From contig NZ_VKKY01000001.1 in the NCBI RefSeq assembly GCF_008271695.1, forward strand, positions 558,001-622,000: a stretch of DNA of 64,000 nt, given 5' to 3'. This document shows, one piece after another, positions 1 through 64,000 of this stretch. The stretch's first letter is position 1; every line of letters starts with the position of its first letter. The notes below the pieces were generated by a model, which was not told the DNA's origin, searched no databases, and saw only the letters and a program-made list of their open reading frames with translations. Both the position numbers and the translations under genes were made by a program. The stretch comes from Rufibacter hautae. GTDB taxonomy: Bacteria > Bacteroidota > Bacteroidia > Cytophagales > Hymenobacteraceae.

Positions 1-564
1 ACCTTCCTCAAACGCCTCAATGCTTTGGTGCACCTCGGACTCTTCAATGTATTTCTCGGTGGAACCGCACCACACCATCACCAGGCGGGCGCAGTCGTTG
101 GCTTCCTTGAAGTTCTCAATGTCGTCCATCAGGGCTTGGGCCAGATCGGCTTTGGTGGCCGCCTCCTTGATGTGGTCACCGTCCAGGTTGGCGATATAGG
201 CCTTGTCAAACACCGCTTTCATGGGCTTGATGGCTTCCAGTTCGGCCTTCACGGCGTGCAGCATCATCGGCTCTATCACCTTGGCTTTCATAGCGGCCTC
301 AAACACGTTGTCTGAGTACACATCCCAGCCCCCGAAGACAATATCATTTAGATGGGCAAGCGGAACAAAGTCTTTGATTTTAGGATGGCGGTTCTCGGTG
401 CGTTTCCCTAACCGGATGTTGCCCATCTGGGTTAAAGAGCCAACCGGCTGCGCCAGGTCTTTTTTAACGGCTTCTACCCCGGCAATAAGCGTGGTGGCCA
501 CCGCGCCTAATCCAGGCATCAACAAACCTAGTTTTCCTTCTGCTTTTTCTACGACATTATGCAT
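1..564 (-). CDS. ino1: Inositol-3-phosphate synthase, 5' part (runs off the left edge)
   Basis: The enzyme converts glucose-6-phosphate to 1L-myo-inositol-1-phosphate using NAD in the cytoplasm, the first step of inositol and inositol-lipid synthesis. The first 188 residues are visible. They open with MHNVVEKAEGKLG, then the dinucleotide-binding segment LLMPGLGAVATTLIAGVEAV, then SLTQMGNIRLGKRTENRHPK and VFGGWDVYSDNVFEAAMKAK, all typical of bacterial MIPS. The segment RLVMVWCGSTEKYIEES comes near the edge. The frame is open to base 1, so the C-terminal catalytic half lies outside the window. The ATG at 564 is the natural start because homologues begin just before the EGKLG segment. It is monocistronic as far as can be seen. 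Confidence 0.93.
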   Translation of the reverse strand, partial: MHNVVEKAEGKLGLLMPGLGAVATTLIAGVEAVKKDLAQPVGSLTQMGNIRLGKRTENRHPKIKDFVPLAHLNDIVFGGWDVYSDNVFEAAMKAKVIEPMMLHAVKAELEAIKPMKAVFDKAYIANLDGDHIKEAATKADLAQALMDDIENFKEANDCARLVMVWCGSTEKYIEESEVHQSIEAFEEG

Positions 565-963
565 GTAACACGAGTTTATGGTTGGGTAATAAAGAGTTTA
601 CTTTTGATAGGCAGCACCAGGGCTGGGTCTTTTACAAGGGTTATTGATTCTTGCCACTCACCTTCCACTTAGCAGGAAGAGGGCTGCAAAAGGCCAGACT
701 TCCGGTAAGCGCATGGAACCTGCCCGTAAGTGTAGCGATTTTCAGCCGTGGCCTCAAGAGATCAATGAGAAAAAATGAAACTGGTTGATGCGGATCGGGC
801 ATCTGCTTATGCTGTATTTTTCAAAAAACGGGTCTGAAACGAAAGAATGCTAAGCACCAGGGAAGCTTTTCCAACCCGGATTTTCCCGGTAGAAAAGCTA
901 CTCCTTTCCTTGAACTTAAGCACCTATTGGCCGCAATTAAACCGCAATACTCATTTTAGGGCC
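565..963. other. Intergenic region, 399 nt
   Basis: It holds the upstream region of the inositol-phosphate synthase gene and the 3' flank of the phosphatase gene. I see no convincing gene, RNA or TANNTTTG promoter. A right-half-like copy of the window's intergenic palindrome is recognisable at about 811-841 (TTTTTCAAAAAACGGGTCTG). Confidence 0.4.
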
Positions 964-1566
964 TCAAGGTTGTATCTGGCCGGTGTCATTTATTAGCAGA
1001 ATCCGAGCGGTTTCTTCGTAAACTTCAATTATGCTCACAGAAGCCGGGCTGATCTCCAGGCGCTGGAAAAGGTCCAGGTGAATACCGGCGTAATACGCCA
1101 CCGCGGCTTTGATCAGGTCTGAATGGCTCACCACGGCCACGGTTTCGTGCGGGTGTTTTGCGCACAGTTTCTGCAAACCGGCCATAAAACGGGCCTGCGC
1201 CTCCAGCATCATCTCGCCGCCGGGAATCCGGGTCATGCTCCTGAAGGTGTTGAAGCGCTGGAATTCTGCCTTCCCAGACAGTTCCTCAAAGGCGCAATTG
1301 GTCCACTCCCCGAAGTTCAGTTCCAGGAAAGCCTCGTCTTGCTGCACCGGGAGCTGCTGCGCCTGGGAGATGAATTCGGCGGTTTGCAGGGTGCGTTCCA
1401 GCGGGCTGCTGTACAGGGCGTGTATTGGGAGACCAGCCAGCCTTTGGGCCAGGTACTGCGCCTGCGCCACCCCTTCCGGGTTCAGGAAAACACCCGGCGT
1501 GCGGCCAGATAAACGTTTGCCCACGGCGTCTGTGGTGGCGTGCCGGATCAATAAAATTTTGGTCAT
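964..1566 (-). CDS. Histidine phosphatase family protein (phosphoglycerate mutase-like)
   Basis: A 200-residue cytoplasmic phosphatase of the histidine-phosphatase superfamily. The N-terminal RHG-type motif is RHATTD at residues 8-13, where the His would carry the phosphoryl group. The family's second His region appears as VVSHSDLIKAAVAYY near residue 150. ALYSSPLERTLQTAE carries the conserved SPLxRTxQTA element, and the acidic ELNFGEW follows. The length matches single-domain members such as CobC/GpmB-like enzymes. The substrate cannot be read from sequence. No cobalamin genes lie nearby, so I do not call it alpha-ribazole phosphatase. It appears to be transcribed alone. Confidence 0.85.
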   Translation of the reverse strand: MTKILLIRHATTDAVGKRLSGRTPGVFLNPEGVAQAQYLAQRLAGLPIHALYSSPLERTLQTAEFISQAQQLPVQQDEAFLELNFGEWTNCAFEELSGKAEFQRFNTFRSMTRIPGGEMMLEAQARFMAGLQKLCAKHPHETVAVVSHSDLIKAAVAYYAGIHLDLFQRLEISPASVSIIEVYEETARILLINDTGQIQP

Positions 1567-1826
1567 GTCGTCTGGTTTATGAAAGCGCTGGTGTGCTATT
1601 TAGCGCCTACTTTTTGAATTTCTAGGCAAAAACGGAAAGGAAAATTTCAGCCGTGTCTTTAAACGGGCCATAGCCCAAACCGTTATCGCTCTTCGGCGGC
1701 GCCTTTGCTTTGGTTTTTTCCGGTAAATTTTCAATTGTGAGGCTCTGGGCTTTACCTTACATACCGGCTACAGGCGGCAATTTAAGCGGCTGAAGATATA
1801 ACCTAAACCAAAGGGATGCCGTTGGC

Positions 1827-3017
1827 ATGAATTACCATTTCCCGGGTGTGGGCTGTGCCTACAAAGCAACCCGCCGGCCCGGCCTCTACCCTTATTTCAG
1901 AAAAGCTTTGGAGAACCTACAACACAAGAACGTTTTAAAGATCGGGGTCCTGACCTTTCACCGCTGCATCAACTACGGAAGTTACTGGCAGGCCCGCTGT
2001 CTGGCCGAGGGGCTGCAGGCGCGCGGCCACGAAGCCGTTATCCTGGACCATGACTCGCGCCGCGTGAACCTGGTAGAATGGAAATGCGCTTTACAACCGG
2101 TGCTGCCCACGCCGGTGCCCGCGTCTGACCGCCCGCTGTACCGCGAGAAAACAGAGAAGTTCTTCCGCATCTTTGATACCCTGCCCCTCTCGCCGCGCTT
2201 CCCGCTGGAAGACCCCAGCCAGATGGAGAACTACGATGTGGTGGTGGTAGGCAGTGACGAGGTCTGGAACCTCTCGCACCCCTGGTACGGCTGCTGCCCT
2301 TTGTTTTACGGCGACGGCCTGAAGACCCAGCACCTCATCTCATACGCCGCCAGTTTCGGGAACTACGATGCCTCCTGGGGCATGCACCCTTTCTGGGCCG
2401 ATAAGCTGCGCAACTTTGAGTCCATCTCCGTGCGTGACGCCAACTCGCAGACCATTATCAAAGACGCGCTGGGCTTTGAGCCCGAGATGGTGCTGGACCC
2501 TTGCCTGCAGTTCCCCATCATCCCGGAGGACCGGGACCACGAGCTGCTGCAGAAGCCTTATATAGCGGTCTACGGACATAACTTTTCAGAATCCTTCGCC
2601 CGCGAGATCCGGCAGTACGCCGATAGCCGGAACCTGCCGCTTATCAGTTTTGGGTACCGCAACGACTTCGCCGATGAGCAGTGGATCACCACCGATCCGC
2701 ATGACTTTGCGCACCTCATGGCCAAAGCCGAGGCCGTAGCCACCAATTTCTTCCATGGCTGCGTCTTTGCCCTGCGCAACGCCAAACCGTTTGTGTGTGA
2801 ATCCTCGCCGTACCGCCGGCATAAACTGCAGGGCCTCATGGCCAAGATCGGCGGTGAGCACCACCTCCTGCCCGAAGGCTCAGACTATGCCCAGTACGAA
2901 GCCCTGCTGAGCACCCCCTTGAACCCGCAGATTACGCAGAAAATTGAGCAACTCCGGGAAACCTCTAATGCGTATCTGGACCGGGCGCTGGCGTTAAAAC
3001 AAGTTCAATACGCATGA
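1827..3017 (+). CDS. Polysaccharide pyruvyl transferase family protein
   Basis: The family moves a pyruvyl group from phosphoenolpyruvate to a sugar of a cell-surface glycan (CsaB/WcaK-like). The family signature begins at KIGVLTFHRCINYGSYWQ, followed by VVVVGSDEVWNLS, LISYAASFGN, SVRDANSQTII and the C-terminal ATNFFHGCVFALRNAKPFV. The last is the conserved 'HG...ALxxxKPF' block. The ATG at 1827 adds about 37 residues before the conserved start that look unlike the family, so a later non-ATG start near the KIGVL segment is possible. The stop overlaps the next start by 4 nt (ATGA), so the two genes are translationally coupled. Confidence 0.85.
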   Translation: MNYHFPGVGCAYKATRRPGLYPYFRKALENLQHKNVLKIGVLTFHRCINYGSYWQARCLAEGLQARGHEAVILDHDSRRVNLVEWKCALQPVLPTPVPASDRPLYREKTEKFFRIFDTLPLSPRFPLEDPSQMENYDVVVVGSDEVWNLSHPWYGCCPLFYGDGLKTQHLISYAASFGNYDASWGMHPFWADKLRNFESISVRDANSQTIIKDALGFEPEMVLDPCLQFPIIPEDRDHELLQKPYIAVYGHNFSESFAREIRQYADSRNLPLISFGYRNDFADEQWITTDPHDFAHLMAKAEAVATNFFHGCVFALRNAKPFVCESSPYRRHKLQGLMAKIGGEHHLLPEGSDYAQYEALLSTPLNPQITQKIEQLRETSNAYLDRALALKQVQYA

Positions 3018-4402
3018 AAGAGCTGCTGAGCCCCCGTGATATAGTGACTTCTGGCTTGTGCATTGGCTGCGGCAGTTGTGTGGCCCAGGCCAACCTGCCA
3101 GACACCCAGATGGACTTTGACGCCTATGGCCAACTGAAACCCCAGGGCCCCAACGCCTGGTACAACCGTGAGTCGGGTAGTTTCACCAGAACCTGTCCGT
3201 TCTCGCCGGGCTCCAGAAACGAAGATTACCTGGGCGCCACCCTCTTCCCCACCGCTCCCCACGTAGACAATGCCCTAGGGCGTTTCCAGGCGGCGTACGT
3301 GGGCCACGTGTCTGAGGAGGATTTCCGAATGCAGGGCAGCTCCGGGGGCATGGTCACCTGGGTGGCTACTGAACTCATGCGCCAGGGCCTTATCGACGGA
3401 GTGGCCCACGTGATTGCCACTGAGGACCCGCAGGAAGACGGCCGCTACTTCCGCTATCGCATCGCGCGCACGGAAGCTGAGATCCGGGAAGGGGCCAAAT
3501 CCCGCTATTATCCCATTGAACTGTCTGAGGTACTTTCTCTCATAAGAGAAGTGCCCGGCCGCTACGCCGTAGTGGGCATTCCGTGCTTTATCAAAGCGGT
3601 GCAGTTGCTGCGCAAGGAAAACCCCATGTACCGCGAGCGTATCCAGTACACGCTGGGCCTGTTCTGCGGCCACATGAAGAGCGCCCGTTTTGTGGAGAGT
3701 TTTGCCTGGCAGATGAACGTGCCAGTGGACCAGATAGAACAAGTGGAGTACCGCCAGAAAGACCCCAGCCGCCCCGCCAACTGGTACAACGCCAAACTCA
3801 CCCTGCGTGACGGTAACAGCGTAAACCGCGACTGGTGGCACCTGGCTGATGGCGACTGGGGAGCTGGTTTCTACATGAACTCGGCCTGCAATTACTGCGA
3901 CGATGTGGTGGCCGAAACCTCAGATATTTCCTTCGGTGATGCCTGGGTAGAGCCGTATTCCTCTGATGGCCGCGGCACGAACGTGGTGGTGGTCCGGTCG
4001 CCGTTGGTAGACCAACTGGTGACCAATGCCATCCAGGCAGGCCGCCTGCAATTGGAGCCGGTAGATGCCCGTTTTGTGGAGCAGACGCAGGCCGCCGGTT
4101 TCCGGCAGCGCCGCGAAGGGCTGGCCTACCGGCTTACCTGGCCCCGCAGCGGCGTACAGCCCCGCAAGCGCGTGATCCCAGACGACAAAACCCCTACTGC
4201 CCAACGCAAGCTCATTTACCGCATGCGCTATTACCTTTCCAAGGGTAGCCACCAGATGTTCAGGGTGGCCCGTAACCTGCAGATGCCCCAATTGTACATT
4301 GATTGGGCCCGCATGACCTTGGCAGCGTACCACGGGTTTGCCTATCACCAAGGCAATTATGAGGAGATAAAGAACCGGTATAATCAGTTGAAAGGAGAAT
4401 AA
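3014..4402 (+). CDS. Coenzyme F420 hydrogenase/dehydrogenase beta-subunit family iron-sulfur protein
   Basis: A 462-residue protein with an N-terminal ferredoxin-like cluster motif (CIGCGSC, about residues 16-22, and a later Cys in RTCPFS). The FrhB-type N-terminal and C-terminal domains follow, including QGSSGGMVTWVATELM, GIPCFIKAVQLLRKE, LGLFCGHMKS and CNYCDDVVAETSDISFGDAW. Bacteroidota have no F420 hydrogenase. In this phylum such proteins sit in surface-polysaccharide loci next to pyruvyl transferases, as here with a 4-nt overlap. A redox or reductase role in glycan modification is an inference. A strong terminator follows directly. Confidence 0.82.
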   Translation: MKELLSPRDIVTSGLCIGCGSCVAQANLPDTQMDFDAYGQLKPQGPNAWYNRESGSFTRTCPFSPGSRNEDYLGATLFPTAPHVDNALGRFQAAYVGHVSEEDFRMQGSSGGMVTWVATELMRQGLIDGVAHVIATEDPQEDGRYFRYRIARTEAEIREGAKSRYYPIELSEVLSLIREVPGRYAVVGIPCFIKAVQLLRKENPMYRERIQYTLGLFCGHMKSARFVESFAWQMNVPVDQIEQVEYRQKDPSRPANWYNAKLTLRDGNSVNRDWWHLADGDWGAGFYMNSACNYCDDVVAETSDISFGDAWVEPYSSDGRGTNVVVVRSPLVDQLVTNAIQAGRLQLEPVDARFVEQTQAAGFRQRREGLAYRLTWPRSGVQPRKRVIPDDKTPTAQRKLIYRMRYYLSKGSHQMFRVARNLQMPQLYIDWARMTLAAYHGFAYHQGNYEEIKNRYNQLKGE

Positions 4403-4434
4403 AAAAAGCGGAGGGTTTCCCCTCCGCTTTTTTT
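4403..4434. terminator. Bidirectional intrinsic terminator
   Basis: The stem GCGGAGGG / CCCTCCGC (4408-4415 / 4420-4427) has a TTTC loop and is flanked by an A-run and a T-run. It lies immediately after the stop at 4402. It ends the pyruvyl-transferase operon and could also serve the convergent minus-strand gene. Confidence 0.9.
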
Positions 4435-4445
4435 ATGGCCGGTGC

Positions 4446-4477
4446 TTTGGGCCTGCTTTTCTAAAAACCGGCCCAAA
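4446..4477. repeat. Copy of intergenic palindrome family
   Basis: Perfect 8-bp arms TTTGGGCC (4446-4453) and GGCCCAAA (4470-4477) surround the family core TTTTC-TA-AAAA. It lies between the convergent genes ending at 4402 and 4509. Confidence 0.75.
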
Positions 4478-4508
4478 ACCAGAGCCTTTCTACTTCCTAC
4501 TTTTCCAC

Positions 4509-5432
4509 CTACGCTTCCTTTTTCAGCTTCTCCAGTTCCACCATTACCCGGCTGATCACGCCTGCCCAATCATCGGCGGTTTCTTGCCGGAAGAGGCACA
4601 TGGAAGGGTACCAGGGGCTGTCTTCGCGGTCATCCATCCAGCGCCAATCGGCGTGGGCGTGCAGCAGGGTCCAGACGGGCACGTTGAGGGCACCAGCCAG
4701 GTGGGCGGGCATGGAGTCTACGGTAAGAAGCAGGTCTAATCCTTTGATGGCGCGTCCGTACTCATACAAGCTGAACTCACCTGGATGGATGCCGAAACCT
4801 TCCTGCCAACCGGCAGTAGCGGCATTCTCCTGCAAGATATAGAGGTTGATGCCCTGGACCTCGGCCAGCGGCCGCAGAAAGTCAAACGGAATGGACCGAT
4901 GTGGATTCCAGTCGCCGGGTTTCCAGACCAAGCCCACGTTCAGTTTGCCCTTATCGCCGGGAAGCGGCAAGGGTTCTAGCTGGAGGTAGGGAATCTGGGA
5001 AGGAATGGTGTCCAGGGTGGTTCTGAAGATGTGCGTCAGTTCCATGACCTCCACGTCTACATCGTAGTCCACCTCGGGGGTGCCGTCATGCAGGGGCAAG
5101 AGCCGGTCAATGGTAGGAATGGTTTCCAGGAGCGGGATGAGCGGCGCCTGGGCCCACACAATCACTTCCTGGGCAATGGCTTTGATGAGCGGCGCGAACC
5201 GGATGAACTGGATGGTATCGCCCAGGCCGTGGTAGCAGCGCACCAGCACCCGTTTGCCTTGCAAAGAGGAGCCGTCCCAGACGTATTGGAAGTGACGGGG
5301 CCAGTGCCAGCAGGGTTTTCCGGCGCGTTCCTTCAACACGGCATCGCTGTGCTTCCAAGCTTCTTCAAACGTGCCCCGGCGCATGTTCAGCATCCAAACA
5401 TCGGGGGTTTCTTCCTGGGTTTCCTGGCTCAT
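4509..5432 (-). CDS. GT9-like glycosyltransferase (heptosyltransferase-type fold)
   Basis: This probably transfers a sugar from a nucleotide donor during surface-glycan assembly. It resembles the GT-B fold of ADP-heptose:LPS heptosyltransferase-like proteins. Visible marks are a Rossmann start GKRVLVRCYHGLGDTIQFIRF, the donor-domain start LNVGLVWKPGDWNPHRSIP, and the C-terminal DLLLTVDSMPAHLAGALNVP, where GT9 proteins carry a conserved D-S/T-xxxHLAxAL block. An ATG at 5465 would add 11 residues, but those codons lie inside a palindromic element (5461-5514). The ATG at 5432 (MSQETQEE) is therefore preferred. Acceptor and donor are unknown. Confidence 0.72.
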   Translation of the reverse strand: MSQETQEETPDVWMLNMRRGTFEEAWKHSDAVLKERAGKPCWHWPRHFQYVWDGSSLQGKRVLVRCYHGLGDTIQFIRFAPLIKAIAQEVIVWAQAPLIPLLETIPTIDRLLPLHDGTPEVDYDVDVEVMELTHIFRTTLDTIPSQIPYLQLEPLPLPGDKGKLNVGLVWKPGDWNPHRSIPFDFLRPLAEVQGINLYILQENAATAGWQEGFGIHPGEFSLYEYGRAIKGLDLLLTVDSMPAHLAGALNVPVWTLLHAHADWRWMDDREDSPWYPSMCLFRQETADDWAGVISRVMVELEKLKKEA

Positions 5433-5460
5433 AAAAAGAGGTGAAAGATTCTTGAAATGA

Positions 5461-5514
5461 AGCATCTCTGTTTAGGCCCACTTTTATAGAAAACGGGCGC
5501 TAAACAGAGATGCT
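5461..5514. repeat. Intergenic palindrome with 15-bp perfect outer stem
   Basis: Outer arms AGCATCTCTGTTTAG (5461-5475) and its exact complement (5500-5514) enclose a GCCC/GGGC inner stem and the core TTTTATAGAAAA. It lies 24 nt after the stop of the permuted glycoside hydrolase, so it probably acts as a terminator or an mRNA 3'-end hairpin. Confidence 0.85.
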
Positions 5515-5537
5515 TTATTGAATTCAGATAAAAGGGA

Positions 5538-6422
5538 CTAAGCGTAACGCCGCATCATGAGGGAGCAGAAATCGGCGAACTCTTCAATGTGCTGGGGCGG
5601 ACTGGTGTGGTGCGGCTGAATGCCTTTGTGCTCTGGGGTAAAGCAGAACGTGGCGGTCACGTCAAACTCATCCAGTTTCTTCATCACGTGGTCAAACCAT
5701 TTCTCGGCATCGGGGCGCAGCCAATCGGCCCAGCTCAGGCCGGTGCGTAGCTTCTTCACGCCCAGGTTGCGGAGGTGCTGTACGGCATCGTCCAGGCGGT
5801 GGTCTTCAAAGTGGAACCATTGGCAGATCCCGAACTCAGGGGTGTAGTCTGAGAAGTGCTTGTGAGCCATTTTGGGAGTACCGTCTTCCTTGAGCAGGCC
5901 CATGTGGAAGTGGCGGTAGTACGAAGAACCTTCGGCCTCGCGGTGACGGGTGGTGGCTTCCCAGGCCTGCGGCAGGTCATAGAGGCTGTACCAGAAAGCG
6001 CGGTCCACGCGGCCCATCAGCAGCTCGGCGGTGCGGCGCAAGCCGAACTCCTGCACTTCCTCGGCCCCAAAGGACGAAATCCCCACTTCGGTCACCCACA
6101 CAGGCAGGTTGGTCACGGCTTCAATCTCGGCGATTTTATCGGGCCACTCGTTGATGCTCCAGAGGTTCCAATCCAGCGGGAACCCGTGCACGGCCACGGC
6201 GTCCAGGTCTTCCAGCGTGCCGTGGCGTTCCAGGGTCTTGATGAAATGCGGGTCAATGGGCGAGATGCCGCCTAACACGCGGGTAATCTCTGGTTTCTCG
6301 GCTTTCACGGCTTTGGCGGCCAGTCTCACCATTTCCCCGAATATCTTCCATTCGGGGTCAATCTCGTACGCCCAGTGTGATTTGTTGTTTGGTTCGTTCC
6401 AGAATTTAACTGCTTCTATCAT
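5538..6422 (-). CDS. Clan-A (GH39/beta-xylosidase-like) glycoside hydrolase with circularly permuted barrel
   Basis: The 294-residue protein starts almost at the catalytic strand beta-4: the acid/base motif WNEPNN is at residues 8-13 (E10). The presumed nucleophile is in VWVTEVG (E112), and beta-8 is FWYSLYDL (143-150). A linker follows. Then come the segments that open the canonical family: FGICQWFHFED (197-207), KKLRTGLSWADW (223-234) and DVTATFCFTPE (254-264). It ends TSPPQHIEEFADFC...RRYA, which in usual homologues directly precedes the WNEP strand. A stop codon lies in frame just upstream of the ATG, and no frameshift is needed. The substrate is unknown. The glycosyltransferase downstream suggests glycan metabolism. 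Confidence 0.78.
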   Translation of the reverse strand: MIEAVKFWNEPNNKSHWAYEIDPEWKIFGEMVRLAAKAVKAEKPEITRVLGGISPIDPHFIKTLERHGTLEDLDAVAVHGFPLDWNLWSINEWPDKIAEIEAVTNLPVWVTEVGISSFGAEEVQEFGLRRTAELLMGRVDRAFWYSLYDLPQAWEATTRHREAEGSSYYRHFHMGLLKEDGTPKMAHKHFSDYTPEFGICQWFHFEDHRLDDAVQHLRNLGVKKLRTGLSWADWLRPDAEKWFDHVMKKLDEFDVTATFCFTPEHKGIQPHHTSPPQHIEEFADFCSLMMRRYA

Positions 6423-6667
6423 ATTTTCTTTTTAGAAATCTTGTGGTCGGCCCAGAGGCCGAAGGTTGGGAAGCCGAAAGCGGCGGGCATAATGGTTTCT
6501 GGTTTTCTGCTGATTTGTTTTTTCTGTGCCCAAAACGGCAGGATGAACAAACCAGCATCAACATTCCTCGCCTGAATCATTGCCTAGTACGCACCAAGCC
6601 GGCAGCCGTTACAGAACATTAGAAAATTTAAATATTCATGGTGCCGGAAAACAACCCACATGGGATA

Positions 6668-7465
6668 TTACCGGAGGATTCTTTGCAGCTCAGCGAGGTA
6701 CGCAGGGTTGGTGGTCATGCCGTTGTGCCCCTGCCCTTTCAGGGTCACCAGGGTGTCTCCTTCCTTCAGCAATGGCCGCAGTTTCAAAGAAGAACCATAG
6801 TAGATGATCTCATCCTGCTCGCCGTGGAAAAGGACAACCGGCATTTTACAATTGGGCAAGAACCTGTAGGTCTCAAATTTATACTTAAGGATGAACGTGG
6901 GGATGATGGGGTAAAAATGCCGCATCATATCCGCGAGGCTATAGTAAGGGGCCTGCAGGATTAACATGCGCGGGCTGTTCTCTGCCGCTATCTTAGCCGC
7001 AGCCCCCGTCCCGATGGAATAGCCCAGCACGACAATGGCACTCTCTGGGTAACGGGTTTTCAGGACATCGTAGGCGGCTTGCACATCCTGGTAGAACTGT
7101 TTCTGGCTTTTGATTTTGCCTCTGCTTTTGCCGTATCCCCGGTAATCCAGCATGAAAACGTCATACCCTAAAGCGTTGTACACCTGTGACACGTCTCCCC
7201 AGGAATCCAGCGAACCGGCGTTGCCGTGCAAGTAGAACACCACGCCCTTGGGATTCTCTACTTTGAACAGCAGTGCGTGGAGCAGAACGTTATCAGGGGT
7301 TTTTACGCTAATTTCCTCAAAAGGACCGTTAAACCTGAACCGGTGGTCTGGGCCCAGTTTCTCGGGGAAGAAGATCAGGTTCTCCTGGAAGAAATACAGC
7401 AGCCCGCAGATGGCCACGTACAACAGGGCCACTATTTTTAGGATGGATATCAGCATCGGTTTCAT
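6668..7465 (-). CDS. Membrane-anchored alpha/beta hydrolase (BEM46/ABHD13-like)
   Basis: An N-terminal hydrophobic anchor (ISILKIVALLYVAICGLLYF) is followed by FQENLIFFPEKL, a hallmark of the BEM46-like group. The oxyanion segment is VFYLHGNAG, the nucleophile elbow is GYSIG, the acid Asp is in HGEQDEIIYY, and the catalytic His is in KGQGHNGM. Together they make a full Ser-Asp-His triad. The protein should face the periplasm or sit at the inner membrane, with an unknown ester or thioester substrate. The ATG at 7465 is chosen; the frame can extend only to a TTG at 7483. It is monocistronic. Confidence 0.87.
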   Translation of the reverse strand: MKPMLISILKIVALLYVAICGLLYFFQENLIFFPEKLGPDHRFRFNGPFEEISVKTPDNVLLHALLFKVENPKGVVFYLHGNAGSLDSWGDVSQVYNALGYDVFMLDYRGYGKSRGKIKSQKQFYQDVQAAYDVLKTRYPESAIVVLGYSIGTGAAAKIAAENSPRMLILQAPYYSLADMMRHFYPIIPTFILKYKFETYRFLPNCKMPVVLFHGEQDEIIYYGSSLKLRPLLKEGDTLVTLKGQGHNGMTTNPAYLAELQRILR

Positions 7466-7669
7466 GGGTTCAGGAGACCACAAAAGGACAATACGTTTCT
7501 GCCGGTGGGTTGGCTATGGGGAATTACCCTCAAGCAAAGCCGTAAAAGAAATCAGGCAAGACCAGGAGAATGCCTGACCTTGCCTGATGTATACTCTAGT
7601 GGACGGTTTCTTCACCTCCATCAAGCTTAATCTAAGTTTTACTACGGAGGTGGCAAAACGTCTCCTACG

Positions 7670-10072
7670 CTACAGGTTTGGGGTGATAGAGAACCGCAGG
7701 TTTTGGGTGCCCAGAAACCCGTTTTTGGTGTACGCCTCCACTTCTACCTCAAACTCACCGATGTCATCTGAGGTGTAGAAACTGATGGTTCCCTGCCCTT
7801 TGGCATCTGTGGCAACAGAGGGTGCCCAGAACAGCATGCTCCTTAAATCGGGCGCCGGCGAAGGGGTGTTGTATTCATAGGAAGGCGTCTTGAAAGCGTG
7901 CAAAGGAGCCATTCCGGCCCAGGCCAGAGTCTGGTTGTTCTGGAATTCTCTGGGGCTGGGATGCGGGGCATTGGTGGTGATGGACAGCACCCCGTGGCGC
8001 GCTATCATGCCTAGGTTTCTGAGTTTACGCTGGGCATAGAATAGATCTATCTTCTTGATGGCCGTGCCAGGCAATTGCAGGATCCAATCATTGTTCAAGG
8101 TAGGCACCCCATCCAGGAAATACAGCGGATGCTCTTTGTAGCGGGCTCCGCTCCTCTCGGGAGAGAAAATCCGGATGCTGCGTCCTTTGTCATTCTCTAC
8201 CACACTGGCCAGCGGAATGGTTTCTTTTATCACCTCGGCCAGGTCTTTGAAGGTCACATACTGGCTCATGTCAAAAGACTGGTCTGGCGTACCCAACTCT
8301 TCCAGTAAGGCGTCGGTGCTATCTTTTTCCTGGGCAATGCCTCCCTTCACCCCGAAAAGTGCCGTGGCTTGTTTGCGCAGGGCGGTCTGTCTCAAGTACT
8401 GAGCCTCGGGCTCTGTTAACACCAATGGCAAGACCGGCGTCTTTGCAAAGGAAGGCAGGTTGGTCCACACCAGGTTGGCGTCTTTGACCCTTTCCCCGGA
8501 GCGCAGCACCTCAAACGTAAATTGGTCTGGGCTCACGAAATCAGGCGACTGAAACACAAAGTTGCCATCTGGCCCGGGTGTCTGAAGCATGGGCTCGGTG
8601 CTACCCCGGCCAAACATCAGCAAGGTGGTAGTAGGCACCGGGGCGCCTTTGTCATCCACTACTTTCCCCGCAATGGATAAGGTGAGCGCGGTATCTGGCT
8701 GCGCCTGCTGCGCTGGACCAGCCACAAAGTTGCGAAACGGCGTTTGGGCCAGCAGTGCACCCTCTAGGGTAGAATCAACTGCTGGCGCCAGGGCTTTTGT
8801 TAACCCCTGCCGGGGCGCCACACCTTGAAAGATTTCCCGCTCCAAAGAGGAAGCATACAGTTCCTGTGACTGTGCACGAGGGCGCACCGCAAAAGCCAGG
8901 GAAGCGTCTACCGGTTTACCAGCTGCATCTGTCACCAAAGCGGTCACGCGCACGGGCTCGCGGCGGCCATACCGTATTCTGTCTGTTTTCAGTTGGATGC
9001 GCAGCTGTCTGGGGTGTTGTACCAGAACAAACCGCTGGGCCTCTACCTGCCCATCTGCGTTGGCCACGGTGAAGGTTAATAATCCGGCAGGTAGTCTATG
9101 CACTGGAATCATGATCTCAGCGCCTTCTGCGCGGTTCAGTTTTTCTTCCGCTGTCAGAACCGTTTTGCCCTCGGCAAGCACTTTGACCTGCACCCGTTTA
9201 TCGCCTCTTTTTTGAATCCAGGTCGAATTCGGGAGCAGTCTTACGTGCAGCGCACTATCGGTTTGGGGCTGCATCCGAAGGCTTATGCCTTGGGCTTCTA
9301 CCGCCGGGAATTTGCTTTCTCTTAGTACGGCCGTGGTGTTTCTGTTTTCCAGCACCATCTGGTACTGCTGGCCCTCCTGCGGGGTAAACTGCACCAGGGC
9401 CACTCCTTCCTGGTTTGTCTGGAATACCGTTGCGGCTCCCGCAGCACCCATGATCCGGCCTTTGGTGGCTACGCCGTTGCCTTCCTGGTTTGTGGCTTTG
9501 ATAGCCAGCCGGTTTTCTACCTGTGCTACCAGTTTACCACCCTCGGGGAAGGCCTGCAAGTTCACGGCGGTTGGTTTATTCAAAGACTCTGGATCAACTT
9601 TGGCTTTGGCAGTGGCTGGGCCCAGAACCCTTAATCTGGTCTGAAAAGCGTCTTTCTTGCCGCCTGGTATCATCGCCGGAGTGTAAGCTATAACCGCATA
9701 CTGGCCGCGTGACAGGGTATCTGGCAAGACAAAGCTTCCGGTGGCCATCCCCTGCGTGATGGGGAACCGGAGGTGCTGGGTAGTGCCCGGAACTGTCGTT
9801 TTAAACTCGATTTCCAGAATCTGGCTCTGAAACGTGGGTTGCAGGGAGGCAGCCGCGAAAACGTAGGCTTTGAACCTGACGGTGTCGCCGCTGGCGTAGT
9901 AGGGCTGGGAAAAGCGCACGTGGACCTGCTCCTCACCTTCTCTTTGGGCCAATATTCCTTTCCAGGAACCAGACCGCCAAGTAAAGGCCATTAACGGGAG
10001 CAGAAGTAACAGGAACAATAGTGCTGGTTTAGATCTTTCCAGACACTTTCTAAGGGTAATGCTTGGGCTCAT
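7670..10072 (-). CDS. MG2/macroglobulin-like cell-envelope protein with plug-like segment
   Basis: An 800-residue exported protein with an N-terminal hydrophobic signal (PALLFLLLLLPLMAF). A macroglobulin MG2-type beta domain follows (HVRFSQPYYASGDTVRFKAY, then GQYAVIAYTP), with further beta-sandwich modules. Near residues 620-690 is a stretch resembling a TonB-receptor plug (HPLYFLDGVPTLNND ... RHGVLSITTNA). The C-terminus carries the macroglobulin-type element FWAPSVATDAKGQGTISFYT. It is the last gene of a three-gene operon, 4 nt after the DUF4249 gene, so it probably works at the outer membrane with that receptor and lipoprotein. No thioester motif is visible. The function is inferred only. 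Confidence 0.75.
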   Translation of the reverse strand: MSPSITLRKCLERSKPALLFLLLLLPLMAFTWRSGSWKGILAQREGEEQVHVRFSQPYYASGDTVRFKAYVFAAASLQPTFQSQILEIEFKTTVPGTTQHLRFPITQGMATGSFVLPDTLSRGQYAVIAYTPAMIPGGKKDAFQTRLRVLGPATAKAKVDPESLNKPTAVNLQAFPEGGKLVAQVENRLAIKATNQEGNGVATKGRIMGAAGAATVFQTNQEGVALVQFTPQEGQQYQMVLENRNTTAVLRESKFPAVEAQGISLRMQPQTDSALHVRLLPNSTWIQKRGDKRVQVKVLAEGKTVLTAEEKLNRAEGAEIMIPVHRLPAGLLTFTVANADGQVEAQRFVLVQHPRQLRIQLKTDRIRYGRREPVRVTALVTDAAGKPVDASLAFAVRPRAQSQELYASSLEREIFQGVAPRQGLTKALAPAVDSTLEGALLAQTPFRNFVAGPAQQAQPDTALTLSIAGKVVDDKGAPVPTTTLLMFGRGSTEPMLQTPGPDGNFVFQSPDFVSPDQFTFEVLRSGERVKDANLVWTNLPSFAKTPVLPLVLTEPEAQYLRQTALRKQATALFGVKGGIAQEKDSTDALLEELGTPDQSFDMSQYVTFKDLAEVIKETIPLASVVENDKGRSIRIFSPERSGARYKEHPLYFLDGVPTLNNDWILQLPGTAIKKIDLFYAQRKLRNLGMIARHGVLSITTNAPHPSPREFQNNQTLAWAGMAPLHAFKTPSYEYNTPSPAPDLRSMLFWAPSVATDAKGQGTISFYTSDDIGEFEVEVEAYTKNGFLGTQNLRFSITPNL

Positions 10073-10076
10073 ACTT

Positions 10077-11141
10077 TTACCAGAATGGGGGGCGAATGGT
10101 AGTACTGTACTTCATGGTGAGGCAATCATCGGGGTACTTCAAAAGCGGCGGTACCACCGGCACCTCAGACCGATTGATGAAGATGGCATTTCTGGTAACC
10201 GCTGAAGCCCCGAAAAACCCATACACCGTTTCATCTGGATCAGTGGTGCTGGACAGGTTGCCTCTGGGGTTGGCCGGAGGCGGATCTAACACAGAACCGG
10301 TGTTGCGGGTCTGGGTGATGAAAACCCGCCAGAAATCATAGGCCTCAGGAGAAACCGAGTATTGGGTCACCTCCAGATGATACCGCACATTGATGTTCTC
10401 GGCTGTCAAAGGCAGGTACCCAATGATCTGGCGGTAACGGTTGCCGTCAAACAAGCGGTCTTCGCCCACTTCGGTGACCTTGGTGGTATCATAGATGTAA
10501 CAGGTCTTGCAGCAGGGTTTGGGCATTGGGATAGGGCCGCTGCCCAGCGGAGGCCAGTACTCATAGTCCCAGGGCTGGGTGGAAACCTCGAAAATTCCCC
10601 GCCACTCCCATCGGTAGTAATTTCTCTCCCGAGCAGGGTCGGTTACATCCACCGAGACCTCGTAGCGGTAATTGGGCGTGTCTTCCCCCTCTTTCACGGG
10701 CACTTTCTGGAATTGCAATTGGATGTTTTCTACCGGAGGGCTGGCGGTGAGCAACTGCGCGGTGGAGGTATAGGCCCGGCCGTCTTTGAGCTTCACATGC
10801 AGGGTATATGCTTCACCTACCTTCCCCCGCATGCCGCTGGGCGAGGTCTTGAAGATGCCCAATCCGTGCTCCATCAAGATTTCCCGTTCGCCGGCACTGC
10901 TGCTTATTTCTACCTGGGCTCTTTCCAGTTCCTCATCCTTCAGCCCGGTGGGTCTTCCGTAGGGCGAGGTCATGGAGAGTTTCACGGTGTAAGGCCCAGG
11001 TTCATTTGTCACCAAGCCCTCTACCACCAGGCTCCTCACGTTGGCGGGCAGTTTTAAGTCAACGGGTTCTACGCAGGAGAAAAGCACGAGCGATAGAAGC
11101 CAGAGAAAGCTGTATTTCAAACCAATTTTATACGTTGCCAT
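10077..11141 (-). CDS. DUF4249 domain lipoprotein
   Basis: A 354-residue lipoprotein with the signal SFLWLLSLVLFSCVEP; the lipobox Cys is in LFSC. It matches DUF4249 in having an early 'LVVEGLVTNEPGPYTVKLS' beta strand, a middle YRYEVSVDVTDPARERNYYRWEW block and the late VTQYSVSPEAYDFWRVF block. A CCKTC cluster sits in the middle. In Bacteroidota this family nearly always follows a TonB-dependent receptor, as here with a 6-nt gap. It is probably a surface or periplasmic partner of that receptor. The ligand is unknown. Confidence 0.85.
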   Translation of the reverse strand: MATYKIGLKYSFLWLLSLVLFSCVEPVDLKLPANVRSLVVEGLVTNEPGPYTVKLSMTSPYGRPTGLKDEELERAQVEISSSAGEREILMEHGLGIFKTSPSGMRGKVGEAYTLHVKLKDGRAYTSTAQLLTASPPVENIQLQFQKVPVKEGEDTPNYRYEVSVDVTDPARERNYYRWEWRGIFEVSTQPWDYEYWPPLGSGPIPMPKPCCKTCYIYDTTKVTEVGEDRLFDGNRYRQIIGYLPLTAENINVRYHLEVTQYSVSPEAYDFWRVFITQTRNTGSVLDPPPANPRGNLSSTTDPDETVYGFFGASAVTRNAIFINRSEVPVVPPLLKYPDDCLTMKYSTTIRPPFW

Positions 11142-11147
11142 GGGGGA

Positions 11148-13850
11148 CTAGAATTTGAAGTCATACGTAATGGAAGGCAGGGGCACCCCCACCACGGAGA
11201 GCTTGTACCCTTGGGGCGGGGCGCCCACATCGCGCCGGAAGAAGACCGAGTAGGCATTCTGGCGACCGTACACATTGTACACCGACACGCTCCAGCGGCC
11301 CTCCCATTTTTTATCTTTCCGGTGATTGGGCTCTATGCTCATGGACAGGTCCAGGCGGTGGTAGTCTGGGATGCGGGCCTGGTTGCGGTCTCCGTATACC
11401 GGCACCTCTACCCCCCCAACCATGTACAGCCCAATGGGGGCCGTGGTAGGCCTACCGGAGCTATAGATGAAGTTAGAGGTAAACGCCAGCCGTTTGGTTA
11501 ACTGGTAAGCGGCCACGATAGAAACGGTGTGCGGCTTGTCATAATTGGTAGGGTAAAAAGCCCCTTTGTTCACCTGCTCCTCGGGGAAGGTCCCGTTCAC
11601 CTGAATCTCTGATCTGGAATAGGTATAGCTGGCCCATCCGGTTAAATCGCCCTGCTTTTTCGCAAGTTGCACCTCCACGCCGTAGGTGCGGCCTTTACCT
11701 GGCAATAAATCAGCTTCAATGGTAGGGTTCAGCCAAAGCTCCGCGCCTTCTTTGTAGTCCAGCTGGTTCTGGATGCGCTTGTAATAAGGCTCTACTGAGA
11801 ATTCAATGGAATTGCCCGAGAAGTTGTGGAAGTACCCAATAGACCACTGGTCGGCTACCTGCGGTTTCAGGTGCGTGTTACTCGTTTGCCAGAAATCAAT
11901 GGGTGCAACCGCCATCGCGCCTGAGATCAGGTGCAGGTACTGCCGCATGCGCTGGTAACCTGCCTTAATGGAATTGACCTCTGTGATGCTGTATTTCACC
12001 GAGACGCGGGGTTCCAGGCCATGGTAGAACGCAATTCCTTCCCCAGACCCGTAAGACAGCGTATCTGTGATGGTACGTTCCTGTTTGGGCTGACCCGGCG
12101 CATACACATACACCGGCCCTGGCCCGCGGTTCTGGTAAAAAGAATACCTTAGCCCCAGCATAACCGTCCACTGCGGGGTGATGGTGTATTCATCACTGGC
12201 GAAGATGCCGCCTTCTATGGCCTGGTTCTGGGTGAGGGTAATGGGGTTCACGCCGGAGTTGGCTGAGGCCGGTTCCAGTTTGCCCGGCTGGAAGGTATGG
12301 TAACTTCCTTCCGCGCCAAACCCCAGCTGGTGCTGGCGGGCATCGTAGTTTCCTTCGGCTTTTATGCTCGCTGACCAGATGCCGTTGCTGAACTTGGAGG
12401 CATTGGTAGAGTCCTGGTCCTGGATACCGAACCGGTATTTACTGAACACCCCGCTCAAAGAACCTACCAACTGCTCGCTGAAGGAGTGGGTGTGTTTCAA
12501 CGAAGCGCCTATGTTCTGCCAGGAGTAGATACTGTCTTGGGTGAACCCGAAGGAGTCATGGCTCAGGTAACTGTTGAAACTGGTTTTATCTTTGGGACTG
12601 AAGATATGAGTCACGTTGGCGTTGCCGTCATAGAAAGCCGCGTGGGTCTGGCTTAGCTGTTTGTCTTTGAGGCTATGCAGCACCCAGTTGGGGTAAGAAG
12701 CCCGGCCCGCCACCAGGAAAGTAGTCTTTGGGGAAAACAACGGACCTTCCAGGGCCAGACGGCTGGTGATAGGCCCCACCCCTCCGTTCCCCTTGAGTTT
12801 AGTGTTCTGGCCCTCCTTTTGCTGCACCTCCAGCACCGAGGATAACCGCCCGCCGTATTTGGGGGGAATCCCGCCCCGGTAAAAGGTAAGGTCCTTGACC
12901 ACATCTGGGTTGAAGACCGAAAAGAAGCCGAAAAGATGCGACGGGTTATAGATGGGAATTTGGCCCATGAGCAAAAGGTTCTGGTCAGAGCCGCCGCCCC
13001 TAACGTTGAAACCCGCCGAGCCCTCGCCCACCGAACTAACGCCGGGCAGCAGCAGTACACTCTTTACCACGTCTACCTCGCCCATGAATGTGGGCATTTT
13101 CCTGATCACGCCAATGTTGAGTTTGTTCATGCCCAACTGCGCGCTGTTCACGTTGCGGTCATTCATGCCATCGGCGCGCACTTCCACCTCATTCAGGGCC
13201 ACCACCGATTGGTAGAGCTGCAGGTTCAGGGTTCCGGCGGCATACAGGCCCACCTGCCTTTCCTCGGGTAATAACTCAATGGATTTGTACGATACCAGGT
13301 GCTCGCCCATGGGCAGCAGAAGCCGGTACTCGCCATTAGCATCGGTTTGGTCGCCAATGGCCAAAGACGGCACAGAAACGGTAGCACCCACCACCGGTTC
13401 ACCGGTTTTGGCACTGGTGACCTTCCCGCGTAGAACCACCTTCTTATCTTCCTGGGCGTTTTTTGGCAACCCGAAGAGCAGTCGGTTCAGGGGTTTGCCT
13501 TCATTGTCTTTGTAGACGATGGCCGGATGGTGGGCCGCCGACGGAAACAGCATCACCGCATAGTTATGGTACCAGGCGGCCTCCAGGTCTGTGTTTTCCA
13601 GCAAGGCCTCCACCACGGCGGTCACTTTCTCGCGCTCAAAGCTCTGGGTCACCTTCAAGTTGGTCACCCACTCTGGCTTAAAGTAAAACCTGACCGGGGT
13701 TTTGGCCTGTATTTCTTCCAGAACCTGGGTGAGCGGGGCTTGTTTGTAACTACCCGTGAAAAGGATTTCTGTTGGAACCTGGGCATAGCCACCCAGGGAA
13801 AAAAGAAAAATCAGCACGAAGAGCCAGCAACGGCGGGGGAGAATGATCAT
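11148..13850 (-). CDS. TonB-dependent outer-membrane receptor with STN and carboxypeptidase-like domains
   Basis: A 900-residue receptor. After the signal peptide (LFVLIFLFSLGGYAQ) comes an STN-like domain (APLTQVLEEIQAKTPVRFYF, residues about 25-105). A carboxypeptidase-regulatory-like beta domain follows (LRGKVTSAKTGEPVVGATV, about 140-215). The plug (VVKSVLLLPGVSSVGEGSAG and FNVRGGGSDQNLLLMGQIPI) precedes a 22-strand-type barrel ending in ITYDFKF. The N-terminal STN domain often contacts an anti-sigma factor, but no sigma/anti-sigma pair lies nearby. It is the first gene of the operon with DUF4249 and MG2 proteins. The ligand is not predictable. Confidence 0.9.
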   Translation of the reverse strand: MIILPRRCWLFVLIFLFSLGGYAQVPTEILFTGSYKQAPLTQVLEEIQAKTPVRFYFKPEWVTNLKVTQSFEREKVTAVVEALLENTDLEAAWYHNYAVMLFPSAAHHPAIVYKDNEGKPLNRLLFGLPKNAQEDKKVVLRGKVTSAKTGEPVVGATVSVPSLAIGDQTDANGEYRLLLPMGEHLVSYKSIELLPEERQVGLYAAGTLNLQLYQSVVALNEVEVRADGMNDRNVNSAQLGMNKLNIGVIRKMPTFMGEVDVVKSVLLLPGVSSVGEGSAGFNVRGGGSDQNLLLMGQIPIYNPSHLFGFFSVFNPDVVKDLTFYRGGIPPKYGGRLSSVLEVQQKEGQNTKLKGNGGVGPITSRLALEGPLFSPKTTFLVAGRASYPNWVLHSLKDKQLSQTHAAFYDGNANVTHIFSPKDKTSFNSYLSHDSFGFTQDSIYSWQNIGASLKHTHSFSEQLVGSLSGVFSKYRFGIQDQDSTNASKFSNGIWSASIKAEGNYDARQHQLGFGAEGSYHTFQPGKLEPASANSGVNPITLTQNQAIEGGIFASDEYTITPQWTVMLGLRYSFYQNRGPGPVYVYAPGQPKQERTITDTLSYGSGEGIAFYHGLEPRVSVKYSITEVNSIKAGYQRMRQYLHLISGAMAVAPIDFWQTSNTHLKPQVADQWSIGYFHNFSGNSIEFSVEPYYKRIQNQLDYKEGAELWLNPTIEADLLPGKGRTYGVEVQLAKKQGDLTGWASYTYSRSEIQVNGTFPEEQVNKGAFYPTNYDKPHTVSIVAAYQLTKRLAFTSNFIYSSGRPTTAPIGLYMVGGVEVPVYGDRNQARIPDYHRLDLSMSIEPNHRKDKKWEGRWSVSVYNVYGRQNAYSVFFRRDVGAPPQGYKLSVVGVPLPSITYDFKF

Positions 13851-13987
13851 AGGTTAGGGGCAAGCTTGAGGGAAACTCCAATACGGGAACAATTTATATA
13901 TTCAAAACGGTATATACATGTTAATTTTCACCTGAACTCATATACATTTACAGGCCGCCAGAAGCAGAACGCTTACCCCGTACCGGG

Positions 13988-14515
13988 TTATTGCTTCTCC
14001 TCCCCTTCCTGGAACCAACTGGCGTACAGCACATAGTTGTCAGCAGTTTGGGCCATGCCCGAGATTTGTTCCTGGGTAAGTGCTTTCACTTTCTTGGCGG
14101 GCACCCCGGCGTAGATGAAGCCCCCCTCACAGATGGATTTCTCCAGCACTACCGCACCCGCGGCGATAATGGTGTGCTCCTGCACCAAGGCATTGTCCAT
14201 GACAATGGCTCCCATGCCAATGAGCACGTTGTCTTCAATGGTGCAGCCGTGCACAATGGCGTTGTGCCCAACGCTCACATTGCTGCCTATGAAAGTACCG
14301 GTCTTTTTGTAAGTACAGTGAATGACGGCGCCGTCCTGTATGTTGGTCTTGTTCCCGATGCGGATCTGGTTTACATCGCCGCGTACTACGGCGTTGAACC
14401 AAACGGTGCACTGGTCACCCAATACCACATCTCCCGCAATGGTGGCGTTGGGAGCCACAAAGCAATTTTCCCCTATAGTTGGGTGAACCCCTTTAACAGG
14501 TAAAATGTAGGACAT
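13988..14515 (-). CDS. Gamma carbonic anhydrase family protein (left-handed beta-helix)
   Basis: A 175-residue cytoplasmic protein with hexapeptide repeats forming a left-handed beta-helix (NATIAGDVVLGDQCTVWFNA and later turns). The three metal-ligand His of the YrdA/PaaY group are in VIHCTYK and VSVGHNAIVHGC. RGDVNQIRIGNKTNIQDG is the family core, and GVPAKKVK closes the helix. A C-terminal helix follows. Such proteins bind zinc or iron as trimers; true CO2 hydration is unproven for many members. The flanks suggest transcription alone. Confidence 0.9.
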   Translation of the reverse strand: MSYILPVKGVHPTIGENCFVAPNATIAGDVVLGDQCTVWFNAVVRGDVNQIRIGNKTNIQDGAVIHCTYKKTGTFIGSNVSVGHNAIVHGCTIEDNVLIGMGAIVMDNALVQEHTIIAAGAVVLEKSICEGGFIYAGVPAKKVKALTQEQISGMAQTADNYVLYASWFQEGEEKQ

Positions 14516-15141
14516 ATTCTAAGTTTAAGTGGAAGAAAAGCTGAATATCCCCCTAAACATACAGGATAAAAACATCATTTTCTGATAAACCAGACCATAC
14601 CTGAGAAGAATGCAACGGCTTTTCAGGCACAGCTTTGTTCATACACCCATTAGTCCTTTCTTGAGAAACCACCCCATCCTCTGACCTTTAGAAAGTTACG
14701 ACTGTTCGTTCTTTGGCATTGATTATAAGAATTTGTGTCCAAAACCGCAGCCGCTTGTATTCTGGCAAATTCGCCTGTCCTGCCTTTCCAGAGCAATCCG
14801 CTTTAAGGCGAAGTATTCTGGTAAATCCCTCTTTTTAAATAATGCGATCATCATTACAGGCCGTAAGACGCAACGCCATTCCTTATTATATCATAGAGTG
14901 AACGCCAGCAGTCTATCCCCAACAGGAACCTAAAAGCCAGAAAAAAGGCAAAAAAGTATCCGGCAAGGGGTAGCCACGCTTTTTATAGGACAGATGAACG
15001 GCAAATCACCCCTACTTACTGCTGCAGATTATTGAATATTTTTGAAAAAGAGCCTCAAAACAGAGCAAAGGGAAGAATACTCTGGGTGAAGCACGGAGAT
15101 GAAATAAGCCCTTTTTCAGGAAAATAGACCGAAAACGGGAT
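14516..15141. other. Intergenic region, 626 nt
   Basis: It contains the upstream flank of the gamma carbonic anhydrase gene and the 3' flank of the radical SAM gene. No gene or structured RNA is evident. Two palindrome-family sequences lie at its right end: a half copy at 15037-15065 and a fuller copy at 15105-15138. The rest is plain sequence in which I see nothing. Confidence 0.4.
15105..15138. repeat. Degenerate intergenic palindrome copy
   Basis: The core TTTTTCAGGAAAA is followed by GACCGAAAACGGG, with AAGCCC on the other side. It lies 4 nt beyond the radical SAM stop. A right-half copy lies 40 nt further on (15037-15065). Confidence 0.5.
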
Positions 15142-16122
15142 TTAGGAAAGCATGCGTTTCCAGGTGCCTTTCCGGAGGCTGTATTTAAGGGTGCTGGGCA
15201 GGGCTTTCCACCAGTAGCTGTTCATCTCCACCGCAAAACTAGGTTGCATGTAGCAGTTGATGGTGCAGCCTTCGCAGGCGGGCAGCCGTCCTTCCAGAGC
15301 AATGAGTTTCTTTACCTCGGGGGAGTTGTACAGCTCGTACAGGTTTCCTTGCACCGGGAACTTCTGCGCACCCAGGTGATAGCACGGTAAAACCAACTCG
15401 TTTTCCGGGGAAATAACCAGCGTAGAGGAGGCGGCTTTGCAGATGGGTTTGTCTATGTGGTTGCCGCCGTCTTTGCGCAACTGCACAAAAGCCTCATTCA
15501 AGTACACCCACTTCTTTTTGCTGAACGCCGATAAGTAATTCAGTTCCTCGGCAGAAAGCTGGTCGCCGGTCTCTACCTGGTTGTACTCAAAGGCGGGATT
15601 CAGGAGGAGCATGAGCTTGTTGGGCAGGCAAATCTCTTCGTACACCCGCTCCATCTGGTCCAGGTTGTGCTTGAAAACAGTGAACAGGATATCGGGGCGT
15701 TCGCCCAGGCTCTTGGCTATTTCAATGGATTGCAGCACAAAATCAAAACAGGCCACGCCGCGGCCGGTGTCATGCTCGGTCTTGTCTGCGGAGTCCAGGG
15801 AGAAGTGCAGCATGTCTACCTTGCCTTTGAGGCGCTCGGCCCACTTGGGGTACAAGAGTCCGTTAGTGGTAAGGGTGGTGATGAACCCCATGCTTTGGGC
15901 CACCTCCAGAAACTGGTCTATCTGCCGGTGCAGCAAGGGCTCGCCGCCGGTGAAGTCAATGACGTTCACGCCCAGTTTCTTCAGGTCAGCCAGATTTCTC
16001 TTAACATCCTCTAGTTGAATATAGGGGGATGGCTTTTCCCAGATGTCACAGAAAGAGCATTTGGCGTTACACCGGTAGGTAACGTAGTAATTGCACAGGA
16101 CGGGATGGGAAATTAAACGCAT
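15142..16122 (-). CDS. Radical SAM protein with SPASM-like cysteine tail
   Basis: A 326-residue radical SAM enzyme. The CX3CX2C cluster motif is CNAKCSFC (C18, C22, C25). FTGGEPLLH is the GGE SAM-binding motif, and TTNGLLYP and LHFSLDSAD are later barrel strands. The C-terminal half has more cysteines (KPICKAASS, LPCYHLGAQ, ACEGCTINCYMQPSF), consistent with an auxiliary cluster of SPASM or twitch type. No peptide substrate or partner gene is adjacent, so the reaction is unknown. It resembles HpnH-like or SPASM peptide-modifying enzymes only in general layout. The start is at the ATG at 16122, 9 residues before the conserved CNYYVTYRC. Confidence 0.85.
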   Translation of the reverse strand: MRLISHPVLCNYYVTYRCNAKCSFCDIWEKPSPYIQLEDVKRNLADLKKLGVNVIDFTGGEPLLHRQIDQFLEVAQSMGFITTLTTNGLLYPKWAERLKGKVDMLHFSLDSADKTEHDTGRGVACFDFVLQSIEIAKSLGERPDILFTVFKHNLDQMERVYEEICLPNKLMLLLNPAFEYNQVETGDQLSAEELNYLSAFSKKKWVYLNEAFVQLRKDGGNHIDKPICKAASSTLVISPENELVLPCYHLGAQKFPVQGNLYELYNSPEVKKLIALEGRLPACEGCTINCYMQPSFAVEMNSYWWKALPSTLKYSLRKGTWKRMLS

Positions 16123-16216
16123 ATTCTGTTAAACGGCTACCTTAGCACCTGCAAGGTACGCATTGCTGATGGAATTAAAACCAGTGGCGCCCCAAGCCCG
16201 AGTTTTCTGGCAAGAA

Positions 16217-16255
16217 CGTTTCTGAGCCGTTTTCCGGAAACCGAGTTAAAAATGG
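16217..16255. repeat. Degenerate intergenic palindrome copy
   Basis: ACGTTTCTGAGCCG and the core TTTTCCGGAAA are followed by CCGAGTTAAAAATGGG. It begins 6 nt after the stop of the TonB receptor gene, so it may form that mRNA's 3' hairpin. Confidence 0.5.
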
Positions 16256-16260
16256 GACAC

Positions 16261-18708
16261 TTAGAACTCCAGCACAAACCCCACCGACGGCAGAAAAGTT
16301 ACGTCATCCTCCGCTAAGATAAGCGGAATGGCATTGGCGCCGTTTGCCTGGAGCGGCTGACCATCTGTGGTAGCGAAGCCCGTGTTCTCTGCGTTGCGCT
16401 GGAACGTGTATTGCGGCAAAGAGGGGCCTTTGAACCGGAAGATGTTCTGGATATCTACGTATACATCCAAGGTGGTGCGTTTGTAGTTCCATTTCTTGTC
16501 CAGGCGCACATCCAGCTGCTGAAAGGAGCGTAGCCGAAGCGTGTTCAGGCGGTCATAATCCAGCAGGCCGGTACCCAAAGAGGCGTAGTTCTGCTGTGAG
16601 GCTTCCAAGTCAAAGGGCGTGTAAGGAGAGCCTCCGGCGAAGCGATATTTCGCGCCCAATTCCCAGTTCTTGCCAAACTGCCAGCCCAGCAGCCCTGAAA
16701 CTAAATGTCTATTATCCCACGCTGAGGCAATGTACGTTTCCTTGTTCAGCCCGGTGAACTCACTCCGAACCAGGGTATAGGAAACGGAGCCGTACAAGCC
16801 GCGGGTGAGCTTCTGCTGGAAAAAGAACTCGGCTCCGTAGGCGCGTCCCTTGCCCACGCTGGCCACTGCCTCATTCCCAATCGCCCCGAACTCAATGCCT
16901 TGGTTCGCCAGGGAAACGCCGTCGCGCAAAGAAACCGGGTAATTGGCGTAGCGTTTGTAGAAACCTTCCACGGTAAGGCGGTTAGCGATGGTGGGCAAAA
17001 ACTCCACGCCGGCCACGTAATGCGTGGCTTTGAGGTAGTCGCTGTTTCTATTCGCGTAAGCACCGTTGGCCTCTTTGTAGCCCAGCACCGTGTAGATAGG
17101 GAGACGGTAATAGGTCCCCACCGAGGCGTTCAGTTTCCAGCGCTCGGCCAGGGCATACGATGCTGACCCGCGGGGCGACAGCGTCTCCAGCGGGTTATTT
17201 CCACCAGAGGTGAACGAGTTCATATCGGTGCGCAGGCCCAGAGAAAGGCTCAGTTTATCCTGCCAAAAACTTTTAGACGCTTGCCCACACAACCCATAGC
17301 GGAAGAAATCTAAATCAGTATTAAAATCCAGGACCACGCGGGGCTGCACCACATTGCCGTTTGGGTCGCGCACCTCCTGCCGAATTTGGCTGAAGAAGGC
17401 ATTCTCAAAGCCCACGTACTGCCCAATGGCACCGTACGAAAACTTCCAACCGCCCACAAATTTGTTCACGTCTATCCGCAGCTTATTTTCTTTTTCCTGC
17501 GACCGCGCTTTGAGTACCCTGCGGGCCTCATTCCCGTACTGCGCGTCCTCAAAGCGGTCCAGGCGGTTCTCAAATACGTTCCGGCTCAAAGACACCTGCA
17601 CAAAACCGTTCTCAAGCGAGCGTTTCAAACTAGCTCCCACTGTGTAGTTCCATTGGTTAATGAGCGGGTTAGACCGCAGCGCGTATTCTTTCTCAGGCGA
17701 AGTCTCTTTGGGCACCGCAAAACTGAACTCGTCAATAGCACCAATACCCAGGGCTGTCAACGTGGTTTTGGAGTCTAGCTGGTGCGTGACTTTGTACTGG
17801 AAATCCCAGTAGTTAGGCCTGATGGGCAAATCTATGGCTTTGAACAGCAACTGAAGGTAAGAACGGCGTGCTGAGGCCAGGAACGTGGTCTTAGGCGCGA
17901 GCGGACCTTCCAAGGTACCGGCCAGCTCAGTGGCACTCAGGCGCACGTTGCCCTGCAAGCGGTATGGGTTGCCGTCGCGCTGCTTGAATTGGAACACGCT
18001 GGATAGCGCATTGTCATAGCGGGCGTCAAAGGCGCTGGTGCTCAGGGTCACGTCTTCAATGAACGAGACGTTTAAGATGCCCTGCGGACCGCCGCTGCTG
18101 CCCTGCGTAGAGAAATGGTTGATCACCGGAATCTCAATGCCGTCCAGAAAAAAAACGTTCTCGCCGGGTCCGCCGCCCCTGATCACAATATCGTTCCGGA
18201 AGCCCGCGCCCGTGCTGCCCGCCCCGGCCACGCCCGGCAGCGTCTGAATCACGCGAGAAATATCAAAGTTTCCACCCGGATTGCTTTTGATTTCCTCGCT
18301 GCTCAGACTCTGAATAGACAGCGGCGTCTCCAGCGTAGCAGCCCTGATGGACCGATCTGCCGTAATGTTTACCTCCTGCAACTTGTTTTGGCTAGGCGAA
18401 ATCTCTAAGTTGAGCGTAAGGGCGTTGCCCGAGGTCACCGGCACGTTATACCTTGTCACAGGCTCATAGCCCAGGGAAGAAGCTTTGAGGTTATAGTTGC
18501 CCGTGGGAATATTCTCTAACCGGTAGCGGCCCTGCGCATCGGTGGCGACGGCAAGCGTGGTTTCCTCCAAAGCCACTGTAGCGCCAATCACAGGTTCCTG
18601 CGTGTTTCTATCGCGCACCACGCCGGTGATTCTACCGGTGTTTTGGGCCTGTGCCTGAAAAACAAGGAATAAGGAAATCAGGGAAAGGAGCGCGTAAAAT
18701 CTAACCAT
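16261..18708 (-). CDS. TonB-dependent receptor with carboxypeptidase-like N-terminal domain
   Basis: About 815 residues. The signal peptide (FYALLSLISLFLVFQAQAQ) is followed by a carboxypeptidase-regulatory-like domain (ITGVVRDRNTQEPVIGATVA, about 25-105). The plug holds IQTLPGVAGAGSTGAGFRND, IVIRGGGPGENVFFLDGIEI and STSAFDARYDNALSSVFQFK. A barrel with aromatic-rich strands follows and ends VGFVLEF. No STN domain is present, unlike the receptor at 11.1-13.9 kb. No SusD-type partner is adjacent. The ATG at 18708 is chosen; an upstream TTG would add 13 residues before the signal peptide. The imported or bound ligand is unknown. Confidence 0.88.
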   Translation of the reverse strand: MVRFYALLSLISLFLVFQAQAQNTGRITGVVRDRNTQEPVIGATVALEETTLAVATDAQGRYRLENIPTGNYNLKASSLGYEPVTRYNVPVTSGNALTLNLEISPSQNKLQEVNITADRSIRAATLETPLSIQSLSSEEIKSNPGGNFDISRVIQTLPGVAGAGSTGAGFRNDIVIRGGGPGENVFFLDGIEIPVINHFSTQGSSGGPQGILNVSFIEDVTLSTSAFDARYDNALSSVFQFKQRDGNPYRLQGNVRLSATELAGTLEGPLAPKTTFLASARRSYLQLLFKAIDLPIRPNYWDFQYKVTHQLDSKTTLTALGIGAIDEFSFAVPKETSPEKEYALRSNPLINQWNYTVGASLKRSLENGFVQVSLSRNVFENRLDRFEDAQYGNEARRVLKARSQEKENKLRIDVNKFVGGWKFSYGAIGQYVGFENAFFSQIRQEVRDPNGNVVQPRVVLDFNTDLDFFRYGLCGQASKSFWQDKLSLSLGLRTDMNSFTSGGNNPLETLSPRGSASYALAERWKLNASVGTYYRLPIYTVLGYKEANGAYANRNSDYLKATHYVAGVEFLPTIANRLTVEGFYKRYANYPVSLRDGVSLANQGIEFGAIGNEAVASVGKGRAYGAEFFFQQKLTRGLYGSVSYTLVRSEFTGLNKETYIASAWDNRHLVSGLLGWQFGKNWELGAKYRFAGGSPYTPFDLEASQQNYASLGTGLLDYDRLNTLRLRSFQQLDVRLDKKWNYKRTTLDVYVDIQNIFRFKGPSLPQYTFQRNAENTGFATTDGQPLQANGANAIPLILAEDDVTFLPSVGFVLEF

Positions 18709-18918
18709 GGAAATGTGGAGGGAGAGTGGTTTTAGAAGGCAAACCAAAACGCTGGGTAAATGTTTGCACCGGGTTTACAGGCTAAAAATAGCAGAGCACA
18801 CTTCTGCAATCCTTTTTACCTTCTTTTCAAAAATCAGCCTTTAAATCCATTAGACCCCAAAGAAGCAGATTCAGCCACCTCCGTCTTTTCCTGCCCTGAA
18901 GACAGACACAAGACCTCC

Positions 18919-19623
18919 TCACCCAAGCCCTTTCAGGCGCACCTCATGATAGTAGTTGCAGAAGTCTCGTAGCACGCATACCTCGCATTTGGGCGCGCGC
19001 CAGGTACAGATTTTCTGCCCGTGCTTGAGCATGTGCCGATGCAGGTTGTAGAGCACCAGCGCATCTTTGGGCAGCAGGTCCAGCAAAATCTGGTGAGCTT
19101 TGTCATGGGTGACCTTGGCGCCAATGAGCCCTACCCGCTGGCTGATGCGGTGCACGTGCGTGTCTACCGGAAACACCGGCTTATGGAAATTAAACAAAAG
19201 CACCAGGGTGGCGGTTTTAAGCCCGACCCCAGGTAAGGACATCAGCCAGGCCATGGCCTCGGGCACGTCCAGGTCATGGAGAAAGTCAAGGGAAAAATCT
19301 GGGTGGTCCTGTTGGATGAGGCGCAGGGCTTTCTGGATGTTCACCGCTTTGGCCCCCGGGAACTCAGAAGGGGCCAGGGCCTGGGTGAGTTCCTCTACCG
19401 GCGCGTCTATCACCTGCTGCCAGGAAGGGAATTTCTCCAGCATCTGAGCATAGGCCTTCTCTTCGTTAGCATGGGTAGTGCGGTGCGAAAGCATGGTGGA
19501 AATGAGCTCCCGCATGGGATCGCGGCGCGGATGCCCGGAAAGATGACCGAAAACTTCATTCAGCCGTATATGAACTTGCCATATCTTTTCAGCAGGAGAA
19601 AGTTGCTGATATGCTTCAGCCAT
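18919..19623 (-). CDS. nth: Endonuclease III-like DNA glycosylase/AP lyase
   Basis: A base-excision repair enzyme that removes oxidised pyrimidines and cleaves the abasic site. The helix-hairpin-helix LPGVGLKTA (130-138) has the catalytic Lys at K136. The catalytic Asp is in VDTHVHR (D154). The C-terminal iron-sulfur motif is C206-x6-C213-x2-C216-x5-C222, exactly as in Nth. The segment STMLSHRTTHANEEKAYAQM replaces the usual SAQTTD region, which suggests a Bacteroidota subgroup that may differ in lesion range. It stands alone, divergent from the MBL hydrolase gene. Confidence 0.85.
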   Translation of the reverse strand: MAEAYQQLSPAEKIWQVHIRLNEVFGHLSGHPRRDPMRELISTMLSHRTTHANEEKAYAQMLEKFPSWQQVIDAPVEELTQALAPSEFPGAKAVNIQKALRLIQQDHPDFSLDFLHDLDVPEAMAWLMSLPGVGLKTATLVLLFNFHKPVFPVDTHVHRISQRVGLIGAKVTHDKAHQILLDLLPKDALVLYNLHRHMLKHGQKICTWRAPKCEVCVLRDFCNYYHEVRLKGLG

Positions 19624-19725
19624 AGTCTTTTATTTTCTCCTCTAAACGGTCCCCCGGTGGTAAGGTTTGCGTGCATTACTCCTACCAATCTGAGTACAAA
19701 TGCGTTTTTTTGAAGACAAACGACT

Positions 19726-20445
19726 ATGAAATTCACCTTCTTAGGGACAGGCGGAGCTTTTGACGTGGCCTACGGCAACTCTGCGGCAATTGTGGAATTC
19801 AAGGGGCACTCCATTCTGCTGGACTGCGGCTTTACCGTTTACCCCACCCTGCGGCAGCACCAGCTCACCCGCAGCATGGAATACATTCTGCTCACGCACC
19901 TGCACAATGACCATACGGGTAGCCTGGCCAACATTCTGCTGCACTGCCACTACTTCAACGCCAACTGCCGGCCCTCTATCCTCTACCCCGATGATGATTT
20001 CCGGGATGAGATCTATGAGTTCTTGCGCCTCCAGGTGCAGAAGCCAGAGCTGTACGTAGACTTTATCCCAGTCTCTGAGCTGCCAGGAATCACTGCCCTG
20101 GACACCTATGGCCTGCACGCCGAGAAGCTGCAATCGTACGCCTACATTTTTGAGGAAAACGGGGAACGGATGGTGTATTCCGGAGACCTAGGCCAACCCG
20201 AGTCACTGTTTGCTTTTCTGCGGGGCTTGGTACCCAAGGCCACCACGGTTTTCCATGACGTTACTTTCTCAGAGGAGAACACCGCCCATACCCATTACAA
20301 AAAACTGATTCAGTATACCCAGGATTACCACATCTACGGCTACCACTGTGACCCCACCCAGAACCCGGAAGACAACCCGCTGCCCCTGGTGTACAACCGG
20401 CCGGAGCTGCTGCTGTCTTCCCGCCTGGAGGAAGCGGTGAATTAA
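19726..20445 (+). CDS. MBL-fold metallo-hydrolase (RNase Z-like fold)
   Basis: A 239-residue metallo-beta-lactamase-fold protein. It has an opening MKFTFLGTGGAFDVAYGNSA, the metal motif THLHNDHTG (HxHxDH), the Asp ligand in MVYSGDLGQPES and a late His in YGYHCDPTQ. It resembles phosphodiesterase or RNase Z-like enzymes by the opening and overall length, but the exosite arm of tRNase Z is not visible. The substrate is unknown. It is divergent from nth and followed 101 nt later by the YjdF-like gene. Confidence 0.82.
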   Translation: MKFTFLGTGGAFDVAYGNSAAIVEFKGHSILLDCGFTVYPTLRQHQLTRSMEYILLTHLHNDHTGSLANILLHCHYFNANCRPSILYPDDDFRDEIYEFLRLQVQKPELYVDFIPVSELPGITALDTYGLHAEKLQSYAYIFEENGERMVYSGDLGQPESLFAFLRGLVPKATTVFHDVTFSEENTAHTHYKKLIQYTQDYHIYGYHCDPTQNPEDNPLPLVYNRPELLLSSRLEEAVN

Positions 20446-20546
20446 CCCTTTGACCACAAACCCATCACCCAGCAGAATCTCCGGAGGCGCGCCCTTGGTA
20501 TTTCGCCGCTTCTGAAACTTTGTACTGAAATAAGACCTCCTTCGGC

Positions 20547-21185
20547 ATGGCCTTCACCTTCGCGACAGATCAGCAACATACTTCTTTCCTTAAAAACCCG
20601 CTCCTTATACTATATGCCGTGCTCTTCACGGTTTTCTGGACCTATACCGGCTTCAATACCCCAGACCTGAAGAATTGGTGGCTGGAGAACACGCTCACGC
20701 TGAGTGCGGTCATCTTTCTGGTGGCGTACTACAAATACTTCCAGTTCTCAGATTTCAGCTACACCTGCATGTTCCTGTTCATGATGCTGCACGTCTACGG
20801 AAGCCAGTACACCTACGCCGAGAACCCCTTCGGATACTGGGTCAAAGACCAGTTGCACCTGGACCGCAACCACTATGACCGCCTGGTGCACTTCGGGTTC
20901 GGGTTCTTCCTGTCTTATCCCATGCACGAGATCTTCAAGAACAGGACCAAGGTGAATGCTTTCTACAGCTACCTCCTGCCCATTGAACTCACCATTAGCC
21001 TGGGCGCCATTTACGAACTGATTGAGTGGGCCGTGGCCGATATCTTTTTCCCTACCCGCGGTATGGCCTACCTGGGCACGCAAGGCGATGTCTGGGATGC
21101 TCAGAAAGACATTGCCATTGCGTTATTAGGTGCCGCCATTACCATGTCTGCCGTGCGGTTCTCCCGCAAAAAAGAAAGCCGCTGA
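20547..21185 (+). CDS. DUF2238 (YjdF-like) inner-membrane protein
   Basis: A 212-residue polytopic membrane protein with about six hydrophobic segments. Conserved DUF2238 marks are YDRLVHFGFGFFLSYP, ISLGAIYELIEWAVAD and YLGTQGDVWDAQKDI, the last being the family's C-terminal signature. The molecular function is unknown. The start is the ATG at 20547. An intergenic palindrome begins over its stop codon. Confidence 0.85.
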   Translation: MAFTFATDQQHTSFLKNPLLILYAVLFTVFWTYTGFNTPDLKNWWLENTLTLSAVIFLVAYYKYFQFSDFSYTCMFLFMMLHVYGSQYTYAENPFGYWVKDQLHLDRNHYDRLVHFGFGFFLSYPMHEIFKNRTKVNAFYSYLLPIELTISLGAIYELIEWAVADIFFPTRGMAYLGTQGDVWDAQKDIAIALLGAAITMSAVRFSRKKESR

Positions 21186-21231
21186 ATTGTTCTGCGCCTG
21201 TTTTCATAAAAACAGCCCCAAAATAACTCAG
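21181..21231. repeat. Intergenic palindrome copy between convergent genes
   Basis: The core CCTGTTTTCATAAAAACAG is flanked by GCTGAATTGTT and AATAACTCAGC arms (imperfect). It overlaps the YjdF stop and lies upstream of the convergent lipoprotein's stop at 21264, so it probably terminates one or both. Confidence 0.6.
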
Positions 21232-21263
21232 CAGCGCAGAAAGCCTGCTGCCTTCAACGTGGC

Positions 21264-21896
21264 TTAATCGTACTTGACCTTGATATCGTTGCCCTCGATC
21301 TTCACTTTCCCACGTGGGGTTTCAATCTTGGTTTCCTCGGTAGAAATCTTGATTTTGGTATCGCCGGCCACGTACTTCACGTCTTTGGAGGCGCGCCGGT
21401 AATAGTGCTGTCGGCGGAGCCAGTAGTTTTTGAGTTGGGGCAGGTCCATCTGGTTTGACCGACGGGCATCTGCCGCTAGGGCCTGCTGCAATTGCCGACG
21501 GGTGGGTCTTACGTATTTTCTTTTGGTGGTGCTTGGTTTGCTGGTGGTGGCCTTCGGGGTAGACGCCGCGGTTACGGTGGAACTTCTCCCTTCACTTCCT
21601 GCCGATGCCGGGGAAGAACTTGCCCCGTCAGCAGTAGCATTCCCATTGTTAACCGCAGCCCCAGAAGCCGTTTCCTCCGCCTCATACTCCTCGTAATCGC
21701 CTGCGGCGGCATATTCATCTGTTTCCGTTTGGGTTAAAACGGTGTCCATCTCCAGTGTATCTGGGGTGAGGACCAGCGTGTCATCGGTGGAGGTTTTGGG
21801 CAGTTCGGCTACCGTTTCCTTGTCTTTGACCCGGTCGCAGGCCCCTGCTACAGAAAGAAAAAGCACCAGAAAAAGCCCGCTTGTTAGTTTTCCCAT
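21264..21896 (-). CDS. Hypothetical lipoprotein
   Basis: About 210 residues. The lipoprotein signal is GKLTSGLFLVLFLSVAGAC with lipobox VAGAC. A long low-complexity acidic and Ser/Thr/Ala linker (EYAAAGDYEEYEAEE, then many T/S/K) precedes a basic block (RKYVRPTRRQLQQALAAD). The C-terminus is a repeated beta pattern (TKIKISTEETKIETPRGKVK) that resembles DUF4097-like strands but is too short to assign. The ATG at 21896 starts the signal peptide directly; an upstream ATG at 21959 would bury it. Function unknown. Confidence 0.65.
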   Translation of the reverse strand: MGKLTSGLFLVLFLSVAGACDRVKDKETVAELPKTSTDDTLVLTPDTLEMDTVLTQTETDEYAAAGDYEEYEAEETASGAAVNNGNATADGASSSPASAGSEGRSSTVTAASTPKATTSKPSTTKRKYVRPTRRQLQQALAADARRSNQMDLPQLKNYWLRRQHYYRRASKDVKYVAGDTKIKISTEETKIETPRGKVKIEGNDIKVKYD

Positions 21897-21971
21897 TCTC
21901 TTCGCTTCGTTGGTTTCCTCCCCTAAACGCGGAAAAAAGAGGGAGGTTAGCTCCGCCATTCTTGGCTACCA

Positions 21972-22015
21972 AACCGTTTCAGGGTTGTTTTAGGGAAAAT
22001 CGGCTTAAAATGGGT
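21972..22015. repeat. Intergenic palindrome copy
   Basis: AACCGTTTCAGGGTTG, then the core TTTTAGGGAAAA, then TCGGCTTAAAATGGGTT form an imperfect palindrome. It lies upstream of the lipoprotein gene. Confidence 0.6.
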
Positions 22016-22061
22016 TAGGGATGATGGATACGGCTTAGCCCGATAATCTTGGAATGGATAG

Positions 22062-22094
22062 ACCCACCCCTACCCCTCCAAGGAGGGGAATTGA
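22062..22094. repeat. Bacteroidota CCCCTCC-AAGG-AGGGG repeat
   Basis: The 16-bp perfect palindrome CCCCTCCAAGGAGGGG (22073-22088) is preceded by CCCACCCCTA. Read on the minus strand it matches the layout of the C blocks of the 45-kb composite repeat (C-run, short spacer, G-run, TAGGGG). It is a dispersed intergenic element rather than a gene. Confidence 0.65.
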
Positions 22095-22153
22095 CCTGTT
22101 CGAGTTATTGATGCTTAATCCGCCTGAGAGGCTTGTTTAAACGAGGCAAAAAG

Positions 22154-22184
22154 AAAAAGGCTAGCCGTTTGGCTAGCCTTTTTT
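22154..22184 (-). terminator. Intrinsic terminator of OmpA gene
   Basis: The stem GGCTAGCC / GGCTAGCC (22159-22166 / 22171-22178) has loop GTTT and is flanked by an A-run and a T-run. It lies 20 nt beyond the stop of the OmpA-family gene. Confidence 0.85.
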
Positions 22185-22204
22185 ATAAAGAGAGATCTGT
22201 TTCC

Positions 22205-22924
22205 TTATTTGATCTCGCCACGCTCAGCGGCTTTCTTCAGTTCTTCGCTGGCGAAGATGGCAACTTCCACACGACGGTTCTGCTGACGGCCAGCGGCAGT
22301 TGTGTTATCGGCAACTGGTTGGGTTGAACCGTATCCGCGGGTCTGCAGGCGGTTAGACTCTACCCCCAAAGAAGTGGCGTAGTTGGCAACGGCCTGGGCT
22401 CTGCGCTCAGACAATGGCTGGTTGATGGCATCGGTACCGGTGTTATCGGCGTGACCTTCAATAAGCACGTTGGTACCTGGGTATTTTTTCAGGGTCTCGG
22501 CCAGTTTCTGGATGTCTAATTTAGAAGAAGACTGCAGCTCTGCAGAGTTGGTGGCGAAAAGAAGGCCAGCATCGAAGGTCACTTTAATACCTTCCCCTAC
22601 GCGCTCTACCTGGGCATTCTTCATCTCGCGCTCAAGTTCCTCGGCTTGCTTGTCCATGCGGCGTCCGATCACGGCACCAGTGGCACCTCCTACGGCAGCC
22701 CCAATGATGGCTCCACGGGCAGTGTTGCCGGTGGCTTTCCCAATGATACCTCCTAAGATGGCACCGCCACCAGCTCCAATGATACCGCCCTTGGCTGTTT
22801 TGTTCATGCCTCTTTTCTGGGTAGTGGTGGTGGTATCGGTGCTGGCCCTCTGGCTAGATTTGCAGGAAGAGAAAAGCAAGCTTCCTACTAACATGGCGGT
22901 GAATGTTCCTTTCAAAAGTTTCAT
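22205..22924 (-). CDS. OmpA-family lipoprotein with glycine zipper
   Basis: A 239-residue outer-membrane lipoprotein with signal LVGSLLFSSCKSSQ (lipobox SSC). A glycine-zipper segment (GGIIGAGGGAILGGIIGKAT and following GAIIGAAVGGATGAVIG, about 45-90) can insert in or associate with membrane. The C-terminal OmpA peptidoglycan-binding domain has VLIEGHADNTGT, LSERRAQAVANY and QQNRRVEVAI. The conserved D and R of the mDAP-binding site are present. The YiaD-like layout suggests an envelope anchor. A terminator follows. Confidence 0.88.
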   Translation of the reverse strand: MKLLKGTFTAMLVGSLLFSSCKSSQRASTDTTTTTQKRGMNKTAKGGIIGAGGGAILGGIIGKATGNTARGAIIGAAVGGATGAVIGRRMDKQAEELEREMKNAQVERVGEGIKVTFDAGLLFATNSAELQSSSKLDIQKLAETLKKYPGTNVLIEGHADNTGTDAINQPLSERRAQAVANYATSLGVESNRLQTRGYGSTQPVADNTTAAGRQQNRRVEVAIFASEELKKAAERGEIK

Positions 22925-23060
22925 AGTCTTTGTTTTTTGGTTGTAAACGTACGCTTAAAGTTGGTTAGTATCGCAGATACATACTCATTTCTTAATAAAA
23001 TGTTCAATGTACCTTCCTTGTAATTGGGAGTGCAATAATAATCGTGCCAGAGCTAAAATA

Positions 23061-23093
23061 AAAAGACCCGCCTCTTCTGGAGACAGGTCTTTT
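23061..23093 (-). terminator. Intrinsic terminator of accD
   Basis: The stem AAAAGACC...CTC / GAG...GGTCTTTT has the TTCTG loop at 23074-23078. Read on the minus strand it ends in a T-run. It lies 25 nt after the accD stop. Confidence 0.8.
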
Positions 23094-23117
23094 CTGATTT
23101 TTTAGGCTTAAAAAGGC

Positions 23118-24014
23118 TTATTTCACGGTTACCGCTTTCTTTTCTTTCTCTACCGGCACCGGGATTTCCTCGGGTCTGAGCAGGGTTAAAAGGCTGGAGA
23201 TACGGTCTTTAAGTTCTTTGCGGTGCACAATGAAGTCCAGGAACCCATGCTCCAGCACAAACTCGGCGCTCTGGAAGCCTTTGGGCAAATCTTTTCCTAT
23301 GGTTTCTTTGATCACGCGCGGCCCGGCGAACCCAATAAGGGCACCTGGCTCAGAGATGTTGAAGTCTCCCAGCATGGCGAAAGAGGCAGTCACCCCTCCG
23401 GTGGTGGGGTCAGTGAGCAGGGAAATGTAGGGTACCTTCTCCTCAGAAAGCAGGGCCAGTTTGGCCGAGGTCTTAGCCATCTGCATGAGCGAGTAACCGG
23501 CTTCCATCATCCGGGCACCGCCCGATTTGGAGATCATCAGGAACGGGATCTTGTTCTCGCGGCTGTAGTCAATGGCGCGGGCGATCTTCTCGCCTACCAC
23601 CGAGCCCATAGACCCACCGATGAAGTTGAAGTCCATACAGGCTACCACCAAGTCAAGGCCGTTGATGGTACCGTGGGCGGTACGAACGGCGTCTTTGAGG
23701 TTGGTTTTGCGCTGGGTGGCCTTGATACGGTCTGGGTAAGGTTTGGTGTCCACGAAGTGCAGCGGGTCTGAAGAACTCAGGTTCTCATCCAGCTCCTGGA
23801 ACTCGTTCTCGTCAAACAGCACCTCAAAGTACTCATGGGAGTTGATGCGGTCATGGTAATCGCACTTGGCACACGTATACAGCTGTTGCCGGTGCTCGGC
23901 GGTGCTGATGACGGTCTTACACTCGGGGCATTTGTGCCACAGACCGTCTGGGGTTTCTTTTTTCTGCTCCGTTGGGGTGACGATCCCTTTTTCTACTCTT
24001 TTAAACCAAGCCAT
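23118..24014 (-). CDS. accD: Acetyl-CoA carboxylase carboxyltransferase subunit beta
   Basis: The beta subunit of the carboxyltransferase that moves CO2 from biotin to acetyl-CoA, making malonyl-CoA for fatty-acid synthesis. The N-terminal zinc ribbon is C29-x2-C32 ... C48-x2-C51 (KCPECK, TCAKCD). The crotonase-fold core includes [58 protein letters not shown] and [14 protein letters not shown]. Length (298) and motifs are standard. accA is not adjacent, as is common in this phylum. Confidence 0.97.
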
Positions 24015-24605
24015 ATGATGCTCTAAAGGTTTTTATCAACAATGAAGCCTCCAGTGGGGAAACCGCAAGCAGTTACAATACGCGTGCAAAGATAAAAAAG
24101 AAAAGATAGCTCCCTAGTTTACCATCCAAAACCAACTCTTTCTCTGCGCAGAGAAGTTGTACCCGATTTCCTTCCTAATTGTTTTCCGATGCGCCAGAAG
24201 AAATAAGCTTTTCGCAGCCAAAGTTTTCCCCGGTCACCGCCAAGCCTCGCTCTCCCCCGCTCCGGCGCTGTTTTGAGGCTGCTTTCTGGAAATCGACCTC
24301 AAAACAGATTGGGTATTTTCTCGGTTTGGTCAAGCCGTTTAGCTTAGATACTTGCCCATCAAGGAAAGCTTCCCTTTGAGTCAGGTTTTGCCAATCACCT
24401 TAAGGCCTCCACGGCAGCTCAAATCGGCGCATTTCATAAACCACACTTGCTTAGTACTTTACAACGTACATAAAGTAAATTAGAATACTTAAGGCAATTA
24501 TTATTTATTTGCGTCCGTTTCAAAGCCGGGTCTCTGGGAGAAGCAAACTTGCCGCCGCCGGGCACCTACCATCGTCACCAAACCATCAGTATAAAATAAG
24601 CACCT
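24015..24605. other. Intergenic region between divergent accD and OmpA genes, 591 nt
   Basis: It must hold the promoters of accD (leftward) and of the OmpA gene (rightward). The only clear structure is the palindrome at 24268-24307. An AT-rich stretch at about 24470-24512 contains TTTATTTG, a 7-of-8 match to the -7 box, which could serve the OmpA gene. No gene is supported. Confidence 0.4.
24268..24307. repeat. Intergenic palindrome with perfect 11-bp arms
   Basis: CTGTTTTGAGG (24268-24278) and CCTCAAAACAG (24297-24307) enclose CTTTCTGGAAAT. Compared with other copies, the arm change TAGG to GAGG is matched by CCTA to CCTC, a compensated change. Confidence 0.8.
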
Positions 24606-25316
24606 ATGAAGAAAACACGTTTCGCCTCATCCGCCGCCGCCTTGGTTTTAGGAGTAGCTGTCCTGGGTTCCTGTATCTCTACAAAGAAATACAAGGAGCT
24701 GGAAGCAAGTAAAAATGCGCTGGAAAACGAGAAAACCGCTGCTCAGCGCAGCCTGGAACAAGCCAACGCCGATCTGCGTGACCGTGACGCCAAACTGGCG
24801 CAGTACCAACAGCAAATTGCCCAGAAGGAGAGAATCCTCAACGAGCTGCGCGAATCTGTGAACGAGGCGCTAGCTGGGTTCAAAGAACAAGGCTTGACAG
24901 TAGCCATCCGCGAGGGGAAAGTGTACGTGACCATGCCAGAGAAACTGCTCTTCGCCTCGGGCAGCACCAAAGTGAACCCCAACGGACAGAGTGCGCTGGG
25001 GAAACTGGCCAACGCCATCCGGTCGCAGCGCGATACCGAGATCCTGATTGAGGGCCACACCGATGACGTGGCCGTGGCCGCCGACAACGTGACCTACAAA
25101 GACAACTGGGACCTGAGCGTGCTGCGCGCCACTGAGATCACCCGCCTGCTCATCAACAACGGGGTGCCGCCCCAGATGGTAGTGCCCGCCGGCCGTGGCC
25201 AGTACACCCCGGTAGCCATGACCCGCACCCCGGAGGCCCGCCAAAGCAACCGCCGCACCGAGATCATCCTGGCGCCTAACTTTGACAAAATCCTGAAACT
25301 GATCCAGAACAACTAA
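24606..25316 (+). CDS. OmpA-family lipoprotein (coiled coil plus peptidoglycan-binding domain), copy 1
   Basis: A 236-residue envelope protein with signal ALVLGVAVLGSCISTKK (lipobox GSC). A coiled coil (about 30-85; ENEKTAAQRSLEQANADLRD) precedes the OmpA C-terminal domain with KLLFASGSTKVNPNGQ, EILIEGHTDDV, NWDLSVLRATEITRLL and ARQSNRRTEIILAP. It should tether the outer membrane to peptidoglycan. The next gene is a longer paralogue with the same layout and near-identical motif spacing, pointing to tandem duplication. Each gene has its own 3' hairpin, so they are probably separate transcripts. Confidence 0.9.
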   Translation: MKKTRFASSAAALVLGVAVLGSCISTKKYKELEASKNALENEKTAAQRSLEQANADLRDRDAKLAQYQQQIAQKERILNELRESVNEALAGFKEQGLTVAIREGKVYVTMPEKLLFASGSTKVNPNGQSALGKLANAIRSQRDTEILIEGHTDDVAVAADNVTYKDNWDLSVLRATEITRLLINNGVPPQMVVPAGRGQYTPVAMTRTPEARQSNRRTEIILAPNFDKILKLIQNN

Positions 25317-25382
25317 GTTTCCAGCCATAGTCCTATCCTTCTGCTGGAAGGCGGGCGCTGACCTATAAAACAGCATTAATCA

Positions 25383-25411
25383 AAGAAGCCGGGCTCCATG
25401 TCCGGCTTCTT
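25383..25411 (+). terminator. Hairpin terminator after OmpA copy 1
   Basis: A perfect 10-bp stem AAGAAGCCGG / CCGGCTTCTT (25383-25392 / 25402-25411) is followed by GCGTTTTAG. The palindrome copy starts right after it. Confidence 0.65.
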
Positions 25412-25450
25412 GCGTTTTAGGGCTGATTTCAGGAAAATAGGTTAAAAACG
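25411..25450. repeat. Intergenic palindrome copy
   Basis: TGCGTTTTAGGGCTGA, the core TTTCAGGAAAA, then TAGGTTAAAAACGGCG form imperfect arms. It is fused to the 3' side of the preceding hairpin. Confidence 0.6.
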
Positions 25451-25602
25451 GCGCCCTGGTTTTTGGCTAACGTCCCAACCTGCTTATCTTTGGGCATCTG
25501 CCGGCCCTGGCCCGCCCGTGCACCTTTTCATGGCGCCAGCCTGCCCGGCACAAACCTACCACAACCCTTGAATTTGCATTTTTAACTTTACAAAGCCCAG
25601 TC

Positions 25603-26598
25603 ATGTTTCACCAACCCTTGCTCCGCTACGCCGGGGTAGCCCTCCTGAGCACGTTCCTTTTAGGCTCGTGTACCACCACCAAGAAATACAACGCCGTGCT
25701 GGCCCAGAAAGTAAAGCTGGAGCGCGAAAAAGCCGATTGCCAGAGTGCCCTCTCCAAATCAAAGAAGGAAAGCGCTGACCTCTCCAAGCAGGTAGCCGAC
25801 CTTACCGAGTACCGCTCCCAACTGGCCGCCGACACCACCCTATTGGGCAGCACCCTCAGAAAAACCCAAAGCCTCTACGCCGACCTGAGCAGCACCTATG
25901 ACAAGCTCATCAAAAACCATGACCGCCTCATGGCCAACAGCGCACTGGAGTCTAGTAAACTCTCTAAAGACTTGTCGCGCCGCGATGAGGAACTGAACAA
26001 ACTGAACGAGACCCTCAGCAAGAACCGCTCGCAGCTGGACCAGCTGAGCAAAGACCTCAAAACCCGCGAAGACCGCCTCAATGAACTGGAGCGCATCCTG
26101 GCAGAGAAAGACAAAGCGGTGAACGCCCTGCGCACCAAGGTAAGCAACGCCCTCCTGGGCTTTAACAGCAAAGACTTGTCGGTGAACGTGCGCAACGGCA
26201 AAGTGTACGTGTCGCTTTCTGAGCAACTGCTGTTCAAATCTGGGAGTACCAAAGTAGACGTGAAAGGACAAGATGCCCTGCGTAAACTGGCCACCGCCCT
26301 CAAAGACCAGCAAGACGTGAACGTGGTGGTAGAAGGCCACACCGATGACGTGCCTGTGTCACGAGGCACCGCCGGCATGCAGGACAACTGGGACCTGAGC
26401 GTGCTGCGCGCCACCGAGATCACCCGCATCCTGACCAACGCCGGTCTGGCCGGAACCAAGATCACGCCCTCGGGCCGCGCCGAGAACGTGCCTCTGGATG
26501 TAGCCAAAACCGCCGATGCCCGCCAGAAAAACCGCCGTACCGAGATCATCCTCACGCCTAAGTTAGACGAGCTCTTCCAGATATTGGAGGCGAACTAG
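25603..26598 (+). CDS. OmpA-family lipoprotein with extended coiled coil, copy 2
   Basis: A 331-residue paralogue of the preceding gene. The signal is GVALLSTFLLGSC (lipobox GSC) followed by TTTKKYNA, like ISTKKYKE in copy 1. The coiled coil is about twice as long (about 30-180; LSKDLSRRDEELNKLNETLS). The OmpA domain carries QLLFKSGSTKVDVKGQ, VVVEGHTDDVPVS, NWDLSVLRATEITRIL and ARQKNRRTEIILTP. It probably spans a longer distance to the peptidoglycan. Codon use matches the neighbours. Confidence 0.9.
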   Translation: MFHQPLLRYAGVALLSTFLLGSCTTTKKYNAVLAQKVKLEREKADCQSALSKSKKESADLSKQVADLTEYRSQLAADTTLLGSTLRKTQSLYADLSSTYDKLIKNHDRLMANSALESSKLSKDLSRRDEELNKLNETLSKNRSQLDQLSKDLKTREDRLNELERILAEKDKAVNALRTKVSNALLGFNSKDLSVNVRNGKVYVSLSEQLLFKSGSTKVDVKGQDALRKLATALKDQQDVNVVVEGHTDDVPVSRGTAGMQDNWDLSVLRATEITRILTNAGLAGTKITPSGRAENVPLDVAKTADARQKNRRTEIILTPKLDELFQILEAN

Positions 26599-26635
26599 TT
26601 TCATCCTACCGTAAAGGACTCATCTTCTGCTAAGT

Positions 26636-26705
26636 TCCTTTTTAGGGGTATTTTCATGAAAACAGAGCAAAAACGCCGGCTACTTAAGCCGGCGTTTTTG
26701 CTCTG
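26636..26705 (+). terminator. Palindrome half-copy fused to strong terminator
   Basis: CCTTTTTAGGGGTATTTTCATGAAAACAGAGC keeps the family's left half and core (26637-26668). A 19-bp perfect stem (26663-26681 / 26687-26705, loop ACTTA) overlaps it and includes GTTTTTG. It terminates OmpA copy 2. Confidence 0.85.
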
Positions 26706-26785
26706 CACAGGATGGGAAGACTAGTAGTAAATGACACTTTCATGTCCTTCTAAAGCGCGTTTCTTAGGGCCTTTCCTGCAGGCGC

Positions 26786-26816
26786 TTTTACAAATACATA
26801 AAAGAGGTTACCTTTA
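26786..26816 (+). promoter_or_regulatory. Possible promoter of the MaoC gene
   Basis: TTTT (26786-26789) and TACCTTTA (26809-26816) are separated by 19 nt, close to the Bacteroidota TTTG / TANNTTTG pattern with one mismatch in each box. It lies 40 nt before the ATG. Confidence 0.4.
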
Positions 26817-26856
26817 GCCCTTCATCCCCGCAAATTCCAGTAAGAAAAGAGATTCC

Positions 26857-27321
26857 ATGAGCAAGATTACCATCCGCAGTTTCCAGGACTTGCAACAGTA
26901 CGAAGGAACGGAAATAGGTGTGTCTGATTACCACACCATTACCCAGGAGCAGATCAATCTCTTCGCCGACGCCACGTTAGACCACCAATGGATTCACCTG
27001 GATGCTGAGCGGGCGAAGACCGAATCGCCGTTCAAAAGCACCATTGCGCACGGCTACCTGACGGTGTCGCTGCTGCCTTACCTGTGGGGCCAGATCATCT
27101 CCATTGAGAACCTCAAGATGCAGGTGAACTATGAGATTGAAAGCCTGCGCTTTAACCAAGCCGTGGCCGTAGACAGCGCCCTGCGCCTGCGCGTGAAACT
27201 GCTCTCCACCAAAGACCTCAGGGGCGTCATCAAAGCCCGCCTGGAAGTAACCATGGAGATTGAAGGCAGCAAAAAACCGGCTTTCAACGGGATCATCACC
27301 TTCCTGTACCATTTCAATTAA
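26857..27321 (+). CDS. MaoC-like (R)-specific enoyl-CoA hydratase
   Basis: A 154-residue hot-dog-fold dehydratase that would hydrate trans-2-enoyl-CoA to (R)-3-hydroxyacyl-CoA. The catalytic dyad motif is FADATLDHQWIHLDAERA with D42 and H47, as in MaoC and PhaJ-like enzymes. SPFKSTIAHGYLTVSLLP is the conserved strand carrying the family's G-Y/F-L-T/S. MQVNYEIESLRF forms the acyl pocket. A terminator follows at once, so it is probably monocistronic. The pathway (fatty-acid oxidation or PHA precursor supply) cannot be fixed from context. Confidence 0.88.
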   Translation: MSKITIRSFQDLQQYEGTEIGVSDYHTITQEQINLFADATLDHQWIHLDAERAKTESPFKSTIAHGYLTVSLLPYLWGQIISIENLKMQVNYEIESLRFNQAVAVDSALRLRVKLLSTKDLRGVIKARLEVTMEIEGSKKPAFNGIITFLYHFN

Positions 27322-27355
27322 GCAATCCCCTTTTACAGGCAAGCTCAAATAGCAC

Positions 27356-27389
27356 ATAGTGCGTAGCGGTGGTTACGCACTATTTTTTT
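27356..27389 (+). terminator. Intrinsic terminator of MaoC gene
   Basis: A perfect 10-bp stem ATAGTGCGTA / TACGCACTAT (27356-27365 / 27374-27383) is followed by a run of seven T. Confidence 0.92.
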
Positions 27390-27474
27390 GCGCATTACTG
27401 TTTCATTAGAAGGCAACCTTGCCCGTTTCGTCGTCCTTTGTGCTGGCAGCTGGTTAAATAAAATCGGCAATTAC

Positions 27475-27505
27475 TTGCCAGTATTAATTTGTAAGTATAG
27501 ATTTG
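27475..27505 (+). promoter_or_regulatory. Bacteroidota-type promoter
   Basis: TTG (27475-27477), 20 nt, then TAGATTTG (27498-27505), a full match to TANNTTTG. The spacing is identical to that of the tRNA-Arg promoter in this window. Transcription would start near 27512. Confidence 0.7.
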
Positions 27506-27560
27506 CGCTCCTATTCATCCTCTTTTAAGTACAACCCTTAAAGCTACAGGAGGAAAAACC

Positions 27561-27605
27561 ATGCTAGAAGCACGCCACATATCGCCCCTCCAGCTCACTG
27601 CTTAG
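27561..27605 (+). CDS. Candidate 14-residue leader peptide
   Basis: ATG...TAG encodes MLEARHISPLQLTA. It is preceded by AGGAGG (27548-27553) with a 7-nt spacer, an ideal Shine-Dalgarno sequence that is unusual in this phylum. It begins about 50 nt after the predicted transcription start and about 520 nt before rtcB. No homologue is known to me. It could be a regulatory leader ORF or chance. Confidence 0.35.
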   Translation: MLEARHISPLQLTA

Positions 27606-28022
27606 TAAGAGCAAAGCAGCCCTTTTATACCTATAAACTTCCAGATCTTCTCTGTTAGGTTCATAGCCTTAGGCCCTTTGCTGTCTGCTTTCCCGGCTAC
27701 AAACTGTTATTGACTTAGATTTCTTGAAAGACGGGATTACTGTGTCCTTTCCTTGAGAAAAAGATTAATTCGTCAAGCGTTCTGCCCGGGTTGCGATTTC
27801 TACTTTACGCATCCTTAGAGCTGTTATTTCTCCTGATCTCTGCTACTGGCAAAGTTCTGGCTATCGCACTTTTATGCTTTGGCTACACACGTCTTTGAGG
27901 TGCCTGCCGGTGCTGTCATCAGGAGTTTGGTCTTGTACATGCTCCTTACCAAGGATCTGTATTTACTTACTATTTCATCCTATAACCTACTACCGCTATG
28001 TTGGTCATTTCTCAAATATCGA

Positions 28023-28063
28023 CAGACCTGATTTCAGAAATCGGTCTGTTTTCTCTAAAACAG
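28023..28063 (+). promoter_or_regulatory. Two overlapping hairpins before rtcB (possible attenuator)
   Basis: Hairpin 1 pairs CAGACC-GATTT with AAATC-GGTCTG (28023-28034 / 28038-28048) and is followed by TTTTCTCT, like an intrinsic terminator. Hairpin 2 pairs CTGTTTT with AAAACAG (28046-28052 / 28057-28063) and shares the CTG of hairpin 1, so the two are mutually exclusive. The ATG of rtcB is 62 nt downstream. Confidence 0.45.
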
Positions 28064-28125
28064 CCGCGAAACGCAAGGGCTGTACTTTCAATAGATACAG
28101 ATAAAAGAAGAATCAAACATCGCCT

Positions 28126-29532
28126 ATGGGCAAATATTCCATCAAGTCGAAGGACTTAAGTAAAATCGGGTACCGCGATGATGTGGCAAGAGGACTGGCT
28201 ATGAACCTGGCCACTCGTCATTTCAAGCATACCCCCAAAGAAGAAGTACTACAGGTGCTGCAGGAGATGCTGCTGCAGCCCGAGGCCTACCTGGAGCATT
28301 CGTTCTTGGCCCCGCTGGCCTTGAAACTGGCTCCGCGGCAGAAAGAGAAAGCCTTTACAGCACACACGCTACTGCCCACCGCCGGACCTGTGAAAATCTA
28401 CGGGAGCCAGGGCATTGAAAACTCGGCCAGAAAGCAAATGGAACTGGCCATGCGCTTACCCGTGGCGGTACAGGGCGCCCTCATGCCCGATGCGCACGCC
28501 GGGTTCGGGCTGCCTATTGGCGGGGTACTGGCCGTGGAGAATGCGGTGCTGCCGTATGCGGTGGGGCTCGACATTGGCTGCCGCATGGCACTTTCTATCT
28601 TCGAACTGCCAGAGAAGTACCTTCAGACCAACACCTATCAGTTGAAACAAGCCCTGAAGGAATTCACCCACTTCGGGATCACCGGCGGGCTGGAGTTCGC
28701 CCAGGAACATGAGGTGCTGGACCGAAAGGAATTCCAGCAAACCGAGCTGCTCCGGAAACTGCACGGCAAAGCAGTGAAACAGTTGGGCTCCTCCGGTGGG
28801 GGCAATCACTTTGTGGAGTTCGGGCTTATGGAGATGGCTCCCCACAACAGCCTGGACTTACCGGCGCAGACCTACGTGGCGCTACTGTCGCATTCCGGTT
28901 CCCGGGGCTTTGGCGCCGCCGTGGCCAAGCATTACACCAACCTGGCCATGGAGACCTGCAAACTTCCCCGCGAGGCGCAGCAACTGGCCTGGCTCTCGCT
29001 GGACAGCGAGGCCGGCCAGGAGTACTGGCTCAGCATGAACCTGGCCGGCGATTACGCCCGCGCCTGCCATGACCGCATCCACCTGAACCTGGCCAAAGCG
29101 CTGGGCGAGAAACCGCTGGTACGGGTAGAGAACCACCACAACTTCGCTTGGGAAGACACGCTCCCCGACGGCCGCAAGGTAATCATCCACCGCAAGGGAG
29201 CCACGCCGGCCCATGCGGGCGAGTTGGGCATCATCCCCGGCAGCATGACCACGGCGGGCTACTTGGTAAGCGGCAAGGGCTGCGCCGAGGCGCTGTATTC
29301 CTCATCGCACGGCGCGGGCCGCAGATTATCCAGGGGCCGCGCCAAGGAGAGCTTTACCGTGTCGGCCATGAAGAAGGAAGTGACGAATGCGGGGGTCACG
29401 CGCATCGGCGGCAGCCCCGAGGAATTCCCGCTGGCTTACAAAGACATTGAGGCTGTGATGCAGGCGCAGACGCAGTTGGTAGACATTCAGGGCAGGTTTT
29501 TGCCCAAGGTGGTACGCATGAACAAAGAATAG
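28126..29532 (+). CDS. rtcB: RtcB-type RNA ligase
   Basis: A Mn- and GTP-dependent ligase that joins RNA 2',3'-cyclic phosphate or 3'-phosphate ends to 5'-OH ends. All hallmark motifs are present: MPDAHAGFG (D122, H124), GLDIGCRM (C152, metal), GSSGGGNHF (N227, H228), LLSHSGSRG (H256), ENHHN (335-339), HRKGATPA, IIPGSMTTAGY and SSSHGAGR with the guanylylated His at H395. The length of 468 fits the RtcB family. A release-factor gene (prfH) starts 3 nt after the stop, the known RtcB-PrfH arrangement tied to repair of cleaved ribosomal RNA. No archease gene is seen. Confidence 0.95.
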   Translation: MGKYSIKSKDLSKIGYRDDVARGLAMNLATRHFKHTPKEEVLQVLQEMLLQPEAYLEHSFLAPLALKLAPRQKEKAFTAHTLLPTAGPVKIYGSQGIENSARKQMELAMRLPVAVQGALMPDAHAGFGLPIGGVLAVENAVLPYAVGLDIGCRMALSIFELPEKYLQTNTYQLKQALKEFTHFGITGGLEFAQEHEVLDRKEFQQTELLRKLHGKAVKQLGSSGGGNHFVEFGLMEMAPHNSLDLPAQTYVALLSHSGSRGFGAAVAKHYTNLAMETCKLPREAQQLAWLSLDSEAGQEYWLSMNLAGDYARACHDRIHLNLAKALGEKPLVRVENHHNFAWEDTLPDGRKVIIHRKGATPAHAGELGIIPGSMTTAGYLVSGKGCAEALYSSSHGAGRRLSRGRAKESFTVSAMKKEVTNAGVTRIGGSPEEFPLAYKDIEAVMQAQTQLVDIQGRFLPKVVRMNKE

Positions 29533-29535
29533 CCC

Positions 29536-30156
29536 ATGAAAAAGATGGAAACGATCATGCAAATCACCGCGGGCCGAGGGCCTGAAGAATGCTGGCGGGT
29601 GGTGGCCCGAGTGCAGGAGATCCTGTTCAAGGAGGCCCGCGCGCGAGGGCTGCAGGTGCAGGTGCTGGAATCGGTGGCGGGCCACCTGCCCAATACGCTG
29701 CTGTCTTCCCTTATACTGGTGAAAGGCCAAGGCACAGCCGAGTTTCTGGAGCAGTGGCAGGGAACGGTACAGTGGATAGCACCCAGCCCATTTAGGAAGT
29801 ACCACAAGCGCAAGAACTGGTTTGTTGGCCTTCAGGCCATTGACAACACCCAAGCAATCACCTGGCAAGAGCAGGATGTGGTGTATGAAAGCATGCGCGC
29901 CTCCGGTCCGGGTGGTCAGCACGTGAACAAGACCGAGTCTGCGGTGCGGGCCAGACACCTGCCGTCGAGCCTTACGGTGGTGGCTTCTGAAAGGCGTTCG
30001 CAGCACCAGAACAAATCCGAGGCCCGCGAGCGCCTGCAGGAAAAGCTCCGGGTCTGGCATCTGCAGCAAGCGGCTCAGCTAGTGCGCGACCAATGGGAAC
30101 AACACCATTCCCTGGAAAGAGGAAACGCCGTCAGGACCTTTACCGATAGGCTGTAA
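29536..30156 (+). CDS. prfH: Peptide chain release factor H
   Basis: A 206-residue class-I release-factor homologue without the long N-terminal and stop-codon-reading domains of RF1/RF2. The catalytic GGQ loop is SGPGGQHVNKTESAVRARH (GGQ at 126-128). The basic C-terminal helix ERRSQHQNKSEARERLQEKL follows, as in PrfH and ArfB-like factors. In E. coli work the PrfH partner of RtcB2 releases peptides from ribosomes whose decoding-centre RNA has been cut, allowing the ligase to reseal it. The 3-nt gap and shared terminator show a two-gene operon. Confidence 0.93.
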   Translation: MKKMETIMQITAGRGPEECWRVVARVQEILFKEARARGLQVQVLESVAGHLPNTLLSSLILVKGQGTAEFLEQWQGTVQWIAPSPFRKYHKRKNWFVGLQAIDNTQAITWQEQDVVYESMRASGPGGQHVNKTESAVRARHLPSSLTVVASERRSQHQNKSEARERLQEKLRVWHLQQAAQLVRDQWEQHHSLERGNAVRTFTDRL

Positions 30157-30160
30157 CAAC

Positions 30161-30205
30161 ATTGCCGGCAGAGCGAGCCTGTGGTCTCCTTTGCCGGCAA
30201 TTTTT
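30161..30205 (+). terminator. Terminator of rtcB-prfH operon
   Basis: Perfect 10-bp arms ATTGCCGGCA (30161-30170) and TGCCGGCAAT (30192-30201) have a 21-nt loop and are followed by TTTTCTTC. They begin 5 nt after the prfH stop. Confidence 0.75.
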
Positions 30206-30270
30206 CTTCAAAAGGCAGTCATCTGTCTCTTCTATTTTGTATTTTCCCACCTCTACTAAACCTAACCCAA

Positions 30271-30765
30271 ATGAAAAAACTTCTTCTCCTGTTGGTGCTA
30301 AGCTTTAGCACTCTGTCTGTGTTTGCCCAGGAAGTGCCCAACTATTCCGCTGTCTCGCTGGCAGCCAAAGAGGATTACGCCAAAGCCGAAGGCACCGTCC
30401 TGAAAGCAGCCGACTACCTCATTTCTACGCCTTTTGACAAAAAGAACCCAGACCGGCTCCGGGCCATGCAGTTTATCTTGAAGTGGATGGAAGGCACCCC
30501 AGATTTCACCTTCCAAATTGACGAAACGCCGGTCAAAATCTCTGACGGCAACTCTGATTTGCTGGGATTATACCTGGCCTGTGCCACCAAGTACTGCATT
30601 GAGAACCGCAGCATGGCCAAAGACGCCAAAGCCGTAAAGTTGAATACGCTCAAAACTCTGGTGACCTACAGCACTAACCCCACCTATAAGGTAAAGCAAA
30701 CCGGTGAGCTGAAGAAAGTCATCAAGGCTTCTGAAAAAGGCGAACTGGAGCAATACGTAGGCTAA
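30271..30765 (+). CDS. Hypothetical exported protein
   Basis: A 164-residue protein with a clean signal peptide (KKLLLLLVLSFSTLSVFAQ, cleavage after FAQ). The mature part is mostly helical in character (YSAVSLAAKEDYAKAEGTVL, then DRLRAMQFILKWMEGTPDFT) with an alternating Lys/Glu pattern. It ends in a basic helix. I do not recognise the family; short secreted proteins of this kind are common in Bacteroidota. The ATG at 30271 starts the signal peptide; an upstream in-frame GTG lies inside the previous operon's terminator and is rejected. Confidence 0.65.
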   Translation: MKKLLLLLVLSFSTLSVFAQEVPNYSAVSLAAKEDYAKAEGTVLKAADYLISTPFDKKNPDRLRAMQFILKWMEGTPDFTFQIDETPVKISDGNSDLLGLYLACATKYCIENRSMAKDAKAVKLNTLKTLVTYSTNPTYKVKQTGELKKVIKASEKGELEQYVG

Positions 30766-30788
30766 TCCTGCCCAGACATTTAAGTGCC

Positions 30789-30836
30789 AAATCCGTTTTA
30801 GGGTCGTTTTCCAGGAAATGACCCTAAAACGGATTT
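30789..30836. repeat. Intergenic palindrome with perfect 16-bp arms
   Basis: AAATCCGTTTTAGGGT (30789-30804) and ACCCTAAAACGGATTT (30821-30836) enclose TTTTCCAGGAAA. It lies 23 nt after the preceding stop and is among the best copies of the family. Confidence 0.88.
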
Positions 30837-30936
30837 CCTTTTTCAGGCCCCAACAAACCGTTTTATATGCACATGCTGCCCTCAAACTCGTAAGCACTGG
30901 GAAAAGAAACAAACCTTGCCAATTGTAAAGAAACCT

Positions 30937-32004
30937 ATGAGCACCCTCTTCACGCCCCTGCAGATAAAAAGCGTTCAACTCAAAAACCGCATTGTGGTCT
31001 CGCCCATGTGCCAGTACTCCAGCCAGGACGGCTTTGCCAATGACTGGCATTTGGTGCACCTGGGCAGCCGCGCCGTGGGCGGCGCCGGCCTGATCATTCT
31101 GGAAGCCACGGGCGTCTCGCCGGAAGCCCGCATCACCCCAGACGACCTGGGTATCTGGAAAGACGAGCACGTGCCGGGGCTCCAGCGGATTGTCTCTTTC
31201 CTGGAGGCAAACGGCTCGGTGGCCGGCATCCAGTTGGCGCACGCCGGCAGAAAAGCCAGCCACCGCTCGCCCTGGAAAGGCGGCTCTGCGCTGCACCCCG
31301 GCGAGGAAGGTGCCTGGACCACCGTGGCGCCCAGTGCCATCCCGTTCCAGGAAGGCGGCATCACCCCCGAGGCAATGGACCAACAAGGCATCCAGAAAGT
31401 GATAACAGACTTCAGAAACGCAGCGGCGCGGGCGCTGGAAGCGGGTTTCAAGGTGGTGGAGATCCACGGGGCGCATGGGTACCTTTTGCACCAGTTCTTC
31501 TCCCCGTTGAGCAACCACCGCACCGATGACTACGGCGGGTCTTTTGAGAACCGCATCCGGCTGTTGCTGGAAGTGGTAGCCAGCGTGCAGGAAGTCTGGC
31601 CGGCAGACTATCCCCTGTTTGTCCGCATTTCCGCCACCGATTGGGTAGAGGATGGCTGGAACGAAGAAGATTCTGTAAAACTGGCCCAAATTCTCAAAGA
31701 CAAAGGAGTAGACCTGATTGACACCTCCACCGGTGGCAACGTGCCTAAAGTGCGCATCCCGGTAGGGCCAGGTTACCAGGTGAAGTTCTCGGAGAAAATC
31801 AGGAAGGAGGCCGGCATCATGACGGGCGCGGTGGGCATGATCACCACCCCGCAGGAAGCGGAAGACATTGTGGCCAGCGGTCAGGCCGATGTGGTGCTGC
31901 TGGCGCGCCAGTTGCTCAGAGATCCCTATTTCCCGCTCAGGGCCGCTAAGCAATTGGGCGTGGACCTGGAATGGCCAGTGCAATACCAAAGAGCCAGAGA
32001 CTAA
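30937..32004 (+). CDS. Old Yellow Enzyme family flavin oxidoreductase (YqjM-like)
   Basis: An FMN-dependent ene-reductase of about 355 residues that reduces activated C=C bonds of enones with NADPH. The thermophilic-like/YqjM signature SPMCQYSSQDG has the redox-tuning Cys at residue 25 from the chosen start, matching YqjM (Cys26). QLAHAGRKASH and EIHGAHGYLLHQFFSPLSN carry substrate-binding and FMN-binding residues. RTDDYGGSFENRIRLLLEV and the C-terminal GQADVVLLARQLLRDPY complete the TIM barrel. The ATG at 30937 is preferred to an upstream TTG at 30916. The physiological substrate is unknown. Confidence 0.9.
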   Translation: MSTLFTPLQIKSVQLKNRIVVSPMCQYSSQDGFANDWHLVHLGSRAVGGAGLIILEATGVSPEARITPDDLGIWKDEHVPGLQRIVSFLEANGSVAGIQLAHAGRKASHRSPWKGGSALHPGEEGAWTTVAPSAIPFQEGGITPEAMDQQGIQKVITDFRNAAARALEAGFKVVEIHGAHGYLLHQFFSPLSNHRTDDYGGSFENRIRLLLEVVASVQEVWPADYPLFVRISATDWVEDGWNEEDSVKLAQILKDKGVDLIDTSTGGNVPKVRIPVGPGYQVKFSEKIRKEAGIMTGAVGMITTPQEAEDIVASGQADVVLLARQLLRDPYFPLRAAKQLGVDLEWPVQYQRARD

Positions 32005-32041
32005 TCATCGGCACAAAGGCTTCGCCTTTTATTCCAAAAAG

Positions 32042-32101
32042 AATCGCCCCTTCGTTTCAGGCCTGTTTTATAGAAAACAGGCCTGAAACGAAGGGGCGAT
32101 T
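32042..32101. repeat. Intergenic palindrome with perfect 28-bp stem, bidirectional terminator
   Basis: Arms 32042-32069 and 32074-32101 are exactly complementary with loop ATAG. The inner part is GTTTCAGGCCTGTTTT / AAAACAGGCCTGAAAC. It lies between genes converging at 32004 and 32127 and probably terminates both. Confidence 0.92.
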
Positions 32102-32126
32102 GCCTAAGGGGAAATCTGAGATCAGT

Positions 32127-35030
32127 TTAGAACTTCAACATGAAATCGGTGAGGTTCTCGCTGCGGTCCAGGCAAAGGCGTTTCCTTAGCCGGTAACGGC
32201 TTATTTCCACGCCCCGCACCGAGATGTTGAGCAGCTGCGCGATGTCTTTGGTGGTGAGATTCAGGCGCAGGTACGTGCTGAGCTTGATTTCCATGGGCGT
32301 GAGGCTGGGGAACTGATCCTGCAGGCGGTGGATGAAATCGCCGTGCACGTGGTTGAAGTGCAGCTCAAACTGTTTCCAGTCTACCTCGCTGGTGATGTTC
32401 TGGTCAATGCTCCGGATGATCTTCTTCAGTTCTTCCTGCGGAGCGGTGGATCCGCCGTTGGTCAGGATTTCCTGTAGTTCCAGCTTCACATTGCTGAGCA
32501 ACTCGTTTTTGTTGATGAGGTGGATGGTGGAATACGTCAGCTCGCGGTTTTTGTGGTCCAGCTCGGCCTGGAACTTCTCGTTGCGCAAGCGGTCAATCTC
32601 CTGCTCGCTCTGGTTGGTGATGTGCCTGATCTCAATTTCCTTCTGGCCCAGCTTCCGCTCCTTGTCCAGCAGAATGCGGCGCTTCTCATTTTTGAACCGC
32701 TTGTCTAACTGGTAGAAAGCCGCCCCCAGCAGCAGCAGCCCCACAATGGTGTACACCAGGTAGGCCCAGGTGGTGCGGTAGAAAGGCGGGTTCACCACAA
32801 ACGTGAAGCTTTTGGCCTGGCTCACAGTGCCGTAGATGTTGCGGGCCCGCACCTGGAACACGTACGTCCCCTCGGGCAGGTTGGTGTACTCTTTCTCGGT
32901 CTTGGTGGTCCACTCAGACCAGCCGGTGTCAAAGTTCTGCAGGAAATACTGGAACTGCGTTTGCTGGGGCTTTTCGTAAAAAGAGGCCGCATACACAAAC
33001 CGCAAAGAATTAAGGGCGTAGGGCAGTTCCGGGTCAGCGGCATTGTCCAGAAGTCGGCCCGAGAGCAGCAAGGAATCTGCCTCGTTTGAAATGGTGTACA
33101 CCCGCGCCAACCGCGTATGGAACGGCACCAGGTGCTTGCTTTTGGCCGCGTTGTAGTGGATGAATCCTTCCTTCGCCCCGAACAGTACATTGTTGATATC
33201 CAGTACCTGAATGGAGCTCAGGTCGTCATTGAGTTGCTCGCGCAGGTTTTTGAACAGTTGGTCCTGCAGGGTGGGTTTCCCGAACTTGTCAAACGTGATT
33301 TTCCCTACGCGCTGGTTAGAGATGAAATAGATGTTGCCCTGCACGTCCTGCTCCATCTCAATCACGTGCTCGTTGGGGGCAAACAGGCTGGAGTACTGCT
33401 TGTCTATCACAAACCGGTCTTTGGCCTTGTCGAACCGGTACACGCCGTAAAGTGCGGGAAAGATGAGCTCATTACCGATCTTCTCCATGTTGACCAACTG
33501 GTCTGAGGGCAAGCCGTTTCTGGAATTATAGAACCTGACGGAGGTGATTCGCTCCTGTTTCTGGTCCAGCCTGATTCTGAAGATGCCTTTGTAGCCGTGG
33601 GCCATCCAGAGCTCGCCGTCCTTGTCAAACGCCAGTACGCGGGAAGACTCATCCAACCCCGGCAGGTTCTTCAGGAAACTGACACCCTGTTCGGTGGCTG
33701 AAAGCAATCCTATGCCATTATAGCCGCCCATTACCACTTTGTCTGGTTCATTGGGCATAGGTAGAAACTCCCACGCGCCAGTACCGGCACCCGAATTCAA
33801 GAGCGTCGCCTGGCCCTCTTTGATAAGGTAAGGACCGTTGTGGTGACCCATGAGCACCTGGCTTCCTACCTGGTCCAGGTGGTACACCTGCCCGGTGCTG
33901 TTGGGCACCAAAGAGAACCTCCTTTTATTGGGCAACACCTCTGAGACGTACAAGCCGCTGTTGGTGCCTACATACAGCGCATTGCCTTTCTGCAGGGCCG
34001 CATACCCCGTGCCAGACAAGCCCGTGGTTCCGTCCAACCGACTGAAGGGCGAACTCAGCTCTACCATGGCTATGCCGTTGTTCATGCCCAGCCACAGGTT
34101 TTCCTGGGTGTCTTGGTACACGGTGTGGATGGTATTGTCCAGTAGTCCTTCCTGCATCGTGGTGTTCAGCAGCATCTGGCCCTGGTTGTTCATCAGCACC
34201 AATCCCTTGTTCTGGGTTGCCAAGGCAAAATTCCCGTCCTTCAGCAACAAGGCTTGGTTGATAATCAGCCCGGCCTGGGCCAGATCCGGCGCCATCTGAA
34301 ACGGGGTCACAGAACGGCCATCGTAGAGGAAAACCCCATCCCTGATGGTAAAGATGATAAGCTGATTTTTGGCGAAGGGCAGAATGGACGCAACAGGCTT
34401 GTCCGCGAAAAAGCCCGTGCCAGGCAGCAGACGCAATCTGTTGTTCTCCAAAACGGAAAGGCCCTTCCCCAGCTCCAGGGAATAGATTTCTTTGTTTACT
34501 TGGTAAGAGAAACTCAAAGGATTGCCTGGGGCAATTACCTGCAGCTTTTTGCCGGGCGTATAGACATAAATGTTTTTAAAGGTGAAAAAGTAAATACGCC
34601 CATCCTGCTCATAGATGCGCCAGACCTCATCAAAGTTGCGGTACTTCTGGGGCAGGCTATCGGCGAGGGAATGATACTGGAGAACGCCTTGTTTGTTTGG
34701 TTTGTAGAACCCAAAATTGGCCTGGCTGCCTACGTAGATGCGGTCGTCCTTCCCCACATACACAGAGCGCATTTTGCTTCCGCTAATAGAGGAGTACAGG
34801 TGCCAGGTGGCCCCGTCAAACTCCAGTAAACCAAAGTTATTGGCGATGTAGAGCAGCTCTCTGTCGTCCTGCACGATACCCCAGCTCTGGATACCTCCTT
34901 TGAACTCCTCGGGCTTGTAATTGCGGATGACCGGGTTACCAAAGAAGTAATGCTGGGCCTGGGCTGTAGGGATAACAGCCAGTAACAGAAAGACCAAAAC
35001 CCACCATAATAGACCTCTCTTGCTTAGCAT
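32127..35030 (-). CDS. Membrane-spanning transcriptional regulator: beta-propeller, Y_Y_Y and LuxR-type HTH
   Basis: A 967-residue SusR-like sensor-regulator. The signal peptide (WWVLVFLLLAVIPTAQAQ) precedes a large periplasmic beta-propeller with repeats of the two-component 'Reg_prop' kind (DRIYVGSQANFGFY, ENLWLGMNNGIAMVELSS). Then comes a Y_Y_Y-type domain (LPEGTYVFQVRARNIYG). A single membrane helix (WAYLVYTIVGLLLLGAAFY) is followed by a coiled coil and a C-terminal HTH: FPSLTPMEIKLSTYLRLNLT and KDIAQLLNISVRGVEISRYR. There is no histidine kinase or receiver domain, so DNA binding is directly linked to the sensor. It is divergent from the SusC/SusD operon, which it probably controls. Confidence 0.87.
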   Translation of the reverse strand: MLSKRGLLWWVLVFLLLAVIPTAQAQHYFFGNPVIRNYKPEEFKGGIQSWGIVQDDRELLYIANNFGLLEFDGATWHLYSSISGSKMRSVYVGKDDRIYVGSQANFGFYKPNKQGVLQYHSLADSLPQKYRNFDEVWRIYEQDGRIYFFTFKNIYVYTPGKKLQVIAPGNPLSFSYQVNKEIYSLELGKGLSVLENNRLRLLPGTGFFADKPVASILPFAKNQLIIFTIRDGVFLYDGRSVTPFQMAPDLAQAGLIINQALLLKDGNFALATQNKGLVLMNNQGQMLLNTTMQEGLLDNTIHTVYQDTQENLWLGMNNGIAMVELSSPFSRLDGTTGLSGTGYAALQKGNALYVGTNSGLYVSEVLPNKRRFSLVPNSTGQVYHLDQVGSQVLMGHHNGPYLIKEGQATLLNSGAGTGAWEFLPMPNEPDKVVMGGYNGIGLLSATEQGVSFLKNLPGLDESSRVLAFDKDGELWMAHGYKGIFRIRLDQKQERITSVRFYNSRNGLPSDQLVNMEKIGNELIFPALYGVYRFDKAKDRFVIDKQYSSLFAPNEHVIEMEQDVQGNIYFISNQRVGKITFDKFGKPTLQDQLFKNLREQLNDDLSSIQVLDINNVLFGAKEGFIHYNAAKSKHLVPFHTRLARVYTISNEADSLLLSGRLLDNAADPELPYALNSLRFVYAASFYEKPQQTQFQYFLQNFDTGWSEWTTKTEKEYTNLPEGTYVFQVRARNIYGTVSQAKSFTFVVNPPFYRTTWAYLVYTIVGLLLLGAAFYQLDKRFKNEKRRILLDKERKLGQKEIEIRHITNQSEQEIDRLRNEKFQAELDHKNRELTYSTIHLINKNELLSNVKLELQEILTNGGSTAPQEELKKIIRSIDQNITSEVDWKQFELHFNHVHGDFIHRLQDQFPSLTPMEIKLSTYLRLNLTTKDIAQLLNISVRGVEISRYRLRKRLCLDRSENLTDFMLKF

Positions 35031-35152
35031 TACAAATGCGACTTTAGTATATTAGCTTATAAATGTAATGATGTATTTGCGAAAAGTTAATTGCAAAGAT
35101 AATATTTTTGAAAAAAGCGCACAAAAACGCTAAAAATGCCTTTTCACCCTGC

Positions 35153-35244
35153 TTGATGTAGTTCTGAAGTAGTGGTATAACTACCATTGATGTAGTAATG
35201 ATGTACCTTCTTTTTAGGACAGGACTACTACACTCACCTACATT
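35153..35244. promoter_or_regulatory. Repeated TTGATGTAGT / ACTACTACA sites in PUL control region
   Basis: TTGATGTAGT occurs at 35153-35162 and 35187-35196, exactly 34 nt apart. AATGATGTA follows at 35197-35205 (also at 35067-35075), and opposite-strand versions ACTACTACA and CCTACATT lie at 35224-35232 and 35237-35244. A TGGTA-TAAC-TACCA inverted repeat lies between. These are likely operators for the adjacent regulator. Confidence 0.5.
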
Positions 35245-35283
35245 TATGCCAGCTTAATTGCTATACTTTTAACCCCAATACAC

Positions 35284-38200
35284 ATGAAGAAAAAGCTACT
35301 AGTAATCTTGCTGTTCCACCTGTGTGGAATAGCATTTGCTCAGACCTCTATTACCGGACGCGTCACTTCGGCCAGGACCGGGGAAGCGCTGCCAGGCGTA
35401 AGCGTGGTGGTAAAGGGCACAACCGCCGGCTCCTCTACTGATATAGATGGACGGTTCCAGGTACAGACACCTGCGGCTGGTACTACCCTTGTTTTCTCCT
35501 ATATAGGTTTCCTTTCTAAAGAAGAGCCCATCAATGGCAGAGCTACCGTAAATGTTACCCTGCAAGAAGACCAGAGAGCCCTGGAAGAAGTAGTGGTGGT
35601 AGGGTATGGTACCCAGCTCCGGAGAGAAGTATCCACAGCCATTTCTTCAGTGACTTCTGAAGAAATCACCCAAACCCCGGTCACCCGTATTGAGCAGGCC
35701 CTGCAAGGACGGGTAGCAGGTGTGCAGGTGACCAACGTTTCTGGCCAACCCGGCGACGCGCCTACGGTACGCATCCGCGGTATTGGCTCAACCGGTAACT
35801 CCAACCCTATTTACATTGTGGATGGTTTTCCGGTGGGTGGGATCGATTACCTGAACCCCGGCGACATTGAATCCATTGACGTGTTGAAAGACGCGGCCTC
35901 AGCGGCTATCTATGGAGCCAGAGGTGGTAACGGGGTGGTGATCATCACCACTAAGCAAGGTAGAAGAGACGGCACTATGAATGTCTCTTATGACGGATAC
36001 ATGGGCGTGCAGAACCCTTGGCGCCAACTGAAACTGCTTAACGCCCGGGAGTACGCCACCCTGATGAACGAAGGTGCCGCCAACGCGGGCATGACCCCTC
36101 CTTTTGCAGATCCAACCCAATTTACCGGCGGCACTGACTGGCAGGATGCCATTTTTGAGAAAAACGCCCCCATCCAAAACCATCAGGTAACGGTAACCGG
36201 CGGCACAGAGAAATCTGCGTACTCCGCAGCCCTCTCCTACTTTGACCAAGACGGTATTGTGGGTGGAGACAAATCCAACTTCCAGCGCTACACCGCCCGG
36301 GTAAACGCCGATAACCAGGTGAAAAGCTGGTTGAAGTTTGGCACCAACCTGGCGTACACGCACATCAAAAGAAGAGCCTTTGACCCGAACCAGGAATTTG
36401 GCGGCATTCTGAACAACGCCTTGAACATAGACCCATTAACTCCGGTTTATGAGACAGATCCTGCAAAATTGGGCCAATCTACCTACACCCTTAACCCGGT
36501 GGTGAAAGACAACGAAGGCCGCACATTTGCTATTTCTCCTTACGTGTCACAGGAGGTGGTAAACCCATTGGCCCGTTTGCAGGTGATGAACGGCCTCACC
36601 AACGTAGACAAGTTTGTAGGCAATATCTATGGCGAAGTAAAACTTTTGGAAGGGCTTACGTTCCGGTCAACCCTGGGCATTGACCTGGCCTATGTGGTGG
36701 GCACCAACTACAATCCGGTGTACTTCCTCAACGCTGCCCAGCAAAATGGTACTGCCTTGGTGTCAAGAGGCACAGACCGTTATTACACTTGGCAGACTGA
36801 GAACTACTTCAACTACAACAAAACCTTCGGAGACCATACTTTGGGCTTAACGGCTGGTACTTCGGCCATCAAATCCAGAAGCGAGGGCCTGTATGGTTCT
36901 AACACTGGCTTAGTGACCTCTGACCCTAACATGGCTTATCTGAATCTGGCCGTTGGGGCTGGAACAGCCATTGCCACGGGTGGCGCAAGTGAAGGAGCCA
37001 TCCTTTCTCTGTTTGGTAGAGCCAACTACAGTTACCAAGGCAAATACCTGTTAACCGCCACGGTCAGAAGAGACGGTTCCTCCAGATTTGGCCGCAACAA
37101 CCAGTTCGCTACGTTTCCTTCCTTCTCCGCGGGGTGGGTGCTTTCAGAAGAATCTTTCTTCCCGCAAAGCAACCCCATCAGCTTGGCTAAAATCAGGGCT
37201 TCCTGGGGACAGAACGGTAACGAACAGATTGGTGGCGCTTATCCATGGGCTGCCCAGATTGGGGTAGGCAGAGGCTATACCTTCTTCCGCGCGGACGGTT
37301 CTAAAGGATACACCAGTGGCGCCGCCGCTATTGATGCACCTAACCCTGAGTTGAAATGGGAAACCTCTGAGCAGACAGATATTGGGGTAGATCTGGCCTT
37401 CTTCAACAACGCACTTTCCGTTACCGCAGATTACTACATCAAAACCACCAAAGGTTTACTGGTAAGACCACCCATCTTGGCCAGCACCGGTTACAACGCC
37501 CCGTTTGTGAACGGCGGTTCGGTAAGAAACTCCGGTTTTGAATTCGCAGTGACTTACCAGGGCGAGGTTAGCAGATTAGGCTACAACATCGGCCTGAACG
37601 GAAGCTTTAACAAAAACGAGGTAACCGAAATCAACAACGCTGAAGGTATTTTAACCGGAGCCAACTTCATTACTTACGGTCTGGCTTCCCAAAGCAAAGT
37701 AGGTTTCCCGATTGGCTATTTCTATGGTTACAAAACGGCCGGCATCTTCCAGAACCAAGCCGAGGTGGAAGCCCAAACCTTGCAGCCTAATGCCGTTCCC
37801 GGCGATGTTCGGTTTGTAGACGTGAACAATGATGGCGCCCTGAATAGCACTGACCGAACCATGATCGGGAACCCGACGCCTAAAACCGTGCTTGGCTTAA
37901 ACCTGGGCTTTGATTTTAAAGGCTTTGACGTGAGCGCCTTCTTCAACAGCGCTTTCGGGCACCAAATCTTCAATGCTACCCGCCGTTATGACATCGTGCG
38001 CGCGAACCAGCAGTCCAGATTCCTGAACCGCTGGACCGGCGAAGGCAGCACAAATGAATTCCCAAGATTCACCTTCAACGACACCAACGGAAACTACACC
38101 CGGGTATCTGACCTGTTCATTGAAGACGGGGACTATGTACGCCTCAAGACGCTTCAATTAGGCTATAGCCTTCCGGCCGGAGTGCTTTCTAAACTCCACG

Positions 38201-38367
38201 TGCAGAAGTTACGCCTCTATGTGTCTGCCGACAACCTGCTCACCCTCACCGATTACTCAGGATTTGATCCGGAGATTGGCGCCAGAGGCAGTTTAGACAT
38301 AGGATTTGACCGCGGCGTGTACCCGCAATCCAAAACCTTCAGACTTGGAGTTAACGCCACTTTCTAA
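35284..38367 (+). CDS. SusC/RagA family TonB-linked outer-membrane transporter
   Basis: A 1027-residue glycan importer. The signal peptide (LLVILLFHLCGIAFAQ) is followed by a carboxypeptidase-like domain (ITGRVTSARTGEALPGVSVV, about 22-100). The SusC hallmark VVVVGYGTQLRREVSTAISS comes next, then the plug (VRIRGIGSTGNSNPIYIVDG, SIDVLKDAASAAIYGARGGN) and a long barrel ending KTFRLGVNATF. It works with the SusD lipoprotein encoded immediately downstream (TAATG overlap) to import oligosaccharides energised by TonB. The GH16 gene downstream suggests a beta-1,3-glucan such as laminarin. Confidence 0.96.
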   Translation: MKKKLLVILLFHLCGIAFAQTSITGRVTSARTGEALPGVSVVVKGTTAGSSTDIDGRFQVQTPAAGTTLVFSYIGFLSKEEPINGRATVNVTLQEDQRALEEVVVVGYGTQLRREVSTAISSVTSEEITQTPVTRIEQALQGRVAGVQVTNVSGQPGDAPTVRIRGIGSTGNSNPIYIVDGFPVGGIDYLNPGDIESIDVLKDAASAAIYGARGGNGVVIITTKQGRRDGTMNVSYDGYMGVQNPWRQLKLLNAREYATLMNEGAANAGMTPPFADPTQFTGGTDWQDAIFEKNAPIQNHQVTVTGGTEKSAYSAALSYFDQDGIVGGDKSNFQRYTARVNADNQVKSWLKFGTNLAYTHIKRRAFDPNQEFGGILNNALNIDPLTPVYETDPAKLGQSTYTLNPVVKDNEGRTFAISPYVSQEVVNPLARLQVMNGLTNVDKFVGNIYGEVKLLEGLTFRSTLGIDLAYVVGTNYNPVYFLNAAQQNGTALVSRGTDRYYTWQTENYFNYNKTFGDHTLGLTAGTSAIKSRSEGLYGSNTGLVTSDPNMAYLNLAVGAGTAIATGGASEGAILSLFGRANYSYQGKYLLTATVRRDGSSRFGRNNQFATFPSFSAGWVLSEESFFPQSNPISLAKIRASWGQNGNEQIGGAYPWAAQIGVGRGYTFFRADGSKGYTSGAAAIDAPNPELKWETSEQTDIGVDLAFFNNALSVTADYYIKTTKGLLVRPPILASTGYNAPFVNGGSVRNSGFEFAVTYQGEVSRLGYNIGLNGSFNKNEVTEINNAEGILTGANFITYGLASQSKVGFPIGYFYGYKTAGIFQNQAEVEAQTLQPNAVPGDVRFVDVNNDGALNSTDRTMIGNPTPKTVLGLNLGFDFKGFDVSAFFNSAFGHQIFNATRRYDIVRANQQSRFLNRWTGEGSTNEFPRFTFNDTNGNYTRVSDLFIEDGDYVRLKTLQLGYSLPAGVLSKLHVQKLRLYVSADNLLTLTDYSGFDPEIGARGSLDIGFDRGVYPQSKTFRLGVNATF

Positions 38368-38378
38368 TGACCTTACAA

Positions 38379-39962
38379 ATGAAAAATATAGTTAAAAAGA
38401 CTTCCACCCTTTTGCTGGCCGGGTTCCTGATGGGTGCGGCCACGGGCTGCGATGATTTCCTGGACCTCAACCCCAAAGACACCAGAACCGAGGACAACTT
38501 CTATAAAACCCAGGCCGATGCCACCGAGGCTCTCATTGGGGTGTATGACGTGTTGCAGTGGAACACTGTGAACGGTTTCCACCCCACCCCCATGGTGCTG
38601 GATATCCTTTCAGACGATGCCTATTCGGCCGGTCAGCCCAGCTCTGAGCCCAACCTGCTGCAGATGGACCGTCACCAGATCCTGACCACCAACGGGGAGG
38701 TAGCCGGTCTTTGGCGCAAGCACTTCATCGGGATTTCCAGGGCCAATACCCTCTTGAGCCGCATCCAAGGCATTGACGCCCCGGATGATTTCAAAAAGAG
38801 AGCCATTGCCGAGGCGAAGTTCCTGCGGGCCCACTTCTACCTGGACCTGGTACGCTTGTTTGAGAACGTTCCTTTGATCCTTGCGCCGCAATCGCCAAGT
38901 GAATACAACCAGCCGCAGGCTACGCCAAAGGCCGTGTATGACCAGATCGCCCTGGATTTGATGGAAGCCATGCCAGACCTGCCCGCCTCTGACCTGCGCG
39001 CCAGCATGGGCCGGGCCACCAGATGGGCGGCCAAAGGCTTATTGGCCAAAACCTACCTGTTCTACAAAGGCGTATATGGCCAGGATCTGCAGGCGGGAAC
39101 CACTGCCATCACCGCGCCTGTGGCCCTGCAACACCTCAATGACATCATAACCTCCAGTGGCCATACGCTTCTGCCCAATTACGCAGATAACTTCAAAAGA
39201 GCGAATGAGTTCAGCGTGGAGGCCGTGTGGGAAATCTCTTACTCAGATGAGAACCCTTGGTGGGACTGGGGCTATGTACAAGGCGGGGAAGGCAACATGC
39301 AACCCCAGCAGCAAGGCCCTAGGATCAAAAACACTGCTATTGAGAATTATCTGGCCGGCTGGAGCACCGGCATTCCTACCCAGGAGCTGTACGATGCCTT
39401 TGAAGCCAATGACCCGCGCCGCGATGCCACCATTCTGGCTGAGACAGAACTGGTGGGCGGCAAAGACAACCTGAACATAGGCTACCAGCACACCGGATAT
39501 TTCAGCCAGAAATACACTACTGCCAAAGAATACGCGCCTTCGGCCGGGCAATTGGAACTGAACTGGGGAAACAACTACCGTGCTATCCGTTTTTCTGATG
39601 TGCTCCTCATGGCTTCTGAACTGATGGTGATGACCGGTACCGGCGATGCCAAGGCTCCTTTGACCCGGGTGAGAGCCAGGGTTGGTCTGGCTCCGGTAGA
39701 CGCCACGCTGGACAATATCTACAGAGAGCGCCGCGTAGAACTTGCCCTGGAAGGCCACCGTTACTGGGATCTGCTGCGCCGCGGAACTGCCGCTGCCGCT
39801 GCTGCCATCACCGTGAACCGCACGACGCTTCCGGCTAACTATGAAGGCAACCTAGGTGACTTCAACCTGCAGTTCAACTCCGCCAGAAGAGGGTTTCTGC
39901 CTATTCCGCAAAGCGAGCTAGACCTTTCGGCGGGCGTGCTCAAACCAAATCCTGGGTATTAA
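38379..39962 (+). CDS. SusD/RagB family nutrient-binding lipoprotein
   Basis: About 527 residues. The lipoprotein signal is LLLAGFLMGAATGCDDFLDL (lipobox TGC), and the mature start CDDFLDLNPKDT is typical of SusD. The TPR-like helical scaffold (AIAEAKFLRAHFYLDLVRLF, WAAKGLLAKTYLFYKGV) and the C-terminal YRERRVELALEGHRYWDLLR block are hallmark features, as is the closing IPQSELDLSAGVLKPNPGY. It forms the lid of the SusC transporter. An ATG at 38367 overlaps the SusC stop; the ATG at 38379 gives the better signal peptide. Either fits. Confidence 0.95.
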   Translation: MKNIVKKTSTLLLAGFLMGAATGCDDFLDLNPKDTRTEDNFYKTQADATEALIGVYDVLQWNTVNGFHPTPMVLDILSDDAYSAGQPSSEPNLLQMDRHQILTTNGEVAGLWRKHFIGISRANTLLSRIQGIDAPDDFKKRAIAEAKFLRAHFYLDLVRLFENVPLILAPQSPSEYNQPQATPKAVYDQIALDLMEAMPDLPASDLRASMGRATRWAAKGLLAKTYLFYKGVYGQDLQAGTTAITAPVALQHLNDIITSSGHTLLPNYADNFKRANEFSVEAVWEISYSDENPWWDWGYVQGGEGNMQPQQQGPRIKNTAIENYLAGWSTGIPTQELYDAFEANDPRRDATILAETELVGGKDNLNIGYQHTGYFSQKYTTAKEYAPSAGQLELNWGNNYRAIRFSDVLLMASELMVMTGTGDAKAPLTRVRARVGLAPVDATLDNIYRERRVELALEGHRYWDLLRRGTAAAAAAITVNRTTLPANYEGNLGDFNLQFNSARRGFLPIPQSELDLSAGVLKPNPGY

Positions 39963-39983
39963 TTTTCAACTTTTTTCAGCATC

Positions 39984-41375
39984 ATGACCATGAAGAAATA
40001 TATCTCTTATATCACGCTTCTGTTTCTGGCCGCTTTTGTCTGGACCGGCTGCGAAGTGGAAGACCCAGAGTTGGCCTCACCGCCTACCGCTGAGCAAGTC
40101 ACCTTTACCCACACCTATGACGCTGCCAACCCCAACATCGTGCATTTCAAAAGCACGGCACCCGGGTTCAAAGCCCTGTGGGATTTCGGCAACGGAACCA
40201 CAGCCGAGGGCATGGAAGTAGACGGCGCTTTCCCGCTGCAGGGAGACTACACCGTGAAACTGACCATCTACACCGCTGGCGGCTCTGCCACCAACAGCAA
40301 GAGCATCAACATCGCGCAAACCAACCCCGTGATGCTCAACCGCGAGGACTACAACTTCCTGACGGGCGGTGCAAGCCAACTGGAAGGTAAGACCTGGGTA
40401 TTCAGCCCGGTTGGTCCTATGAACTTCGGGGGGGAGCCCGCAGCGGGCGGCAACAACTGGTGGAGCCAGACCCTCAATGAGCAGAATGACTGTATGAAGG
40501 ATGATGAGTACACTTTCTCCCTGGCCGGTTTCAAGTTTGAGAACAAGAGCAAAGGCGCCATGTGGGGCATTGACAACGGGGCAGAGAACCAATGCGTTCC
40601 GCAACCCGCCACCCCGGTAGCCAGCACCTGGAACCTGTACGAGGAAGACGGCAAAACCATGCTTTCTTTGAGCAACGGCGAGACCATTGCCTGGGATGAC
40701 AACGAAGGCGTGTACCAGGTGATGGAACTGTCTGAGAACCGCCTGGTGATCAGAAAGGTATGCTGCGGCGGAGCCGGGGTGCGGAACTACGCCCTTGTGC
40801 CCAAAGGTTATAACCCGCCAATAGTGCAGAAACCTTACAAAGTGCTAGACCTCAACGACAACTTTGACGAGGCCGGTAACTTCACTTGGTCTAAAGACAG
40901 AGCCCTCTTCAACGAAAACTTTGACAACCCGGCGCAGTTGGGCATCAACACCTCAGACAAGGTGGCCCGCTACATCAAACCAGCCGGTCAGGCCGATGAG
41001 TTTGCCAACATCTTCATTGACCTGGGGTACCGTATAGACCTGTCTACCCGCAACATCATCAAGCTGAAGGTGTTCATGCCTTCCTTCAACGACTACACCA
41101 CCATGGGTGGGGCCGAGGACTGGTCGCCGGTGAAAACCCTGCAGAAACAGGTGTCTGTGAAACTCCAGAACTCCCTGCTGGCCGGAAACGCCTGGACCAC
41201 CCAGGCCGAAGTTATCCAGAAGGTAACGCAGACCGACCAGTGGGTGGAGCTCACCTTTGACTTCAGCGCCCAGGCTGCCAGAACAGACTTTGACAAGATT
41301 GTGGTGCAGATTGGCGGCGAGGCCCACTTCAACCCGGGCATCTTCTACCTGGACGATTTCCGCCTTATGCCTTAA
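39984..41375 (+). CDS. PKD-domain surface lipoprotein (SusE/F position, putative glycan-binding)
   Basis: A 463-residue lipoprotein with signal ITLLFLAAFVWTGCEVEDPE (lipobox TGC). A PKD domain (about 40-110) carries GFKALWDFGNGTTAEGMEVD and YTVKLTIYTAGGSA. The middle has LEGKTWVFSP and a region with WGIDNGAENQC and RKVCCGGAGVRNYALV. The C-terminal beta-sandwich, with IDLGYRIDLSTRNIIKLKVF and NPGIFYLDDFRLMP, resembles a carbohydrate-binding module. Being third in the SusC-SusD operon, it is probably the surface glycan-binding protein. A second ATG at 39990 is equally possible. A terminator follows. Confidence 0.82.
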   Translation: MTMKKYISYITLLFLAAFVWTGCEVEDPELASPPTAEQVTFTHTYDAANPNIVHFKSTAPGFKALWDFGNGTTAEGMEVDGAFPLQGDYTVKLTIYTAGGSATNSKSINIAQTNPVMLNREDYNFLTGGASQLEGKTWVFSPVGPMNFGGEPAAGGNNWWSQTLNEQNDCMKDDEYTFSLAGFKFENKSKGAMWGIDNGAENQCVPQPATPVASTWNLYEEDGKTMLSLSNGETIAWDDNEGVYQVMELSENRLVIRKVCCGGAGVRNYALVPKGYNPPIVQKPYKVLDLNDNFDEAGNFTWSKDRALFNENFDNPAQLGINTSDKVARYIKPAGQADEFANIFIDLGYRIDLSTRNIIKLKVFMPSFNDYTTMGGAEDWSPVKTLQKQVSVKLQNSLLAGNAWTTQAEVIQKVTQTDQWVELTFDFSAQAARTDFDKIVVQIGGEAHFNPGIFYLDDFRLMP

Positions 41376-41389
41376 TGTTTCACAAGGAG

Positions 41390-41425
41390 ATAGCCCCAGA
41401 ACCCTGCGTTTTGGGGCTATTTTTC
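41390..41425 (+). terminator. Intrinsic terminator between SusCD operon and GH16 gene
   Basis: ATAGCCCCA (41390-41398) and TGGGGCTAT (41412-41420) are perfect 9-bp arms followed by five T. It lies only 16 nt before the GH16 ATG, so the enzyme is either attenuated or read from another promoter. Confidence 0.85.
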
Positions 41426-41440
41426 TGAATCTACCTAAAA

Positions 41441-42520
41441 ATGCAGAAAACATACTATCTGGCACTTCTCCTCTGCCTCACCCTAGGGTTTAAGGCAGTG
41501 GCCCAGACCCCTACGTTCAATGAATTGATCTGGAGCGATGAATTTGAGGGCGAAGGAGCCCCTAATTCCACTTGGTGGGGATATGACCTGGGCAACGGCC
41601 ACGACGGCTGGGGCAACCGCGAGTTACAGCATTACACAAACCAACTGGCCAATGTGCGGCAATCTGGTGGCAACCTGGTGATAGAGGCCGTCAAAAAGGA
41701 CGGCACCTGGACCTCGGCGCGGGTGAAATCTCAGGGCAAGCTCAAGTTCACCCACGGCCGGGTGGAATTCAGAGCCAAGCTGGCGCCAGGCGTGGGCACC
41801 TGGCCCGCGCTGTGGATGCTGGGCGAAAGCGTGACTACCAAAGGCTGGCCGGCCTGCGGCGAGATTGACGTGATGGAGTACATTGACAAAAGACCGGGCA
41901 TTGTGCAGACCGCCTTGCACTCTCCTTCCAGTTTCGGGAACACCCAGAACCTGGCCTTTACGCAAGTACCAGACGCCACCACCGCGTTCCACGTGTACGC
42001 CCTGGAATGGACCGAGAACGACCTCAAGGTTTTTGTGGACAGCACCCTCTACTACACCTACGCCCCCGCCGTGAAGGACGCCAAAACCTGGCCCTTCAAC
42101 GAAGACTTCTTCCTGATCATGAACATCGCCGTAGGCGGAAACCTGGGCAGCGAGCCCACCCTGGAAACCAACGGCCTGAAGAACGGGATTGACCCTACCC
42201 TAACCAGCACGCGCATGGAGGTGGATTACGTGCGGGTGTATCAGCAGTTCAAAGACCTGGCCCTCACCGGCCCGGCCGAAGTGGCACCCGCCGCCCAGAG
42301 TGTCACGTTCAAAGCCAGCCGCCTGGCCAACGCCACCTACAACTGGAAACTGCCCTCAGGCGCTACCCTCGTGAGCGGACAAAACTCTCCGGAAGTGGTC
42401 ATCAACTGGGGTAAAAAACCAGGTAAGGTGCGGGTGAAAGTCCAGCACAAAGGCGAGACCTACTCCAAAGCCATGACGGTGAAAACCAAATCAGCTTCTG
42501 GCAACGTCTCCTCCCTGTAA
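41441..42520 (+). CDS. Glycoside hydrolase family 16 (probable endo-beta-1,3-glucanase) with C-terminal Ig/PKD-like domain
   Basis: A 359-residue secreted enzyme. The signal peptide ends at KAVAQ. The GH16 jelly-roll holds LIWSDEFEGEGAPNSTWWGY, GWGNRELQHYT and TWPALWMLGE. The catalytic ExDxxE signature GEIDVMEYIDK has nucleophile E141 and acid/base E146, with D143 between. The extra Met (ExDxME) is the form seen in laminarinases. A C-terminal domain (about 275-355; VTFKASRLANATYNWKLPSG) resembles a PKD/Ig module as in secreted Bacteroidota enzymes. It should cut glucan outside the cell or in the periplasm before SusC/D uptake. Confidence 0.93.
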   Translation: MQKTYYLALLLCLTLGFKAVAQTPTFNELIWSDEFEGEGAPNSTWWGYDLGNGHDGWGNRELQHYTNQLANVRQSGGNLVIEAVKKDGTWTSARVKSQGKLKFTHGRVEFRAKLAPGVGTWPALWMLGESVTTKGWPACGEIDVMEYIDKRPGIVQTALHSPSSFGNTQNLAFTQVPDATTAFHVYALEWTENDLKVFVDSTLYYTYAPAVKDAKTWPFNEDFFLIMNIAVGGNLGSEPTLETNGLKNGIDPTLTSTRMEVDYVRVYQQFKDLALTGPAEVAPAAQSVTFKASRLANATYNWKLPSGATLVSGQNSPEVVINWGKKPGKVRVKVQHKGETYSKAMTVKTKSASGNVSSL

Positions 42521-42562
42521 GCAAACCTGACTCCACGTTTAAGGGCCAATTACCAGCAGTTC

Positions 42563-42636
42563 GGTTTTAGGCTATTTTCAAGTCATAAAAGCAAAAACGC
42601 CAGCTATTGGAGCTGGCGTTTTTGCTTTTATGACTT
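42563..42636. terminator. Palindrome left half fused to 26-bp perfect terminator stem
   Basis: GGTTTTAGGCTATTTTCA (42563-42580) is the family's left half. A perfect 26-bp stem (42580-42605 / 42611-42636, loop ATTGG) containing GGCGTTTTTGC follows. It lies between convergent genes ending at 42520 and 42650. Confidence 0.88.
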
Positions 42637-42649
42637 GATCAAATTCAGT

Positions 42650-43093
42650 TTACAACTTGTAGGATTGCCGGGCCAGCAGTTTCCAGGCGCTGCCTTGCTT
42701 TTGCCACACCAGCATTACGCCCAACTTCACACTTCCGGGAGTGCCGCTGTCGTTCGTCTGGCCTGCGAGTTTGTGCCGCACGATGGCGGTTTTGCCAGTC
42801 ACCTGAATGGTTTGCTCCGTGAGGTCCATGGTCACGAAATCAGACTTACCGCTCACGATGGCTTCCACGAAGGCCGCTTTGTCTTCTACTTTTCCGCTGG
42901 AGTGCCCGTAGCTCAGGGCATCCGCCACCATCGCTTCCAGGGCCGGGCGTTCGCCCGCAATCATGGCCTTTTTCAGCTGCTCCACGGCAGCCGCCACTCC
43001 CTTTTCAGCTTTAGACTGGGCGTGGGCGGTGGCCAAAAAGCCCATCAGGAAAATACTCAGCAGGGGCAGCCATTTGCTTATGCGACCGTTCAT
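42650..43093 (-). CDS. Exported NTF2-like (DUF4440/SnoaL-type) protein
   Basis: A 147-residue protein with signal peptide WLPLLSIFLMGFLATAHAQ. The NTF2-like cone fold shows in the initial helix AAVEQLKKAMIAGERPALEA, then DALSYGHSSGKVEDKAAFVE, a curved sheet TMDLTEQTIQVTGKTAIVRH and the closing WKLLARQSYKL. No catalytic residues can be assigned. Such proteins are common small secreted binding or enzymatic folds in Bacteroidota. It is monocistronic and convergent with GH16. Confidence 0.8.
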   Translation of the reverse strand: MNGRISKWLPLLSIFLMGFLATAHAQSKAEKGVAAAVEQLKKAMIAGERPALEAMVADALSYGHSSGKVEDKAAFVEAIVSGKSDFVTMDLTEQTIQVTGKTAIVRHKLAGQTNDSGTPGSVKLGVMLVWQKQGSAWKLLARQSYKL

Positions 43094-43266
43094 TGACTCG
43101 GGGTTTTGTTGTACCTAAATGTAGCCATTCTTCTGGTTGCCCCATTCCCCTGGCTTGAAATTTACTTTGGCGCGTGGCGCCTCCAAACATTTTTTGCTCA
43201 TTTTTATGGAAAACCATCCAAACCATCATCGTGCTATCTGACGCAAACCCTCTACTTTTCAGCTAT

Positions 43267-44010
43267 ATGAAAAAAGCCCTTCTCTGTCCACTTGCCTCGC
43301 TCCCGCTGTGGTCTCTTCTTCTTTTCGCTCTCCTGACCGCTTGCAATCCGCAGGCGGCGGCTCCGCCCCGGCACGTAAAAGTACTGGGCTTCGGGAGCCT
43401 GACCTCTTACCCAGATCTGGCCGAAATCACCGTGGAATCTTCCTTTACCAGACCCCGCATGCGGGACGCCGTGCAGGAGATGAAGGTAGTGACCGAGGAG
43501 GTGCTGACACTATCCAGGCAATTCACTTCCCAGCCGGAGGACATCAGAATCAGCAGCGTCTCGGCGAACAAAGAGTACCAATACCTGCAGAATAGCCAGA
43601 AATTCATCGGTTACAACACCTCGCAGTCCATCACCATCAAACTCACCAACCTCAAGCAACTGGAGTCTTTTATGGAAGGCCTGCTGAAAACCCGAATCAA
43701 CCGCATCCAACACATCCGATACTCCCACACCCAAGCCGACAGTCTGCAGCGCGAGGCTGATTTGCTGGCGCTCAAAGAAGCCTCCAAAACCGCCGATCAA
43801 CTATGCCGCACCTCAAACGTGAGCAAGGGCAAACTGCTGGAAATGGCCAATTACAACTCAAGGGGCAGCTCTATTCTAGCTGATGCAGTCATGACCCAGG
43901 AAACCAATATGCGCCTGGAGGCCAAAGGCATTGGGACGGCAGGCCTGCGCATGACCCCAGACCTGATCACTTTTGGCAGCACGTGCCACGCCACCTACCA
44001 GATAGACTAG
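43267..44010 (+). CDS. SIMPL-domain (DUF541) lipoprotein
   Basis: A 247-residue lipoprotein with signal LPLWSLLLFALLTACNPQ (lipobox TAC). The SIMPL/DUF541 domain begins VKVLGFGSLTSYPDLAEITV and contains EDIRISSVSANKEYQYLQNS, FIGYNTSQSITIKLTNLKQL and a final DLITFGSTCHATYQID strand. The family forms an oligomeric ring in some bacteria and is linked to envelope stress, but its role is unclear. The ATG at 43267 is chosen; an upstream GTG at 43174 would put 31 residues before the signal. It converges with the orphan gene at 44128. Confidence 0.82.
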   Translation: MKKALLCPLASLPLWSLLLFALLTACNPQAAAPPRHVKVLGFGSLTSYPDLAEITVESSFTRPRMRDAVQEMKVVTEEVLTLSRQFTSQPEDIRISSVSANKEYQYLQNSQKFIGYNTSQSITIKLTNLKQLESFMEGLLKTRINRIQHIRYSHTQADSLQREADLLALKEASKTADQLCRTSNVSKGKLLEMANYNSRGSSILADAVMTQETNMRLEAKGIGTAGLRMTPDLITFGSTCHATYQID

Positions 44011-44055
44011 CGAACTTGACTGCCCTTCTAAGTGATGGTTTGCGGCAATCCTGCC

Positions 44056-44101
44056 AACCTGTTTTAGGCCAGTTTTGCCTAAAAGGGCCCTAAAACGGGT
44101 T
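44056..44101. repeat. Intergenic palindrome copy between convergent genes
   Basis: AACC...GTTTTAGG (44056-44068) and CCTAAAAC...GGTT (44089-44101) enclose CAGTTTTGCCTAAAAGG. It lies between the SIMPL stop and the orphan gene's stop. Confidence 0.8.
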
Positions 44102-44127
44102 CGGTAAGAGGTTGCGGTGATTCTTTC

Positions 44128-44814
44128 CTACAAAGTAAAAGGTGGTTTGTCTTTGCTTTTCCAGATGGTTTGCGCCAGCTCATTGAGGGCCAGGCGGGTG
44201 TCTCTGAACCCTTCGGCTAAGAGGGCGTAGACCTGCGCCAGTTCCAGTTGGTAGGCGAGTTTATGGCTGGCGGCCGTCTTGAAACTGGACCTTCCCACCG
44301 ATTCATAGAAGGATGGATCTGGGGCGCCGCGCTGCTGCCGTTTCTCAATCCAGGCGTGGAACATACCCGAAAGAAACAAAGCGTAATTCCCGATGTGGAC
44401 CCTGATGAGGAAGGCCTCGGCGGCCGATGCCTTGGACAGCGCCTCCAGCATCTCCGCGATGTAGTGGAACTGCTGGGGCATTTTCTCATGGGGCGAGTGC
44501 ATGCGCTGCACCGAGGAAAATTGCCAGAGCAGCGCGCCAATGTAGTCGGCGAGTTCGCGGTCCTCTATGCCCTGCCGCCGCAGCACCGTGCGGGCCAGCA
44601 CATAGAAATACAGTTGCTGCGAGACCGCTACCTGTCCTTCCCTGGAAAGCAAGGCTTTGGGCAAGGCCTCATGGTCCAGCATCTCGTCGCGGCACTCAGG
44701 GTCGCTGAGCAGCTCTACCAGGCTGATGCGCTGATTGCTCTGACGGGACAACACGCTGGCCACGAAATCAAAGTCATTGGCGGTGAATTGAGCTCGGCAA
44801 TTGGCTAATACCAT
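44128..44814 (-). CDS. Hypothetical helical protein
   Basis: A 228-residue soluble protein of unknown family. No signal peptide or membrane segment is seen. It reads as all-helical (FVASVLSRQSNQRISLVELL; SQQLYFYVLARTVLRRQGIE; HKLAYQLELAQVYALLAEGF). A segment VHIGNYALFLSGMFHAWIEK is the most hydrophobic part. Codon use matches the neighbours, and the opposite strand has no better candidate. It starts at the ATG at 44814. The 727-nt region upstream holds repeats but no partner gene. Confidence 0.6.
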   Translation of the reverse strand: MVLANCRAQFTANDFDFVASVLSRQSNQRISLVELLSDPECRDEMLDHEALPKALLSREGQVAVSQQLYFYVLARTVLRRQGIEDRELADYIGALLWQFSSVQRMHSPHEKMPQQFHYIAEMLEALSKASAAEAFLIRVHIGNYALFLSGMFHAWIEKRQQRGAPDPSFYESVGRSSFKTAASHKLAYQLELAQVYALLAEGFRDTRLALNELAQTIWKSKDKPPFTL

Positions 44815-44954
44815 CGGTCACGCTCCTTTCCATTGGGTAAGTGAAATAACTGAGATTGAATTCTGAAAAGCCGCAACGGCCTTCTATAATTCCCTTATAA
44901 AAACGGGATTGAATTTTGGAAGGTTATCCACCGACGGCCAGAATCTTACTGCTT

Positions 44955-44999
44955 AGCTGTTTTAGCCCCCTTTTCAGAAAATCGGCCCTAAAACTATTT
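44955..44999. repeat. Intergenic palindrome copy
   Basis: GTTTTAG (44959-44965) and CTAAAAC (44988-44994) surround TTTTCAGAAAA. It precedes the composite repeat. Confidence 0.75.
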
Positions 45000-45018
45000 C
45001 ATAGTCTAATGAGAATAT

Positions 45019-45388
45019 GTAGGGGCAATCCCTTGTGGTTGCCCTGTTCGGAGTTGAGCGTAGTTCCAGTTGTTGGTGATAACACCAACAACTGCTAACA
45101 TACCACTAACGGCCACTTTCCGAATAATTATTCTTTAGATACGATACCTGATTGTCCCCCTTTGAAGGGGGTAGGGGGATGATTGCTTGTGTTGGTTTTG
45201 GCATTCTCGAGACACATTATGAATCGTTTCATGGCTGTAACAGATTGTTCTTTTTTCGGTTTTGTCATCCCCTACCCCCTTCAAAGGGGGACGAAATGCG
45301 TGAGAATCGGATGCCGTTGTTAGTGTTATCACCAAGGACCAAAAAACTGGTAGAAGGCGCAAGGGCAACCACAAGGGATTGCCCCTAC
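45019..45388. repeat. Three-block nested inverted repeat (A-B-C / C'-B'-A')
   Basis: Block A (45019-45045) has an exact 27-bp inverted copy at 45362-45388. Block B (45073-45095) has an inverted copy at 45313-45335 differing at 2 of 23 bases. Block C (45154-45182) has an inverted copy at 45265-45292 lacking one G. The spacers between blocks are unrelated in sequence and length. Block C itself is a near-palindrome (CCCCCTTTGAAGGGGG). No ORF spans the centre convincingly. Confidence 0.9.
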
Positions 45389-45405
45389 AATCCACAAAAC
45401 GGCTG

Positions 45406-45445
45406 TTGTTTTAAGCCTGTTTTTCAGAAAATGGGTCCAAAACAA
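45406..45445. repeat. Intergenic palindrome copy
   Basis: TTGTTTT (45406-45412) and AAAACAA (45439-45445) surround AAGCCTGTTTTTCAGAAAA. It lies 17 nt beyond the composite repeat, mirroring the copy on its other side. Confidence 0.7.
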
Positions 45446-45541
45446 AAAGCCTGCCCGGCACTAACACCAGACAGGCTTAATCTCTATTGACAGGAATTCA
45501 GCAACCCGAATTCACTCAATCACTCAAGCAATCAATCAAAA

Positions 45542-46681
45542 TTACCCAATGGCTTGCTCCAGATCAGCGATGAGGTCTTCTACGTCTTCAATGCCCACGC
45601 TCAGGCGGATGAGCGAGTCTGACAGGCCGCCTTTGAGGCGCTCTACCTGCGGGATGCTGGCGTGCGTCATGGTAGCCGGGTGTCCGCAAAGTGACTCTAC
45701 CCCCCCTAATGACTCGGCTAAGGCAAAATAGTGCAGTTTCTCCAAGACCTGGATAGCGGCCTGGATCTGGTCATCCTTCAACTCGAAGGAGATCATTCCC
45801 CCGAAATCACGCATCTGATCCTGCGCGATCTGATGGTTAGGGTGATCCTGTAAACCCGGCCAGAACACTTTGCCCACTTTGGGGTGCTGGCGCAGGTACT
45901 CGGCAATTTTGCGGCCGTTCTCGCAGTGGCGCTGCATGCGGATGTGCAGGGTCTTGATACCGCGCAGCACCAGGAAGCAGTCCTGCGGTCCGGGCGTGCC
46001 GCCGCAAGCATTCTGCAGGAACGCCAGGCGCTCGGCCAGTTCATCGTCCTTTACCACAATGGCCCCCATCACCACGTCTGAGTGACCGGCCATGTACTTG
46101 GTGAGCGAGTGCATCACAATATCGGCACCCAGATCCAGCGGGGTCTGCAGGTACGGCGTGGAGAAGGTGTTGTCCACCACCAGCAGCAGGTTGCGTCTCT
46201 GGCAGATCTCGGCAGCGCCTTTGATGTCAATGATGTTAAGCAAGGGGTTGGTAGGCGTCTCCACCCACACCATCTTGGTTTTCTCGGTTACGTACTGGTC
46301 AATGGTGCTGATATCGGCCATGGACACGAACTGAAACTTGATGCCGTACTCCTGGAACACCTTGGTGAAGATGCGGTAGGTGCCGCCGTACAGGTCATTG
46401 GTGGCAATGACCTCGTCGCCGGGCTTCAGCATCTTGATGATACAATCCGTAGCGGCCATACCTGAGGCAAAGCACAGGCCATGTTTCCCGTTCTCCAGCG
46501 CCGCGATAGAGCTTTGCAGGGCGCTGCGGGTGGGGTTGTGGGTACGCGAATATTCATAGCCCTGGTGGTCGCCGGGAGAGCGCTGCACGTAGGTAGAGGT
46601 CTGGTAGATGGGCGTCATGATGGCGCCGGTGGTAGGGTCTGGCGACACGCCAGCGTGTATGGTCTTGGTTCCGAATTTCAT
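45542..46681 (-). CDS. Cystathionine gamma-synthase/lyase family PLP enzyme
   Basis: A 379-residue trans-sulfuration enzyme of the Cys/Met-metabolism PLP family, joining or splitting cystathionine in methionine/cysteine metabolism. It shows TIHAGVSPDPTTGAIMTPIY, the YEYSRTHNPTR motif, CFASGMAATDCIIKMLKPGD, the aldimine partner VVDNTFSTPYLQTP and the PLP-Lys block HSLTKYMAGHSDVVMGAI. GGMISFELKDD and ESLGGVESLCGHPATMTHAS complete the active site. Synthase (MetB), gamma-lyase and beta-lyase cannot be told apart reliably by eye. No other methionine gene is adjacent. Confidence 0.9.
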   Translation of the reverse strand: MKFGTKTIHAGVSPDPTTGAIMTPIYQTSTYVQRSPGDHQGYEYSRTHNPTRSALQSSIAALENGKHGLCFASGMAATDCIIKMLKPGDEVIATNDLYGGTYRIFTKVFQEYGIKFQFVSMADISTIDQYVTEKTKMVWVETPTNPLLNIIDIKGAAEICQRRNLLLVVDNTFSTPYLQTPLDLGADIVMHSLTKYMAGHSDVVMGAIVVKDDELAERLAFLQNACGGTPGPQDCFLVLRGIKTLHIRMQRHCENGRKIAEYLRQHPKVGKVFWPGLQDHPNHQIAQDQMRDFGGMISFELKDDQIQAAIQVLEKLHYFALAESLGGVESLCGHPATMTHASIPQVERLKGGLSDSLIRLSVGIEDVEDLIADLEQAIG

Positions 46682-46804
46682 AGAGTCTTATACGGTAGTC
46701 TCGGCGCAAGTTAGAGAATTGAAGGCAAGATTCCAGTTTGTGTTTGTTCGGCGGCGGAGGCGGTTTTCCCGTACTTTCCATAAAATACCCGATATTCGGC
46801 GCTT

Positions 46805-47500
46805 ATGTGGCAGAAACTCCTGAAACAAAATACTGGTACGCTTCTTTATTCGCTGTTACTGGTGGTGATTCCGGTTTTGGCCAGTTCCGGCCTGGCCCTC
46901 TGGCTTTACCACAACCAGGAACTGCTCCAATCCCTGACCCCGCTGCAGCTGGTTCTTTACTTCTTGGTTGTCTCCCTCACCATGGCTTTTGCCATTACCC
47001 CTACCACGTTTGTGGCGCTGGCCACCGGCTTCTTCTTCGGCTGGGGCTCCTTCCCGGGCGTGGTGATCTCTTATGGCGTGGCGGCCTTGATTGGCTACAC
47101 AGTGGCAAGGCTCATTGACCATGGCAAGATGACGGCTTTCCTGCACCAATTCCCCAAGGCCGAGGGGGTGATGAATGAACTGCGGGCGCACAGCCTCAGC
47201 TTAATTATTCTCACGCGCATCTCGCCGGTGCTGCCCTTTGCTTTCATGACCTTTGTGTTGTCGCTAGTGCAGGTGCCGCGGGGCCGGTTCCTGCTGGCCA
47301 GTATGTTGGGGATGTTGCCGCGCACCGTCTTCTTTTTCTGGATGGGCACCCAGGCCCAAGACCTATTAACCCTCCTGAAAGACCCCAATGCCGGCACCTC
47401 GGGTAAGCTTTTACTGGGCGGTTTGGTGGTGATTTCCCTGGCAGGCCTATATTTCCTTTTGAACAACGCCATTAAAAAAGCCTTAAACAGAAGCAGATAG
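46805..47500 (+). CDS. TVP38/TMEM64 family (VTT domain) membrane protein
   Basis: A 231-residue inner-membrane protein of the DedA/VTT superfamily with about five or six membrane segments. TTFVALATGFFFGWGSFPGV, VVISYGVAALIGYTVARLI and ILTRISPVLPFAFMTFVLS carry the family's re-entrant loop pattern. PRGRFLLASMLGMLPRTVFF and a final TM before NNAIKKALNRSR follow. Relatives act as lipid scramblases or flippases. It is divergent from the trans-sulfuration gene. The ATG is at 46805. Confidence 0.88.
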   Translation: MWQKLLKQNTGTLLYSLLLVVIPVLASSGLALWLYHNQELLQSLTPLQLVLYFLVVSLTMAFAITPTTFVALATGFFFGWGSFPGVVISYGVAALIGYTVARLIDHGKMTAFLHQFPKAEGVMNELRAHSLSLIILTRISPVLPFAFMTFVLSLVQVPRGRFLLASMLGMLPRTVFFFWMGTQAQDLLTLLKDPNAGTSGKLLLGGLVVISLAGLYFLLNNAIKKALNRSR

Positions 47501-47531
47501 CATTTTTTTGAAGTTTTTTTCACGCCAAGAC

Positions 47532-47562
47532 TTGCGCAAACCAAAAGAAGGGTATACCTTTG
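47532..47562 (+). promoter_or_regulatory. Promoter of tRNA-Arg
   Basis: TTG (47532-47534), 20 nt, TACCTTTG (47555-47562): both boxes and the spacing match the Bacteroidota consensus. The tRNA begins 20 nt downstream. Confidence 0.8.
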
Positions 47563-47581
47563 CAACACTAAATCAAACAAT

Positions 47582-47655
47582 GGTCACGTAGCTCAACTGG
47601 ATAGAGCATCTGACTACGAATCAGAAGGTTTGGGGTTCGACTCCCTACGCGACCA
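47582..47655 (+). tRNA. tRNA-Arg (anticodon ACG)
   Basis: A full cloverleaf: acceptor GGTCACG / CGCGACC, D-stem GCTC/GAGC, anticodon stem TCTGA/TCAGA with loop CTACGAA (ACG at 47616-47618), T-stem TGGGG/CCCTA with loop TTCGACT, and discriminator A. CCA is not encoded. The acceptor has an A-C mismatch (bases 47586 and 47650) and the T-stem a G-T pair. It is followed by a strong terminator and then the phage tail module. Confidence 0.95.
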
Positions 47656-47658
47656 CAG

Positions 47659-47694
47659 AAAAGGCCCTTAGCACACAGCTAAGGGCCTTTTTTA
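47659..47694 (+). terminator. Terminator of tRNA-Arg
   Basis: The stem AAAGGCCCTTAGC / GCTAAGGGCCTTT (47660-47672 / 47678-47690) has loop ACACA and ends in a T-run. Confidence 0.92.
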
Positions 47695-47705
47695 TTTTCT
47701 GGGAG

Positions 47706-47749
47706 CGTTTTTGGGAGCGTTATGGCAAAAACAGCCGTTCCCAAAAACG
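47706..47749. repeat. 11-bp inverted repeat at the junction of tRNA and phage tail genes
   Basis: CGTTTTTGGGA (47706-47716) and TCCCAAAAACG (47739-47749) are perfect arms, overlapping a direct GGGAGCG repeat (47701, 47713). It lies 13 nt before the tape-measure stop. It may be the phage operon's terminator or mark the element's edge. Confidence 0.5.
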
Positions 47750-47762
47750 GGAGGATCCTATT

Positions 47763-50720
47763 CTAAGCCTCCGACATCTCCACCAGATCATTCAGGGTTA
47801 TAATTTTTTCCTGGATATCGGCCACGTTATTGTGCACCTGCAGGCGGGTTGGCCAGGCAGAGAGATCCTCCCGCATCTCTCGGAACTCAAGCAGCATCTG
47901 CTGCAGCAGGAACTTCATTTCCTGGTCAGGCTCCGGCACGCCAGGCAAGGTGGTGGGTGCGGTGCTCCCGCCATCGGCAAAAGCGGCCACTCCCCTTTGT
48001 CTCTCAGACTCCAGCCAAGACACGGTGTTGGCGTACTTGGGCGAGGAGATCATCCAGTTGGGGATAACCAGCTCTGCGCCCCGCTCCCCGATCAGGCCCA
48101 GCTTCGCGCTGTTCACCCAGCCCCCCTCAGCGAAGGTACCGATGGAGCCGCCGGAATAACCCGAGGCCATTTCCCACATGCCGCCCCGTTCCACCATGTT
48201 GATGAGCGCTTTGCTTCCCGAGCTGCGGGTCATCCCCCCATCAGCAAATGCCTGGGTACGCACTTGCTCCAAGGCCATGCCGGCTCGGGCCGTGGCAATT
48301 ACCGATTTTGCAGTACCACTCAGACCGAAGGTGCCGATGGAGGCCGGGTGCGCCATGTAGCCGGAGATCTCCTGCATCAGGTCGGCGATGATCTTGCCGG
48401 CGGTGAAAGCCTTGATCACGTTGGCGTTCTTTTTCCGGGAGGCCTCATCGGCGGCGAAGAACTCCAGCCCCACGTCCATGATGTACTTGAAATTATCGGT
48501 CTCCAGCCGCATCATCTTGGCCTTGAACTCCGCGGTGGCCTGGGCATTCGCTTTCTTGCCGTCAGCGATTTCCTTATCGGTTTTGAGGATTTCGTTCTTC
48601 AGCTTGACCGCAGCCAAAGACTCTGCCTGCCCGGCAGCCTCCAGATCAGCCAACTTGGCGGCGGCCGTCGCTTTCTTCAGTTCCAGCAGGGCCATGTCCA
48701 GAGCCTGCTCTGCCTCCAGGGCACGCAGGCTCTGGTCCTCCAGGCGCGTCTGGTCGTTGAGAAACTCGTTCTCCAGCAGCTCAGCCTTCAGCTGCTGGTC
48801 TTCGTCGTATTTGGCGAGTTTCTCCTCCAGGGTTCTAGCAGCCTCTTCCTGCAGGCGCTTTTTCTCATCTTCCTGGGCCTTGAGCTCAGCGGCTTTCAGC
48901 TCCTCATCTTTCAGGCGCTGCTGCTCCTGGAGGTTATCCAGCAAAGCCTGCTTCTCGGTGTAGGTGGCGGCGGCGTTGGCCTTCACCACTTCCTTTTGTT
49001 TCTCCAGCTCGGCTTTCTCCAGCTGGTGCTGCAGACGGAGTTTGGCCAGCACTTTGTCAACGCCGTCCTGCATCACATCCACCTTCAGCTTGGCCAGCTC
49101 AATCTCCGCAGCTGCCTCAGCCCTATCAAACTCCTCCCTGGCTTTCCTCAAGGCGGCAGCTGCTTCCTTACGGCGTCTTTCCTCCTCCTTGGCGGCAGCC
49201 TTGGCGGCTTTTTCCTTCTCGGCGCGGGTGGCCCCTCCCTCTTTCCTGGCCTGATCGGCAGCGGCGGCGGCGGCTTTGTCGGCTTCCTGCTTTTTACGGA
49301 TCTCTTCCTCTTTCTTGGCTTCCATCTCATATTTGACGTAGCCTTGCCAGTAGGCCTTGCTGCTTTTGTCACCGATTTTCCCGAACTCCTCGGCGGCCCC
49401 TGAGAAGTCCCCGGAGGTGAGTTTTTTGAAAACATCCGCAATCCCGCTGCCGAAGGCCTTCACCGCCTCAAAGGATCCCACCATCTCATTCCGAAGCTCC
49501 TTTATGCTCAAGACAAAAGCGTTGAGCACCAAAAGGCCAAAGGTTTTTATGTTGGTCCAGATCACATCCAGGGTGGCACCGGTGCCTGCAAAGGTCTCCC
49601 CCAGTTCAGCCTCGGCGGCGGCCAGCGCTTTGTTGGCCTCCAGTTGCTCAATCTGGGACTCGGTGAGCCCATTGGTTTTATCCACCATGCTGTCCAGCTC
49701 GCCGCCCAGATCCTGCAGGCTGCGCAGGTACTCAATACCGGCGTCCTCCCCTGGACCACCGAAAACATCCGCGATCACGGTCTGGAGTTTGCTGGCCGGA
49801 ATGGTGGTGTCGTTCATCTGCTTGCTTACCTGGCGAAGCGCCTCGGCGGTGGTCATGGTGCCCTCATTCAAACCTTTGAAGATCTTGTCAGTGAATCCCT
49901 GGCCAAAGGCGGCATCCAATGCCTCACCGGTTGCCTTGGTCTGCTCCCGGATCCGCAGGCCGAACTCTTTCACCACGTCAGGGGCCTTATCCGAGAAAAT
50001 ACCCCTGTTCTCGCTTTTGGCCAGCTCGGCAACGAAGTCTTCGGCGCTCACCTTGGCCCCGGCGAACTGGGTGGAGTACTCCTTGATGTTGTCCAGAAAC
50101 TGCCCAGAAGCATCGGCCCCCGCGAGCGTACCTTTCTCCATCAATTCAAACGCCTCCTCAAACGAGATTCCGAATTCCTTCGCCAGTACTTTGGCCGAGT
50201 TGATCACCTCATTGTTTTCTTTCCCGAACGTCTGGGCATAGGCTGAGGTACGGGCATACAGGCTGTTGAGCTCCTGGTCCTGGGTCACACCCAAGCTTTG
50301 CCAGGCTCCCTTGACTTTGTCCACGTCATTGACCAGCCCCAGAAATGCCCGGCCCAAATCCACGATGGTCTGGAAAGCCAGCAAAGGAAGGAAAGCAGCC
50401 ACGGCCGCTTTGAAGCCGACCTTCAGAAGCCCGGTGGCGGAAGTCACCCCCTCAATGCCCAACCGGGAGGCAAGTGTGCCTTTCTGCATGGTCTGCTGCG
50501 CCTGGGTGACCCCGTGGATCTCCTGCCGGGCCTCCGCAGTCCTCTTCTTCATTTCCTGGAAGTCCCGGATCAGGTCTTTGCGCCGGGGATCGTCCGTCGC
50601 CATTTTGTTGATCTGCGCGTTCAGCAAGGCTTGGGCTCCGGTCATCTCCTTGACCGAAGCGTTGAATTTCTGCCCGTTGGCGATAATCTCTATCTCCCGG
50701 GTCGTTCTATCTGTTGCCAT
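47763..50720 (-). CDS. Phage tail tape-measure protein
   Basis: A 985-residue protein that sets tail length and helps DNA entry. The N-terminus ATDRTTREIEIIANGQKFNA is a conserved opening of Bacteroidota tape measures. Hydrophobic membrane-active segments follow (GFKAAVAAFLPLLAFQTIVD; FGLLVLNAFVL). A long charged coiled coil occupies roughly residues 480-760, rich in Ala, Glu and Lys. The C-terminal part is Gly-rich with repeats of FADGG and FAEGGWVN and the motif LIGERGAELVIPNWMISSP, typical of phage tape measures. It is the last gene of the tail operon, 1 nt after the preceding gene. Confidence 0.92.
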   Translation of the reverse strand: MATDRTTREIEIIANGQKFNASVKEMTGAQALLNAQINKMATDDPRRKDLIRDFQEMKKRTAEARQEIHGVTQAQQTMQKGTLASRLGIEGVTSATGLLKVGFKAAVAAFLPLLAFQTIVDLGRAFLGLVNDVDKVKGAWQSLGVTQDQELNSLYARTSAYAQTFGKENNEVINSAKVLAKEFGISFEEAFELMEKGTLAGADASGQFLDNIKEYSTQFAGAKVSAEDFVAELAKSENRGIFSDKAPDVVKEFGLRIREQTKATGEALDAAFGQGFTDKIFKGLNEGTMTTAEALRQVSKQMNDTTIPASKLQTVIADVFGGPGEDAGIEYLRSLQDLGGELDSMVDKTNGLTESQIEQLEANKALAAAEAELGETFAGTGATLDVIWTNIKTFGLLVLNAFVLSIKELRNEMVGSFEAVKAFGSGIADVFKKLTSGDFSGAAEEFGKIGDKSSKAYWQGYVKYEMEAKKEEEIRKKQEADKAAAAAADQARKEGGATRAEKEKAAKAAAKEEERRRKEAAAALRKAREEFDRAEAAAEIELAKLKVDVMQDGVDKVLAKLRLQHQLEKAELEKQKEVVKANAAATYTEKQALLDNLQEQQRLKDEELKAAELKAQEDEKKRLQEEAARTLEEKLAKYDEDQQLKAELLENEFLNDQTRLEDQSLRALEAEQALDMALLELKKATAAAKLADLEAAGQAESLAAVKLKNEILKTDKEIADGKKANAQATAEFKAKMMRLETDNFKYIMDVGLEFFAADEASRKKNANVIKAFTAGKIIADLMQEISGYMAHPASIGTFGLSGTAKSVIATARAGMALEQVRTQAFADGGMTRSSGSKALINMVERGGMWEMASGYSGGSIGTFAEGGWVNSAKLGLIGERGAELVIPNWMISSPKYANTVSWLESERQRGVAAFADGGSTAPTTLPGVPEPDQEMKFLLQQMLLEFREMREDLSAWPTRLQVHNNVADIQEKIITLNDLVEMSEA

Positions 50721-50721
50721 C

Positions 50722-51165
50722 TTAGAGGTTGATTACAATTTGTTCGTTTTTACTTCCCGGCACCAACCGTTCCGCGGCCTGCAGGGATGCGTTCACCCCG
50801 ATCAGGTAGCTCAGCTGGTTTACCTGGTGCCCGATGCTGTCGCGGCCTTCGCTGTACCACCGCTTGGGTTTCCGTTGGTTGCCCAGTACCCGGCCGATCA
50901 GACGCCGGCTGGTGGCGTTGCTTTTCTGTTCACCCAGTTTGGTACCGCGCCCCACCCCCATATCCACCATGGCCCCATACCAGGCATAGGCGATCTTCAC
51001 TTTCAGCAAGTCTCCGTTGGCGGCGGCAATCACCGCACCCTCAAAGCTTCGTTCCAGCTCACCGCTGGAATGGATCTTGAGTTTCTTCAACTGCTTTCCC
51101 CAGCCTTGCAAGACAAAGCCCAGCCATTCCTTGGCCAGCTCCCGCTGTGTTTTCTCGGCTTCCAT
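50722..51165 (-). CDS. Phage-associated hypothetical protein
   Basis: A 147-residue basic protein between a tail structural gene (directly abutting) and the tape measure. The segment KIAYAWYGAMVDMGVGRGTK recalls 'FVDMGVGRG' motifs in Bacteroidota phage proteins of HK97 gp10-like or neck type. The link is from memory of the motif only. The rest (SNATSRRLIGRVLGNQRKPK) is strongly basic. It probably takes part in tail completion or assembly, but the exact role is unknown. Confidence 0.65.
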   Translation of the reverse strand: MEAEKTQRELAKEWLGFVLQGWGKQLKKLKIHSSGELERSFEGAVIAAANGDLLKVKIAYAWYGAMVDMGVGRGTKLGEQKSNATSRRLIGRVLGNQRKPKRWYSEGRDSIGHQVNQLSYLIGVNASLQAAERLVPGSKNEQIVINL

Positions 51166-52635
51166 CTAGTAGATTCTTTTAAGCGGTACTTTGGCTGGCT
51201 GCAGGCCTTTCTTCCGGGAGACGGTGATGCTCACCTTTTCCCAGATGCCGGCGAAGGTGCCCGACTCGTGCCGGATGAAACTCCTGCGCCGGCAGTCCAG
51301 CGCCAGGAAATCCTTGATGTGGAAACTCTGCTCGGTCTCGATGGACTCGGCGTGAAGCAGGAAATCCAACCAGGCCTTGTGCCGGCGCTCGTAAAGGCCC
51401 TTCGGCCCGGCCCACTGCAGGGAGTCGGTCCCGATCTCGGCTCCTTTTGAGTCAGTGGTACCACTAGTGCCCAGCGGATAAATCCGGTCAAACTGATCCT
51501 GCTGAAGCCCCCGGTAAGAGAGCAGGCGCAGGGTGTATTTGCCGGAGCCGTCCTCCTTTTGCGAGGCTTCTGGCAGGAGCCGGCCAAAGTAATCGGTCAT
51601 GGGCAGCGTGCCGGCCTGGCAGCTGATCGGCTCCTTTCCCGAGCCGACGGTATAGGTAAGGTCAACCGTCCCCAGCAACGCATCACCGGAGTCGGCGGTC
51701 ATTTCCAGGGTGAAGCCGGTGGCCAGCGCCGGTTCCCAATCATAGAGGCGGCCGGTGCTCTCGGTCCATTCCATGTAGGTGCGGTCTCTGGCCACCGCAT
51801 CCAGGCTCAGGATCTCCACCTCTTTCCGGAGCGGGTTGAAGACCATGCCCAGGCAGAAAAGCGAACGGATGGCTTTGAGGAACTCATTCACCTTCATGTC
51901 AGGCAGATGGTCACTGATCACCAATGGAGCAAGTCCATCCAGATCGGAAGCCGGGTAAAGCGCATGCGTGTTGTAGATCACCAGCCGCCGGGTTTCCTCT
52001 TCCTGGATCCAGGAGCCGGTGACGGTATAGCCGAAGGTGGCCAGCACCGCCTGCAGCACGTGCGCCAGGTACGGGAACGGGGTCACCGGGTACTGCCGGT
52101 AAAAAGCGTTGGCCGGCGCGGACTTGAACCCGCCGTCATAGTCGTTGATGATATCGCTGAAAAGCTCCGGGCGCTCCTCAAAAAAGTCAGTGTTGCGCAC
52201 CGGGAACAGGGCATACTTGGCCTCCGGAAAAACGGGCAAGGCCTGCAGGCTCAGCGGCTCGGCACCCAGGTCCAACTCGCGCAGGTTCTGCTCTTTCAGC
52301 AAAGCGGAGATATCGCCCACATCGGTTTGGAAATTCACCTCATAGCCTTTGGAGCTGCGCTTGACCAGGTTCAGCTTCCCGACTTTCCAGAGTTGCCCCA
52401 TCAGAAAGAGTTGGCAGGCCTGCTGGGGCTGTCTGTACCTGGCCACAGAAAGATGACCGGGAAAACCCAGCACCTTATTGTTCCCGGAGCTGAAGGGCAG
52501 CGTGAACGGAAAGGTGAGCGTGCCGGGGATTCTATCGGTTTCAAACAGCGGGTTCCAGGCCTCAATCTGGATACTCAGCTCCTCGGGCAAGTCCAGCCAG
52601 GTATCCCCCAGTTTGATCATGATGGTGTCGTTCAT
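51166..52635 (-). CDS. Phage tail structural protein (baseplate/distal-tail type)
   Basis: A 489-residue protein. The opening IMIKLGDTWLDLPEELSIQI and RIPGTLTFPFTLPFSSGNNK is typical of the large tail proteins found upstream of tape measures in Bacteroidota phages. The middle holds YLAHVLQAVLATFGYTVTGS and VNEFLKAIRSLFCLGMVFNP, and a beta-rich C-terminal half ends KVPLKRIY. It overlaps the upstream gene by 4 nt and abuts the next. By position it could form part of the tail tip or baseplate hub. No enzymatic motif is seen. Confidence 0.65.
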   Translation of the reverse strand: MNDTIMIKLGDTWLDLPEELSIQIEAWNPLFETDRIPGTLTFPFTLPFSSGNNKVLGFPGHLSVARYRQPQQACQLFLMGQLWKVGKLNLVKRSSKGYEVNFQTDVGDISALLKEQNLRELDLGAEPLSLQALPVFPEAKYALFPVRNTDFFEERPELFSDIINDYDGGFKSAPANAFYRQYPVTPFPYLAHVLQAVLATFGYTVTGSWIQEEETRRLVIYNTHALYPASDLDGLAPLVISDHLPDMKVNEFLKAIRSLFCLGMVFNPLRKEVEILSLDAVARDRTYMEWTESTGRLYDWEPALATGFTLEMTADSGDALLGTVDLTYTVGSGKEPISCQAGTLPMTDYFGRLLPEASQKEDGSGKYTLRLLSYRGLQQDQFDRIYPLGTSGTTDSKGAEIGTDSLQWAGPKGLYERRHKAWLDFLLHAESIETEQSFHIKDFLALDCRRRSFIRHESGTFAGIWEKVSITVSRKKGLQPAKVPLKRIY

Positions 52636-54692
52636 AGCTCCAGCGGTTTGAGTTCAGAGGTTTGGTCATAGTAGCCGGCCAGCCGGAGCTGCGGCGTGTA
52701 GCGGTGGCGGCGCGGCAGCTGTACCTCAAAGTCCAGGTAGCCCACGTCCTCGGCCTCATCCAGCGGCACCTGGTTTTTGTCCAGCACGAGCACCGGCGTG
52801 AAGCGGTCATTCTCCAGCAGCCATACCCGCTCGGCCAGCAGGAAGTCCTGCAAGGCCAGGATCTCCCTCGGCTCCCGGTAGCCGGTGGTCAGCTCCAGGG
52901 TGGCCTTGGCCGATTTGGAGCGCACCTCCACCTCATGCCGGGTGGCCGGCGTGCCGGGCAGCAGGTTCCGCTCCAGCGTGGTGGTATCCGGATCCAGCTT
53001 GAGTTTGGCCTTGCCGGTGGTCACCAGGGTGTTGATGCCGCCGAGGCTGTTGGTGTACAGCAGGTACCTCCTTCTCTCGTCCAGATCTGGGAGCAAAAAG
53101 AAGCGGCGCGTCTCGCTGATCACTGCGCCATCCTGGTCCACCAGGTACACGTCCCAGCTTTTCACGCTCACGTTTTCCTTGAGCACCCCCACCCCGATCT
53201 GGTCATGGCCCACCGGGATGCAGTACATTTCATAGCGCCTCACTTCGGTTTGCATGTAAGCGTCGGTAATGAGGCTGGTTCCGTCGGAGAAGCGCACTTT
53301 GGTTTTCACGGTGAAGCTTTCCAACAGGAAAGAATTGGGCATGAAGTAGAGGAACTCGGGCTGATTGGTGTAAACCCCTTTCTCCGGCTGGTCCCAGGTG
53401 AAGAAGGGCTTCCGGTTGGGCAGGTAGCTGGAAAAGAAGGTGCCGGCCAGCGTTTCCTGGGTATCCAGGCCTCCGCAGAGCACGTACTGGGTGTCGATCT
53501 GGGTATAGGGCGCGACGGCTGCCGGCGAACCGTACTTTTCGGTGTACTTTAGGAAAAAGCGCCGGAAAACCGCGTCTGCCCTGACCACCGATTTGGCGCT
53601 CAGCTCAGGTAGGTGCGGCTCCACATAAGCGTCCAGCAACTCCCTTAAATCAAAAAGGGTGGTGCCCAATACGTCTGCCGGGTGCTCCAGCGGCTCAGAA
53701 GTCACTTTCTCAAACTCGCCTGACAGATACGCCTTCTCTACCCAAAGCTCGCACAGGAACGAGAGGTTTGGTTTGTTGGCCACATCCTCCGCGGCAAGTT
53801 CCAAGGTCACCGGGTTGCGGGAAAAATAGAAGCGGAAATTACTGACGACCACGTTTACCGAGCTGGAGCAGCCGTTGGCATCGGTCACAGTGAGCCGGTA
53901 AGTGCCTGGTGCCAGTCCAGAACGGTCCTTCTCGGTGGATCCGTCACTCCAGGTGTAGGTGTAACCGGGCGTGCCGCCGGAAACTTCCACGGTCACGCTC
54001 TGGCCCTGGACCGAGGCCACCACCTCCACCCGGGTCGGCTCTCCCAGGGTGATCTCGAGAGAGACCACGCCGGGATGATCATCCCCCAGAGCATCAGGCA
54101 CGGTGCTGTCGGCGATGGTGACGCGGTAAACGCCTTTGATCACCATCTCGCGGTCCTTGGTGGTGGGGCCATCCTCCCACTGGTAGGCGTAAGGGGCCAC
54201 GCCTCCGGCAACGTTCAGGAAGATATCCCCGCTGGTGCTCCCGTAGCAGGAAACATCCGTTTTCAGGAAAGAGGCCGTCTGCGGTGGGTTGTTGGTGCAG
54301 CCGCTGGCCGTGACATAGTTGTCCCCCGAATCTGGCAGGGCATAAGGAAGGTTCAGCTCATCCCGGTACTCTTTGGCCCGGAGGGTGACGCTGCCGCCCT
54401 GCTCAAAGCCTACGCCACCTGTTACTACGGCACCGATGACGCTGAACCTAGTCTCGCCGATGGACTGCAGGTAGGCCTTCACCGCCGTCTCCAGGGCCGC
54501 CACGTTCCGGCCGACATCCCCGGCAAGCACGTCCGGGGTTTGGTTCTGGGCAAAGTAGACGGTAGTCCCACCCACGCCGGTGAAACTTTCTGACACAAAT
54601 CTCACCGGAACCCCCAGGATAGTGAGCTGGATGGATTTGTTATGGGCCACGTAAGGGCCCATGCTCATGGTAACTCTCGCTAACCTAGCCAT
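52632..54692 (-). CDS. Phage tail protein with two SprB-like repeats
   Basis: A 686-residue tail protein. The N-terminal module (residues 1-130) includes TTVYFAQNQTPDVLAGDVG. Two SprB-type repeats then follow: SCYGSTSGDIFLNVAGGVAP with YAYQWEDGPTTKDR, and VEVSGGTPGYTYTWSDGS with GTYRLTVTDANGCSSSV. This pattern is known from the Flavobacterium gliding adhesin SprB and other surface adhesins. A large C-terminal region (about 310-686) is beta-rich with PEFLYFMPNSFLLESF and RRYLLYTNSLGGINTL, the kind of sequence found in tail fibres of this phylum. The SprB-like repeats may bind host surface glycans. It overlaps both neighbours. Confidence 0.7.
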   Translation of the reverse strand: MARLARVTMSMGPYVAHNKSIQLTILGVPVRFVSESFTGVGGTTVYFAQNQTPDVLAGDVGRNVAALETAVKAYLQSIGETRFSVIGAVVTGGVGFEQGGSVTLRAKEYRDELNLPYALPDSGDNYVTASGCTNNPPQTASFLKTDVSCYGSTSGDIFLNVAGGVAPYAYQWEDGPTTKDREMVIKGVYRVTIADSTVPDALGDDHPGVVSLEITLGEPTRVEVVASVQGQSVTVEVSGGTPGYTYTWSDGSTEKDRSGLAPGTYRLTVTDANGCSSSVNVVVSNFRFYFSRNPVTLELAAEDVANKPNLSFLCELWVEKAYLSGEFEKVTSEPLEHPADVLGTTLFDLRELLDAYVEPHLPELSAKSVVRADAVFRRFFLKYTEKYGSPAAVAPYTQIDTQYVLCGGLDTQETLAGTFFSSYLPNRKPFFTWDQPEKGVYTNQPEFLYFMPNSFLLESFTVKTKVRFSDGTSLITDAYMQTEVRRYEMYCIPVGHDQIGVGVLKENVSVKSWDVYLVDQDGAVISETRRFFLLPDLDERRRYLLYTNSLGGINTLVTTGKAKLKLDPDTTTLERNLLPGTPATRHEVEVRSKSAKATLELTTGYREPREILALQDFLLAERVWLLENDRFTPVLVLDKNQVPLDEAEDVGYLDFEVQLPRRHRYTPQLRLAGYYDQTSELKPLEL

Positions 54693-55215
54693 TGAATTTT
54701 TCTTTATTGTATTTCAGGGCCTTGGAAGCCATGGTGAAGGAGAAATCGAAACGGGTGCCGAAATACTGCAGGGCGACTTTGGCCACCTGGTCACTGGAGA
54801 CATTGCTGGGCGAGATGCGCGTGAGCGGCACCCCGCCGTAGTTGTTGATCCGCTCGATGGCGGCGGCCATGATCTCCTCGCCGATGCGCTCAGTCTCATC
54901 GTAGGCTTGCTCCTGGGCATCCACGTTGTTGGGGTCCACATTGCGCAGGATCAGGAAGGCCCCGTAGAAAACCTTGCTGGTCCGGTCCCCGCCGTTGTCG
55001 CTGAAGCCGGCCTCGTAGTTCTGCAGCACCATGAAAAAGCCGTCTTTGATTTTGTGCTTAATGCTGTTGTTAAACTCGGTCAAGTCCAGCACCCGCTGCA
55101 TTGGATCGCTGGAGAGCGTCATCCGCACAAAGCGCATGTTCTTTTCCGAGTGCAGCAGGTCCACGTGCTGCTCGGCCAACTCCCGGAAGAGCGCGTTGTA
55201 TTCCTTAGTTCTCAT
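54685..55215 (-). CDS. Phage-associated hypothetical protein (tail-completion-like position)
   Basis: A 176-residue protein starting MRTKEYNALFRELAEQHVDL. It is mostly helical at first, then mixed (VFYGAFLILRNVDPNNVDAQ; QVAKVALQYFGTRFDFSFTM). Its size and position upstream of the large tail genes suggest a tail terminator or completion protein, but I see no diagnostic motif. The ATG at 55215 is preferred to one 11 codons upstream because it overlaps the previous stop by just 11 nt. It overlaps the following gene by 8 nt. Confidence 0.6.
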   Translation of the reverse strand: MRTKEYNALFRELAEQHVDLLHSEKNMRFVRMTLSSDPMQRVLDLTEFNNSIKHKIKDGFFMVLQNYEAGFSDNGGDRTSKVFYGAFLILRNVDPNNVDAQEQAYDETERIGEEIMAAAIERINNYGGVPLTRISPSNVSSDQVAKVALQYFGTRFDFSFTMASKALKYNKEKFNG

Positions 55216-56047
55216 CTCTCTGCTTTTTTGCCTCCTCCACTTCCTCAAAGCGCTGCTGCATCATCCCCAGGATGCTGCGGATGTTGGCCTTCCCGGTTGA
55301 TTCGATGTTCATCACGTGTCCGCTCATCCCGAGCAGCACGCCGTCCCAGCCTTTGCGGCCGGCCGTCTTCTGGTTGGATCCGGAAAAAACCAAGGGAAAC
55401 TCCCTCTCCAGCTCCTCCCGGCAGTCGCGGTACCAACAGAGGATCGCCAGCTTCTGCTCCAGGGAGAACCTGGCCACCAAACGTGCCCGGCCGTCCACGA
55501 AGTAGGGGTTGAACTCCTGCCGGCAGTCACCGCCGTAGCTGGCCAGGCGTTTCAGCAGGAAGTGGAACCACCGCTTCTTCCGGTAGAGGCAGGAGACCAA
55601 CTTGTCCAGCATGGCCGGGTTCTGCTTCTGGGTATAGGCGGTGAAGAAGGTGTCGGCGTAGATGAACTCCAGGAAACTCATGTTCCGGATCCGCTCCCTG
55701 GGGCCGAAGAGTCGTGGCCTGAACCAGCCCAGGAAACCGGGCACCCTGAGTTTGGGGAAGAGCTGGGCCGTCAGCCCGGAGAAGCCGCCTTTTTCCAGAA
55801 AAGGCATAAGCCAGTAAAACTGCAGAAGCTGCAGCGGGGTGAAGAGCATCAGCAACGCTCTGGGGACGTTGAGCAGGATGAAAAGAGTCTCCAGCCGAAG
55901 CAGCTCCTGGATCTGGTGGGGCTTCAAGCCAGGGATAGATGGGATTCTGGTGGAGACGGCGATAATCCCCAGCAGCTGCTTACCTGTGAGCTCGTTCCAT
56001 TTGCCCGGCAATTGCCGCTGCAGTTTTCCAATTTTGATGTCGTGCAT
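55205..56047 (-). CDS. Phage-associated hypothetical protein
   Basis: A 280-residue protein starting MHDIKIGKLQRQLPGKWNEL. It is rich in helices and aromatic residues (RALLMLFTPLQLLQFYWLMP; KRWFHFLLKRLASYGGDC; EQKLAILCWYRDCREELE). An ATG at 56137 would add 30 hydrophobic residues; the ATG at 56047 gives the more phage-like start. No family is recognised. Its place ahead of tail genes would fit a tail-assembly or head-tail joining role (inference). An AT-rich gap separates it from the next cassette. Confidence 0.55.
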   Translation of the reverse strand: MHDIKIGKLQRQLPGKWNELTGKQLLGIIAVSTRIPSIPGLKPHQIQELLRLETLFILLNVPRALLMLFTPLQLLQFYWLMPFLEKGGFSGLTAQLFPKLRVPGFLGWFRPRLFGPRERIRNMSFLEFIYADTFFTAYTQKQNPAMLDKLVSCLYRKKRWFHFLLKRLASYGGDCRQEFNPYFVDGRARLVARFSLEQKLAILCWYRDCREELEREFPLVFSGSNQKTAGRKGWDGVLLGMSGHVMNIESTGKANIRSILGMMQQRFEEVEEAKKQRDEN

Positions 56048-56282
56048 GGTCTTCAATGAGGTTTGCACGAAATTCGGCAGCAAGCCAACGGCCAGAAAGG
56101 ACACAAAAAAAGCCCTGACAATTGCCAAGGCTTTCATTTACATGGGATCAATGTTCAATAACTTTGTGAAGGCAGGAAGTTCACGTTCTGTCCCCTCATT
56201 CACTTGCTTTAATCTAGTAAAGGGAATAAGTCCATTTATTGTTCATCAGTTCTGCTTTCAAAAGCTGATGTTGGGCGTGGTC

Positions 56283-56735
56283 TCATGTATTAAAATCTAT
56301 TCTGCTTAATCTCATTTCAATTAACGCTTTCTCAATAGTTGAAAAACTATTTTTAGAGTATTCGTATTTCTTTATTTGGTGTGTCATTTCCAAAAGTCGT
56401 AATAGTATATCCTGCTCAATACGATAATCCCGTATGTATCTTAAATACTGACGATACACAATCATACCATAGAAAATCAAACTGGAAATAAAGAAAATGA
56501 TAAATACAAACTTTATACTCAAGTACTGGTCTTGTACTTCAATTAAATATGGAGCTAAAAAAAATATTAGTGATATAATAAAAACTAACATTACAAGAGC
56601 CGCTGCTTTTACCTGAATTGCATAAAGATTTTTTTGAATGTTTTTAACCTTTTCTGACACATTCTCTGCCAAATCTAACAGTTCTCCTACCTCTTTATAC
56701 TTTGATACTTCGTTATTCTCAGAATGATTACTCAC
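56283..56735 (-). CDS. Two-helix membrane protein with N-terminal coiled coil, partner of GTPase
   Basis: A 150-residue protein. A charged coiled-coil start (VGELLDLAENVSEKVKNIQK) is followed by two membrane helices (about residues 44-68 with ALVMLVFIISLIFFLAPYLI, and 75-96 with FVFIIFFISSLIFYGMIVYR). A C-terminal helical tail (RIEQDILLRLLEMTHQIKKY) ends the protein. It starts with GTG at 56735, 8 nt after the stop of the GTPase gene, so the two are co-transcribed. The DNA is much more AT-rich than its phage-tail neighbours. No family is recognised. It may anchor the GTPase or form a membrane effector. Confidence 0.68.
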   Translation of the reverse strand: MSNHSENNEVSKYKEVGELLDLAENVSEKVKNIQKNLYAIQVKAAALVMLVFIISLIFFLAPYLIEVQDQYLSIKFVFIIFFISSLIFYGMIVYRQYLRYIRDYRIEQDILLRLLEMTHQIKKYEYSKNSFSTIEKALIEMRLSRIDFNT

Positions 56736-56743
56736 TTTTCTTA

Positions 56744-57574
56744 TTACCCTTTTGATATTACAGAAATTTCAGAAATAAAGTTTAATGCAAGTCCATGTTC
56801 TACAGACTTGCCTCCAAGCTTTGCATCAATCATTTCATTATTCCATTCGAAATCTTCAGGCCATGAGGAAATAGGAAGAGTGAAAACCTTCAAATTCAAT
56901 GTTCCGATTTGATGCAAATACTCATTAACGACTTTCGCAAAATCACTTCCATAATCAATACTATAGTATTTCTGAGCCTCATCAACTTCATTCATATATA
57001 AATCTACCTTATTTACAGCAATTATTAACCATTTTGGACGCCCATCTTTAGCTTGCAGATCCCTAATTTTCATCATCATAAGGTCCAAATCTTCTAATTC
57101 ATTCCTTAAGGTATATTCTCTAAGCTTAGCAATTGTATCTATTCCTCTATCTTCAATCAATGCTTTTTTTAGGGTTTCATCTCTGATTTTTGCATATCCC
57201 CAATCTACAACATATATAACACCTTCTAAACTTTCGCTGGTGTTAAATGCCTCATCCAACCCCTTTAATCGTTCTTTGCTACTTTGTCCAGGTATCACTC
57301 TTACTAATTTAGTCCAATCACCAAATATCACAGCTTCTGTTTCAACATTGGGTGATGTTCCTGGAGTTTTATAGCTAAATTTAGGAGCTTGACCATGTAG
57401 ACATTTACTTAAAAGTGTTTTTCCCACTCCTCCTTGGCCAAGAAGAACTATATCAGTATCTCCGGTATCAACTTGAGCGAGTAGCCTAATCCACCAATGC
57501 TGAATTGTTTTCCTATTCTGATAAATAGTTATAGGTGTTCTGATTAAGCTTGGTATCAATTCACTCCAATCCAT
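56744..57574 (-). CDS. P-loop GTPase-like protein in AT-rich cassette
   Basis: A 276-residue cytoplasmic P-loop NTPase. The Walker A / G1 motif is VLLGQGGVGKTLLSK (G46-T53), the presumed G3 region is VRVIPGQSSK (91-100), and G4 is VNKVD (187-191). In canonical Arf/Ras-like proteins G3 reads DxxGQ; here the Asp position is Val, which would alter Mg or nucleotide handling. YVVDWGYAKIRDETLKKALI follows G3. No membrane segment is seen. It is the first gene of a pair with the two-helix membrane protein. AT-rich codon use marks recent acquisition. A defence or signalling role is only a hypothesis. Confidence 0.75.
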   Translation of the reverse strand: MDWSELIPSLIRTPITIYQNRKTIQHWWIRLLAQVDTGDTDIVLLGQGGVGKTLLSKCLHGQAPKFSYKTPGTSPNVETEAVIFGDWTKLVRVIPGQSSKERLKGLDEAFNTSESLEGVIYVVDWGYAKIRDETLKKALIEDRGIDTIAKLREYTLRNELEDLDLMMMKIRDLQAKDGRPKWLIIAVNKVDLYMNEVDEAQKYYSIDYGSDFAKVVNEYLHQIGTLNLKVFTLPISSWPEDFEWNNEMIDAKLGGKSVEHGLALNFISEISVISKG

Positions 57575-57761
57575 GATTTTATATTAGATAAATACATATT
57601 GTGTCTGCCTACTGTATAAACGGAATAACTCAAGATATTGACACTTTTACAGAGTTTATTTTTATTGTCTAGCTTATGTGAGTCGGATAAACAGAAATTG
57701 ACTAACGAATATACTATATAGGAATTAGTTAGTAACTATACGAAATCTATATATTCTCTGG

Positions 57762-58022
57762 TCAGTCCTCTGATTCCTGTTGTCGGGTGAGTGCCGTGAG
57801 AAAAAGCTGTAGGGCATTCATGGCGGCATAGTCCGCTCCCCAATCATTCACGTGTTCTGGATCACGGGTGACGGCATGAAAAGCTAGGTTGTTCACCAAT
57901 AGATGGAGACTGGCCATATCCGGGACCAGGTCCAGAAACTGGATCAGGGCACCCATGGTGTTATTGGTAAGTTGGGGCTGTTCGCGGATGACGTAGGTGT
58001 CACCGTCTTTGAAGATGGCCAT
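57762..58022 (-). CDS. Small hypothetical protein at upstream end of phage block
   Basis: An 86-residue acidic protein (MAIFKDGDTYVIREQPQLTN; ALIQFLDLVPDMASLHLLVN; ends LTRQQESED). Codon use is GC-rich like the tail genes and unlike the adjacent AT-rich pair, so it probably belongs to the original phage operon that the cassette interrupted. Its size would fit a tail-assembly or head-joining accessory protein, but no motif is diagnostic. Confidence 0.55.
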   Translation of the reverse strand: MAIFKDGDTYVIREQPQLTNNTMGALIQFLDLVPDMASLHLLVNNLAFHAVTRDPEHVNDWGADYAAMNALQLFLTALTRQQESED

Positions 58023-58330
58023 CGCAGTTTGGCTTAGGGCACCCGTGTGCCCGTGAGAAGGAGCTGCGAAACATTTACATGCCTTGGGGCCCTTGCGGGT
58101 AACCCACTCCTCCCCACGGGCACACGGCTCTATAGAAAACTATTAGGTGGGGTGTTTAAGTTAGATTGGAACGCTTTAAGTATGACTGGTGGGTCTGTTT
58201 AGCCAGTTAGCTTTTCTAGTAAGTCTTCATTAGTGCAAGATGTGCAACCCTTCATAAAAGTGCTTTAGCGTTGACTTGGATTGTAGCCATCTCTACTTCC
58301 CAGCTGCTCAAATAGATTCACCTTCCCGGA
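58023..58330. other. Intergenic region at right edge of phage block, 308 nt
   Basis: It holds the 13-bp inverted repeat at 58043-58127 and otherwise plain sequence before the stop of the GH13 gene. No copy of the tRNA-Arg 3' end, no integrase and no promoter match is visible. Confidence 0.45.
58043..58127. repeat. 13-bp inverted repeat upstream of the phage block
   Basis: CCGTGTGCCCGTG (58043-58055) and its exact complement CACGGGCACACGG (58115-58127) enclose 59 nt. It begins 21 nt upstream of the small phage gene's ATG. It may be an operator, a 5' UTR stem or an element border. Confidence 0.6.
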
Positions 58331-59692
58331 TTATTGGGAAGTGTATTCATACATCGCATACCCCCATGGCTGAATATTCCACTTTTTGCTGCTTACAGGC
58401 TCCTTTGCACCCTTGAAAACGTTGTAGGCGCTCCCGATCAAAGATTTCTCTTTTATGGTGATCGGCTGCGAGGTACCCGAAAAGTTAAGGATCACCAACA
58501 CCTTTCTCTTTCCTTTTTCCCGCACGAAGGCATACACTGCTTTCTCATCCCCTGCGCTCACTTTCCGGAAAGACGCGTCGGCGGACAGGGCGGCGTTCCT
58601 TTTCCGGAGGTTCAGCAGGGTTTTATAGAACGAGGCTCTTTGGAGCTTATCGAAAGCCATGGGATCCTTGTCGAAGAACTTCAATGCCCTCAGGACCGGT
58701 TCTTCCTGTCCGCTGTAGATCAGGGGGACACTGCTGGCCATGGTTTGGGTGAATACCGCGAAGGGCGCATGCACCGGGCCGGGGAAGGTCCCGTAGTCCG
58801 CCATGTTCCAGCTGTTCTCGTCGTGGTTGCTGGTGAAGTACATCTGAATGGTATGGGCAGGGTACATTCGGTCATTCTCCTGCTTCACGCTATCCAGGCT
58901 GAAGGCCGGCCTTTCGCCCTTGGCCACCTTCTCCATCATCTTGAACATGTGCCACGGGTAGACCGCGTCAAAACCGGTCTTGGGTAGATAAGCGCTATCG
59001 CCCTCGGCCAGCAGGAAAAGGCTCTTCATCTCTTTCAACTGGGGGATGCACCGGCGCCAAAAGGAAGCGGGGACGTTCCAGGCCACATCGCACCTGAAGC
59101 CATCTATGCCTGTAGTAGAGACCCAGTATTTCATGGCAGCGATCATGCTGTCCTGCATCACCGGGTTCTTATAATCCAGTTGCCTTGTGTCTGCCCAGTC
59201 CACCGCCATGGCCGCCTTCCCGGTGCTGTCCCGCACGAAGAAATCCGGGTGCTGGGTGAGCCACCGGTGGTCTCCGCCGGTATGGTTGGGTACCCAGTCA
59301 ATGATGACCTTCATGCCCCGGTCATGGATAGCCTTTACCACCTGTTTGAAGTCTGCCATGGTGCCGAACTCCGGGTTGACGGCGGTGTAGTCCGAGACGG
59401 CATAGTAGCTCCCCAGCGAGCCTTTCCGGTCCACCTTGCTGATGGGGTTGAGCGGCATGAACCACACCGTTTGCACGCCCATTCCTTTCAAACGGTCAAG
59501 GTGTTTGGCAAAAGCGTTCAGGGTGCCTTCCGGTGTGTACTGCCTCACATTCACCTCATAGATGTTGCCCTGCATGATCCAGGCCGGAGGACCGCTGGTA
59601 GTTCCGCTTGTGGCGCCGGTGGCGGCTTTCTCCTGGCAAAAGCCGGAAAGCACAAGCAATTGAAGGATAAGGGTGCCTAGTACTTTCTTCAT
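58331..59692 (-). CDS. Secreted alpha-amylase family protein (GH13)
   Basis: About 453 residues with signal peptide LGTLILQLLVLSGFCQ. The GH13 barrel carries all conserved regions: region I IIDWVPNHTG, region II GIDGFRCDVAWNV (nucleophile D202), region III SLFLLAEGDSAY (acid/base E230) and region IV YFTSNHDENSW (D291). The short C-terminal all-beta domain ends WGYAMYEYTSQ. It should hydrolyse alpha-1,4-glucans outside the cytoplasm. The ATG at 59692 starts the signal peptide. Upstream on the same strand lie GH43 and GH35 genes, so the region is a carbohydrate-degrading block. No SusC/D pair is in view here. Confidence 0.93.
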   Translation of the reverse strand: MKKVLGTLILQLLVLSGFCQEKAATGATSGTTSGPPAWIMQGNIYEVNVRQYTPEGTLNAFAKHLDRLKGMGVQTVWFMPLNPISKVDRKGSLGSYYAVSDYTAVNPEFGTMADFKQVVKAIHDRGMKVIIDWVPNHTGGDHRWLTQHPDFFVRDSTGKAAMAVDWADTRQLDYKNPVMQDSMIAAMKYWVSTTGIDGFRCDVAWNVPASFWRRCIPQLKEMKSLFLLAEGDSAYLPKTGFDAVYPWHMFKMMEKVAKGERPAFSLDSVKQENDRMYPAHTIQMYFTSNHDENSWNMADYGTFPGPVHAPFAVFTQTMASSVPLIYSGQEEPVLRALKFFDKDPMAFDKLQRASFYKTLLNLRKRNAALSADASFRKVSAGDEKAVYAFVREKGKRKVLVILNFSGTSQPITIKEKSLIGSAYNVFKGAKEPVSSKKWNIQPWGYAMYEYTSQ

Positions 59693-59746
59693 CTTCACAG
59701 GTTTTAGATAATCAGGATATGTTCGCCCTGGACTTTGTGTATATAC

Positions 59747-59798
59747 GGCGCCCTCGGGCAAGAGGCGAAAGCTGATTTGCCTCCTGTCCGAGGGCGCC
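59747..59798. repeat. Stem-loop upstream of GH13
   Basis: GGCGCCCTCGG (59747-59757) and CCGAGGGCGCC (59788-59798) are perfect arms. A nested GAGGC / GCCTC (59762-59766 / 59779-59783) sits in the loop, and CTTTTTCTG follows on the plus strand. It could be a 5' UTR structure of the GH13 mRNA or a plus-strand terminator. Confidence 0.55.
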
Positions 59799-59999
59799 CT
59801 TTTTCTGTTAAAGAAGTGTTTTTGGAGAAGCAGCCTGAAAACGGTCTCTTAAAGGTTTCGTCCATACTCTGCCTGTCCAGTCTGCTCTGATTTAGAGAAT
59901 CAGGCTGGAAACAGCTTATACCATCCTGCTTACATTACCAATAAGTCCACAGGCACAAAAAATGAAAGAACAGGTATTCGTTTGAAACCATAAATTAAA

Positions 60000-60047
60000 A
60001 AAGGAGCTTTGGACCTGTTTTCTGCAAAACAGGCCCAAAGCTCCTTT
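60000..60047. repeat. Intergenic palindrome with 22-bp arms (one mismatch)
   Basis: AAAGGAGCTTTGG-CCTGTTTT (60000-60021) pairs with AAAACAGG-CCAAAGCTCCTTT (60026-60047), with one A/C mismatch and loop CTGC. It lies downstream of the GH43 stop and is a likely terminator. Confidence 0.85.
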
Positions 60048-60088
60048 AACTTTCTTCACCTTAGGTGAAACAGAAACGAGAGGATTCT

Positions 60089-60134
60089 CTTCTGTTTTAA
60101 GGCTGTTGCCTCAAAAACCTATTCTAAACAGAAG
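60089..60134. repeat. Intergenic palindrome copy
   Basis: CTTCTGTTT (60089-60097) and AAACAGAAG (60126-60134) surround TAAGGCTGTTGCC and CAAAAACC. It lies 22 nt after the GH43 stop. Confidence 0.7.
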
Positions 60135-60156
60135 GTACTTTCAAGGAAGTTGCCGT

Positions 60157-62373
60157 TTATTGTTTGGCTTTAAGATTAGTTACCCCTCCATGTGTGGGCG
60201 TTACCTGCTTGATAGTTCCGTCTGCGTTGAACTCCATCCTGTCAATGGCCACCTCGCGGTTGAAGCCGGCGGCATCGCCCATGGTGATGCCTTTGGGGTA
60301 ATTGAACCGATGGTAGACAATGTACCACTCGTCTTTACCGGGCACCTGAATCACGGAATTATGGCCGGTGCCGTAAATTCTCGAGGCCGGGTCTTTGGCG
60401 ATGACCAGGTTATTGGCGGGAACCTTGATCTTGCCCAGCGGCGAGGTGGAAGTGCCGTAGCGTACCCGGTAGTTCTCGCTGCGGGTATCGTCCTCCGACC
60501 AAAGGAAATAGTAGATACCTTTGCGACAGAGCACGTGCGTCCCTTCCCGGAAGGTATTGTCTGGGGTGAGAACCTTGATGGTGTTGGGTTTGATCGAAAT
60601 CATATCCGGGTTCAGTTCGGCCCCGGCCATGTAGCCGTTTCCCCAGTACAGGTAGCTTTTGCCGGTCTTCGGATCGGTGAACACATCGGGGTCAATCTGC
60701 TGGCCGCCTTTCACACCCGGAGGCAATTGGTCTACCAAGGGCTCCCCGGAATCCATAAAAGGCCCGGTGGGGCTATCCGATACGGCTACGCCTACCTTCT
60801 GGGCCGCTGTGAAATAATAGAAGTACTTGTACTGCCCGTTCACTTTCTTCTCGATGATGGCCGGCGCCCAAGCGTTTCGTTTTCCCCAGCTCACGTCTTT
60901 GGGCAAATCCAGGATCACGCCTTCGTCTTTCCAGTTCACCAGATCCGGGGAGGAAAAGGTTTTGAAGTAGGTTCCAGACCAACCATCAAACCCGTCGCTA
61001 GTGGGATAGATATAGTACTTGCCGGTCTTCTCGGCGTAGATAATGTCTGGGTCGGCGAAGAAGCCATCCAACACGGGATTATGGTCTTCGCGGGCAGTGG
61101 CGGCAAACGTCTGGGGTTGTTTCCCTTTGATTTCCACGGTGTAGTTTACGCCTCCTTTTGAAAAATCGGCCGCAGAAGAAGAAACGGTCACGCCCGGGAA
61201 AGACTCAAACTGCGGTTTAAAGGCGCTCAGGTCTATACCGGGTTTTACGGGCAGATGCAGGGTTCTTCTAGCGGAGTCCAGGGCCACGTTGAACCGCTTC
61301 AACCCGGGTGCCTTGGCGGTAAGCAGCACTTCTTCTGCCGTCAGCCATTTAGAAACCAACACCTCGTATTCTCTGGTGGTGATGGGAATGACGGTGCCGT
61401 GGCGCGGATGAAAGTTCATGGACACCTCATTATCCACTACGGTGAAATTCTGCAGATCGGTGGTTTTGGTGAACTGGTAGCGGCCTTTGGTGTACACATC
61501 GTACATCAGGATGTAGCCGGGTTCATTAATCAGCTTGAACACGCCCGCTCCTTCCACGGGGTCCTTGGTCTGCTGCACGTAGCGGTCCTGCAAGACGTAG
61601 CCGCCGGTCAGTTTATCAGACACCGCGATTTTGATGCCCGATCCCTCGCCTTCGGTTTTGAAGAACAGGTGGTACTTGCCGTCTTTCAGCACGATGTCGC
61701 CGTCAATGGCCGCGCCGTTGGTGGGGCTGAAAAATAGTTGCTTGGGCTCGCTTTCCAGATCGGTGAAATCCTGGTTGGCGTAGGCGTAGTAGATCTTATC
61801 GGGGTCATCGCCGTGCTTCATGGAAAAGTAGACCATGTACTTTTTGGCCTCGGGGTCATAGATGGTCTGCGGCGCCCATACGCGCAGCAGCTTTTCGTTT
61901 CCGGCAAATCGTTTCTGGATGTTCACCACGCTGGAAGTCCAGTTGACCAGATCCGTGGATTTGAGCAACACCATGGCCCGGTTAGAGCTCCAGCCGTTCG
62001 CCGATACCATATCCGTCACCACCATGTAAAAGGTTTTGCCATCGGCACCCCGCAGGATATGCGGATCACGCACACCGCCGGTAGAGCTGATCTGGGCCGA
62101 AGAGACAATGGGTTTATTGCCGTTAAGCGCCCGGTAATTATAGCCATCTTGACTGACCGCAAACCGGATGGCCTCTTCGCTTTTGTCATTGCCGGTAAAG
62201 TACGTAAAGAGGTATCCGCTGTACTTTTCCTCTGGGGCTTTCATTTCGGCGCCTGTTTGCTCAGACCCGGAATTCTTAGCCACTTGCGGGGAGCAGGCCG
62301 AGCCCAATACCCCGATGGCCAGGCAAAAGGCCGCACAGTTTTTCGCCAGGTTTTTGGAAAATTGTTTGTTCAT
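60157..62373 (-). CDS. Lipoprotein with two glycoside hydrolase family 43 domains
   Basis: A 738-residue lipoprotein (signal AFCLAIGVLGSACSPQ, lipobox SAC) with two GH43-like five-bladed propellers. Domain 1 (about 50-330) has STGGVRDPHILRGADG, LLRVWAPQTIYDPEA, AAIDGDIVLKDG and DPVEGAGVFKL. Domain 2 (about 430-710) has NPVLDGFFADPDIIYAEKTG, KRNAWAPAIIEKK, QQIDPDVFTDPKTG and TFREGTHVLCRKGIYYF, giving the base Asp, pKa-tuning Asp and acid Glu. Both appear catalytically competent. Members act as arabinofuranosidases or xylosidases. It is surface or periplasm anchored. GH35 lies upstream on the same strand. Confidence 0.88.
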   Translation of the reverse strand: MNKQFSKNLAKNCAAFCLAIGVLGSACSPQVAKNSGSEQTGAEMKAPEEKYSGYLFTYFTGNDKSEEAIRFAVSQDGYNYRALNGNKPIVSSAQISSTGGVRDPHILRGADGKTFYMVVTDMVSANGWSSNRAMVLLKSTDLVNWTSSVVNIQKRFAGNEKLLRVWAPQTIYDPEAKKYMVYFSMKHGDDPDKIYYAYANQDFTDLESEPKQLFFSPTNGAAIDGDIVLKDGKYHLFFKTEGEGSGIKIAVSDKLTGGYVLQDRYVQQTKDPVEGAGVFKLINEPGYILMYDVYTKGRYQFTKTTDLQNFTVVDNEVSMNFHPRHGTVIPITTREYEVLVSKWLTAEEVLLTAKAPGLKRFNVALDSARRTLHLPVKPGIDLSAFKPQFESFPGVTVSSSAADFSKGGVNYTVEIKGKQPQTFAATAREDHNPVLDGFFADPDIIYAEKTGKYYIYPTSDGFDGWSGTYFKTFSSPDLVNWKDEGVILDLPKDVSWGKRNAWAPAIIEKKVNGQYKYFYYFTAAQKVGVAVSDSPTGPFMDSGEPLVDQLPPGVKGGQQIDPDVFTDPKTGKSYLYWGNGYMAGAELNPDMISIKPNTIKVLTPDNTFREGTHVLCRKGIYYFLWSEDDTRSENYRVRYGTSTSPLGKIKVPANNLVIAKDPASRIYGTGHNSVIQVPGKDEWYIVYHRFNYPKGITMGDAAGFNREVAIDRMEFNADGTIKQVTPTHGGVTNLKAKQ

Positions 62374-62433
62374 GTGGTGGTGGAGTTCTTAAGTAATGCT
62401 TTATCCAGAAAAGAGACATTCAGTCCAGACGAA

Positions 62434-62474
62434 GCGGTTTATGGCTTATTTTTAAAAAACTGCTCTAAAACAGG
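62434..62474. repeat. Degenerate intergenic palindrome copy
   Basis: GCGGTTTATGGC, the core TTATTTTTAAAAAAC and TGCTCTAAAACAGG have loosely complementary arms. It lies between the GH35 stop and the GH43 start. A separate GAAGGC / GCCTTC hairpin lies at about 62488-62504. Confidence 0.55.
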
Positions 62475-62529
62475 AAAGCCCGAAGAGAAGGCAAGCGAGC
62501 CTTCCCCTCGGGGCATTTGCCTTAGTGTC

Positions 62530-64000
62530 TTACATCTTGAACGGGCTGTTCTTGAGGTAAATGCGGTATTCCTTCACCATGCCGCCGGTGTTCTTGTCGG
62601 AACGGGGCAGGTAACGCAGGCCTTTCACAGTCACGTTCTCGCCCAGGTCAAGCACGAGGTGGTGCGGGTGCTTGGGCTTGTCGCCGGAGTATTGGGTGTG
62701 CCAGAACGTGGATTCCTGCTGGTCATACACCTTGTCGGCGGAGTTGTTGCCTCCGGTCACTTCTTCGCTGTCGGCGTAAACGGCTTTCCACTTCAGGCGG
62801 GAAACAGGGTTTCCTTTCTCATCCACCAGTTCCAGCTCCGCGATGGAGGAATAAGGATCATCTGCTTTCTGCGAGCTCAGGGCCTCGAAGCAAAGGTAGC
62901 GTCCCTGCACGGCCTTGTCGAATTTCACTTCCTGCCAGGCGCTGCCCGCCGGGAATGCACCCGTGGCGACCGCCTTCTCCCCGGCCAGGTTCAGCGTCTG
63001 GCCTTTGGCGCGGTGCGTTAAAGACTCCTCGGCCCGAAGCTGATCCAGAATCGGCTCTTTCAAGCCCGCGATGGTGGTACCCTCGGGTTTGTCCACGTCC
63101 AACACAATCACTTCATTGCGGCCTTTCTTGAGCCACACGCCGGGCACGAACAGCGTCTGTTGCGGGCCAATTTTCCAAAACCGGCCCAGATTCTGCCCGT
63201 TCACCCATACCATGCCTTTACCCCATTTGCTCACATCCAGAAACGAGTCGCCGGTTTCCTTTAGGTCAAAGGAGCCCCGGTACCAAGCCGGACCAGTGGC
63301 GGTGCCCTTCGTGAACTTCGCTTTTTTCTGGAACTCGAACTCCACGGGGAAGTTGTAGACAAGCCAGTTCCTGAGCTCGGTGTTTTTCCGGCCGTCGTTC
63401 AGTTCCACTTTCTCGGTGATGCCTTTGCGGTCAATGATGGCCTTGCCGTAGTTCACGCGGCCGGTGGCCTCTATGAGGATGTCCAACTGCGCGTTTCCTT
63501 TGAAGGCAGGCAGCGTCACGGTGTTCTCGCCCCGGCGCCGGTCCAGCTTGCCGATCGATTTGCCGTTCAGGAACACGTTGGCCCAGTCATGCACCTCGGT
63601 GATCACCAGCTTTTGCCCCGAAGCCGTTGCCGGTAAGGTGGTGCGGTACAGAATGCGTCCCCAACCCTGGTCAAAGTTCTCCATAGGCTGAATCTTCTCC
63701 GTTTTCTTTGCCGCTGGTAAGTTGGCGAACAGCGCTGCACTTTCAGTTAAGTTGAAAGCAGGAATAGCAATGATGGGTTTCGCCGAAGGGATCTCGCCCA
63801 GCGTCTCGCCTTCCTGCAGGTAGTTCTTGAGCAGGTCGCGCACGGCGAAGAACTTCTCGGTGGTGTTGCCCTGTTCGCCTACCGGCGCGTTGTAGTCATA
63901 GGAAGTGGCCATGGCCGAGTAGGGTGGCGCGTTGGCCCCGCCCCACTGCCCGAAGGTGGTGCCGCCGTGGGCCATGTAGAGACTGAAGGAAATCCGGCGG
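62530..64000 (-). CDS. Beta-galactosidase, GH35 family, C-terminal part (runs off the right edge)
   Basis: The visible 490 residues are the C-terminal part of a GH35 enzyme. The frame is open to base 64000 and reads ISFSLYMAHGGTTFGQWGGA at the edge, the conserved end of the GH35 barrel ('YMxHGGTxFG'). YDYNAPVGEQGNTTEKFF follows. Then come two jelly-roll domains (GRILYRTTLPATASGQKLVI; DWANVFLNGKSIGKLDRRRG; GMVWVNGQNLGRFWKIGPQQ). A C-terminal discoidin/F5-8C-like domain ends the protein (STFWHTQYSG; HHLVLDLGENVTVKGLRYLP). The catalytic glutamates lie outside the window. It should release galactose from the ends of plant-type glycans. Confidence 0.93.
   Translation of the reverse strand, partial: RRISFSLYMAHGGTTFGQWGGANAPPYSAMATSYDYNAPVGEQGNTTEKFFAVRDLLKNYLQEGETLGEIPSAKPIIAIPAFNLTESAALFANLPAAKKTEKIQPMENFDQGWGRILYRTTLPATASGQKLVITEVHDWANVFLNGKSIGKLDRRRGENTVTLPAFKGNAQLDILIEATGRVNYGKAIIDRKGITEKVELNDGRKNTELRNWLVYNFPVEFEFQKKAKFTKGTATGPAWYRGSFDLKETGDSFLDVSKWGKGMVWVNGQNLGRFWKIGPQQTLFVPGVWLKKGRNEVIVLDVDKPEGTTIAGLKEPILDQLRAEESLTHRAKGQTLNLAGEKAVATGAFPAGSAWQEVKFDKAVQGRYLCFEALSSQKADDPYSSIAELELVDEKGNPVSRLKWKAVYADSEEVTGGNNSADKVYDQQESTFWHTQYSGDKPKHPHHLVLDLGENVTVKGLRYLPRSDKNTGGMVKEYRIYLKNSPFKM

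Follow-up and report, generated by a model that had tools for sequence, protein, structure and literature searches.

A 294-residue protein encoded on the minus strand of the window (the whole 64,000-nucleotide stretch of Rufibacter hautae DNA that was analysed) is very probably a freestanding (β/α)8 barrel of the clan GH-A type of glycoside hydrolase, with a circularly permuted chain. Sequence comparison and structure prediction agree that its barrel strands run 4-5-6-7-8-1-2-3 along the chain, the order that the first-pass annotation had proposed. It is slightly more likely than not that the protein belongs to the first recognised natural permutation in clan GH-A, in which one ancient event at the β3/β4 boundary would have founded a new and strongly conserved family of cytoplasmic retaining enzymes that spread across phyla with clusters for an uncharacterised inositol-containing oligosaccharide; the similar cut in GH70 would be independent, and the boundary a preferred place for rewiring. 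The protein and its parts are as follows, with residue 1 at position 6422.

5538..6422, minus strand: putative circularly permuted clan-A-like glycoside hydrolase, 294 amino acids.
6384..6401, minus strand: predicted acid/base motif W-N-E-P-N-N, residues 8-13 (E10), N-terminal and directly after β4, placed by the invariance of E10 and alignment with the WNEPN of PslG.
6081..6101, minus strand: predicted nucleophile strand β7, residues 108-114 (E112), placed by the invariance of E112, the model strand at 108-113 and the PslG alignment.
5541..5852, minus strand: predicted start of the barrel (β1, β2, β3 and α3), relocated to the C terminus, residues 191-294, placed by paralogue-profile and PslG matches.

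The translated minus-strand frame carries WNEPNN where it had first been read. The in-frame codons before the ATG are TAA, AAA, GAA and AAT; the stop noted earlier is thus the fourth codon 5′ of the start, and makes a protein start much further upstream impossible. In clan GH-A, the acid/base glutamate follows an asparagine at the end of β4 and the nucleophile glutamate lies at the end of β7. Alignment with PslG and the model strands place N9-E10 and E112 at these two positions. The protein has the (β/α)8 barrel of the clan and departs from its usual, although not formally required, strand order of 1 to 8.

A profile (A1) built from 54 members of the family was compared with PDB sequences. The best match among these solved structures is PslG of Pseudomonas aeruginosa (PDB 4zn2, 5bx9; E = 2.6e-06), which aligns with both catalytic segments, the E112 segment falling on W-S-T-E-W-G. 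The match is split into two blocks whose order is swapped: profile positions 200-293 lie on PslG 25-128, and positions 3-153 lie on PslG 132-301. Unlike those of the permuted family, the matched segments of PslG stand in canonical order. Residues 129-131 separate the two blocks in PslG, and residues 294, 1 and 2 separate them in the permuted chain when it is closed into a circle, three residues in each case. Taken singly, the blocks are weak (16.9 and 11.3 bits), so the evidence lies in their order and fit.

A profile of canonical-order paralogues (21 glycoside hydrolase domains, a single gene being counted twice, under L017 and under L030) gives the same picture. The native window protein matches it with residues 2-190 on profile positions 114-297 (115.1 bits) and with residues 191-290 on positions 6-107 (64.6 bits), and rotation at residue 192 yields a single match of 191.0 bits. 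When proteins were rotated in steps of four residues, the best score was reached at residue 188-192 in all nine tested. In whole-genome searches, the re-registered protein aligns with canonical paralogues as one collinear piece (32-37% identity) and with permuted genes as two swapped pieces, which is the outcome expected of the permutation-aware alignment that had been suggested; at the junction, five canonical paralogues differ from the window protein by a one-residue gap. Pfam behaves differently. Its best match, PF11790 (Glyco_hydro_cc), spans residues 7-146 and only model positions 71-209 of 237; its score of 22.8 bits (cut-off 21) rises barely, to 23.7 bits, after re-registering; Pfam therefore provides no evidence for the permutation, which is carried by the paralogue profile and PslG. 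With a threshold of E = 0.01, 50 of the 54 members match Glyco_hydro_cc. Three Pfam matches were listed for the window protein up to E = 10, and Glyco_hydro_39 is not one of them, in a search in which filters drop weak matches and permutation weakens a linear profile match. Linear profile methods thus detect only part of permuted proteins, as the partial Pfam match and the naming of plasmid copies as beta-xylosidase illustrate.

The AlphaFold2 model is one eight-stranded barrel (pLDDT 89.1, pTM 0.89), with strands at 4-7, 47-53, 75-80, 108-113, 142-145, 197-200, 224-230 and 254-260, that is, strands 4 to 8 followed by 1 to 3. The earlier assignments from sequence correspond to these strands: the nucleophile strand at 108-114, β8 at about 145, and FGIC at 197, LRTGLSW at 225 and VTATFCF at 255. 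The model aligns along its entire length with complete TIM barrels. Because Foldseek and VIA-align follow chain order, it matched mostly TIM barrels of many kinds; the clan-A structures 3pzn, 3pz9 and 1ur0 aligned over long stretches in chain order with an r.m.s.d. of about 11-16, and chain-order TM-scores against clan-A enzymes were 0.30-0.48. PslG and GH39 are not among the structure matches listed for the permuted model, which for chain-order aligners says nothing about kinship. In the canonical-order control model, β1 to β3 were derived from two sequences only (the query and the divergent L122). The permuted protein may form a domain-swapped dimer. The β8/α8 loop, RHREAEGSSYYRHF (residues ~158-174), has many invariant positions and low model confidence (pLDDT below 50 at residues 158-164); it differs in the canonical paralogue, where it is shorter, and is perhaps a lid over the active site.

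An unpermuted copy, which the first-pass annotation had suggested seeking in related genomes, occurs in relatives and in the genome of the window itself. There it lies outside the window, about 25 kb from the permuted gene (G000:C1:536685-538742; L027:1132-3189), as a barrel fused to an NAD epimerase. Such fusions (L027, L182, L184, L185 and L191), often in the same cluster, have the usual strand order plus the epimerase, share about 31-37% barrel identity with the permuted protein after it is re-registered, and in some members lack catalytic glutamates. Among 200 genomes of the window's family, 49 have the canonical paralogue and 23 the permuted gene, and 21 of these 23 have both (hypergeometric P = 5e-13, with shared descent ignored). 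Both genes occur on one contig in 15 genomes, with the matches within 26 kb of each other in 10 of the 15. A clan GH-A permuted enzyme with a canonical paralogue in one genome, and often in one cluster, offers a natural test pair for the effects of permutation on folding, stability and active-site access.

The permutation is not local to the genome of the window; it is common to the family across many phyla. A scan of one genome per species (84,980 species) returned 499 stretches, of which 466 encode relatives. The best 80 of these 466, with 68-98% identity, were read: in every one, an ATG or GTG start stands directly before β4, and the C-terminal end is at the RRYA-like segment or at most about 55 residues beyond it. 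An apparent second β4 past the C terminus in L074 (tblastn) proved on inspection to be a chance extension. Mean pairwise identity across 81 sequences is 73% (minimum 64%), with 82 of 294 positions invariant. Nine phyla are labelled in a tree of 32 of the best 80 plus the window: Bacteroidota, Pseudomonadota, Acidobacteriota, Verrucomicrobiota, Myxococcota, Chloroflexota, Nitrospirota, Armatimonadota and Actinomycetota, the last from a metagenome bin; the assignment of some bins may be wrong. The gene is seldom present beyond the window's family. In the phylum of the Acidobacteria seed, 1 of 149 genomes has it, namely that seed, and in the Ramlibacter seed's family 2 of 200 do, with the seed counted. 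In the window's order it occurs in 9 of 291. The family is frequent on rhizobial and Azospirillum plasmids: 147 plasmid records match it, 144 of them over at least 80% of the query; 66 are from Sinorhizobium, 48 from Rhizobium and 5 from Azospirillum, with L193 and L194 included. The name ‘beta-xylosidase’, carried by 19 of the 30 plasmid matches listed, attaches in Sinorhizobium and Azospirillum to members of the same permuted family, and the activity it names has no support here.

A maximum-likelihood tree combined 33 of the 81 permuted domains with 26 canonical ones. The permuted proteins form one side of a single branch, which has support of 99/96 and is present in all 200 bootstrap trees; the tree is midpoint-rooted only, with unsettled bootstrap and long branches. 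The usual order is common to PslG and the canonical paralogues, and we accordingly take the permuted order to be derived. The simplest reading of these sequences is one permutation event with later transfer between phyla: a canonical-order gene would have been permuted once in an ancestor and then spread. The new N terminus lies directly before β4 and the new C terminus at the end of helix α3, with the old termini joined by the stretch near residues 186-197.

Tandem duplication and trimming is a plausible route by analogy with GH70, for which the excerpted text of PMC4919382 gives a model of duplication, fusion and partial truncation. No tandem duplicate, double barrel, split gene or terminal remnant was found in the genomes listed. 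Because the intermediate was not seen, duplication with trimming is a route that we infer, and fission of a canonical gene followed by fusion of the pieces in reverse order stands as the alternative. We consider fission and fusion somewhat unlikely: the missing tandem copy, double barrel and remnant and the one-residue gap at the junction would suit it, but no genome among those listed has the two halves as separate genes, and the published GH70 model points to duplication.

Circular permutation is uncommon among natural catalytic barrels. The catalytic residues of GH70 glucansucrases differ from those of clan GH-A. GH70 is, relative to GH13, the closest architectural precedent, being cut at nearly the same place: according to PMC4919382 (in excerpt), its (β/α)8 glycosidase barrel is likewise permuted between β3 and β4, with a chain that starts with α3 and then β4, whereas the window protein starts at β4 and has α3 at its C-terminal end. 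GH70 belongs to clan GH-H (PMC5216370, in excerpt) and its enzymes are extracellular and multidomain (PMC11299179, in excerpt); the window protein is clan GH-A-like and a lone 294-residue domain. Neither GH70 nor GH13 is among the Pfam matches listed for the window protein up to E = 10, or to any of the 54 members at E = 0.01. Among the literature matches listed, the permuted glycosidase barrels are GH70 and, with what the excerpt of PMC10223318 calls permutated domains, MalS (GH13 subfamily 19), which is not clan GH-A. The circularly permuted CE4 domain of PgaB is an esterase with an (α/β)7 barrel (PMC13366581, in excerpt) and is likewise not clan GH-A. None of the same literature matches, with subscription papers and CAZy outside their scope, describes a natural permutation in clan GH-A. 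If our reading is true, the independent origin of almost the same cut in GH70 would mark the β3/β4 boundary as a preferred site for the rewiring of glycosidase barrels.

Since the chain starts directly before β4, it leaves no room for a signal peptide, which points to a cytoplasmic role. Judged by its place in clusters of sugar and cyclitol genes, the permuted protein is likely to be a cytoplasmic retaining glycosidase or transglycosidase that acts on a pathway intermediate, with E10 as the probable acid/base and E112 as the probable nucleophile. It would make or edit the inositol-linked, methylated sugar product of its gene cluster. PslG, a glycosidase encoded in a polysaccharide cluster with key residues E165 and E276 (PMC9075953, in excerpt), acts on its own polysaccharide; we propose that the permuted enzyme acts similarly, in another compartment.

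Both E10 and E112 are invariant in all 81 sequences, as are N9, H79, W144, Y145 and R226. This conservation weighs against the unlikely reading in which the permuted fold is retained for sugar binding or cluster regulation and does not catalyse. In favour of that reading, catalytic glutamates have disappeared from the canonical paralogue in several lineages, the genome of the window included, so non-catalytic use of the fold seems to occur in the same clusters. In some lineages the canonical barrel is becoming a pseudoenzyme, while strict conservation persists in the permuted protein, for which we retain catalysis as the probable function. Both glutamates are kept in 11 of the 13 canonical paralogues listed. 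The paralogue in the window's genome reads WNGPNN with WITAAG, that of L029 WNAPNN with WITAAG and that of L123:797-1771 WNEPDK with WISATG, and in L122:8152-9300 the acid/base motif is gone. In 4 of the 81 permuted proteins (L085, L089, L091 and L093), from a proteobacterial bin, Lysobacter sp. GX 14042, [Pseudomonas] boreopolis and Legionella wadsworthii, P11 is alanine, giving WNEANN for WNEPNN.

It is highly improbable that the last 100 residues belong to a domain foreign to the barrel and that the frame encodes a truncated, late-starting hydrolase. The best Pfam match, which spans only residues 7-146, is compatible with such a reading, but the matches of this segment to the start of the canonical profile and to PslG 25-128, together with a model of eight strands in barrel order that aligns over its full length with TIM barrels, identify it as β1 to β3 of the barrel. 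An assembly error, frameshift or decaying pseudogene, for which we found no favouring points, can be dismissed: the same order and start codon recur in 80 of the 80 best loci and in 22 of 22 members of a second collection (organisms partly shared with the 80) that lack internal stops, which upholds the earlier statement that no frameshift is present, and dN/dS between the window gene and these 22 is 0.02-0.14 in 15; for the three closest relatives, each of the two halves shows low dN. In six comparisons dN/dS is undefined because dS is saturated, and in one (L041) it is 0.60, probably owing to an indel.

The neighbouring genes in the window are listed below.

4509..5465, minus strand: GT9-like protein (22.7 bits to Pfam Glyco_transf_9, for which the cut-off is 22).
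3014..4402, plus strand: FrhB/FdhB-like protein.
1827..3017, plus strand: polysaccharide pyruvyl transferase-like protein.
964..1566, minus strand: histidine phosphatase.
1..564, minus strand: myo-inositol-1-phosphate synthase, N-terminal part, cut by the window edge (whole gene L183:2239-3564, which matches Pfam NAD_binding_5 and Inos-1-P_synth).

Homologues of these genes recur around the best 80 loci, each covered for at most 6 kb on either side and some for less: the histidine phosphatase (L061 query) in 54, the GT9-like protein (L062 query) in 41, and the FrhB-like protein and the pyruvyl transferase (both L062 queries) in 29 each. Inositol-phosphate synthase of the L083 type occurs in 28 loci and that of the window's own type in 19. 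A TIGR04290 methyltransferase homologue, a family named in none of the literature matches listed, is present in 35 of the 80; in 34 of the 78 loci with enough upstream sequence it lies immediately upstream on the same strand, and in several it overlaps the start codon. A second gene group, about 10-28 kb away, contains epimerases, the canonical hydrolase-epimerase fusion, an alcohol dehydrogenase, a Gfo/Idh/MocA oxidoreductase, glycosyltransferases and a TIGR04290 methyltransferase, and the Azospirillum cluster adds a radical SAM protein of family TIGR04295, named B12_rSAM_oligo. This gene content suggests that the cluster makes a methylated oligosaccharide or polysaccharide linked to inositol. 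A cluster that recurs in several phyla (L194:8714-14927; L083, L118 and L182) combines inositol-phosphate synthase, histidine phosphatase, Glyco_trans_1_2 glycosyltransferases and the TIGR04290 methyltransferase, and looks, from its genes, like an undescribed cyclitol or oligosaccharide pathway; in places it also includes a PIG-L deacetylase and a GNAT protein.
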